Of a DNA stretch of 34,738 nt, positions 1-34,738 are shown one piece after another. The stretch comes from an uncultured Prevotellaceae bacterium (GTDB lineage: Bacteria; Bacteroidota; Bacteroidia; Bacteroidales; Bacteroidaceae). The stretch covers positions 1-34,738 of the forward strand of contig OMZS01000031.1 in NCBI GenBank assembly GCA_900315565.1. The letters are read 5' to 3'. The notes beneath the pieces were generated by a model. That model was not told where the DNA came from. It searched no databases and was given only the letters and a program-made list of their open reading frames with translations. The first letter of the stretch is position 1, and each line of letters starts with the position of its first letter. The translations under genes and the position numbers were made by a program.

Positions 1-249
1 GCCCAAATATTCGCGATCGATGCCAATATCAATGTCTTCTGAGATTCTGTCTATCAGTTTCCAGCATTTACTCAGTGATGTGCCACCCTTGAAACTTGTA
101 TGTTCGGCACTCGGAAGTTTGTATAGTGCAGCAAGTACCTGACATATCCACCAGTCTTTCTCAGCCAGGTTGACGTTGATACCCGTCTGAGCTGAAGCCT
201 GTGTAAAAACAATCCTTTGCTGCTCCTTCGATAATTCTATAAATTTCAT
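1..249 (-). CDS. abiEii: AbiEii-type nucleotidyltransferase toxin, N-terminal part (cut by window edge)
   Basis: Read from the complement of 249 to the window start, the frame is open for 83 codons and continues beyond the window. The visible part holds an EKDWW stretch (residues 30-34), a KGGTSLSK motif (54-61) and an SEDIDI motif (70-75). The GG-T-S and D-x-D pattern is the nucleotidyltransferase signature of the AbiEii/AbiGii toxin family, with D72 and D74 as likely metal ligands. Family members transfer nucleotides to RNA targets and block growth unless balanced by the AbiEi antitoxin. Its ATG overlaps the stop of the upstream antitoxin gene (ATGA), so the two are translationally coupled. 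The C-terminal part cannot be judged. It is not in the list of long frames because it is truncated. Confidence 0.85.
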   Translation of the reverse strand, partial: MKFIELSKEQQRIVFTQASAQTGINVNLAEKDWWICQVLAALYKLPSAEHTSFKGGTSLSKCWKLIDRISEDIDIGIDREYLG

Positions 250-851
250 AGTGCTATAAGCTCCTTTCTTACCCATGCTGGTGCAAGTTTAATATCTTCA
301 TTATAATCTCCTTCAGCCACATTTTTAATGTGCTCTTTCAGAATCCGTTTCTGCTCATCGGTTATCTTACCTTCTCCAATCGCTCTCATTGCAGAAACAA
401 TACGCATCATCAAATCAGAGCGGAAACTGAGGGCTTTCAACTCCGAGGTATGCTTGAACATGATGCCATGTCCTTTGCCGACACTTATTCTTCGAGGCGA
501 GCCATCAGTAAGATACACGGCGTTGGCTGGAACTTGTGTACTCAGTCCAAGACTATTGAGAGCATAGTCTCCTGTTGGAACAATACGTGAATGATCACGC
601 TTTGCTATAGCCTGGGCAATATCGTCCAAGCTTGGCAACAGCATACCAAGGCCAAGTTCTTTGTCGAACTTAGGCTTGTAATATATCCCGTGGGCCAGTC
701 TTACGATAAAATTACGTTCACATAGTCTGATTAGTGACTTCTTGATTGCCTCTGGCGTACCAAGCTCGGCATAGTCTGTGGAAAAGACTATTTTCCCTTC
801 CGGTTCCGAACCGATGGCTGCCTCAATTCTTTTTGCTGTACTATCAACCAT
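246..851 (-). CDS. abiEi: AbiEi-type antitoxin (DUF6088-like)
   Basis: This 201-residue protein lies directly upstream of the AbiEii-like gene and overlaps it by four bases. The N-terminal region (about 1-60) reads as a winged-helix segment, with the pattern LGTPEAIKKSLIRLCERNFI followed by a basic turn and GIYYKP. The central part has the VPTGDYALNSLGLSTQVPANAVYLTDGS pattern familiar from AbiEi/DUF6088 antitoxins (positions about 91-119). In AbiE systems the antitoxin represses its own operon and neutralises the toxin without direct binding (type IV); this is family knowledge, not shown here. The start is supported by a TAnnTTTG-like element just upstream (871-878). Such pairs serve in phage abortive infection or plasmid and island maintenance. 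Confidence 0.82.
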   Translation of the reverse strand: MVDSTAKRIEAAIGSEPEGKIVFSTDYAELGTPEAIKKSLIRLCERNFIVRLAHGIYYKPKFDKELGLGMLLPSLDDIAQAIAKRDHSRIVPTGDYALNSLGLSTQVPANAVYLTDGSPRRISVGKGHGIMFKHTSELKALSFRSDLMMRIVSAMRAIGEGKITDEQKRILKEHIKNVAEGDYNEDIKLAPAWVRKELIAL

Positions 852-863
852 ACTAATTTGGAT

Positions 864-897
864 TTTGGAACAAAATTATAATAAATTTGGGACAAAA
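864..897 (-). promoter_or_regulatory. Candidate abiE promoter with direct repeats (possible antitoxin operator)
   Basis: The complement of CAAAATTA at 871-878 reads TAATTTTG, matching the Bacteroidetes -7 consensus TAnnTTTG, 20 bases before the antitoxin ATG. No TTTG is found at the expected -33 distance. Two direct repeats of TTTGGRACAAAA lie at 864-875 and 886-897, exactly 22 bp apart, and a weaker version is at 905-916. AbiEi antitoxins are known to bind repeated sites at their promoter, so these are plausible operators. Confidence 0.4.
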
Positions 898-1225
898 CAA
901 TGCTTTTGCACCAAAAAGTTTCGTGTTTTCTTCTAGCTCACATGTTTTTTAAAGTTTACACAGGTTTTCGGAGATAACACGGATTATTATTTCACAGAGA
1001 AGAGGGAATCTGTGTGCATTCGTCCTATCCGCATTCGTTTCATCTTTACACGCGAATAAACGTGAATGAACCTTGAATGATCCATGAATTTAAGACTCTG
1101 TTTCTCTATGATGCTCCGTGTGAAAAGGAATAATCTGTGCTATCTGCGAAATTTGTGTGATTTTTTTCTTCAGCGCGAATGGCACATGGGGAATTTTTTA
1201 AATCCGTGAAGAATGGGGGTGAAAA

Positions 1226-1257
1226 TTTGGGTATGTCAGAAATAATGAATATCTTTG
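1226..1257 (+). promoter_or_regulatory. Promoter of the A1-B1-C-A2-B2 operon
   Basis: TTTG at 1226-1229 is followed after exactly 20 bases by TATCTTTG at 1250-1257. This is the full Bacteroidetes vegetative promoter pattern TTTG-N19-21-TAnnTTTG. Transcription would start near 1262, giving a leader of about 130 nt that is almost entirely purine. Confidence 0.75.
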
Positions 1258-1394
1258 CGGCATAATTGTGAAAGAGGGGAGGAAAAGCGTTTGAAAGGAG
1301 AGATAGAATAAGGAGGAGAGAAATAATAAGGAGGGGAGAAAGGAGAAAAAGACGAATAAGGGGAGAAAGGAGAGATAGAAGTAGAGTAGTTGTC

Positions 1395-3152
1395 ATGTCG
1401 AAAATCTTAAAGTTGAAAGATCGTGGTTTATGGCGGATGGTGGTGTCGGTGCTGTTTGGTGTCGGCGTTTGGCTGTTTTGGTGGCAGCTCTATCCTCATG
1501 CGCTTTCTTATCAGGAGCAGTATCAGCTGTTTCAACTGACGAGTGACTATTTTTGCGAGCGGCTTTGCGCTGTCGGTGGTCTAGCCGACTGGCTGGGTGA
1601 GTTCGTCACACAATTTTATTTTATTCCTAGCTTAGGTGCTTTTTTCCTTGCGGTGGTCTTTGTGGCCTTGCAGCGACAGACGGCGAAAGTTTGTAATTTC
1701 CCCAACACCGGTTTATGGCTTCTCTCGTTTGTGCCGCCACTATTGTTGTTATGGCTGATGGGCGACGAGAGTGTGCTGCTGTCCTATCCCTTGGCATTGC
1801 TGATGGTGATGAGTGTTGCCTGCCTTGTGTCGAGTGGTGAGAATAAAGTTTCCGGTTTACGGCTTACAAACCAAAGCTCAAATCATAAAGTTCAAAGTTC
1901 AAAGTTCAACGTTCAAAGTCCCAATCCTAAAGTTCAAAGTCTCTTTGCTGCGGCCGATGCCCTGTTGGTAGTGGTGCTTTACTGGCTGGCAGGTCCGGCG
2001 GTGTGGCTGTATGCCCTGTTGCGTGTGGTGCTGAAGAGGAACTGGCGTTGGTTGTGGTTACCTTTATGGGTAGCTTTGGTAATGTTGTTGGCACGTGCTA
2101 CGGTGCTGCAACAGTGGCCTTGGCAGGAGGTTCTGCTCACCATGACCTATTATCGTGTTCCGATGCAGGTGCCGGTACTGCTGTGGTTGATTCCGCTGGT
2201 GATTGTGGCGCTTGTGGCTTTGGGGAGAGAGAGATTCCTTGGCAATGGTGGTTCGGCTGGCAGGTCGCGTACATCTTTTGGCTGGCTTTTGCTGGGAGGA
2301 GCGGCCTGCGTGGTAGTTGGTTTCTTGGCTGTGACGAAGGGATTCCCAAAGGACAAATACGAACTCATCAGACAGGATTATCTGGTTCGCAGCGAGCGGT
2401 GGGACGAGATTGTTGAACGCGCGCAGCGTTATCAGGTGCCTACGGCGTTTTCGTCGGTGTGTGTCAACCTGGCGCTGGGCATGCGTCATGAGTTGGCCGA
2501 CCGAATGTTCTCGTTCTACCAGAGCGGCGAAGACGCGCTCATCATGCCGCGCTATCGTGACCTTACTTCTGATTTGCCTTCGGCGGAGGCTTTTTGGCGG
2601 CTTGGCTTCGTGAACAGTGCCCAGCGATATATGTTCGACATTCAGGAGTCTATTCTCAATGGCAAGAAGAGCTGCCGCTGCACGCAGAGGATTGTGGAGT
2701 GCATGATGGTGAACGGTCACTACAGTGTGGCGCGCAAGCATTTGGAGCTGCTAAAGAACACGCTGTTCTACCGCTCGTGGGCGCTGAGTGCAGAGAAATA
2801 CTTGAACAACGATGCCTGGGTGAACACGCATCCCGTGTGGGGCCGTCTGCGTCGCCTGCGCTTTAAGGATAATTTCTTGTTTAGCTATTCTGAGATGGAT
2901 ACCATGCTGGGAATGCTCTACGATAATAATCATGAGAACCGGCTGGCCTTGGAGTATTTCTTGGGACAGTTGCTGCTGAAGGGCAGCATGCAGAAATTCA
3001 TGCAGTATTTGCAATGGGCGCAGCAGTCGGGGTCTTATCAGAGTATGCCCATTGGCTATCAGGACGCTGTGAGGTGTGTGCAGCAGCAGGGAAATGTGGC
3101 TGGCTCGCCTTATGCGGGGTATGTGAAGAGGAAGATGAGTGGGGGAGAGTAG
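1395..3152 (+). CDS. Module A1: polytopic membrane protein with helical TPR-like C-terminal region (DUF6057-like)
   Basis: This 585-residue protein has about eight hydrophobic segments in its first 315 residues. They include one at 13-31 followed by a conserved SYQEQYQLF motif, and one at about 70-92. A soluble, helix-rich domain of about 260 residues follows, starting near KYELIRQDYLV. The soluble part has paired-helix features, such as NLALGM, GFVNSAQRY and the KNTLFYRSWA block, resembling TPR-like solenoids. The protein is clearly homologous to the products at 5366 and 24462. I recall the Bacteroidetes family DUF6057 for this architecture, but that name is from memory. Function is unknown. 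An in-frame repeat segment at about residues 151-182 is absent from A2. B1 follows after a purine-rich gap of 68 bp. Confidence 0.72.
   Translation: MSKILKLKDRGLWRMVVSVLFGVGVWLFWWQLYPHALSYQEQYQLFQLTSDYFCERLCAVGGLADWLGEFVTQFYFIPSLGAFFLAVVFVALQRQTAKVCNFPNTGLWLLSFVPPLLLLWLMGDESVLLSYPLALLMVMSVACLVSSGENKVSGLRLTNQSSNHKVQSSKFNVQSPNPKVQSLFAAADALLVVVLYWLAGPAVWLYALLRVVLKRNWRWLWLPLWVALVMLLARATVLQQWPWQEVLLTMTYYRVPMQVPVLLWLIPLVIVALVALGRERFLGNGGSAGRSRTSFGWLLLGGAACVVVGFLAVTKGFPKDKYELIRQDYLVRSERWDEIVERAQRYQVPTAFSSVCVNLALGMRHELADRMFSFYQSGEDALIMPRYRDLTSDLPSAEAFWRLGFVNSAQRYMFDIQESILNGKKSCRCTQRIVECMMVNGHYSVARKHLELLKNTLFYRSWALSAEKYLNNDAWVNTHPVWGRLRRLRFKDNFLFSYSEMDTMLGMLYDNNHENRLALEYFLGQLLLKGSMQKFMQYLQWAQQSGSYQSMPIGYQDAVRCVQQQGNVAGSPYAGYVKRKMSGGE
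1845..1941 (+). repeat. In-frame AAAGTTCAAAGTTCAA repeat inside module A1
   Basis: A stretch containing GTTTACGGCTTAC-like sequence and then several copies of AAAGTTC (core 1887-1940) lies inside the coding region. It encodes a hydrophilic Lys/Val/Gln/Ser-rich loop between two membrane segments. Words of this kind are usually seen in Bacteroidales intergenic regions. The paralogue A2 passes from one membrane segment to the next without it, so it looks like an inserted repeat that kept the frame. Confidence 0.65.
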
Positions 3153-3220
3153 TAAAGATAGGAAAGAGGAGATAGAAAAGAGGAGGAAAAGAAAAAGGAA
3201 AGAAGAAAAGAGAAGAACAG
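3153..3220 (+). other. Polypurine spacer between A1 and B1
   Basis: Apart from a few T and C bases this 68-bp gap is purely A and G, with several AGGAG/GGAAAG cores. It resembles the purine-rich leader at 1270-1394, with GGAGATAGAA shared. It may give an unstructured, ribosome-accessible region. No hairpin or terminator is visible, so A1 and B1 are probably co-transcribed. Confidence 0.55.
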
Positions 3221-4714
3221 ATGTCAATAACCAAAACCAAATACGGGATGTGGGTGCTGGTGGCAGTGTGGCTGACGGCAGTGTTGCTGATGGTTGGTTG
3301 TGCGTCGAAACCGAAGGATGCACTGAAGGTGAACTCGCTGCCAGCTATCTATCCCGACTATGTAGGGGTGACCATTCCTGCAGGCATTGCTCCATTGGAC
3401 TTCAATATGACCGACGAGGCGGTGAGCCGGATGTACGTCACGGTACGTGGCAGCAAGGGAGGCGAATTGACGGGCAGCGGCGAGTGGGCACAATTCGACA
3501 TTGACGAGTGGCACCAGCTGACAGAGCAGAACCGTGGCGGAGAGTTGACGGTGGAGGTGTGTGCCGAGAAGAACGGACAATGGACGCAATACAAAGCATT
3601 CTCGATCTATGTGAGTGCGCTGCCGTTGGAAGACTTCGGGCTTACCTATCGTCGTATTGTCCCTGGCTACGAGGTGGGCGGCAACATTGGCATTTATGAG
3701 CGCGATATACATACTTTCGACGAACGTCCGTTGCTGATGGAGTCGGCTGTGCCGGGGCGATGTTTCAACTGTCATACGGCCAACCGCACCAACCCGCAGC
3801 AGCTGACACTGCAGATTCGTGGCGACGGAGGCGGCACCATGGTGCAAAAAGATGGGCGGCAGCAGTGGCTCAACACCAAAACCGACTCGACAAAGGCGGC
3901 GGGCAGCTACGCTTATTGGCATCCTGACGGCCGCTACTGTGCTTATGCCACCAATGCTGTGCACCAGGCTTTCTTCGTGGGCACAGGCCAGCGTATTGAG
4001 GCCTACCATAATTTCAGTAATGTGGTGGTGCTCGACACTCAGACCAACGAATTGTTGCTGTCGCCGCAGCTGATGACCGACGACCTGGAGATTTTCCCGG
4101 CATTCTCGCCCGACGGAAAGTGGCTCTATTATAGCACGTCGAAGCCCTGCCGGGTGCCAGCGGAATATGAGAAAGTGAAATGCAGCCTTTGCCGTATTGC
4201 CTTCAACGCCCAGGACGGCAGCTTTGGCACACAGGTGGACACCTTGCTCAACGGTCCTCTGACGGACAAGAGCTATACACTGGTGCGCCCTTCCTATGAT
4301 GGCCGGTGGCTGATGTACTGTCAGACCAGCCGCAGCAATTTTCCCGTGTTTCAAACGGATGCCGACCTATGGCTTATGGACTTGCAGACGGGGCAGACAC
4401 GTGCCATTGGCGAGGCGAACAGCCCACAGACAGACAGCTATCACAACTGGAGCTCAGACAGTCATTGGTTTGTGTTCTCTAGCAAGCGCGACGACGGCAT
4501 GTATGCGCGTCTTTACATGGCTTGCATCGACAGCAAAGGCAAGGTGGGTAAGCCATTTATGTTGCCGCAGCGCAATCCGCGGAATTATTATGCCAAGATG
4601 TTCGACTCGTACAATTGTCCGGACTTTACCAAGACTCCCGTAGATTTTGATGTCCGCGAGACGCACAGGCAGGTATTAAGAGACGAACGTGTGCAGGTGA
4701 AGATTAGAGATTAA
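3221..4714 (+). CDS. Module B1: CxxCH lipoprotein with TolB-like propeller
   Basis: This 497-residue protein has an N-terminal lipoprotein signal with the lipobox VGC at Cys27, so it should be lipid-anchored facing the periplasm. Residues about 40-130 form a conserved beta-rich domain beginning LPAIYPDYVGVTIP. A c-type heme motif CFNCH lies at 181-185. The remainder shows propeller-like blades: FSPDGKWLYY, PSYDGRWLMY, then a conserved YHNWSSDSHWFVFSSKRDDG. These resemble TolB/PD40 repeats. Homologues at 7202 and 25853 keep the CxxCH and the blades. Whether heme is really attached is unknown. The gene always follows a module A gene, suggesting that the two products act together. No named family is certain. 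Confidence 0.78.
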   Translation: MSITKTKYGMWVLVAVWLTAVLLMVGCASKPKDALKVNSLPAIYPDYVGVTIPAGIAPLDFNMTDEAVSRMYVTVRGSKGGELTGSGEWAQFDIDEWHQLTEQNRGGELTVEVCAEKNGQWTQYKAFSIYVSALPLEDFGLTYRRIVPGYEVGGNIGIYERDIHTFDERPLLMESAVPGRCFNCHTANRTNPQQLTLQIRGDGGGTMVQKDGRQQWLNTKTDSTKAAGSYAYWHPDGRYCAYATNAVHQAFFVGTGQRIEAYHNFSNVVVLDTQTNELLLSPQLMTDDLEIFPAFSPDGKWLYYSTSKPCRVPAEYEKVKCSLCRIAFNAQDGSFGTQVDTLLNGPLTDKSYTLVRPSYDGRWLMYCQTSRSNFPVFQTDADLWLMDLQTGQTRAIGEANSPQTDSYHNWSSDSHWFVFSSKRDDGMYARLYMACIDSKGKVGKPFMLPQRNPRNYYAKMFDSYNCPDFTKTPVDFDVRETHRQVLRDERVQVKIRD

Positions 4715-4764
4715 AGATAAAAATGGGCTGAAGAACGTTTTGATACTTAAATAAAGAAGAAATA

Positions 4765-5382
4765 ATGAAGAAAATTGTTTTTTATTCAATGGTGGCAGTG
4801 CTGTTGCTGACTGTCGCTGCTTGTAGCAAGAAAGAACAACCCGCAGGCCGTTGTCACATTGTGGGTGTGGCTCCTAATCCAACGTTGGAAGGCAAACGCA
4901 TTTTTCTGGTGCCTTTCTCGGGACCTGCCACGGCTGAGACCGTTGACTCAATTGAGATTCACGACGGGAAATTTGAATTTGACACCGACACGCTGATGAT
5001 GGCCAAGATTCTTATTGACTATCACTATCGCTTGGGCTTCCAGCCGCTGCTCGTGGTGGTGGAACCGGGTGAGGTGAAAGTGGTGGTAGATAGCATCAGC
5101 AGTGCTTCGGGAACGCCGCAAAACGACTCGCTGCAGGTGTGGAAAGAGGCTACCGAGCGCCATAACGCCCAGTTGATGAGCCTGCGTAAAACCAATATGA
5201 ACGCACAGGCCGACAGCATTCATCTGGCTTACAAAAAATACACGCGCCAAATGGCTGCGAACATGAAGGAAGGTCTGTTACACGATTTCCTGAACTCCCT
5301 CTATCCACTGACCTACCAGCGTAAGCTGTCCGACGGACGCACTATCACTGTCAACGCCGACACGAATGAAGAAATCAAGTAG
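4765..5382 (+). CDS. Module C: DUF4369-like lipoprotein without thioredoxin domain
   Basis: This 205-residue protein starts with a lipoprotein signal (lipobox VAAC, Cys20). It continues with a beta-rich domain of about 90 residues containing VGVAPNPTLEGKRIFLVPF, a DSIEIHDGKFEFD stretch and a VVVEPGEVKVVVD stretch. That order matches the DUF4369 domain usually found in front of a TlpA/ResA-like thioredoxin. Here the thioredoxin domain is missing: only a helical tail of about 90 residues follows, with no CxxC. It sits between the B1 and A2 genes and its last 17 bases overlap the start of A2, so it belongs to the same operon. Binding or scaffolding in the periplasm is possible but is inference. 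Confidence 0.68.
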   Translation: MKKIVFYSMVAVLLLTVAACSKKEQPAGRCHIVGVAPNPTLEGKRIFLVPFSGPATAETVDSIEIHDGKFEFDTDTLMMAKILIDYHYRLGFQPLLVVVEPGEVKVVVDSISSASGTPQNDSLQVWKEATERHNAQLMSLRKTNMNAQADSIHLAYKKYTRQMAANMKEGLLHDFLNSLYPLTYQRKLSDGRTITVNADTNEEIK

Positions 5383-7177
5383 CCGTTCGCAGACAGCCAC
5401 CGACCGTTCGCAGACAGCCATCGGCACTACGCGACGCTCTGGCCTGTGGCAATGGGGACTGACCTTGTTGCTGGGTGTAGCCGTGTGGGCATTTTGGGCA
5501 AAGCTCTATCCTTCGGCATTGGCTTATCAGGAGCAGTTTCAACTGTTTCTCACCACTCCAACCTATCTGTTGTCGCGTCTGTCATTGCCGGGCGGTGCTG
5601 CCAGCTATGTGGCCGAGTTCATGGTGTCGTTCTACAACAACATGCCCGTTGGTGCTATCTTTGTCGCACTGCTGCTGATGTTGCTGCAACGGCTGACGTG
5701 GCGGCTGATGAAACAGAGAACAGATGCCGAAGGCTATTATGTGCTCAGTTTTGTTCCCTCGGTGGCAGTGTGGCTGCTGATGGGCGACGAAAGCGTCATG
5801 TTGGCTTATGTCGTGTCGCTTTTGCTGGCGATGTCGGCCATGTGGGGCTATTCGGTGGTGGCGCGCCGTTACGGTGAGATTGTGCGTTATTTGTACGTGC
5901 TGGTCGTGCTGCCGTTGCTTTATTGGCTGGCTGGGCCCGTGGTGTTTATGTTCGCTGTTTGGGTGTTGTTGCATGAATGCGAGTTGCGCCCGACGTTTAT
6001 CGGTGGAATAGGGATGGGATTGCTCGCTGTGCTTTTGGCTTGGTGCATGGTGTTGGCGAGCAGTTTTTACGTAGCTTATCCTTTGAAGCGTTTGTCGCAG
6101 GGGCTTTTCTATTATCGTTTTGTTGATTTCATCTCCCCTTGGATTTACGTGCTGATGGCACTCTGTGTGCTGCTGCCTTTCGCTGTGCGGTGGATGCCTT
6201 CGCTGAAGGGCAAAACCATGTGCTGGGTCTTGGCAGGGCAGGTAGTGTTGCTGGCTTTAGTGTTTGTGGGACTGAAGTCGCGCGCTTATGAACCCCGGAA
6301 ATATGAGTTGATGGAATATGACTTCCTGGTGCGGCAAAACCGTTGGGATGACATTATCAGAAAGGCTGAACAAAAAACACCCGACCTGCCCATGAGTGTC
6401 TGCGCCACCAACCTGGCTCTAGGCATGAAAGGTCAGCTCTGCGAGCGGGCTTTCGATTTCTTTCAGCGCGGTACAGACGGTTTGTTGCCCAAGTTTGAGC
6501 GCAATTTCACGTCGTGTCAGGTGACAGGCGAGGCTTTCTTTATGTTAGGACTGGTGAACACTGCCCAGCGCTTCTCGTTTGAGAGCATGGAGGCATTGCC
6601 CAACTACAACAAAAGCTGCCGAACGGTGCGCAGGCTTGTAGAAACCAATCTGATCAACGGGCAGTACAATGTGGCGCAAAAGTATATTGACATGCTCAAA
6701 AACACGCTTTTCTATGCCAAATGGGCTAAGCGTACCGAGAAACTGCTGCGCAACGAGAAGGCCATCAACAGCCATCCCCTGTATGGGAGAATGCGACAGA
6801 TACGACTCACTGACGATTTCTTGTTCAGCGATCAGGAAATTGATAAAATCATGGGTCAATTGCTTTTGCGCAATCAGGATAATCAGCTGGCTATGCAATA
6901 TTTGCTGATGTGTCCGCTGCTCAGCGGAGACCTGAACACGTTTATGAACTATCTGTCTTTTGTGCAAAAAAATCACAGTTTCAATCCGCAAATTTGCCAG
7001 GAGGCCGTCTGTATGGTTTACGCCCAGCACAACCAACAGCCACCGCAAGCGGCTGTCAGTCCGCTGGTAATACAGCGATTCAGCAACTTTTACTCCATTC
7101 TGCGCTCGCAGGGAAAGAATGCCCCGCAGCTGCAGGCCTTCCGAAACACCCTTTGGTATTATCTGTTGAAAGATTGA
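5366..7177 (+). CDS. Module A2: polytopic membrane protein with TPR-like C-terminal region
   Basis: This 603-residue paralogue of A1 has the same plan: a first membrane segment, then the AYQEQFQLFLTT motif, further hydrophobic segments to about residue 310, then the soluble domain starting KYELMEYDFLV. Shared blocks include NLALGM, GLVNTAQRFSFES and NTLFYAKWA. It extends to a conserved C-terminal NTLWYYLLKD tail that A1 lacks but A3 echoes. The chosen ATG overlaps the end of gene C by 17 bases; no other in-frame ATG occurs before the first membrane segment. Just inside the start is a 21-nt tandem duplication coding RSQTATD/RSQTAIG. Function is unknown. Confidence 0.72.
   Translation: MKKSSSRSQTATDRSQTAIGTTRRSGLWQWGLTLLLGVAVWAFWAKLYPSALAYQEQFQLFLTTPTYLLSRLSLPGGAASYVAEFMVSFYNNMPVGAIFVALLLMLLQRLTWRLMKQRTDAEGYYVLSFVPSVAVWLLMGDESVMLAYVVSLLLAMSAMWGYSVVARRYGEIVRYLYVLVVLPLLYWLAGPVVFMFAVWVLLHECELRPTFIGGIGMGLLAVLLAWCMVLASSFYVAYPLKRLSQGLFYYRFVDFISPWIYVLMALCVLLPFAVRWMPSLKGKTMCWVLAGQVVLLALVFVGLKSRAYEPRKYELMEYDFLVRQNRWDDIIRKAEQKTPDLPMSVCATNLALGMKGQLCERAFDFFQRGTDGLLPKFERNFTSCQVTGEAFFMLGLVNTAQRFSFESMEALPNYNKSCRTVRRLVETNLINGQYNVAQKYIDMLKNTLFYAKWAKRTEKLLRNEKAINSHPLYGRMRQIRLTDDFLFSDQEIDKIMGQLLLRNQDNQLAMQYLLMCPLLSGDLNTFMNYLSFVQKNHSFNPQICQEAVCMVYAQHNQQPPQAAVSPLVIQRFSNFYSILRSQGKNAPQLQAFRNTLWYYLLKD
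5383..5424 (+). repeat. 21-nt tandem duplication at the start of module A2
   Basis: Two copies, at 5383-5403 and 5404-5424, share CCGTTCGCAGACAGCCA and differ only near the end. The period is seven codons, so the frame is preserved. It lies immediately after the stop codon of gene C, within the cytoplasmic N-terminus of A2. Confidence 0.7.
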
Positions 7178-7201
7178 ACCTCCTTATTACACCCTATTTA
7201 C

Positions 7202-8677
7202 ATGAGCTCTCTGAATACCCTGAAATTTTTTCTTTTTGCGGTGCTGATGCTGTTGGTTTCATGTACCGACCGGCCCGATAGCCCCAAAGAAAGCGGAAAA
7301 CTGCCCGCCATTTATCCCGATTACGTCGGAGTGACCATCCCTGCTGAAATTGCACCACTCAATTTCAATAGTGCTGACAGTGCTGTGGACCGCATCGATG
7401 TAGAAGTGCGCGGTTCTAAAGGCGGACAGATACATGCCAATGGGTGCTTTGCCGATTTTGATGTTGACGAGTGGCATCAGCTCACCCAGCAGAATCGTGG
7501 TGGACAGTTGGTCTTCACCGTCTGCACGCGCCAGAGCGGACAATGGACGCGTCATCAGGATTTCTCCGTCAACGTCAGTCCTGAGCCCCTCGGCGAATGG
7601 GGACTCACTTACCGCCGCATTGCTCCCGGCTACGAGGTGTATAGTCACATGGGACTCTATCAGCGCGACCTGAGCAATTTTGATGAGCGTGCTATCCTCG
7701 ACAATACTCAGGCACCTGGAGCCTGCATCAATTGCCACACGAGCCACCGTACCAATCCCGACCGCTTCGTGTTTCATGTGCGCGGTCCGCACGGCGCTAC
7801 CATGGTGCAGATCAACGGCCAACGCGAGTGGCTTCAGGCCTCCAACGAGCAGTTGGGCGGTTCGATGGTGTATCCGTATTGGCATCCCGAAGGGCGTTTC
7901 TGTGCCTTTTCTACCAACCAGACCCGACAGGGGTTCCACGTTACTCGGCGCGAACGTATTGAGGTGTTCGACCTGGCAAGCGACATTTTTGTCTATGACA
8001 CCCAGACGCACCAGCTCATCACCGACACTCTGCTCATGACCAAGGAATGGAGCGAAAATTCGCCTGTCTTCTCGCCCGACGGCAAATGGATTTACTTCCT
8101 CTCCTGTCGGCAGCAAGACTATCCTGCCCACTATAAAGACGAGAAATACAATCTGTGCCGTGTGGCCTTCGATGCGAAAAATTGCAAGTTCGGACAGCAA
8201 GTCGATACCATCTTCAACGCCGTCAGTCAGGGCAAAAGCCTCACTTGGCCCCGGCCCTCGTACGACGGGCGATGGATGATGTTCACACTCATCGACTATG
8301 GTTATTTCTCCGTATGGCACGACGAGGCTGAACAATGGCTGCTCGATTTGCAGACAGGCAAGGCTCACCCGTTGACAGAGGCCAACAGTTCTCGCTCCGA
8401 CAGTTATCATAACTGGAGTCTCAACAGCCACTGGGTGGTGTTTACCAGCCGCCGCGACGACGGATACTACTCGCGCCTTTATCTCTGTTCCATCGACTCA
8501 CAGGGGCGGGCGTCGAAACCTTTCATGCTACCCCAGCGCAATCCGCTCGAATATTATAGCGAAAGCCTTTACTCGTTCAATACGCCCGACTTCACGCTGA
8601 AACCCGTTGAGTTTGATGCGCGGCAGGCGGGCTACGAGATACTTAGCGACAAACGGGTGGAAACAAAGAAAGAGTAA
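7202..8677 (+). CDS. Module B2: CxxCH lipoprotein with TolB-like propeller
   Basis: This 491-residue protein is a close homologue of B1. The lipobox is LVSC with Cys21. The LPAIYPDYVGVTIP domain follows at about 34-47, then the heme-type motif CINCH at 175-179, then propeller blades with FSPDGKWIYF, PSYDGRWMMF and YHNWSLNSHWVVF. The C-terminal FMLPQRNP motif is shared with B1. It lies 24 bp after A2. The nucleotide similarity to B1 is obvious in long stretches, for example around the DEWHQLT codons, which points to duplication of the A-B pair. It ends the operon; the downstream gap holds a large inverted repeat. Function is unknown, but the heme motif argues for a redox or heme-related role. 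Confidence 0.78.
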   Translation: MSSLNTLKFFLFAVLMLLVSCTDRPDSPKESGKLPAIYPDYVGVTIPAEIAPLNFNSADSAVDRIDVEVRGSKGGQIHANGCFADFDVDEWHQLTQQNRGGQLVFTVCTRQSGQWTRHQDFSVNVSPEPLGEWGLTYRRIAPGYEVYSHMGLYQRDLSNFDERAILDNTQAPGACINCHTSHRTNPDRFVFHVRGPHGATMVQINGQREWLQASNEQLGGSMVYPYWHPEGRFCAFSTNQTRQGFHVTRRERIEVFDLASDIFVYDTQTHQLITDTLLMTKEWSENSPVFSPDGKWIYFLSCRQQDYPAHYKDEKYNLCRVAFDAKNCKFGQQVDTIFNAVSQGKSLTWPRPSYDGRWMMFTLIDYGYFSVWHDEAEQWLLDLQTGKAHPLTEANSSRSDSYHNWSLNSHWVVFTSRRDDGYYSRLYLCSIDSQGRASKPFMLPQRNPLEYYSESLYSFNTPDFTLKPVEFDARQAGYEILSDKRVETKKE

Positions 8678-8712
8678 TGATTTAACTTTTGCTGGGAAGT
8701 TAAAAAGAAGTT

Positions 8713-8835
8713 CAAGGAGTTCAAGTAGTTGCAAGGAGTTCAAGACAATAGCTTAAAAACAGATTTTCTCTTTAAGAAAGAATCTCAGAGCAAAATCTTA
8801 TGTCTTGAACTCCTTGCAACTCCTTGAACTCCTTG
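8713..8835. repeat. Long inverted repeat between convergent B2 and argC
   Basis: Arms of 35 bases at 8713-8747 and 8801-8835 are complementary with a single mismatch, separated by 53 bases. The arms consist of repeated CAAGGAGTTCAAG words. Being between convergent genes, the hairpin could act as a bidirectional transcription barrier. There is no classical T-run, and the same words belong to a dispersed Bacteroidales repeat type. Confidence 0.75.
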
Positions 8836-8894
8836 TTTTATAAATAGCCTGAAAGAATGCGAAACTTGAATATAGATTTCCGTTCTTTCCTGAA

Positions 8895-9878
8895 TTAGAA
8901 CGCGTTGGCCTTTAGGCGAAGTCCGGCGCGTTCGTCGATTCCAAACATCAGGTTCATGTTTTGCACGGCCTGTCCCACGGCTCCCTTCAGCAGATTGTCG
9001 ATGGCAGAGGTGATGAGCAGTTTGTTTCCGTATTTCTCGCAGTGAACGAGTGCTTTGTTGGTGTTCACTACTTGCTTCAGGTCGATGGGGTTGTCGGTGT
9101 AGTGGGTGAACGCTGCCTCGGCATAGAAATCCTTATAGGCTTCCACAATATCGTCGATGGGAGCGGGTGTGCGCACAACGGCTGTGCAGAAGATTCCTCG
9201 GGCAAAGTTGCCGCGATAGGGGATGAAGTCGATGTCGGCATCCAGATAGCCTTGTATCTGCTTGAGCGACTGTCTGATTTCGGCGATGTGCTGATGTTGG
9301 AACGGTTTGTAGATGCTCAGGTTGTCGGTGCGCCAAGAGAAATGCGTGGTGGCACCAGGTCTCTGTCCGGCACCGGTGCTGCCTGTGATGGCGTTGACGC
9401 TGACATCCTCTTTCAGCAGGTTGAGATTGGCTGCGGGCAGCAGTGCCAGCTGTATGGCGGTGGCAAAACAGCCGGGGTTGGCCACGCGGCGGGCCTTCTG
9501 TATCTCTTCGCGGTTGATTTCGGGCAGTCCATAGACAAAATCAAAATTTTTAATATTTATTTTTTCATCTTTAATCCTGAAGTCCTGTGCCAGGTCGATG
9601 ATGCTGACGCTGTCGGGAATGTCGTGTTCCTGCAAGAATTGGCGGCTCTTGCCATGGCCAAAACAGAAAAACACTACATCCACATCGCCGAAAGGCATCT
9701 GGTCGGTAAAACGCAAGTCTGTGTCGCCTACGAGTCCTTCGTGCACATCGCTCACCAGGTTGCCGGCGTTGCTCTCAGAGTTGGCAAATACTATTTCGGC
9801 CTCGGGGTGGTTGAGCAGTACACGAATCAGTTCGCCGCCGGTATAGCCGGCGGCGCCCAATATTCCTACTTTAATCAT
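8895..9878 (-). CDS. argC: N-acetyl-gamma-glutamyl-phosphate reductase
   Basis: This 327-residue enzyme carries out the NADPH-dependent reduction of N-acyl-glutamyl phosphate to the semialdehyde, the third step of arginine synthesis in the cytoplasm. The N-terminal NAD(P)-binding motif GAAGYTGGELIR is at 8-19. The catalytic cysteine is C137 in the ANPGCFAT motif, and FVYGLPEI precedes it. Length is near the usual 310-345. In this organism the substrate is probably the N-succinyl form, given ArgF' residue 90. An AT-rich patch coding KINIKNF (near 9540-9575) sits between DFRIKDE and DFVYGLPE and looks like a small insertion. It is the last gene of the argR operon. Confidence 0.95.
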   Translation of the reverse strand: MIKVGILGAAGYTGGELIRVLLNHPEAEIVFANSESNAGNLVSDVHEGLVGDTDLRFTDQMPFGDVDVVFFCFGHGKSRQFLQEHDIPDSVSIIDLAQDFRIKDEKINIKNFDFVYGLPEINREEIQKARRVANPGCFATAIQLALLPAANLNLLKEDVSVNAITGSTGAGQRPGATTHFSWRTDNLSIYKPFQHQHIAEIRQSLKQIQGYLDADIDFIPYRGNFARGIFCTAVVRTPAPIDDIVEAYKDFYAEAAFTHYTDNPIDLKQVVNTNKALVHCEKYGNKLLITSAIDNLLKGAVGQAVQNMNLMFGIDERAGLRLKANAF

Positions 9879-9903
9879 AGCTGATGATTTGTTTCTTCAT
9901 TGT

Positions 9904-10089
9904 TTAAGAACGTCTTGGAGCCAGCAGCCACAGCAGCAGGTAGGCCAAGAGGCCCGTTCCGTAACCGAGAACCAATACTACGAAGATGATGCGAACAATG
10001 AGTGAGTCAACATCAAAATATTCGGCCAGTCCGCCGCAAACTCCACCGATTTTCTTGTCGGTTTCTGACAAATAGAATCTCTTTTCCAT
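9904..10089 (-). CDS. PspC-domain small membrane protein
   Basis: This 61-residue protein is essentially a single PspC domain: a KKIGGVCGGLAEYFDVD motif at about 12-28, then one hydrophobic helix VRIIFVVLVLGYGTGLLAYLL, ending with basic residues. PspC proteins take part in membrane-stress responses in other bacteria, but small stand-alone versions in Bacteroidetes have no settled role. It is placed between argG and argC in the same direction with gaps of 91 and 25 bp, so it may be transcribed with them. A weak CATCTTTG element (complement of 10162-10169) could provide its own promoter. Confidence 0.85.
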   Translation of the reverse strand: MEKRFYLSETDKKIGGVCGGLAEYFDVDSLIVRIIFVVLVLGYGTGLLAYLLLWLLAPRRS

Positions 10090-10180
10090 AATCGTGTTAT
10101 TTTTTTATTGATTTCTTTACCTGTTAGACGAATGCACAACAAGAAAAGTTGCAGAAAAGGTGCAAAGATGCAGTTTTTCT

Positions 10181-11383
10181 TTATCTTTTTTCGTCTTTGT
10201 GTATGCCGTAATACACACGCAGGGGGGTAGAGCTGACTTTGATGAAGCCCTTGGCCTCGTCGGCAGTCCAACCGGTTTGCGTCTCGCCGTATTCGCCGAG
10301 CTTGCTCTTGGTCAGGTCGTTGGCACTGTCGATGCCCACGGTTTCAAATCCGTAGGGGCGCAGGCGCAGGATAGCCGTGCCCGTTACGTTGCGCTGGCTG
10401 CTGAGGAGCATGGCCTCGATGTCGGGCATCACAGGCTCCAGATACTGGCTTTCGTGCAGGAACATGCCGTACCAGTTGGCCACCTGGTCTTTCCAGTACT
10501 GCTGCCATTTGCTCAGCGTGGATTTCTCCAGCAGGCGGTGAGCCTCAATGATGAGTTTGGGGGCTGCGGCTTCGAATCCCACGCGCCCTTTGATGCCGAT
10601 GATGGTGTCGCCCACGTTGGCGTCGCGGCCGATGGCATAGCTGGCACCAATTTCCTCGATTTTCTGGATGGCTTTCACACGGTCGTCAAACGCTTCGCCG
10701 TTGACAGCCACAATCTCGCCTTTCTCGAAGGTGATTTTCAGCAGCTGCTCGGGCTCTTTGGCCGTCACGTGTTTCAGATAGGCGCTCTCAGGCAGTCCCT
10801 GTGTCGGGTCGAGCAGTTCGCCGCCACAGATGCTGGTGCCCCAGATGCCCACGTTGTACGAGTATTTCAGTTTGGCAAAGTCGGCAGTGAATCCGTGATC
10901 GTTCAGGAAGTCCACTTCCTCTTTGCGCGTCAGTTTCTTGTCGCGCGTCAGGGTGATGATTTCCACGCCCGGAGCCATGACCAGGAAAGTCATGTCGAAG
11001 CGAATCTGGTCGTTGCCGGCACCTGTTGAGCCGTGAGCAATGGCGTCGGCGCCTATTTCATTGGCATAGCGCGCAATGGCGATGGCCTGGAAAATGCGTT
11101 CCGACGATACGCTGATGGGATAGCAGTTGTTGCGCAGCACGTTGCCGAAAATCATGTATTTCAGCGATTTCTCGTAATACTCGTGCGTCACGTCGAGTGT
11201 CACATACTTCACTGCTCCCAGCTTGTAGGCGTTTTCCTCGTTGTGCTTCAGCTGTTCGTCGCTGAATCCGCCCGTATTGGCACAGGCAGCATAAACGTCC
11301 CATCCGTCCTGGGCCAGTTTCATCACGGTGTAACTGGTGTCAAGCCCACCAGAAAAGGCTACTACTACTTTTTTGTTTGCCAT
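10181..11383 (-). CDS. argG: Argininosuccinate synthase
   Basis: This 400-residue enzyme joins citrulline and aspartate using ATP, giving argininosuccinate. The N-terminal ATP pyrophosphatase loop AFSGGLDTS is at 9-17. The GADAIAHGSTGAGNDQIRFD motif follows in the middle, and the C-terminal VYYGIHKDEKR tail is intact. Length and motif order are normal. It lies 36 bp after the GNAT gene and upstream of the pspC-like gene and argC, as part of the arginine operon headed by argR. The fission product would be processed by ArgH, which is not in the window. Confidence 0.96.
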   Translation of the reverse strand: MANKKVVVAFSGGLDTSYTVMKLAQDGWDVYAACANTGGFSDEQLKHNEENAYKLGAVKYVTLDVTHEYYEKSLKYMIFGNVLRNNCYPISVSSERIFQAIAIARYANEIGADAIAHGSTGAGNDQIRFDMTFLVMAPGVEIITLTRDKKLTRKEEVDFLNDHGFTADFAKLKYSYNVGIWGTSICGGELLDPTQGLPESAYLKHVTAKEPEQLLKITFEKGEIVAVNGEAFDDRVKAIQKIEEIGASYAIGRDANVGDTIIGIKGRVGFEAAAPKLIIEAHRLLEKSTLSKWQQYWKDQVANWYGMFLHESQYLEPVMPDIEAMLLSSQRNVTGTAILRLRPYGFETVGIDSANDLTKSKLGEYGETQTGWTADEAKGFIKVSSTPLRVYYGIHKDEKR

Positions 11384-11419
11384 ATTATTTGTTCTTTCTT
11401 AATTATAGTCCTTTATTTA

Positions 11420-12034
11420 TTACGCCTTCTTTTCTTTCTCTTTGGGGTTCTCAAGTTTCTTGATGCGCTCCAGCACGTCGTCGGGAATCTTGGCAGGCAG
11501 ATGCTCTGTGGGGTCGTAGAGCATGGCCGTGCAGATGCAGTATTTGCGCCCCGTGCGGTGAAGCACGTCCACATTGATGCAGCCTTCGCAGCCACGCCAG
11601 AAAGCCTCGTCGTCGGTGAGGTCGGCAAAGGTGACAGGCTGGTATCCCAGCTGCGTGTTCATGGTCATGACGGCGGCACCGCTAGTGAGCGAGAATATTT
11701 TGGCGTGCGGCCATCGGGTGCGTGCTAGCGAGAAGGTCATGTCCTTGATTTTTTTTGCCACACCCAGTCCGCGGAAGTCGGGATGCACAATGAGTCCCGA
11801 GGTGGTGACATACTCTTTGTTGCCCCATGTTTCTATGTAGCTGAAGCCGGCAAACTTGTCGCCCGAGAGGGCAATCACGGCTTTGGCTTCGCGCATTTTG
11901 GTAGTCAGGTATTCGTGAGTTCGTTTGGCGATGCCCGTTCCGCGCACTTTGGCGGCATCGGCAATAGTCTGTAAGATTGTATCGACGTACTTCTCGTGCG
12001 AGGCGTCGGCAACCACAACCTTAATTTCTTCCAT
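11420..12034 (-). CDS. GNAT N-acetyltransferase in the arg operon; candidate N-acylglutamate synthase
   Basis: This 204-residue protein has the acyl-CoA binding motif of the GNAT fold, VHPDFRGLGVAKKI, at about 96-109, and a downstream LTSGAAVMTMNTQLGY block. A cysteine-rich segment (GCEGC, then KYCICTAM) follows near 155-180, and the C-terminus is highly charged. It is encoded between argR and argG, with gaps of 57 and 36 bp. The window lacks argA and argJ, and the other acylated-pathway enzymes are here, so it is a strong candidate for the first step, acylation of glutamate. I recall reports of a GNAT-type N-succinylglutamate synthase in Bacteroides, but could not verify this. The function is therefore inferred from context. 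Confidence 0.8.
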   Translation of the reverse strand: MEEIKVVVADASHEKYVDTILQTIADAAKVRGTGIAKRTHEYLTTKMREAKAVIALSGDKFAGFSYIETWGNKEYVTTSGLIVHPDFRGLGVAKKIKDMTFSLARTRWPHAKIFSLTSGAAVMTMNTQLGYQPVTFADLTDDEAFWRGCEGCINVDVLHRTGRKYCICTAMLYDPTEHLPAKIPDDVLERIKKLENPKEKEKKA

Positions 12035-12091
12035 TTCTTTGTCTGATTATTATGCTGTTTAGAATGTCGTTGATCAATGTTTGGCCTGTTT

Positions 12092-12568
12092 TTATTTGAT
12101 GTTAGGAATCACCACGCCCAGACCGTCGATGACATCTTCGTAGGCAGTGCCCTCTTTGATGACGATAAAGATGGTGTCGTCGCCTGCTATGGTTCCCATG
12201 ATTCCGGGAATGTCGTTGTCGTCGATGTTATAGGCAATGCTGCTGGCGTAGCCCGGCCGAGTCTTGATGACTCCCATGTTTCCAGAGAAGTTGATGGAGA
12301 TGAAGCCAGGGGTCATCAGCATTTCTTGGGCTGAGCGGGGCTTGCTGATGCGTTTATACATGGTTTCGTTGGGCAGAACATACACATATTTGCCGTTCAT
12401 CGAGGCTGCCTTGGCCACTTTCAGCTGTTTCAGGTCGCGGCTCAGGGTGGCCTGTGTCAGTTTAAAGCCTTCTTTCTCCAATGCCTGCAACACCTCTTCC
12501 TGGCTACCCAGCTCCATGCTCGAAATGAGCATCTTCAGAGCCTCCATTCTGTTCTTTTTTGTTTTCAT
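12092..12568 (-). CDS. argR: Arginine repressor/activator ArgR
   Basis: This 158-residue regulator has the two ArgR domains. The N-terminal winged helix at about 1-75 includes the QATLSRDLKQL recognition region. The C-terminal hexamerisation and arginine-binding domain carries GTIAGDDTIFIV, with the paired Asp that contacts arginine. In the family, arginine-bound hexamers bind AT-rich 18-bp boxes and repress biosynthetic genes. It is the first gene of its operon, and its promoter contains a candidate box, which suggests autoregulation. Length and motifs are normal. Confidence 0.95.
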   Translation of the reverse strand: MKTKKNRMEALKMLISSMELGSQEEVLQALEKEGFKLTQATLSRDLKQLKVAKAASMNGKYVYVLPNETMYKRISKPRSAQEMLMTPGFISINFSGNMGVIKTRPGYASSIAYNIDDNDIPGIMGTIAGDDTIFIVIKEGTAYEDVIDGLGVVIPNIK

Positions 12569-12589
12569 AAAATGAATATTTATTATTTT

Positions 12590-12628
12590 CAGCGTGCAAA
12601 ATTATGCATTTTTTGGCATTCGGACAAA
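12590..12628 (-). promoter_or_regulatory. arg operon promoter with overlapping candidate ArgR box
   Basis: On the minus strand TTTG (complement of 12625-12628) is followed after exactly 20 bases by TAATTTTG (complement of 12597-12604), a full Bacteroidetes promoter. The -7 element lies inside the imperfect palindrome TGCATAATTTTGCA (complement of 12595-12608), which resembles an ArgR box. A second TGAA...TTCA palindrome lies at about 12573-12591. Transcription would start about 20 bases before the argR ATG. Confidence 0.65.
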
Positions 12629-12696
12629 TATTTATGCGTTTATTTTAAGCAAACTGTATGTTTTTTATGCAAACGCCGACGCGGTTGCCTAAACTT

Positions 12697-12758
12697 ACAC
12701 AGAGGAACAGGGGAAAAAGAGTGACAAACAAAACTCTTTTTCCCCTGTTCCTCTGTGT
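12697..12758. repeat. Perfect 26-bp inverted repeat between argR and the lipoprotein gene
   Basis: Arms at 12697-12722 and 12733-12758 are perfectly complementary, with a 10-base loop. The arms are purine-rich on one side (ACACAGAGGAACAGGGG and more). The repeat lies downstream of the minus-strand lipoprotein gene and upstream of the arg promoter. It probably stops read-through into the arg operon, although no T-run follows on either strand. Confidence 0.75.
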
Positions 12759-12838
12759 TTTATATTACTCCTTGTTACTCTTTCTGCCGGATTCGCCAAT
12801 TCGGGAGCCTTTTGCGGAGTATTGCAGGCACGCGCTGC

Positions 12839-13480
12839 TTAGTGCTTCATGTCGAAGCCCAGTCGCACGCCGTCGTAGTTTTTGCTCAGCTCGCCAATGG
12901 TTTCCAGGTTGGCGTTGCCGCTCAGAGCCGACATAGTCTGAATGAGCGTCAGCAGTTTCTTTGCCTCAAAGAGGATGCTGATGCCGTTCATTTCGCGCTT
13001 GGCGTAGCAGTTCACCGAAAGGAGCATGCCTTTGAGCGTGATTTTGCAGTTGGCCTCGTCGAAGACAAAGGTGCCGCTGAAGGGCTGTCCGTCGATTTTC
13101 GAGGCAAAAGTGCCGTCGCTGTTAAAGGTGATGAAGGTGTTGCTTGCCGAGAATCCCAGCTGCTGATAAGTGGGCAGCAGTTTCTGCTCAATCTGTGCGG
13201 CAGCCACCTCGCCGCCGGCCTTGGCCAGCAGTTTCTCGCTCGTGAAGGCGCAGCCTGGGCCTGCGTAAGCCCATGTTCCCAGCAGCTGCTGGGCAGTGAG
13301 TTTGTCGAGACCGATGACGCTCGAGATGGCGTTCACCACTCCCTGTCCGTTGGTGATGGCGCCCAAAATGCCGCCAAGAATGTTGCCACCGTTCGTGCCG
13401 TTGGCACCCGTCATTCCCATGGTTCCGCAGCCGGCCAGCATCATACATACCGCCACTGCCAAAGTGCTTATTTTCTTCAT
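12839..13480 (-). CDS. DUF4923-like lipoprotein
   Basis: This 213-residue protein has a lipoprotein signal peptide with lipobox LAGC (Cys18). A glycine/asparagine-rich linker (GANGTNGGNILGGILGAI) follows. The globular part includes LLGTWAYAGPGCAF, ITFNSDGTFASKI and the C-terminal NYDGVRLGFDMKH. This combination fits the Bacteroidetes family DUF4923, which has a lipocalin-like feel (LLGTW followed by beta-strands), but no biochemical function is known to me. It lies 90 bp after the Bax-inhibitor-like gene in the same direction. The intervening gap contains a fragment of a G/C-rich repeat. Confidence 0.8.
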   Translation of the reverse strand: MKKISTLAVAVCMMLAGCGTMGMTGANGTNGGNILGGILGAITNGQGVVNAISSVIGLDKLTAQQLLGTWAYAGPGCAFTSEKLLAKAGGEVAAAQIEQKLLPTYQQLGFSASNTFITFNSDGTFASKIDGQPFSGTFVFDEANCKITLKGMLLSVNCYAKREMNGISILFEAKKLLTLIQTMSALSGNANLETIGELSKNYDGVRLGFDMKH

Positions 13481-13533
13481 TGGTGATTGTTTTTGTTGAT
13501 TGATTGATGGTATTGCCTTGTTAGCAGTTCACT

Positions 13534-13565
13534 ACTCCCTCCCTTGCGAGGGCCGGGGTAGGTCT
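13534..13565. repeat. Degenerate fragment of the G/C-rich core of the MITE-like repeat
   Basis: The sequence CTCCCTCCCTTGCGAGGG followed by CCGGGGTAGGTCT resembles the core of the elements at 14775 and 34509 (CCCCTCCCCTCGAGGGG...GGGGTCT). It is short and imperfect, so it may be only a relic or a related repeat. It lies between two minus-strand genes. Confidence 0.4.
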
Positions 13566-13570
13566 TTGCT

Positions 13571-14281
13571 TTACTCTCTTCTTCCAAACAAGCGCAGCAG
13601 ATAAAGGAACAGGTTGATGAAGTCCAGATAGAGCGACAGCGCGCCCAGCAGTGCCACCTTTTGGGCAGCCTCGCCGCCGTCCTGATACTGCAGCATCTGC
13701 TTGATTTTCTGCGTGTCGTAAATCGTCAGTCCGACGAAAATCAGCACGCCCAGCACGCTGATAATCAGTTCGAACATGTTGTTCTTCAAAAAGATGTTCA
13801 CGATGCTGGCAATGATGATGCCTATCAGGGCCATGAGCAGATATTTGCCCATCGAACTGAGGTCGGCCTTGGTGGTGTAGCCGATAAAGGCCATGGCCGC
13901 AAAGGTGCCAGCCGTGATGAAGAACACGTTGGCGATGGAGGTCATGGTATAGGCCAGGAAAATGAACGACATCGTCACGCCGTTAATCACCGAGTAGAGA
14001 ATAAACAGCAGTGTGGCCGTGGTGAGCGACAGTTTGTTGATGCCCGCCGAAATCCACAGCACCAGTCCTATCTCGGCAATCATCAGTCCCCAGAACAACA
14101 CCTGGTTGGTCATGATGGCTTGCAGAATGGCCGGGCTTGTAGATACACCGTAGGCGGTCATGCCCGTAATAACCAGTGCCAGTGTCATCCAGACGTACAC
14201 TTTGCGCATGAGCGCAGGGAAGTCCATGGCTCCAGTCACTTCCTTCTCGTCAACAATGTCATAATACTTTCTTTCTTCCAT
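13571..14281 (-). CDS. Bax inhibitor-1/YccA family membrane protein
   Basis: This 236-residue protein has seven hydrophobic segments spread over residues about 30-230, as in the BI-1 (TMBIM, YbhL/YccA) family. A short hydrophilic N-terminus (MEERKYYDIVDE) precedes the FPALMRKVYVWMTLALVITG start of the domain. The conserved C-terminal pattern VGLTIYDTQKIKQM, followed by ALSLYLDFINLFLYLLRLFG, is typical and includes the Asp residues linked to pH-sensitive ion leak in family members. The bacterial role is not settled; YccA interacts with the FtsH protease in E. coli. The start is consistent with a TATCTTTG -7 element about 125 bases upstream. Confidence 0.92.
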   Translation of the reverse strand: MEERKYYDIVDEKEVTGAMDFPALMRKVYVWMTLALVITGMTAYGVSTSPAILQAIMTNQVLFWGLMIAEIGLVLWISAGINKLSLTTATLLFILYSVINGVTMSFIFLAYTMTSIANVFFITAGTFAAMAFIGYTTKADLSSMGKYLLMALIGIIIASIVNIFLKNNMFELIISVLGVLIFVGLTIYDTQKIKQMLQYQDGGEAAQKVALLGALSLYLDFINLFLYLLRLFGRRE

Positions 14282-14404
14282 AGTGAGTTTTCTTTTTTTG
14301 TTGTTTTCTTTTTTGGTAAATGTTTAAGAACAATTTTTGTGCGTGTGCAAGCCTTTGGGAACAAATCCCCGTCGGCCCGCCTTTGCCTACGCATTTATTC
14401 CCGA

Positions 14405-14412
14405 CAAAGATA
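14405..14412 (-). promoter_or_regulatory. -7 promoter element of the Bax inhibitor-like gene
   Basis: The complement of CAAAGATA reads TATCTTTG, matching TAnnTTTG. About 20 bases upstream is TTTCG, an imperfect -33 element. The leader would be about 115 nt. Confidence 0.5.
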
Positions 14413-14582
14413 GTGCAAATTTCTGATTCCACGAAAAAAATCACGCTTTTTCGCTAAAATTGAGGTTTCTTAATGACAAAATGGCGCAAATACGTCAGAC
14501 AAAGTTCTTTTCTTTAAATGTCAAGCTCTGCGCCGGGAATATACCGCCAAAACTGCAAATGTTGAAAACAACTCACGGCGAT

Positions 14583-14770
14583 ACGCTGAAATTTACTAGA
14601 GAATTTGAGCCTATCGTCGGGCGTTATTTTCCTATTACCGCGTTTTAGAAAATTATCGTCGTGAGTTACGCTGAAATTTACTAGAAAATTTTATTGTATC
14701 GTCGGGCGTTATTTTCCTATTGCCGTGGTTTAGAAAAATATCGTCGTGAGTTATGATGAAATTATTTAGC
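14583..14770 (+). repeat. 85-bp tandem repeat (two units plus a partial third)
   Basis: Unit 1 (14583-14667) and unit 2 (14668-14752) share ACGCTGAAATTTACTAGA, ATCGTCGGGCGTTATTTTCC and ATCGTCGTGAGTTA. A third copy begins at 14753 but degrades after about 15 bases and runs into the MITE-like element. Each unit contains TCGTCGGGCG. No protein-coding potential is apparent. Confidence 0.8.
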
Positions 14771-14774
14771 CAGA

Positions 14775-14941
14775 ATTTTTCACTTCGTTCAAGGCACTCT
14801 TCATACCTTCCGATGCGCCAGCCGCTCCCCGCCCATGTAGGGGCGGGGTGGCCGTAGGCCGGGGCGGGGTCAGTATTATTTCGCAAAATAGCTATATTAC
14901 AGACCCCACCCCTGACCCCTCCCCTCGAGGGGAGGGGAGCT
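14775..14941 (+). mobile_element. MITE-like repeat copy 1, right end missing
   Basis: This copy begins with ATTTTTCACTTCGTTCAAGG and continues through GATGCGCCAGCCGCTCCCC, a G/C-rich hairpin, GGCCGTAGGCCGGGG, TATTACAGACCCCACCCC and a CCCTCCCCTCGAGGGGAGGGG hairpin. It matches the reverse complement of the element at 34509-34721 almost throughout. Its right terminal inverted repeat is lost after GGGGAG. There is no transposase; mobility, if any, would depend on an enzyme supplied from elsewhere. Confidence 0.65.
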
Positions 14942-15096
14942 GCTTCCGCCTTGTGGTACTATGAATAATCTAAGCTAAAGAATTTGCGCCTGTTACCGAG
15001 AGATAATTATGCGGCGTGAAGAAATGACAGCGCAACACACGAGAAAAGAGCAATCAATGGCGGGTAGGAGGCAACAAAATGTCAAAGAAATAAGTG

Positions 15097-15108
15097 TTTT
15101 GCGCAAAA
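15097..15108. promoter_or_regulatory. 12-bp palindrome upstream of argD (possible operator)
   Basis: TTTTGCGCAAAA is a perfect palindrome about 40 bases upstream of the argD -7 element. It shares TTTTGC with the candidate ArgR box in front of argR, but is shorter than a normal ArgR box, so assignment is weak. Confidence 0.25.
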
Positions 15109-15145
15109 AAGTCAGCGGAAGTGACGATTTGTGAGATTTTTGCCG

Positions 15146-15153
15146 TAACTTTG
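15146..15153 (+). promoter_or_regulatory. -7 promoter element of the argD-proC-...-argF' run
   Basis: TAACTTTG matches TAnnTTTG and lies 28 bases before the argD start codon. No good TTTG is found at the -33 distance, so the promoter may depend on an activator or be weak. Confidence 0.55.
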
Positions 15154-15181
15154 CACCTCATTATAAGCAATAACAACAAAT

Positions 15182-16348
15182 ATGAAACTATTCGACGTTT
15201 ATCCGCTTTTCGACGTGAACATCGTCAAAGGTAAGGGCTGCCGCGTGTGGGACGACCAGGGTCAGGAGTATCTCGACCTCTACGGCGGGCACGCTGTCAT
15301 CAGCATCGGACACTCGCATCCGCACTATATAACCAAGGTAACCGAGCAACTCAACCGCATCGGGTTCTACAGCAACTCCGTCATCAACCGCCTGCAAGTG
15401 GAGCTGGCTGAGCGGCTGGGGCGCATCAGCGGCTACGACGACTACCAGCTGTTTCTCATCAACAGCGGTGCCGAAGCCAACGAAAACGCGCTGAAACTGG
15501 CGTCGTTCACCAACGGGCGCACCCGTGTGCTCTCGTGCGAGAAGGCTTTCCACGGGCGCACGTCGCTGGCTGTTGAGGTGACCAACAACCCCAAAATCAT
15601 TGCTCCCATCAACGACAACGCCCACGTCACTTACCTGCCGCTGAACGACCTGCCCGCCTGGGAGGCCGAACTGCAGAAGGGCGATGTGTGTGCCGTTATT
15701 CTGGAGTGCATTCAGGGCGTGGGAGGCATCCGCATGGCCACCGCCGAGTTTGCACAGGGACTGGCCGCCGCCTGCAAGCGCAACGGCACGCTGCTGATTT
15801 GCGACGAGATACAGTGCGGCTACGGTCGCAGCGGAAAATTCTTTGCCCACCAGTGGCTGGGCATACGTCCCGACATCATCACCGTGGCCAAGGGCATTGC
15901 CAACGGCTTCCCCATGGGCGCAGTGCTCATCGGTCCCGATTTCAAGCCCGTTTATGGGCAGTTGGGCACCACCTTCGGCGGCAACCATCTGGCCTGCGCG
16001 GCAGCACTGGCCGTGCTCGACGTGATGGAGAGCGAGGGTTTGGTAGAGAACGCTCACCTCGTGGGCGAATATCTCATAGAAAGGCTCAGCCAGTTGCGGG
16101 CCGGCCAAATCGCTGCCTGCGGGCAGAGCATCATCCGTGAGGTTCGCGGACGAGGCATGATGATTGGCATCGACCTGGAGTGCCCCCACAAGGACATCCG
16201 CCAGCCGCTCATCTATCAGGAGCACTGCTTTACGGGCTGCGCCGGCACCAACATGCTGCGTCTGTTGCCGCCGCTGTGCCTGAGCAAGGACGACGCCGAC
16301 CTCTTCATGGAGAAATTCGAGAAAGTGCTGTCAGCTGCAAAAGTTTAG
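15182..16348 (+). CDS. argD: Acetylornithine/succinylornithine aminotransferase
   Basis: This 388-residue class-III PLP aminotransferase converts N-acylglutamate semialdehyde and glutamate to N-acylornithine in the arginine pathway. Key features: GGHAVISIGHSHP at 35-47, NSGAEANENALKLA at 94-107, the PLP-binding Asp in LLICDEIQCGYGR (D208), and the Schiff-base lysine K237 in TVAKGIANGFPMGA. Length is normal. The start ATG lies behind a -7 element. It heads a long plus-strand run of pathway genes. The substrate is likely N-succinyl, judging from ArgF'. ArgD enzymes often also serve in lysine synthesis. Confidence 0.93.
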   Translation: MKLFDVYPLFDVNIVKGKGCRVWDDQGQEYLDLYGGHAVISIGHSHPHYITKVTEQLNRIGFYSNSVINRLQVELAERLGRISGYDDYQLFLINSGAEANENALKLASFTNGRTRVLSCEKAFHGRTSLAVEVTNNPKIIAPINDNAHVTYLPLNDLPAWEAELQKGDVCAVILECIQGVGGIRMATAEFAQGLAAACKRNGTLLICDEIQCGYGRSGKFFAHQWLGIRPDIITVAKGIANGFPMGAVLIGPDFKPVYGQLGTTFGGNHLACAAALAVLDVMESEGLVENAHLVGEYLIERLSQLRAGQIAACGQSIIREVRGRGMMIGIDLECPHKDIRQPLIYQEHCFTGCAGTNMLRLLPPLCLSKDDADLFMEKFEKVLSAAKV

Positions 16349-16444
16349 CAGCCAAGGCGTAGCAATGGCTCAACGCGATAATGATATGGCGTAATGCCGT
16401 TATAACGAACAACAACCCAACAACAACCAACGCAATAAAATTTT

Positions 16445-17224
16445 ATGAAAATAGCAATGATAGGCGCCGGAGCCATGGGCGGCGCAACTGTAGAGGGCCT
16501 TATCAAGGGCAACATGTTTAAGAACGAAGACATCACCGTGGCCGACCCCTCGCAGGCTGCCATCGACCGATTCGCCGCCTCGGGCGTGTCGGTGACGTCC
16601 GACAATGTGCTGGCCGCCCGCGACGCCGATGTGGTGTGCGTGTGCGTCAAGCCGTGGCTGGTGTGGAAGGTGCTCGAAGGCATCAAGCACGTGCTGCGTC
16701 CCTCCAGCCAGTTGCTCGTGGTGATTGCCGCCGGTGTGAAATCGTCGGAAATCAAGGAGTGGCTCGGCGACAACTGTCCGCCGCTGTTCCTGGTCATTCC
16801 CAACATCGCCATCGCCCAGATGGCCTCGATGACCTTTGTAGTGCCTGTGGGAGCCACCGACGAGCAGACCGCCACCGTGAAGGGCATGTTCGACGAGATG
16901 GGGCAGACGCTCATCACCGACGAACAGCATCTGGCCGCCGGCACCACACTGGCCTCCTGTGGCATAGCCTATGCCATGCGCTACATTCGCGCCGCCTCAG
17001 AGGGTGGTGTGGAGCTGGGCTTCAAGGCCGAAGATGCCAAGCAGATAGTGATGCAGACCGTAGAGGGTGCCGTGAAACTGCTCGAAGCCACAGGCTTGCA
17101 TCCCGAGCAGGCCATCGACCTGGTGACCACGCCGTGGGGGGTCACCATACGCGGACTCAACGAAATGGAGCACGCCGGCTTTACCAGTGCCGTGATTCGC
17201 GGACTGAAAGCGGGTGCAAAATAA
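16445..17224 (+). CDS. proC: Pyrroline-5-carboxylate reductase
   Basis: This 259-residue enzyme catalyses the last step of proline synthesis, NAD(P)H-dependent reduction of pyrroline-5-carboxylate. The N-terminal nucleotide-binding motif IGAGAMGGA is at 6-14. The C-terminal helical part carries ASCGIAYAMRYIRAASEGGVELG and a DLVTTPWGVTIRGLNEME block; most ProC proteins have TPGGTT in the same place, so TPWGVT is a minor variation. Length is close to the usual 260-275. It lies 96 bp after argD and 21 bp before the LolA-like gene. Together with proB and proA further along, all three dedicated proline enzymes are present. Confidence 0.92.
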   Translation: MKIAMIGAGAMGGATVEGLIKGNMFKNEDITVADPSQAAIDRFAASGVSVTSDNVLAARDADVVCVCVKPWLVWKVLEGIKHVLRPSSQLLVVIAAGVKSSEIKEWLGDNCPPLFLVIPNIAIAQMASMTFVVPVGATDEQTATVKGMFDEMGQTLITDEQHLAAGTTLASCGIAYAMRYIRAASEGGVELGFKAEDAKQIVMQTVEGAVKLLEATGLHPEQAIDLVTTPWGVTIRGLNEMEHAGFTSAVIRGLKAGAK

Positions 17225-17245
17225 ATAGTATCTTGATTACAAATA

Positions 17246-17881
17246 ATGAAAAACGTAATGCTTAAATTCAAACTGCTGGCAGTGCTCACCGCTTTCCTGG
17301 TTGCACCGCTCACGGCCTCGGCACAGGAAAACTCCAACGCCCGCCAGGCTAAACACATGTTTACCACCGCCTACAACCATTTCTATGGAAAGAAAGGCGT
17401 GACTTTCTCTTATAAAATCGACATTCTGCACCTTTATAAAGAAGAAGGACAGGCCTGGTACAAAGGCGACAAAAGCAAGTCGGTGTATAAGAACACCCGA
17501 ATGTGGAGCAACGGCAAGGAAAAATACATTCTGCGCGAGAAAAAGGGCATCGTGGAGATTCACGACCCCAAAGTGAACAAAAAAGACGAGAAACTGCAGA
17601 TGTTCAAATTTGAGCCCGACTCCTACAACTATTCCGTGAAAAAGGAGGAAGACGGCTACATGGTGACGCTCACCGCCAAACCCAATGCCAAGGTGAAGAT
17701 GAAGAAAATCATGGCCTTGCTCACGCCAGGCACCTACTACCCCAAGAAACTGCGCATCAAGGTGAGCATCTTCTGGGCTACCATCACCTTTGCCAATTTC
17801 CAGGCCGGAGGTCTCGACGACAGCATCTTCGAGTTCCCACGCAAAGAGTACAGCAATGTGCGCATTGTAGATGAAAGGTGA
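17246..17881 (+). CDS. LolA-like periplasmic protein
   Basis: This 211-residue protein has a Sec signal peptide (cleavage after LTASAQ, about residue 27). A mature part rich in beta-strand follows: GVTFSYKIDIL, KYILREKKGIVEIHDPKV, YNYSVKKEEDGYMVTL. The C-terminal ITFANFQAGGLDDSIFEF is like the end of LolA-type lipoprotein carriers. LolA shuttles lipoproteins across the periplasm; whether this paralogue does so or is a related lipid-binding protein cannot be told. The charged Lys/Asp content is high. The upstream ATG at 17246 is used; an alternative lies at 17261. It is within a run of amino-acid genes without an obvious link. Confidence 0.72.
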   Translation: MKNVMLKFKLLAVLTAFLVAPLTASAQENSNARQAKHMFTTAYNHFYGKKGVTFSYKIDILHLYKEEGQAWYKGDKSKSVYKNTRMWSNGKEKYILREKKGIVEIHDPKVNKKDEKLQMFKFEPDSYNYSVKKEEDGYMVTLTAKPNAKVKMKKIMALLTPGTYYPKKLRIKVSIFWATITFANFQAGGLDDSIFEFPRKEYSNVRIVDER

Positions 17882-17928
17882 GCCCCAGCGAAAAAAAGAA
17901 TTTAGTGAACCGAAAAATATTGAAATAA

Positions 17929-18483
17929 ATGGACGAACAACTCAAACAAATAGGCGAGCGGCTGCGCGGACTGCGCGACGTGCTCGACATTGAGGCCGGC
18001 GACATGGCCAAGCTTTGTGGCATTAGCCTGGAACAATATCAGAAAATGGAGCAGGGCGAGAGCGAACTGTCGGTGGCCAACCTTCAGAAAATAGCCAAGG
18101 AGTATGGCGTTTCGCTCGATGTGCTCATGTTTGGCGAAGAGCCCCACATGCGCAACTATTTCCTCACCCGCAAAGGGCAGGGGCTGCACGTGGAGCGCCG
18201 CAAGGCCTACAACTACGAGAGTCTGGCCAGCGGCTTCCGTGGGCGCAAGGCCGACCCGTTTATCGTCACCGTTGAGCCTAAGCCCGCCGATGCGCCCAAG
18301 GAGATGAACTCGCACTCGGGACAAGAGTTCAACATGGTGCTCGAGGGAACCATGGAGCTGACCATCGGCCCCAAGGTGCTCACGCTCGACGAGGGCGACT
18401 CCATTTATTTCGATGCCACCCAGCCCCACGGCATGCGTACGGTGGGCGATAAGCCCGTCAGGTTTCTGGCCATCATTTTTTAA
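17929..18483 (+). CDS. XRE-cupin transcriptional regulator
   Basis: This 184-residue protein has an N-terminal HTH_3 domain (about 8-66: GERLRGLRDVLDIEAGDMAKLCGISLEQYQKMEQGE, LQKIAKEYGVSLDVLMFGE). A C-terminal cupin barrel (about 115-184) includes HSGQEFNMVLEGTMELTIG and DSIYFDATQPHGMR, containing the two cupin motifs. The His residues in HSGQE and QPHG may bind a metal or ligand. Such regulators sense small molecules and control adjacent metabolic genes. Here the next gene, 35 bp downstream, is an acyl-CoA ligase, a pairing I recognise from Bacteroidetes genomes, so the ligase is the likely target. Confidence 0.9.
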   Translation: MDEQLKQIGERLRGLRDVLDIEAGDMAKLCGISLEQYQKMEQGESELSVANLQKIAKEYGVSLDVLMFGEEPHMRNYFLTRKGQGLHVERRKAYNYESLASGFRGRKADPFIVTVEPKPADAPKEMNSHSGQEFNMVLEGTMELTIGPKVLTLDEGDSIYFDATQPHGMRTVGDKPVRFLAIIF

Positions 18484-18518
18484 ACCTTCAAACCAACACT
18501 GAACAGCAGAAAGACTCC

Positions 18519-20279
18519 ATGGGAGAGCCGCAACACAATCACACGAACAACAGAATCATGGTAGAACGATTTTTGAAACAGACCGTTTTTACGTCTGTCG
18601 AAGACTATAACAAGAACCTGGAATTCATCATTCCCGACCATTTCAACTTTGCCTACGACGTGATGGACGCCTGGGCTGCCGAGGATCCCGACAAACTGGC
18701 TATCCTCTGGACCAACGACGAGGGTGCGGAGATTCGCACCACCTTCGGCCAACTGAAAGAGCAAACCGACCAGGCTGCTGCCTATCTGCAGTCGCTGGGC
18801 ATTGGCAAGGGCGACCCCGTGATGCTCATTCTGAAGCGCCGCTACGAGTGGTGGGTGGTGATGCTGGCCCTTCACAAGCTGGCCGCCGTGGTGATTCCGG
18901 CCACCCACATGCTCACCAACCACGACATTGTATATAGGAACACGCGCGCGAGTGTGAAAGCCATCGTCTGTGTAGATGATGCTTATGTCACGTCGCAGGT
19001 CATGGCCGCCATGCCCGAGAGTCCCACGGTGGAGACGCTCGTTGCCATCAAGTCCAGTCTGTCGTGTTGCCAACACGACAAACAGAACCAGCCGTGTTGC
19101 CAACACGACAAACACAACGCCCCCCTGCCCCCGGGCTTCCGCGATTGGCAGGCCGAGTGGCAGCAGGCGCCGCCCTTCGTGCGTCCCGCCGAGAAAAACA
19201 ATAACGACGACACCATGCTGATGTATTTCACCAGCGGCACCAGCGGCGAGCCCAAAATGGTGGCTCACGATTTCCTTTACGCCATGGGCCATCTCACCAC
19301 GGGCTTCTTTTGGCACAATCTGCACGAGGGCTCGCTCCATCTCACCGTGGCCGACACGGGCTGGGGCAAGGCCGTCTGGGGCAAGTTCTACGGACAGTGG
19401 TTTGCCGGTGCCACCGTGTTTGTGTTCGACCACGAGAAATTCAATGCCGACACGCTTCTGCGCCAGATTGAAAAATATCGCGTCACCAGTTTCTGTGCGC
19501 CGCCCACCATCTACCGCTTCATGATTCGCGAAGACCTCTCGCGCTACGACCTCTCGTCGCTCGAGTATTGCACCACGGCGGGCGAGGCGCTCAATCCGGC
19601 CGTGTTCGACAAGTTCTTCGAGAAAACGGGCATTCGCATGATGGAAGGCTTCGGCCAGACCGAAACCACTATGACCCTTGGCACCATGCCGTGGATGAAA
19701 CCCAAGCCCGGCTCCATGGGCATGCCCAACGCCCAGTACGACATCGACCTGCTCAAAGCCGACGGCACCCCCTGCGAGGACGGTGAAAAGGGTGAAATCG
19801 TGGTGCGTACGGACAAGTGTAAGCCTATCGGACTGTTCAAGGAATACTATCGCGACGAAGAGCTCACCCGCGAGGCCTGGCACGACGGCATCTATCACAC
19901 GGGCGACATGGCCTGGCGCGACGAGGACGGCTACTACTGGTTCGAGGGCCGTATCGACGATGTTATCAAGTCCTCGGGCTACCGCATTGGCCCGTTCGAG
20001 GTAGAGAGTGCGCTCATGACCCATCCTGCCGTGGTGGAATGTGCCATTACGGGTGTGCCCGACGATATTCGCGGCATGGTGGTGAAGGCCACTGTGGTGC
20101 TGGGCAAGGAGTGGAAAGACAAGGCGGGCGACGCGCTCGTCAAGGAGCTGCAGCAGCACGTCAAGCGCGTGACCGCTCCTTACAAGTACCCGCGCATTGT
20201 GGAGTTTGTCGATGAACTGCCCAAGACCATCAGCGGAAAAATTCGCCGTGTGGAAATCAGGAAAAAAGACGCAAAATGA
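18519..20279 (+). CDS. Acyl-CoA synthetase (AMP-forming, MACS-like)
   Basis: This 586-residue enzyme activates a carboxylic acid with ATP and CoA. Adenylation motifs are intact: YFTSGTSGEPK at 236-246, GFGQTETT in the middle, TGDMAWRDEDGYYWFEGRIDDVIKSSGYRIGPFEVE, and the C-terminal catalytic Lys (K574) in ISGKIRR. Its length and motifs fit medium-chain or acetyl-type synthetases, but the acid cannot be told. The start may be 18519 or an internal Met 13 codons later, MVERFLKQ. At residues 181-201 a repeat-derived insertion codes two SCCQHDK-like units. It ends in ATGA overlapping proB. Confidence 0.88.
   Translation: MGEPQHNHTNNRIMVERFLKQTVFTSVEDYNKNLEFIIPDHFNFAYDVMDAWAAEDPDKLAILWTNDEGAEIRTTFGQLKEQTDQAAAYLQSLGIGKGDPVMLILKRRYEWWVVMLALHKLAAVVIPATHMLTNHDIVYRNTRASVKAIVCVDDAYVTSQVMAAMPESPTVETLVAIKSSLSCCQHDKQNQPCCQHDKHNAPLPPGFRDWQAEWQQAPPFVRPAEKNNNDDTMLMYFTSGTSGEPKMVAHDFLYAMGHLTTGFFWHNLHEGSLHLTVADTGWGKAVWGKFYGQWFAGATVFVFDHEKFNADTLLRQIEKYRVTSFCAPPTIYRFMIREDLSRYDLSSLEYCTTAGEALNPAVFDKFFEKTGIRMMEGFGQTETTMTLGTMPWMKPKPGSMGMPNAQYDIDLLKADGTPCEDGEKGEIVVRTDKCKPIGLFKEYYRDEELTREAWHDGIYHTGDMAWRDEDGYYWFEGRIDDVIKSSGYRIGPFEVESALMTHPAVVECAITGVPDDIRGMVVKATVVLGKEWKDKAGDALVKELQQHVKRVTAPYKYPRIVEFVDELPKTISGKIRRVEIRKKDAK
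19060..19118 (+). repeat. In-frame palindromic repeat inside the acyl-CoA synthetase gene
   Basis: A perfect inverted repeat with 10-bp arms (TGTCGTGTTG at 19060-19069 and CAACACGACA at 19071-19080, one central base) is followed 30 bases later by a second copy with 7-bp arms (19093-19107). The period is ten codons. The repeats code a hydrophilic CCQHDK-type loop just before the adenylation motif. Confidence 0.8.
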
Positions 20280-21052
20280 GCAAAATGAGAATAGTAGTGA
20301 AAGTGGGCTCCAACGTGCTGACGCGGCGCGACGGCAAGCTCGACGTCACCCGCATGTCGGCACTTGTTGACCAGATAGCCTGGCTCCGCCGGCGGGGTTA
20401 CGAGCTGATACTGGTGAGCTCGGGTGCCATGGCTTCGGGCCGTGGCGAGCTGAAGGTTGACCATTCGCTCGACTCCGTGGAGCAGCGGCAGCTGTTTTCG
20501 GCCGTAGGACAGGTGAAGCTGGTAGGGCTTTATTACGATTTGTTCCGCGAGTTCAACATTCATGTGGGGCAGGTGCTCACCATGAAAGAAAACTTCCGTC
20601 CGGGCGAGCAGTACGAAAATCAGCGCGCCTGCATGACGGTGATGCTCGAAAACGACGTGCTGCCCATAGTCAACGAGAACGACACCGTCAGTGTCACCGA
20701 GCTGATGTTCACCGACAACGACGAGCTGTCAGGGCTCATCGCCCAGATGATGCAGGCCGACACACTGATTCTGCTTTCCAACATCGACGGCATCTTTACC
20801 ACCCATCCCGACGACCCCAACGCCCAACTCATTCGCGAGGTGGCACCGGGGCGCGACCTGAGCGAGTACATACAGCCGGAGAAAAGCGCTTTCGGGCGCG
20901 GAGGCATGCACTCTAAATACACCACGGCCAGCAAGGTGTCGAAGGCCGGCATACGTGTGATCATTGCCAACGGCGAGCGCAACGACATTCTCATCGACCT
21001 CATCGAAAAACCCGAAGAAACACCCCACACAGAGTTTATACCATGCAACTGA
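20276..21052 (+). CDS. proB: Glutamate 5-kinase without PUA domain
   Basis: This 258-residue protein phosphorylates glutamate, the first committed step of proline synthesis. It has the amino-acid kinase fold: [10 protein letters not shown] at the N-terminus, [55 protein letters not shown] and [21 protein letters not shown]. Many ProB proteins add a C-terminal PUA domain to reach about 365 residues; here the protein ends after the kinase domain. The start codon overlaps the stop of the ligase (ATGA); an alternative start lies at 20285. Its end overlaps proA by 10 bases. Proline feedback inhibition is the usual control. Confidence 0.93.
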
Positions 21053-22293
21053 CATCTATTTTCGAACAGACCAAACGGGCCAGCAAGTGTCTGGCTCTCA
21101 TCAGCGACGCGCAGCGAAATGAGATCCTCTGCGACGTTGCCCAGCAGATAGTTAGCCAAAAGCAGCGCATACTCGATGCCAATGCTGCCGACCTGGCGCG
21201 CATGGAGCGCAGCAATCCGCTCTACGACCGTTTGCAGCTCACCGAGGCGCGGCTCGAAGGCATCGCCGCCGACATGCGCAATGTGGCTACGCTGCCCACG
21301 CCCCTGGGCCATGTCACCAAGCAAAACACACTGCCCAACGGGCTGCGGCTCTGCCGCGTGAGTGTTCCGTTTGGCGTGATTGGCATGATTTACGAGGCAC
21401 GCCCCAACGTTACGTTCGACGTGTTCTCGCTTTGTTTCAAGAGTGGCAACGCCTGTGTGCTGAAAGGCGGCAAGGATGCCGACAACAGCAACCGCGAAGA
21501 GGTTGCCCTCATTCACGAAGTGCTTGAGCGCCATGGCATTCCGCGCGAGGTGGTGGCATTGTTGCCTGCCACCCACGAGGCAACGGGCGAGATGCTCAAC
21601 GCCGTGGGCTACATCGACCTCTGTATTCCGCGTGGTGGCCGCCGGCTTATCGATTTTGTGCGCGACACGGCCCGTGTGCCGGTCATCGAGACAGGGGCTG
21701 GCGTGGTGAACACTTATTTCGACCAGCAGGGCGACCTGGAGATGGGCAAGGCCATTGTCTTCAATGCCAAGACGCGCCGCGTGTCGGTGTGCAACGCCCT
21801 CGACTGCCTCATTGTGCACGAGAGCCGGCTGAGCGACCTGCCCGAACTGGTGGGCCAGATGGCCGAAAAACAGGTGATTATCTACGCCGACGAACCGGCT
21901 TACAAGGTACTCGACGGCCGTTATCCCGCCTCCTTGCTCGAACATGCTACCGACGAGAGCTTCGGTACCGAGTTTATGGACTATAAACTGGCTGTCAAGA
22001 CCGTCGCCTCGCTCGATGAGGCTCTGGCTCACATCGACCGCAACGGCAGCGGCCACAGCGAGGCCATTGTCACACAGGATGAAGAGGCAGCGCGCCGCTT
22101 TCAGGCTCATGTGGATGCGGCCTGCGTCTATTGGAATGCGCCCACCTCGTTTACCGACGGCGCACAGTTTGGCCTGGGTGCCGAAATAGGCATCAGCACG
22201 CAGAAACTGGGGCCGCGTGGCCCCATGGCGCTGGAGGAAATCACCACTTACAAATGGCTCATCGAGGGCGAAGGGCAAACACGCCCGGCATAA
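21043..22293 (+). CDS. proA: Gamma-glutamyl phosphate reductase
   Basis: This 416-residue NADPH-dependent dehydrogenase reduces glutamyl-5-phosphate to the semialdehyde. It belongs to the aldehyde dehydrogenase superfamily. Key features: [14 protein letters not shown] at 111-124, [21 protein letters not shown], and the catalytic cysteine C250 in VSVCNALDC. The usual C-terminal motif [28 protein letters not shown] is intact. It overlaps proB by 10 bp, giving translational coupling of the unstable intermediate's two enzymes. The length fits the family. Confidence 0.95.
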
Positions 22294-22306
22294 ACGCCCT
22301 CTAAGC

Positions 22307-22330
22307 CTATAGCTTCTATAGTATCTATAG
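22307..22330 (+). repeat. Three CTATAG repeats, 9-bp period
   Basis: CTATAG occurs at 22307-22312, 22316-22321 and 22325-22330 in the 70-bp gap between proA and argF'. It is a short A/T-rich repeat; no promoter element is visible nearby. Possible slippage site or repeat debris. Confidence 0.6.
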
Positions 22331-22363
22331 CCCCCCATAACTCCCAATTAAAAAAACCAAGCA

Positions 22364-23326
22364 ATGAAGACCTTTATTAATGTAGAAGATATTGGCGACC
22401 TCAGCAAAGCACTCGCCGAAGCACAGGAAATTAAGAACGACCGTTACAAATATCAGCATCTGGGCCGCAACAAAACGCTCATGATGATATTCTTCAACAA
22501 CTCGTTGCGCACCCGCCTTTCCACGCAGAAGGCTGCCATGAACATGGGCATGAATGTCATTGTGCTCGATGTGAATGCCGGCGCATGGAAACTCGAAACC
22601 GAGCGCGGTGTCATCATGGATGGCGACAAGAGCGAGCATCTGCTGGAGGCTATTCCTGTGATGGGCTGCTACTGCGACATGATTGGTGTGCGCTCGTTTG
22701 CCGGGCTCACCGACCGCGAGTACGACTATGCCGAAACGGTGCTCAACCAGTTCATACGCTATTCGGGGCGCCCTGTGTTTGCCATGGAAACGGCCACAGT
22801 TCACCCCTTGCAGGCTTTTGCCGACCTCATTACCATTGAGGAGCACAAAACCGTGGCGCGCCCCAAGGTGGTGCTCACGTGGGCTCCCCACTGCCGCTCG
22901 CTGCCACAGGCCGTGCCCAACTCGTTTGCTCAGTGGATGAACGCTGCCGATGTAGATCTGGTCATCACCCATCCCGAGGGCTACGAGCTCGATCCGAAGT
23001 TCATTGGCAATGCCCGTGTGGAATACAATCAGAAGAAAGCCTTCGAGGGAGCCGACTTCATCTATGCCAAAAACTGGAGCAATCCGGGTGTCAGTAACCC
23101 CGCTGATTACGGCATAATCACTTCGAAAGACATGAGCTGGACGGTAGATACGGAACACATGTCGTGGACCAACAACGGAAAGTTCCTCCACTGTCTGCCC
23201 GTGCGCCGTGGACTCATCGTTACCGACGATGTCATTGAGTCGCCCAACTCGCTGGTGATTCCCGAAGCTGCCAACCGCGAAATTTCGTGCTCGGTGGTGC
23301 TCAAGCGCATGCTTGAAGCTCTGTAG
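22364..23326 (+). CDS. argF': N-succinylornithine (acylornithine) carbamoyltransferase
   Basis: This 320-residue enzyme transfers the carbamoyl group from carbamoyl phosphate to N-acylornithine. It has FFNNSLRTRLST at 43-54, the variant phosphate-binding motif of acylornithine transcarbamylases, then VIMDGDKSEHLLEAIPVMG, MIGVRSF and the C-terminal HCLPVRRG. Residue 90 is Ser in the GDKSEH segment. In the B. fragilis N-succinylornithine enzyme the equivalent is Pro90, and in the Xanthomonas N-acetylornithine enzyme it is Glu92; changing that Glu to Ser, Pro, Ala or Val was reported to switch preference to N-succinylornithine. The protein is therefore predicted to use N-succinylornithine. It is the last pathway gene of the run, 70 bp after proA. 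Confidence 0.93.
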   Translation: MKTFINVEDIGDLSKALAEAQEIKNDRYKYQHLGRNKTLMMIFFNNSLRTRLSTQKAAMNMGMNVIVLDVNAGAWKLETERGVIMDGDKSEHLLEAIPVMGCYCDMIGVRSFAGLTDREYDYAETVLNQFIRYSGRPVFAMETATVHPLQAFADLITIEEHKTVARPKVVLTWAPHCRSLPQAVPNSFAQWMNAADVDLVITHPEGYELDPKFIGNARVEYNQKKAFEGADFIYAKNWSNPGVSNPADYGIITSKDMSWTVDTEHMSWTNNGKFLHCLPVRRGLIVTDDVIESPNSLVIPEAANREISCSVVLKRMLEAL

Positions 23327-23412
23327 AATAAATCATGCTCAATAGGTCCGGACTCCAAAATCATGTAAAGTCATACCAATACATCAGTCATTCATTTTTT
23401 CGGACTTAACTG

Positions 23413-23429
23413 TTTCTCCGCAGGAGAAA
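23413..23429 (+). promoter_or_regulatory. Hairpin over the ribosome binding region of the AraC-type gene
   Basis: TTTCTCC-GCA-GGAGAAA forms a perfect 7-bp stem with a 3-base loop, followed by AATTTT. The 3' arm contains GGAG, 11 bases before the ATG at 23438, so the stem could hide the ribosome binding site. It could also act as a weak terminator for argF'. Confidence 0.45.
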
Positions 23430-23437
23430 AATTTTAT

Positions 23438-24175
23438 ATGAAAAAACAACAGGCAATCACAAGTGTCTATGTGCTGGCCATCTTCATTCTGATTGGCTTG
23501 ACCATTTTGTTTTACGACGGGCACTACAGCACCGTTACCAAGCGTGTGATGTTTATTGCCACTTGGGTGATTATCACATCGCTCATTTTTGTTGTGCTGC
23601 TTCTCTACAACCACAACCGCGAACTGAAGGAAAACAATAAGAAACTCTACGAGAGCGTGAATCGAAGCATGGAACTTCGCGAGAGAAACATCAGGGTGCG
23701 CCGCGATTTCGAAGACCAGATCAGAAGGCTGGAGGCTGAACTCGCCGAGCTGCGGAGCAACAACGGCCAGACTGCCGAGCAGAGTGACAGACCCAAGTAC
23801 GAGGGCAGCAGTCTCGATGAAAACACGCGCAGCGACCTGGCCGTGAAAATCATCACCGTGCTCGACTCTACCGACGAGATTTTTTCCAGCGAGTTCTCGC
23901 TGAAACGGCTTTCCGAGCTTGTGGGTTCCAACAATCGTTACGTGTCGCAGACCATCAACGAGAGCCTGAACATGAATTTCACCTCGGTGCTCAACACCTA
24001 TCGCATCAAGGAAGCCTGCCGGCGCATGAACGACACTGACAAGTATGGCAGGCAAACCATCGAGGCCATTGCCGAGGGCGTAGGGTTTAAGTCGCGCACC
24101 AGTTTTGTCACCGCTTTCAAGCGTGTAACTGGTGTCACCCCGTCTGAATTTCATAAGCAGGCACTTAGCCGCTAA
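23438..24175 (+). CDS. Membrane-anchored AraC-type regulator
   Basis: This 245-residue protein has two hydrophobic segments (about 8-24 and 40-57) joined by a short hydrophilic loop. A charged coiled-coil stretch (about 60-110, RELKENNKKLYESVNRSMELRERNIRV) follows, then an AraC-type DNA-binding domain at about 125-245. The C-terminal domain has two helix-turn-helix units: EFSLKRLSELVGSNNRYVSQTINE and QTIEAIAEGVGFKSRTSFVTAFKRVTGVTPSEF. Signal input is likely from the membrane or envelope. The gene stands alone between argF' and a putative small RNA, upstream of the A3-B3 module; its target may be that module, but this is inference. Confidence 0.87.
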   Translation: MKKQQAITSVYVLAIFILIGLTILFYDGHYSTVTKRVMFIATWVIITSLIFVVLLLYNHNRELKENNKKLYESVNRSMELRERNIRVRRDFEDQIRRLEAELAELRSNNGQTAEQSDRPKYEGSSLDENTRSDLAVKIITVLDSTDEIFSSEFSLKRLSELVGSNNRYVSQTINESLNMNFTSVLNTYRIKEACRRMNDTDKYGRQTIEAIAEGVGFKSRTSFVTAFKRVTGVTPSEFHKQALSR

Positions 24176-24259
24176 CGGGCAAAAATGTGCAAAAATGCCG
24201 ATGAAATGTAGCTTTTTTTGTTTACATTTATGAATTTGAACAAACCGAAGGGCCTATTT

Positions 24260-24397
24260 CTTGCAGTGTAAAGAATTATGCTTTACCTTTGCAACATCAA
24301 ATAGTAGGACCTTAGGAAATGATATTATAGGTTTTGCAGTAAGTATTAATAAGTAGTAACGCAAAAACGCCCTGAAGTGATTCACGGCGTTTTTTTT
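24260..24397 (+). ncRNA. Putative small RNA or leader (about 100 nt) with its own promoter and terminator
   Basis: A promoter CTTG (24260-24263)-N20-TACCTTTG (24284-24291) predicts a start near 24298. About 70 bases later comes a strong intrinsic terminator: AACGCC (24366-24371) pairs with GGCGTT (24386-24391), with an inner TGAA/TTCA stem, followed by eight T. The roughly 100-nt transcript has no useful reading frame (the only ATG gives three codons). It could also be an attenuated leader of the downstream A3 gene, or simply the terminator of the AraC-type gene with a cryptic promoter. Confidence 0.5.
24366..24397 (+). terminator. Intrinsic terminator upstream of module A3
   Basis: Outer stem AACGCC/GGCGTT, a C-C mismatch, inner stem TGAA/TTCA, loop GTGA, then eight consecutive T residues. 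It is the clearest rho-independent terminator in the window. Confidence 0.85.
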
Positions 24398-24430
24398 GTG
24401 TTTTCATGGTGAAACCTCCAATTTTTGCTG

Positions 24431-24438
24431 TATCTTTG
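24431..24438 (+). promoter_or_regulatory. -7 promoter element of module A3
   Basis: TATCTTTG lies 23 bases before the A3 ATG at 24462. This sets a transcription start downstream of the longer frame's ATG at 24396, so the shorter protein start is right. No clear TTTG is seen 20 bases upstream. Confidence 0.6.
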
Positions 24439-24461
24439 CATCCGGTAAATGCTATTTCGGA

Positions 24462-25856
24462 ATGAAACAGACGCTGTCACGATATTATGTTTTTGCAGTC
24501 ATTGCCCTCTGGGCGGTGCTGTGCTTCGTGTTTTTCCAGTTTTTCTATCCCTACCATTTCTTTTATAAGGAGCAAAACCAGCTGTTTCTGATGACCAGCG
24601 ACTGGCTCATCACTTATTTCGACCGAATGGGCTGGCTGGCACGCATGGCCGGCGAATTTCTGACGCAGTTTTACTATTATCTTTTTGCTGGGGCTGCCAT
24701 TCTGACGGTGGTGCTCACTGTGCTCTGCACTGCTCTCTTCCTGTTGTTGAGGCGGGCAGGGGTGAACCGCCATGTGGCCTTGGCCGTTGCATTGCTGGTG
24801 ACTACGGTGGAGGCTGTGTTTCACCTGCACCACAGTTTTCCGCTCTCGGCCACGTTTTCGCTGTTGGGGTGGGTGCTGGTGCTCATGCTGGTGTTTCCGT
24901 TTAAGAAAAGGTTGGGGACGCTCGTCGGAGTCCTACTTCTGCCCGTCGCCGCCTGGCTCTTCGGTGTGCCGCAGCTGGGCAAGCTGCGTGGCCCCGATTG
25001 GTATGTTGAGCGGCAGCTGGCCGTGGATTGCGAATATTACTTTGGTCATTGGGACAAGGTGCTCAGCCTGGTGGAGCAAGATGCCGCGCGCACACCCGAA
25101 ATGAAGTTCTTTTACAATTTGGTGCAGGCGCAGCGCGGGCAGCTGCCCGAAGTGCTGCTGCGGTTCGACCAGCCCGAGCTGGGAACCTTCTATGCCATTG
25201 GCCCCGACACGCCCCTGATGACCATCAAGAACATGAACGAGCTCTACTGGGCGCTGGGCGACATGACTTACACTGAGCGGGCAGCCATGATGGCCAACGT
25301 GTTTTCGCCCGACAACCGCAACGTGCGCATGATGAAGCGGCTGGCCGAATGCAACATGGTGAGCGGCGATACCGCTGCGGCCAAAAAGTATTTGGGCATA
25401 CTCAGCAGCACGCTCGTTTTTCGCAAATGGGCCGAAAATGCGCCCAAGACAGTCTTTTATGCTGAGAAAGCCCGTTACAACAACCAGAAAGACACAGTGT
25501 CGCTGGGCGACAATGCCCATAACATCATGATGCAGCTGCTCGACTCTAATCCCGAAAACAACGTGGCACTCGACTACATTCTGTGCAGCAATCTGCTGCT
25601 CAAGGACGTGCAGAACTTTAAGCGCGATTACGACCGTTACTGCACCGAGCGTCCCCGCCCCAATAAACTCTATCAGGAGGCCCTCTGCATCTGGCTCGCT
25701 GCCAGCGAGGCCGATGAGGCCGAATGGCAGCGCTACATCAAGAGCGCCGACGTGATGCAGCGTTTCGCCCAGTACAACGAGCAACGGGGCAACCCGCGCT
25801 TCAAGGGCACATACTGGTATTATTTTGACAAAGCAACAACTCCGAAGGTACAATGA
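24462..25856 (+). CDS. Module A3: shorter polytopic membrane protein with TPR-like domain
   Basis: With the start at 24462 (MKQTLSRYY) this is a 464-residue protein; the frame is open from 24396, but the promoter falls inside that extension. Hydrophobic segments occupy about residues 8-170, preceded after the first by the conserved FFYKEQNQLFLMTS motif. The soluble domain begins about residue 175 and carries NMVSGDTAAAKKYLGILSSTLVFRKWA, equivalent to the NTLFYxxWA block in A1 and A2. It ends GTYWYYFDKA like A2's tail. It has fewer membrane segments than A1/A2 (roughly five). Its stop overlaps the B3 start (ATGA), which confirms the A-B pairing. Function is unknown. Confidence 0.7.
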   Translation: MKQTLSRYYVFAVIALWAVLCFVFFQFFYPYHFFYKEQNQLFLMTSDWLITYFDRMGWLARMAGEFLTQFYYYLFAGAAILTVVLTVLCTALFLLLRRAGVNRHVALAVALLVTTVEAVFHLHHSFPLSATFSLLGWVLVLMLVFPFKKRLGTLVGVLLLPVAAWLFGVPQLGKLRGPDWYVERQLAVDCEYYFGHWDKVLSLVEQDAARTPEMKFFYNLVQAQRGQLPEVLLRFDQPELGTFYAIGPDTPLMTIKNMNELYWALGDMTYTERAAMMANVFSPDNRNVRMMKRLAECNMVSGDTAAAKKYLGILSSTLVFRKWAENAPKTVFYAEKARYNNQKDTVSLGDNAHNIMMQLLDSNPENNVALDYILCSNLLLKDVQNFKRDYDRYCTERPRPNKLYQEALCIWLAASEADEAEWQRYIKSADVMQRFAQYNEQRGNPRFKGTYWYYFDKATTPKVQ

Positions 25857-27322
25857 ACAAAACCGTCATACTTCTCCTGCTGGCCATCTTTGCCCTGGCC
25901 TCATGTACACCCACCCCCAAGAACGTACGCACAAGCAACGCGCTGCCGCCTGTCTATCCCGACTATGCCGACATAACCATCCCCGTGAACATTGCGCCGC
26001 TGAACTTTCTGGTGCGTGGGGCTGAGGCCGTCAGTGTGGTGGCTGCCGGCGTGACGGTAAGCAACCGTGGCGAGGAGGTGACGTTCACGGAGAGAGAATG
26101 GCGCCGACTCTTGGAGCAGAACAAGGAAATCACAGTGACGGTGACAGCACTCATGAACGGCCAGTGGACGCAGTACAAGCCGTTCAGTTGGCACGTAGTA
26201 GCCGACCGCATTGACCACTATCTCACCTACCGCCTCATTGAACCCGACTACGAGGTGTTCAGCCATCTCAGCCTGCAAGAACGCTGTGTTGAGAACTTCG
26301 ACGAGCGCCCCATCTGCCACCACGAGCAGGTGGGCAACCGTTGCATGAACTGCCATGCCTATGCCAGCCAGAACCCCAACCTGAGCATGCTCTACGTGCG
26401 CGGCGAGGGTGGGGGAGCCATTCTCAACCGCGACGGACAGTTGCACAAGCTCAACCTGAAGACTTCCGACATGGCCTCGGGCAGCGTTTACTACTCGTTC
26501 AGTCCCAACGGCCGCTATCTGGTGTTCTCTACTAACAACATCATTCCCGCTTTCCACTCCAAGCCCAGCAAACGGCTCGAGGTGTATGATGCCGTGTCGG
26601 ATGTGTATGTGGCCGACCTGCAAGAAAACCGCATCTTCACCTCGCCGCTGCTTGCCGACAGCACGGCTTTTGAGACCTTTCCCACTTTTGCCCCCGACGG
26701 CAAGCGCATCTATTTCTGTGCCGCGCCGCGCGTCAGTCTGCCAGGACAGCTGAACGAGTTGCAGTACAGTCTGGTGAGCATAGGCTTCGACCAGCTGACG
26801 GGCACGCTCGGCACCAGCCTCGACACCCTTGTCAACGCCCGGCGCCCACAGCCCGATGCCCAGCGCTCGCGGCTCACTTCGGTCTGCCACCCACGTGTAA
26901 GCCCCGACGGCAAGTACATGCTCTACACCGTTGCCCACTATGGCACTTTCCCCATCTGGCACCCCGAGGCCGACCAGCAGCTCATGAACTTGCAGACGCG
27001 CCAGACGGTGTCTCTCGCCAGGGTCAACAGTCCGCGCAGCGATACCTATCACAGCTGGTCGTCGAACAGCCGCTGGTTTGTTTTCGCTTCCAAACGCGAC
27101 GACGGACTCTACGGGAAACCCTATTTCTGCTACATCGACCGCCAGGGAAGGGCTCACAAGCCTTTCTGTCTGCCGCAGAGGCACCCTTCGTTCTACGACC
27201 ATTGCCTCAAGTCGTTTAACGTGCCCGAGCTGGGGCGCGGGCCGCTGCCCTTTACCGCAGCCGACGTGGCCAATGCCATGCGCCGCGATGCCGAAACGTT
27301 TCAGTCTGCTCACCATGAATAA
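25853..27322 (+). CDS. Module B3: CxxCH lipoprotein with TolB-like propeller
   Basis: This 489-residue protein is the third B member. The lipobox is ALASC (Cys18). The N-terminal domain starts LPPVYPDYADITIP. The heme-type motif CMNCH is at 164-168. Propeller blades include FSPNGRYLVF, FAPDGKRIYF, VSPDGKYMLY and YHSWSSNSRWFVFASKRDDG, and the C-terminal FCLPQRHP corresponds to FMLPQRNP in B1/B2. It is more diverged than B1 and B2 are from each other. Translation is coupled to A3 (ATGA overlap) and the AraC-type gene follows 15 bp later. Attachment of heme by a Ccm system is unproven; the conservation of CxxCH in all three copies supports it. Confidence 0.78.
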   Translation: MNKTVILLLLAIFALASCTPTPKNVRTSNALPPVYPDYADITIPVNIAPLNFLVRGAEAVSVVAAGVTVSNRGEEVTFTEREWRRLLEQNKEITVTVTALMNGQWTQYKPFSWHVVADRIDHYLTYRLIEPDYEVFSHLSLQERCVENFDERPICHHEQVGNRCMNCHAYASQNPNLSMLYVRGEGGGAILNRDGQLHKLNLKTSDMASGSVYYSFSPNGRYLVFSTNNIIPAFHSKPSKRLEVYDAVSDVYVADLQENRIFTSPLLADSTAFETFPTFAPDGKRIYFCAAPRVSLPGQLNELQYSLVSIGFDQLTGTLGTSLDTLVNARRPQPDAQRSRLTSVCHPRVSPDGKYMLYTVAHYGTFPIWHPEADQQLMNLQTRQTVSLARVNSPRSDTYHSWSSNSRWFVFASKRDDGLYGKPYFCYIDRQGRAHKPFCLPQRHPSFYDHCLKSFNVPELGRGPLPFTAADVANAMRRDAETFQSAHHE

Positions 27323-27337
27323 TCAACGGTTGGAAAA

Positions 27338-28486
27338 ATGATGACCCTCTTTCACTCCCTGCTTACTGCCTACATGCTGCCGGGGCTGATACTGGCCTTC
27401 GGACTGTGTTTCTTCTTTGTGGTGGTACCCTTTCGCAGGGGACTGGGCGGTTACCGTATGGCCCGCCGCATGATGGGCTGTGCCTATTTGGTGTGCTTTG
27501 CTGCCCTCGTGGCCGAGGCCATCACCCAGAAGCCCTCTGCACCCACCGCCTCGCAGCAGATACTCATGGTGGCCATCGCCATTTTGCAGGCGTTTTTCTT
27601 TACATACGCCCTCGTAACGCTCATCGACGTGCGTTTTTTCACGTGGCGGCGCTTCTGGCGCGAAACAGTGGTGGTGACGCTGCCTGTCATGGCTGCCCTC
27701 GTCGTTGCTTTCGCCTTCAACGGCCAGTATGCCGATGCCGCCTTTCGGCTGCTTGCCCTTTTCTATATGGGCAAGCTCGTGGGCTACGTTTTTCTCTTTC
27801 GCCGTCACTACCGTGGCTACGAGCTACGCATGGCCGACTACTTCTCCGACGACGAGCGCCAGCGGCTGTTGTGGGTGAAACGGTCGTTCTACGCGTCGCT
27901 GGCCATGGGTGTCCTGGCTCTGTTCTATGCACTTTTTTCTGCCATTCCATCGGCATCTGCCGTACTTTCTTTGCTCTTCACGCTCGTCATGACCGCCTAC
28001 TATGCCGTGTTTGCCATTCGTTTTGTCAACTACGCTTTTTCGTTCCAGCAGATTGAGGTGGCCATGCTCGACGATCCGCTTCCGGTTGCCCATGATGCCG
28101 AAAACTCTCCCTCGCTCCCTTCGGTTTCTCCCCTCACCCCTTCTCCCAAAAAGAATACCGAAGAGCATTCGCTCATTGACCGTCTCGACAGCCTGATGAC
28201 CGAAAAACGGCTCTATGCCAACCCCAATCTCACCATCGAAGAGCTGGCCGTGCTGGTGGGTGAGTCGCATCGAGCGGTGTCGGCGGCCATCAACTCGTAC
28301 CTGCACACCAATTTCAAGTCGTGGGTGAACGACTACCGCGTTGCCGAGGCACGGCGGCTCATTGAAGACCGTTTCCTCGATAGTCACACCACCGATGCCC
28401 TTGCCACCACAGTGGGCTTTGCCAACCGCGTTAGTTTCTATCGTGTGTTCAAGAAGGTCACCGGCTGTTCGCCCACCGGATATTAG
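27338..28486 (+). CDS. Polytopic membrane AraC-type regulator, linked to module A3-B3
   Basis: This 382-residue protein has about seven hydrophobic segments in residues 8-235 and an AraC-type DNA-binding domain in the C-terminal 100 residues. The domain has NLTIEELAVLVGESHRAVSAAINSYLHTNFKSWVNDYRVAEARRLIEDRF and TTVGFANRVSFYRVFKKVTGCSPTGY. The latter ends just at the end of the usual AraC fold. A Ser/Pro-rich linker joins the halves at about 250-275. The gene begins 15 bp after B3 in the same direction, so it is probably in the same operon. It may sense an envelope signal and control the module, as known for membrane-bound AraC-type proteins in Bacteroidetes in general; direct evidence is absent. 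Confidence 0.87.
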   Translation: MMTLFHSLLTAYMLPGLILAFGLCFFFVVVPFRRGLGGYRMARRMMGCAYLVCFAALVAEAITQKPSAPTASQQILMVAIAILQAFFFTYALVTLIDVRFFTWRRFWRETVVVTLPVMAALVVAFAFNGQYADAAFRLLALFYMGKLVGYVFLFRRHYRGYELRMADYFSDDERQRLLWVKRSFYASLAMGVLALFYALFSAIPSASAVLSLLFTLVMTAYYAVFAIRFVNYAFSFQQIEVAMLDDPLPVAHDAENSPSLPSVSPLTPSPKKNTEEHSLIDRLDSLMTEKRLYANPNLTIEELAVLVGESHRAVSAAINSYLHTNFKSWVNDYRVAEARRLIEDRFLDSHTTDALATTVGFANRVSFYRVFKKVTGCSPTGY

Positions 28487-28536
28487 TCTCTCAGCGTACC
28501 CCTGAGGGGGGTAATTGTCACCTTTTAGGGTATTTG

Positions 28537-28564
28537 TTGTTACATTTTGCACGTTTTGTAACAA
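28537..28564. promoter_or_regulatory. Inverted repeat upstream of the LRR protein gene (possible operator)
   Basis: TTGTTACA (28537-28544) and TGTAACAA (28557-28564) are perfect inverted copies with 20 bp between arm starts, about two helical turns. This spacing suits a dimeric DNA-binding protein. It lies about 40 bases upstream of the -7 element. The factor is unknown. Confidence 0.45.
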
Positions 28565-28604
28565 GAAAGAGTGGCAAAAAAACCGTTAGCCCCTGTTTTT
28601 TTTG

Positions 28605-28612
28605 TATTTTTG
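28605..28612 (+). promoter_or_regulatory. -7 promoter element of the LRR protein gene
   Basis: TATTTTTG matches TAnnTTTG, followed by a leader of about 100 nt before the start codon at 28722. No TTTG is found 20 bases upstream. Confidence 0.5.
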
Positions 28613-28721
28613 CAATGTTAATAATCTTTTTAGCGAAGCATTAGTCACTCTAGTACACGTTAAAGCCATCGTGGTGTTTAAAATGCGAAAGATTAATATA
28701 TAACATAAAAATACATCTATC

Positions 28722-31451
28722 ATGAAAACAAAAATTTTACTTTCGTTTTTCGCGCTGCTGGCAGTGACGGCAAGCGCACAGTGTCCAGACGACAACCATC
28801 CGCACCTGATTGACCTCGGGCTGCCCAGCGGCACCAAGTGGGCCTGCTGCAACGTGGGAGCTAATAAGCCCGATGATGATGGCACACTCTACGCCTGGGG
28901 AGAGACAGATGTAAAGTACGGTGCTTACGACTGGAGCACATATCTCTATCGCGGTGACGAGGAACCCATCTGTCAGGACATTGGCAACAACATTGCCGGC
29001 ACCGAGTACGATGTTGCGCGGGTTGTTGGAGCAAGGTTCAACATGCCCACCAAGGCGCAATTTGAAGAACTCATGCAGAATTGCACACATGAGTTTACAA
29101 GTTTAAATAATCATTGGGGCGTCAAGTTCACAGCCCCCAACGGAGCATTTGTCTTTTTGCGAGGGGCGGGAAGTATAACTAATAACGAGCATGCTCTAGG
29201 ATTTGGTTGCTACTGGTGTTCCGACCTGGACAGCGAAGGAAACAGCCAGTATCTGTTCTTTGGTATTTCTGACAATAAAGAAACAATAGAGTTTAGAATT
29301 TCAGAGCGCTGGAGTGGCATTTCTGTGCGTGCGGTGGAGGGTGCCCTTTCACCTGATGACATCCTTATTGATGAGGAACACTTTCCTGATGAAAATTTCC
29401 GTAACTATTTTCTTCTTGACACTTCAATAGGAAAAGACGGAGTGCTTACATCAACGGAACGAAACCAAATAACACTCTTAGCTCCAATTAATAGGGGTAT
29501 TTCCTCATTGCAAGGAATCGAGTATTTCCCCAATTTGGAAAAGTTGCATTGCGATAAAAACAAGCTGACATCACTCGATGTCTCAATGCTAACCAAACTC
29601 GAACTGCTTAGCTGCTATCAAAACCAGCTGACAACGCTCGATGTGTCGCAGAACCCAGCGCTTAGAGGACTACAATGTTTCGAAAACCAATTGACAACAC
29701 TCGATGTTAAGCAGGCTACAGCGCTACAAAATCTTTACTGCTACAAAAACCAGCTGACGTCACTCGATTTGTCGAAGAACACAGCGCTGGAAAATCTTTA
29801 CTGCAACGACAACCAGCTTGCGTCACTCGTTTTTTCGCAGAACACAGCACTAAAATCTATTTTCTGCGAAGATAACCAGCTGGTGTCACTCGATGTGTCG
29901 CAGGCTACAGCGCTACAAAAACTTCACTGCTACAATAACCAGCTGGTGTCACTCGATGTGTCGCAGGCTACAGCACTGGGAACTCTTTACTGCTACAATA
30001 ACCAGCTGACATCACTCAACGTATCGCATAACCCTGCGCTGGAAGTTCTTTACTGCGATGATAACCAGCTGACGACGCTCGATGTGTCGCAGGCTACAGC
30101 ACTGGGAACTCTTTACTGCTACAATAACCAGCTGACGTCACTCGATGTGTCGCAGGCTACAGCACTGGGAACTCTTTACTGCTACAATAACCAGCTAACG
30201 TCACTCGATGTTTCACATAACACAGAGCTGGGAACTCTTCTCTGCTACAATAACCAGCTGACGACACTCGATGTTTCGCATAACTCAGAGCTACAATATC
30301 TTTACTGCCACGATAACCAGCTAATGTCACTTGATTTGTCGAAAAACACAGCGCTGACAAAAGTTTATTGTTATTACAACCAGATAAGAGGAGCAAATAT
30401 GGATGCGCTGGTAGAGAGCCTTCCAACCATGGAAGAAGGCCAATATGGATATCTCTATGTCTTTGTTGAAGCAGCATATGAGGGCAATTTCTTGATGAAA
30501 GCCCAGGTGGATGCAGCTAAAGGGAAAGGGTGGTATGCAGCATTCTGGCCGGAAGTAAATGAAGATAATAAATGGTATTTATACGAAGGTCACAGCCACG
30601 AGCTGGAATGCGTGGAACCTGTCGCACCAGGCTGCGAGACTCCTGGCACTGCTGAATACTGGACGTGTAATTACAAGTACTGCGGCATGATGTTTGCCGA
30701 CGAGAATGGTGAGGAAGAAATAGATGCTCCCATGGAGATTCCGGCAACGGGCCATATATGGGGCGAATGGCAGGTGACCCGCGATGCTGAGCCCGGCAGC
30801 CCGGGCGAGCAGACCATGACCTGCGAGATAGATCCGTCGCACCAGCAAACAAGACCCATCTACGCTGTCACCGTCACCGGCGGCACAGCATCGGTCACAC
30901 AGGCTGCCGAGGGCGAGACTGTCACCGTGACAGCCGACGAAGACGGCGGCGACTTCAGAATGTGGAATGTCGTGCAGGGCGATGTGACCATCGACGAAAC
31001 AGCTACGATAGTGACCTTCGATATGCCTCGCAATGAAGTAGAGCTTGAGGCCCTCTTCATCCAGCAGGCCGGCCTGAGCTTCGAGCAGGATGAGTTTGAT
31101 GCCGATATGGCAGAGACATTCGTCGCTCCGGAGCTGGACAACCCCAACGCACTGGACGTGACCTATGCGAGCAGCGACGAGAGCGTGGCCACTGTTGATG
31201 CTGCCACCGGCGAGGTGACGCTCGTAGGCGAAGGCGATGTGGTCATCACTGCCACGTTTGAGGGCGACGATGCCTTCTATGCCGGTGATGCCTCTTATAC
31301 CATCCATGTGACCGACACCACTGGCATCAGCACATGGGGCAACGACGCCACCCTCGACAACAAGCCACTCTACAACCTCCGTGGCCAGCGCGCAAGGCGT
31401 ACCGACAAGGGTGTCATCATCCGCCAGGGCAAAAAGGTGCTGCGCAAGTAG
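28722..31451 (+). CDS. Secreted leucine-rich repeat protein with FISUMP-like N-terminus and Ig-like C-terminus
   Basis: This 909-residue exported protein has a signal peptide at 1-19. A domain at about 28-205 starts HLIDLGLPSGTKWACCNVG and ends SGISVRAVEG, as in Fibrobacter-type (FISUMP) domains. A short DDILIDEEHFPDENFRNYF segment with an EF-hand-like DTSIGKDGV turn precedes an LRR array at 272-560: 13 full units of 21 residues, pattern LxxLxCxxNQLTSLDVSxxTA, plus a degenerate 14th. Then come a Cys/His-containing segment with GHSHELECVEP and WTCNYKYCG, a Big-like domain with VTVTGGTASVTQAAEG and ATVDAATGEVTLVGEGDVVITATF, and a C-terminal tail YNLRGQRARRTDKGVIIRQGKKVLRK. The tail resembles Bacteroidales type IX or surface sorting ends. 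Likely surface adhesin or binding protein. Confidence 0.8.
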   Translation: MKTKILLSFFALLAVTASAQCPDDNHPHLIDLGLPSGTKWACCNVGANKPDDDGTLYAWGETDVKYGAYDWSTYLYRGDEEPICQDIGNNIAGTEYDVARVVGARFNMPTKAQFEELMQNCTHEFTSLNNHWGVKFTAPNGAFVFLRGAGSITNNEHALGFGCYWCSDLDSEGNSQYLFFGISDNKETIEFRISERWSGISVRAVEGALSPDDILIDEEHFPDENFRNYFLLDTSIGKDGVLTSTERNQITLLAPINRGISSLQGIEYFPNLEKLHCDKNKLTSLDVSMLTKLELLSCYQNQLTTLDVSQNPALRGLQCFENQLTTLDVKQATALQNLYCYKNQLTSLDLSKNTALENLYCNDNQLASLVFSQNTALKSIFCEDNQLVSLDVSQATALQKLHCYNNQLVSLDVSQATALGTLYCYNNQLTSLNVSHNPALEVLYCDDNQLTTLDVSQATALGTLYCYNNQLTSLDVSQATALGTLYCYNNQLTSLDVSHNTELGTLLCYNNQLTTLDVSHNSELQYLYCHDNQLMSLDLSKNTALTKVYCYYNQIRGANMDALVESLPTMEEGQYGYLYVFVEAAYEGNFLMKAQVDAAKGKGWYAAFWPEVNEDNKWYLYEGHSHELECVEPVAPGCETPGTAEYWTCNYKYCGMMFADENGEEEIDAPMEIPATGHIWGEWQVTRDAEPGSPGEQTMTCEIDPSHQQTRPIYAVTVTGGTASVTQAAEGETVTVTADEDGGDFRMWNVVQGDVTIDETATIVTFDMPRNEVELEALFIQQAGLSFEQDEFDADMAETFVAPELDNPNALDVTYASSDESVATVDAATGEVTLVGEGDVVITATFEGDDAFYAGDASYTIHVTDTTGISTWGNDATLDNKPLYNLRGQRARRTDKGVIIRQGKKVLRK
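29535..30416 (+). repeat. 63-bp LRR coding repeats (14 units)
   Basis: Fourteen tandem 63-bp units start at 29535. Units 7-11 (from about 29913) are nearly identical at the DNA level, for example sharing CTGGGAACTCTTTACTGC and TACAATAACCAGCTGACG. Such arrays can gain or lose units by recombination without breaking the frame. Confidence 0.85.
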
Positions 31452-31453
31452 CA

Positions 31454-31472
31454 CCTCGCCCCGAGGCTCTTT
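31454..31472 (+). terminator. Weak hairpin after the LRR protein gene
   Basis: CCTCG-CCC-CGAGG, a 5-bp stem, is followed by CTCTTTTCT. The T-run is broken, so termination would be partial. The next gene starts 31 bp later with no TAnnTTTG element in between, so the two may be co-transcribed. Confidence 0.35.
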
Positions 31473-31502
31473 TCTAAAAAACAAAACGAAAGGTTTTCTG
31501 TT

Positions 31503-34199
31503 ATGAATTGGAAAAAGAATACTGTTGGCCTGTTGGCAGCTATATTGTGCTTACAGGCCCTGCCCGTTTCCTCGCAGACAGTCACGAAGGAGAGGGCGTT
31601 AGAAAAAGCGAGCCGGTTTGTGGCCTCTGCCCAGTTTGGGAGCACGGCCATGAGCAAAGCCCCGCGCAAAGCAGCACGGCTGACGCTTGCCAACAACAGC
31701 GAAGACTACTACATCTTCAACGACGAGCAGAACGGGGGCTACGTCGTGGTGGGTGGCGACGAGCGCCAAGGCGTGCTGGGATACTCGCCCGACGGACATT
31801 TCGACGCGGAGAACGTCAGCAGCAGCTTCAGATGGTTGCTCGATGGCATTGCCAGGCAGACCCAAGACCTGCGCGCTCATCCCGGAAAGCCGCTGGATGC
31901 GCCCAAGAAAGCATCGGCTACGCCCATAGATCCGCTGTTGAAAAGCAAGTGGGGACAGGGCGAGCCTTACAACACCATGTGCCCCAAGTACGACGGGAAA
32001 TACAGCCTCACGGGCTGTGTGCCCACGGCTGCCGCCCAGGTGATGTACTACCACAAATGGCCGAAGAAGGGACAGGGCAGCACCAGCTACGATTGGAATG
32101 GTGCTCACTACTCGGCCGACTTTAGCAAATCAACCTATCAGTGGGACCAGATGTTGGCTGAATATACCAGCTCGAGCAGCAAAGCGTCGAAAGACGCGGT
32201 GGCCCTGCTGCTCAAGGACGTGGGATATGCTTACCATACGTTCTACGGATTAACCGATAGTGGTGCTACGTTTGGGGGAGAACCGCTCATCAACTTCTTT
32301 GATTACGACAAGAGCATGCGCATGATTCCGAGGAATTTTTGCAATCAGGAGGCCTACAACAGCATCATTACTGATGAGCTGAAAGCCAAACGTCCAGTAC
32401 TTCTGAGCGGAGGCAGCCCCACGGGGGCACACGCCATGGTCATCGACGGAATGGACAAAAACGGCTTCTTCCATATCAATTTCGGTTGGGATGGCAATAG
32501 TAACGACTATTTTGCCACTTCGGCTATCTACTATAATAAGGGGCAGCTAATAATTGTTGGTATCAAAAAGAACGAGGGCGGCAAAAAGAGCTACTCTTTC
32601 TGCTCAAACAAGGATTTCGAGTATGTGCCCGAAACAAAGGCTCTGACGCTGAACTGGGGCTTTCAGTTGTATGACATCAACAGAAGCAATGATAAAATCT
32701 ATTCGGCGCTGGCTATAGAGAACAAAAAAACGCACGACATCATCTATGACAATGAGCGGGAGTGGTGTGCCAACGACTTCTTCCTGTCGAAGGAGTTGCC
32801 CGACGGCGAGTATATGGTTTATCCCGTAGGGCGTGCTGACAAAAACAGTGCGTGGCAGAAGTTCCTGTTCTACGACCACAGACAGGAATATGTTGACCTG
32901 AAAGTGGCCAACAAGGTGAAGACCTTCTCCAACAACCATATTTACAATGGACTGCAGGACGGGGCTTACGAGATAGGTGGTATCTTCTATTTCCTCGACT
33001 TCAAGACACGTGAGGCCACCGTCACCTTCAAGAACGATAAATATGCCTCATATACTGGAAATGTAACCATCCCGTCGCACGTGAAATACCAGAACACCGA
33101 TTTCACCGTGACTGCCATTGGCGATGACGCCTTCCTGGAGAGCAACTTCGGTGTGCTCACCATTCCCAATACAGTGAAAAGCATCATAGGCTTCGGCTTT
33201 GCTACGGCAGAAAAAGTGGTGTTCGAAGCAGGCAGCAAGCTGGAGACTATCGGAGGACTCTGTTTTAATTCCTTCGGAACCAGAGACATGGAGATGAACT
33301 TGCCGGAAGGACTGACCTTCTTGCCTTCTCATATCTTCCAAAGCAGCAGGATGACATGGTTCTCGCTGCCCTCAACGCTCAAAACCATAGAGGGCACACC
33401 GTTCAACTACGCTTGGAATCTGCGCTATCTGGTGATGAACAATCCGAAACCAGTGGAAGTGAACAACGACTTTATCACGGGCATCGACCTGTCGATGTGT
33501 ACGCTCTATGTGCCCAAAGGATGCGTCAGCACTTATAAGAATGCCAATGTGTGGAAAAAGTTCGGACAGATTAAGGAGATAGAGGAAACAGCCACGGTGG
33601 ACGGCGTGAAATACATCCTGCATGAAAACAACAAGACTGCCACTGTGCTCAACGGATGCTGCACAAAGAAAGCCAATGTGACGATTCCCTCTGAGATTTC
33701 TAAAAATGGTAAGAAATACAAGGTAACTGAGGTGGGTCCATTCGCATTTGTAGCGCAACAGTTTGAGACGGTGAACTTGCCATCTACGGTCACATTCCTG
33801 GGCGAAGCCTGCATTTACGACATTGAATATACTTTTTATCCAAAGAAGCTCTTGCTTAGACAGAGCACACCACCCGATGTGGCCGACTCGAAATATGCAG
33901 GTAAGGAGGGATTCAAGCGTTTCTTCTTCTACGATGATGAGACGTTATTGTTCTATTCAGACATTGAACTTCATGTGCCAGTGGGCTGCAAGGCCAAGTA
34001 TAAGGCACACTCCTTCTGGGGGAAATTCAAGAATATTATTGAAGACAATACGATGGGCATCGGTGGCATCACTTACGAGCCCGAACGCCACAGTCAGGCC
34101 ATCTACACCCTCAGCGGAGTGAAACTCAACACCACCGACCTCAATTCTCTGCCCAAGGGCATCTACATTCAGGGCGGCCGCAAGGTGCTGGTGAAGTAG
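31503..34199 (+). CDS. Secreted C10 (streptopain-like) cysteine protease with BspA-type repeats
   Basis: This 898-residue protein has a signal peptide (cleavage near PVSSQ, residue 25). A propeptide of about 120 residues contains NGGYVVVGGDERQGVLGYS, as in the SpeB/interpain prodomain. The catalytic domain has the nucleophile C172 in SLTGCVPTAAAQVMYYHKWP, the His H310 in GAHAMVIDGMD and Trp 329 in HINFGWDGNSNDYF. This is the C10 family catalytic pattern. After about residue 510, repeats of the LRR_5/BspA type begin (VTIPSHV, AIGDDAFLES, LTIPNTVKSIIG, LETIGGLCF). A tail IYTLSGVKLNTTDLNSLPKGIYIQGGRKVLVK resembles that of the LRR protein upstream. It probably degrades host or environmental protein at the surface, with the repeats aiding binding. 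Confidence 0.88.
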   Translation: MNWKKNTVGLLAAILCLQALPVSSQTVTKERALEKASRFVASAQFGSTAMSKAPRKAARLTLANNSEDYYIFNDEQNGGYVVVGGDERQGVLGYSPDGHFDAENVSSSFRWLLDGIARQTQDLRAHPGKPLDAPKKASATPIDPLLKSKWGQGEPYNTMCPKYDGKYSLTGCVPTAAAQVMYYHKWPKKGQGSTSYDWNGAHYSADFSKSTYQWDQMLAEYTSSSSKASKDAVALLLKDVGYAYHTFYGLTDSGATFGGEPLINFFDYDKSMRMIPRNFCNQEAYNSIITDELKAKRPVLLSGGSPTGAHAMVIDGMDKNGFFHINFGWDGNSNDYFATSAIYYNKGQLIIVGIKKNEGGKKSYSFCSNKDFEYVPETKALTLNWGFQLYDINRSNDKIYSALAIENKKTHDIIYDNEREWCANDFFLSKELPDGEYMVYPVGRADKNSAWQKFLFYDHRQEYVDLKVANKVKTFSNNHIYNGLQDGAYEIGGIFYFLDFKTREATVTFKNDKYASYTGNVTIPSHVKYQNTDFTVTAIGDDAFLESNFGVLTIPNTVKSIIGFGFATAEKVVFEAGSKLETIGGLCFNSFGTRDMEMNLPEGLTFLPSHIFQSSRMTWFSLPSTLKTIEGTPFNYAWNLRYLVMNNPKPVEVNNDFITGIDLSMCTLYVPKGCVSTYKNANVWKKFGQIKEIEETATVDGVKYILHENNKTATVLNGCCTKKANVTIPSEISKNGKKYKVTEVGPFAFVAQQFETVNLPSTVTFLGEACIYDIEYTFYPKKLLLRQSTPPDVADSKYAGKEGFKRFFFYDDETLLFYSDIELHVPVGCKAKYKAHSFWGKFKNIIEDNTMGIGGITYEPERHSQAIYTLSGVKLNTTDLNSLPKGIYIQGGRKVLVK

Positions 34200-34301
34200 C
34201 CTTCCTGCACTGATGGTCAGGAAAGAAATAGGAATAATTGCAAAGGCTTTTATCAACTTGGGGGCGTGGACATCATTGTCCGCGCTCCCCTATTTTTCCC
34301 C

Positions 34302-34382
34302 CCTGTTACTGCGAGATTTTTCCCTGTTACTGCGAGATTTATCCCTGTTACCGCAAGATGTTTTCCTGTTACCGCGAATTAC
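34302..34382 (+). repeat. Four 21-bp tandem repeats
   Basis: CCTGTTACTGCGAGATTT-like units start at 34302, 34323, 34344 and 34365 with an exact 21-bp period. The first two are almost identical, the later two drift (CCTGTTACCGCAAGATG, CCTGTTACCGCGAATT). The same CCTGTTACCG word occurs once at about 14983. Confidence 0.8.
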
Positions 34383-34508
34383 AAAAATAGTTTCCGACGT
34401 TACGTCCAAATTCTCTAGAAAATTTCGTCCCATTTCCTTACTTTATTTTTCCCGTCCGCGCAATGCCATTTTCATCTCCCGGCGCTACGATGAAAATCTC
34501 CAGCCTGA

Positions 34509-34721
34509 ATTTTCACTTCGTTCAAGGCACTCCTCATAGTAACGCAAGGCGCCAGCCGCTCCCCTCCCCTCAAGGGGAGGGGTCAGGGGTGGGGTCTGTA
34601 ATATCGCTATTTCGCGAGAACAATACTGACCCCACCCCGGCCTACGGCCACCCCTCCCCTACAGGGGCGGGGATCGGCTGGCGCATCGGAAGGCTGAGGA
34701 GTGGCTTGACGAAGTGAAAAA
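34509..34721 (-). mobile_element. MITE-like repeat copy 2, complete with terminal inverted repeats
   Basis: The element starts ATTTTCACTTCGTTCAAG and ends with its inverted counterpart (CTTGACGAAGTGAAAAAT). Inside each end, the GCGCCAGCC sequence is also inverted. Terminal inverted repeats are therefore about 50 bp. The interior has two G/C-rich hairpins and matches copy 1 (14775-14941) in reverse orientation. Length is about 213 bp and there is no transposase gene. Confidence 0.65.
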
Positions 34722-34738
34722 TACAAACTGGATCATTT

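Follow-up and report, generated by a model that had tools for sequence, protein, structure and literature searches.

The question raised by this locus is what is done by a two-gene unit, here called A-B, that recurs within one window, by which we mean the whole 34,738-nucleotide stretch analysed. Each unit encodes a membrane protein, A, and a lipoprotein, B, which carries PD40 propeller blades and a CxNCH motif that very probably attaches heme. The first run of genes, all on the forward strand, begins with A1 (1395..3152, 585 aa), which matches the Pfam family DUF6057 (PF19529, E 1.3e-130) over profile positions 5-516 of 569, the final ~50 positions being unmatched. B1 (3221..4714, 497 aa; PD40 E 1.5e-9) starts 68 bases past A1, with its putative heme-attachment motif CFNCH at residue 181 (3761..3775), and is followed by C (4765..5382, 205 aa), a stand-alone DUF4369 protein (PF14289, E 1.6e-9) with a lipoprotein-like start. 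Then come A2 (5366..7177, 603 aa; PF19529 E 1.5e-168, profile positions 3-567 of 569), which has eight hydrophobic segments, and B2 (7202..8677, 491 aa; PD40 E 1.4e-9), which starts 24 bases past A2 and carries the candidate motif CINCH at Cys175 to His179 (7724..7738). The third pair lies on the same strand: A3 (24462..25856, 464 aa, in an open frame that begins at 24396) is a short DUF6057 protein matched in two stretches (E 5.3e-123), and it overlaps by 4 bases with B3 (25853..27322, 489 aa; PD40 E 7.7e-19), in which the corresponding motif, CMNCH, is at residue 164 (26342..26356).

These copies are a real duplication, as a preliminary description of this DNA had proposed: both proteins are homologous across the copies far above chance, A by its DUF6057 E values and B by identities to B2 of 49% (B1) and 39% (B3). 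The DUF6057 scores, the B identities and the pairing counts given below led us to reject chance or artefact as the source. The number of copies had been put at three, but the genome holds five pairs, the extra ones lying on contigs C28 and C30. In the pair on C30 A is only 404 aa long, and contig C17 has a 363-aa A-like gene without B.

Judged from their sequences, A and B are almost certainly a pair. An A gene lies within 400 bases and on the same strand for 201 of the 204 full-length B, and the two proteins are rarely found without each other: B was missing for 7 of the 192 full-length A (four of these lay where the stretch read ends) and A for 3 of the 204 B (one of these lay where the stretch begins). 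The A-before-B order is not as strict as had been claimed, since A stands only downstream in 5 of the 204. Across the order, 198 genomes divide into 20 with both, 1 with A only, 1 with B only and 176 with neither (p 3e-25, counted by hand, with at most seven candidates scored per genome in one underlying scan). Distances among A and among B correlated at r 0.92 over 184 pairs, while swapping partners within loci in 200 shuffles gave a mean r of 0.41 and a maximum of 0.50, indicating that each A is matched to its own B; finer measures of co-divergence were weaker, A and B agreeing on their nearest neighbour in 49 of 142 and reaching a cluster agreement of 0.34. Adjacency and pair-specific co-divergence together bear out the functional pair proposed before, and the two proteins may well touch each other directly. 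Many A-B copies are present in gut and rumen Bacteroidales.

The membrane protein belongs to a family that the preliminary description had missed. A1, A2 and A3 scored 437.5, 562.7 and 412.3 bits against the Pfam cut-off of 29.8 bits for PF19529 and are members of DUF6057, to which the Pfam entry assigns no function; neither DUF6057 nor PF19529 turned up in the PMC papers searched. Proteins over the cut-off occur in 223 of 251 genomes of the window's family, some of the matches being short or partial. The EQ-x-QLF motif noted earlier is present in A1, A2 and A3, whereas the KNTLFY-x-x-WA block is found in A1 and A2 only, A3 reading STLVFRKWA. The TPR-like domain that had been ascribed to A was not recovered: no TPR model in Pfam matched at E up to 1, and hhalign probabilities of 0.3% and 1.4% to the TPR parts of a single-chain family described below gave no sequence support for TPR repeats in its C-terminal part. 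No conserved His was found in A, which rules it out as a heme-b or quinol enzyme such as a heme-b quinol oxidase. Solved structures offered no useful match (best E 0.12). Weak DUF6057 matches elsewhere, read by eye, fell on FtsW-like, O-antigen-ligase-like, GT-C-like, GT-C-TPR-like and chemoreceptor-like proteins; membrane make-up alone is sufficient to explain such a mixture of membrane proteins, and on this ground we set aside the reading of A as a glycosyltransferase of the GT-C kind.

B1, B2 and B3 fall in no named family, and each has the features first described for them, namely a lipobox-like Cys, a single CxNCH and PD40 matches. Consistent with the export expected of a c-type cytochrome, the lipobox was found, by pattern match only, in 178 of 214 B frames, and the CxxCH expected of such a protein is present in 202 of 204 full-length B, with the Asn of CxNCH nearly fixed (199 of 204). 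A histidine outside the motif, His403 (8408..8410 in B2), is conserved in 195 of the 202 B with CxxCH, seven having Pro at this position, and is replaced by Ala in both B without CxxCH (co-loss p 0.0017); these two share 28% identity and stand apart in the tree. H373 is also lost in both, but it varies widely anyway (His in 164 of 204). Only two His, His179 and His403, are conserved across B and the distant single-chain family alike. These patterns make it very probable that B is a c-type cytochrome with covalent heme, and His403 is its likely second axial ligand. The earlier guesses of heme and electron transfer thus pointed in the right direction, CxxCH being very probably the heme site. The count of acidic residues after the lipid Cys, 0.62 in B versus 2.11 in SusD and 1.74 in neighbouring further lipoproteins, points to the periplasmic side, where B probably resides.

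Homology over nearly the full length of B was found with single-chain proteins of Bacteroidales (L284, L285, L286 and L287; hhalign 99.9% to L286) that consist of a TM segment, a CGNCH propeller and a TPR part. They share CxNCH and His403 with B but differ in being single polypeptides that carry a membrane anchor themselves, their C-terminal TPR repeats being clear in two of five, and no A was found in the stretches read around their loci. TolB and other PD40 propellers have PD40 blades as B does, and B matches TolB chains in the PDB at E ~0.003 to 0.009, but the N-terminal part and CxNCH of B lie outside the match, and we know of no CxxCH in TolB. Scores of 21.4, 29.5 and 35.3 bits for the TolB model TIGR02800 against a cut-off of 343.15 led us to reject B as TolB, and 13.1 bits for B3 against a cut-off of 600 to reject it as PorE of type IX secretion. 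Heme c and a propeller are combined in cytochrome cd1, in quinohemoproteins and in the alpha subunit of hydrazine synthase, the general plan of which is like that of B. Compared by sequence, none of these enzymes was among the PDB or Pfam matches of B at E up to 1, and NCBIfam QH_alpha reached E 0.2 only, with B3; kinship of B with hydrazine synthase was dropped on this sequence comparison. Anti-phage defence was also rejected, as none of A1, B1, C, A2, B2, A3 and B3 had a PADLOC match at E up to 0.001. No match of the pair to a characterised pathway was found, and our searches of PMC papers found neither A nor B described, in agreement with the earlier remark that no described system of this composition was known.

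Heme on B would be attached by the System II synthase (CcsBA), and the window's own genome has two System II loci. Among family genomes at least 90% complete (completeness as printed, rounded; A scored present at best E < 1e-25), a synthase was found in 102 of 104 with A versus 35 of 48 without A (p 5e-6), a hand count over genomes that are kin, in which G665 and G679 were entered by inference from tallies as at least 90% complete and without A or synthase. The first figure becomes 103 of 104 once ResB of G501 is included; in G528, which has A, the search recovered no synthase. The association is weak in the order (20 of 21 versus 134 of 177, p 0.03) and not significant in the own genus (7 of 7 versus 7 of 10, p 0.18). 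Such co-occurrence is indirect evidence because other cytochromes, here NrfA and a di-heme oxidoreductase, are loaded by System II too; a published study reports ccsA/resB loci in B. thetaiotaomicron, one of them with nrfAH (PMC10434189). In Bacteroides sp. UBA1317 (L225) the genes run in the order SusC, SusD, a further lipoprotein-like gene, A, B, RidA-like, CcsBA and GH3, nearly gapless from B to CcsBA, with the synthase following A-B within a polysaccharide utilisation locus (PUL).

The usual parts of a PUL are the transporter, binding proteins, enzymes and regulators, and we know of no PUL description that counts A or B among them, yet A-B shares a gene run with SusC and SusD in part of its loci. 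Of 41 loci around A, drawn from the order and phylum sets, 13 hold both SusC and SusD and 28 do not, whereas none of 40 control regions from other parts of 13 of these genomes does so (p 5e-5); the comparison is tilted in favour of the A-B loci because the SusC/SusD models were built from them. Glycoside hydrolases (GH115, 26, 130, 43, 35, 36, 5 and 3) lie near several loci. The C family is present in 49 of 77 related loci, these being the distinct ones among the best 80 of a scan and thus tilted toward close relatives. Neither C as a recurring member nor the frequent SusC/SusD setting had been noticed before. In the window, no gene of SusC length is among the called genes, and its contig (C5) begins 1394 bases before A1; in G652, of the same genus, SusC adjoins A-B (L293). 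This setting hints at a redox step in plant-fibre use.

What, then, would the unit do? Our favoured proposal, to which we give about even odds, is that it is a mono-heme cytochrome tethered to the membrane and employed with particular glycan loci, its probable role being electron transfer. On this proposal A and B would be an obligate, co-diverging pair, in which B is exported, held by its lipid at a membrane and loaded by the System II synthase with one heme c at CxNCH, the axial ligands being His179 and most likely His403. The propeller would be the side facing a partner or substrate, and A the inner-membrane partner holding B. The copies appear to lie in different PULs, often accompanied by SusC, SusD, a further lipoprotein, DUF4369 (C) and a RidA-like protein, and each would therefore serve one glycan system. 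Since His/His ligation of the heme is suggestive of electron transfer, the most likely job would be electron exchange, in either direction, with an enzyme or substrate in the periplasm that belongs to the same locus, and we give electron transfer an even chance of being the main role. The proposal builds on features read from the sequences, namely the pairing, the co-divergence, the near-invariant CxxCH coupled to His403, the presence of the synthase and the SusC/SusD enrichment. The eight hydrophobic segments of A count against it, placing the C-terminal part in the cytosol, away from B, if the N-terminus is inside.

That A-B is instead a scaffold for envelope assembly or glycan handling, any heme being structural or accessory, seems unlikely. 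PD40 propellers are usual binding scaffolds, and SusC, SusD and DUF4369 neighbours would suit such a role. The two B without CxxCH have lost both heme ligands and the Cys yet retain most fold-conserved columns: among 64 columns at least 90% conserved in B, 6 are altered in both, two of these being Cys and one His403. One of the two still adjoins an A that looks intact, and not every pair can therefore require heme. The near-invariance of CxxCH, its coupling to His403 and the synthase gene in the L225 operon all speak against a scaffold.

Still less likely, in our estimate, is a heme-based sensor, in which the redox state of the heme or a gas bound to it would shift the propeller of B and A would relay the change across the membrane, tuning use of the glycan locus. 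The large number of paralogues, every one matched to an A of its own, fits such a role, as do the two-component hybrid regulators beside some copies (L096) and the AraC-type regulators (proteins 8 and 9) that flank pair 3 in the window; the Pro403 forms would leave the heme site free. However, the Pfam search found no known signalling domain in A, most loci have no regulator in the same operon, and the conserved second ligand fits electron transfer better. A disulfide or metal site at CxNCH in place of heme is improbable: heme on B is assigned from sequence, each protein has a single motif and the Asn is nearly fixed, beyond what heme attachment requires, but both Cys and His403 are lost together, and B is associated with the synthase and shares an operon with it in L225.

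If A-B is a cytochrome unit as we favour, a redox part would belong to the glycan loci of Bacteroidales in gut and rumen, and fibre use would be tied to heme supply. It is a further and rather doubtful step to see in these proteins dedicated, glycan-specific periplasmic cytochromes of anaerobic fibre-degrading Bacteroidales, each A-B donating or accepting electrons in a redox reaction of a glycan, of one of its side groups or of an enzyme from its own PUL; if true, such cytochromes would be a heme-dependent layer of PUL function, a kind of system so far undescribed.

Two gene runs of the window pair a DUF6057 membrane protein (A) with a lipoprotein (B): A1-B1-C-A2-B2 at 1395-8677, with C being a DUF4369 member, and A3-B3 at 24462-27322. 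The A proteins matched PF19529 (DUF6057) with E values of 1.3e-130 (A1), 1.5e-168 (A2) and 5.3e-123 (A3); PD40 blades were the sole Pfam families over cut-off in B1, B2 and B3, none of which reached an NCBIfam cut-off. Beyond the window, two more A-B pairs lie on contigs C28 and C30 of this genome, which spans 3.33 Mb in 40 contigs; the C30 pair has SusC- and SusD-like genes before it and a GH115 gene after it. Contig C17 carries a short A-like gene of 363 aa (L019 5497-6588) for which no B was found and whose neighbour looks by eye like a glycogen branching enzyme; weak DUF6057 matches resembling this A-like gene recur within the genus. A1 contains, in frame, a short repeated DNA element (1878-1940, residues about 162-182) that recurs in similar form about 40 times elsewhere in the genome (42 places matched, nearly all to 1878-1940), and a DUF6088/AbiEi-like gene lies upstream of A1 on the reverse strand (246-851; Pfam E 1.9e-53, PADLOC AbiEi E 2.4e-59).

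The pairing was analyzed in an order sample (stretches around A matches in 198 genomes), a phylum sample (296 genomes, with two over-cut-off A matches outside this genome, both read) and 77 distinct loci of named genomes, found via B among the best 80 matches listed. Taking 440 aa as the minimum for a full-length B, we found an A within 400 bases on the same strand for 201 of 204, upstream in 179, on both sides in 17 and only downstream in 5; of the three B without A, one lay where the stretch read begins. Similarly, 7 of 192 full-length A lacked B, four of them at the end of the stretch. The true orphans came from three genomes (G350, G325 and G402), each of which also has, on another contig, a B lacking A, that of G325 being broken and that of G402 without CxxCH; these are perhaps split-apart pairs (L091/L146, L094/L148 and L100/L147). 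A manual whole-genome count in the order gave 20 genomes with both, one with A only (61% complete), one with B only (82% complete) and 176 with neither (p 3e-25). Loci held one (57), two (30) or at most three (29) full-length B. Distances among A correlated with those among B at 0.92 (184 pairs) vs a mean of 0.41 and a maximum of 0.50 in 200 shuffles of partners within a locus, showing that partners co-diverge beyond what common descent of the locus explains; at finer resolution the measures were weaker (same pair as nearest neighbour, 49 of 142; agreement of six clusters, 0.34).

Of the full-length B, 202 of 204 contained CxxCH; at the alignment column preceding the second Cys, Asn stood in 199 of 204. 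CxxCH was also present in 161 of 165 B frames from the 77 best-listed named-genome loci, the other four being pieces of B. L106 (G471) and L147 (G402), the two full-length B that lack the motif, share 28% identity and fall in different halves of the tree, the placement of L147, a long branch, being unsure. Position 403 (B2 numbering) was His in 195 and Pro in 7 of the 202 B with CxxCH, and Ala in both B without it (p 0.0017). Out of 64 columns conserved to at least 90%, six were altered in both heme-less B, namely Cys175, Cys178, His403, Gly198, Glu254 and Val255; His373 is also gone from both, yet it is His in just 164 of 204 overall. His179 and His403 are the sole conserved His common to B and a distant family of single-chain relatives. 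From these sequence patterns we infer that B carries heme c with His/His ligation. The seven B with Pro403 that keep CxxCH (L107, L110, L229, L234, L235, L238 and L239) might hold a heme with a free site.

Among less likely readings, the pair could be a heme sensor, and one A-B locus (L096) does have a hybrid two-component regulator beside it, or a scaffold in which heme is an accessory; the two B without heme show that the function can persist in part when heme is lost. As a further alternative, CxNCH could be a non-heme Cys site. In statistics that ignore kinship among genomes, the cytochrome c synthase domain (PF01578 over cut-off) was found, among family genomes at least 90% complete, in 102 of 104 with A (best E below 1e-25) vs 35 of 48 without A (p 5e-6), in 20 of 21 vs 134 of 177 in the order sample (p 0.03), and, without significance, in 7 of 7 vs 7 of 10 in this genus. 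Of the two family genomes with A that lacked the domain over cut-off, G501 carries a ResB part, making 103 of 104; in the other, G528, neither a PF01578 synthase nor ResB was found. Of the two synthase loci in this genome, one also holds NrfA (L290); the other (L291), near a di-heme oxidoreductase, encodes a fused protein of 704 aa, with a RidA-like gene directly before it. Among 128 loci scanned, CcsBA was within reach of A-B only in L225 (Bacteroides sp. UBA1317), where the order is SusC, SusD, a 275-aa gene, A, B, RidA-like, CcsBA, GH3. Here B and the RidA-like gene share a few bases, and CcsBA begins one base past the RidA-like gene.

SusC and SusD occurred together in 13 of 41 A stretches of the order and phylum sets vs none of 40 control stretches of like length from other parts of 13 of these genomes (for SusC, 14 of 41 vs 0 of 40; for SusD, 13 of 41 vs 2 of 40), in a search that favours A-B loci because its models were built from them. 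The setting is frequent and not universal, since 28 of the 41 lacked the pair. SusD was seen in 46 of the 77 best-listed named-genome loci, DUF4369 in 49 and a further lipoprotein in 41. In Prevotella-like genomes, a recurring gene order starts with SusC, SusD, lipoprotein, A, B, DUF4369, A, B and ends with B-A on the opposite strand. Glycoside hydrolase neighbours included GH5 (L192, L227), GH26 with GH130 (L205), GH43 (L194), GH35 (L206), GH36 (L089), GH115 (L018) and GH3 (L225). No SusC-length gene was among the genes called in the window, whose contig (C5) starts just 1394 bases ahead of A1; in a genome of the same genus (G652, L293), A-B is lined up with SusC and with a gene that looks SusD-like by eye. 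Three of eight SusC scanned (L224, L227 and L233) had a C-terminal OmpA domain. A RidA-like gene, matching RidA models and in some cases also FkbO/Hyg5 chorismatase models, accompanied 17 A-B loci, in 13 within 250 bases, vs one of the 40 control regions; in L284 and L287 it adjoins the genes for single-chain B. Examples of the RidA-like gene are those of L077, L097, L152, L225 and L291, the last being the second CcsBA locus of this genome.

The surface signal of lipoproteins consists of acidic residues after the lipid Cys. B averaged 0.62 acidic residues in the five positions after this Cys vs 2.11 in SusD and 1.74 in neighbouring lipoproteins, and because this signal is missing B should face the periplasm. 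On alignment, A has eight hydrophobic segments, a conserved EQ-x-QLF in its first loop and no conserved His; the even number would leave its C-terminal part cytosolic, and one hydrophobic segment of 26 residues may represent two. The single-chain relatives (L284, L285, L286 and L287) combine an N-terminal membrane segment, CGNCH and a propeller in one chain, with C-terminal TPR repeats clear in two of five and weakly matched in one, and no A was found in the stretches read around them. Going by this architecture, B may operate next to a membrane anchor and a helical repeat. The architecture serves as a hint only because the C-terminal part of A, a protein to which the preliminary description gave a TPR-like domain, is not recognisable as TPR.

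Most likely, A would hold B at the inner membrane, where B would act as a mono-heme cytochrome moving electrons for one glycan locus; the many paralogues, each with its own A, argue for locus-specific work instead of one general carrier. In the literature searched, mostly outside subscription journals, we found no mention of DUF6057, PF19529 or such a pair. A-B would thus be a cytochrome unit that is tethered to the membrane and belongs to glycan loci.
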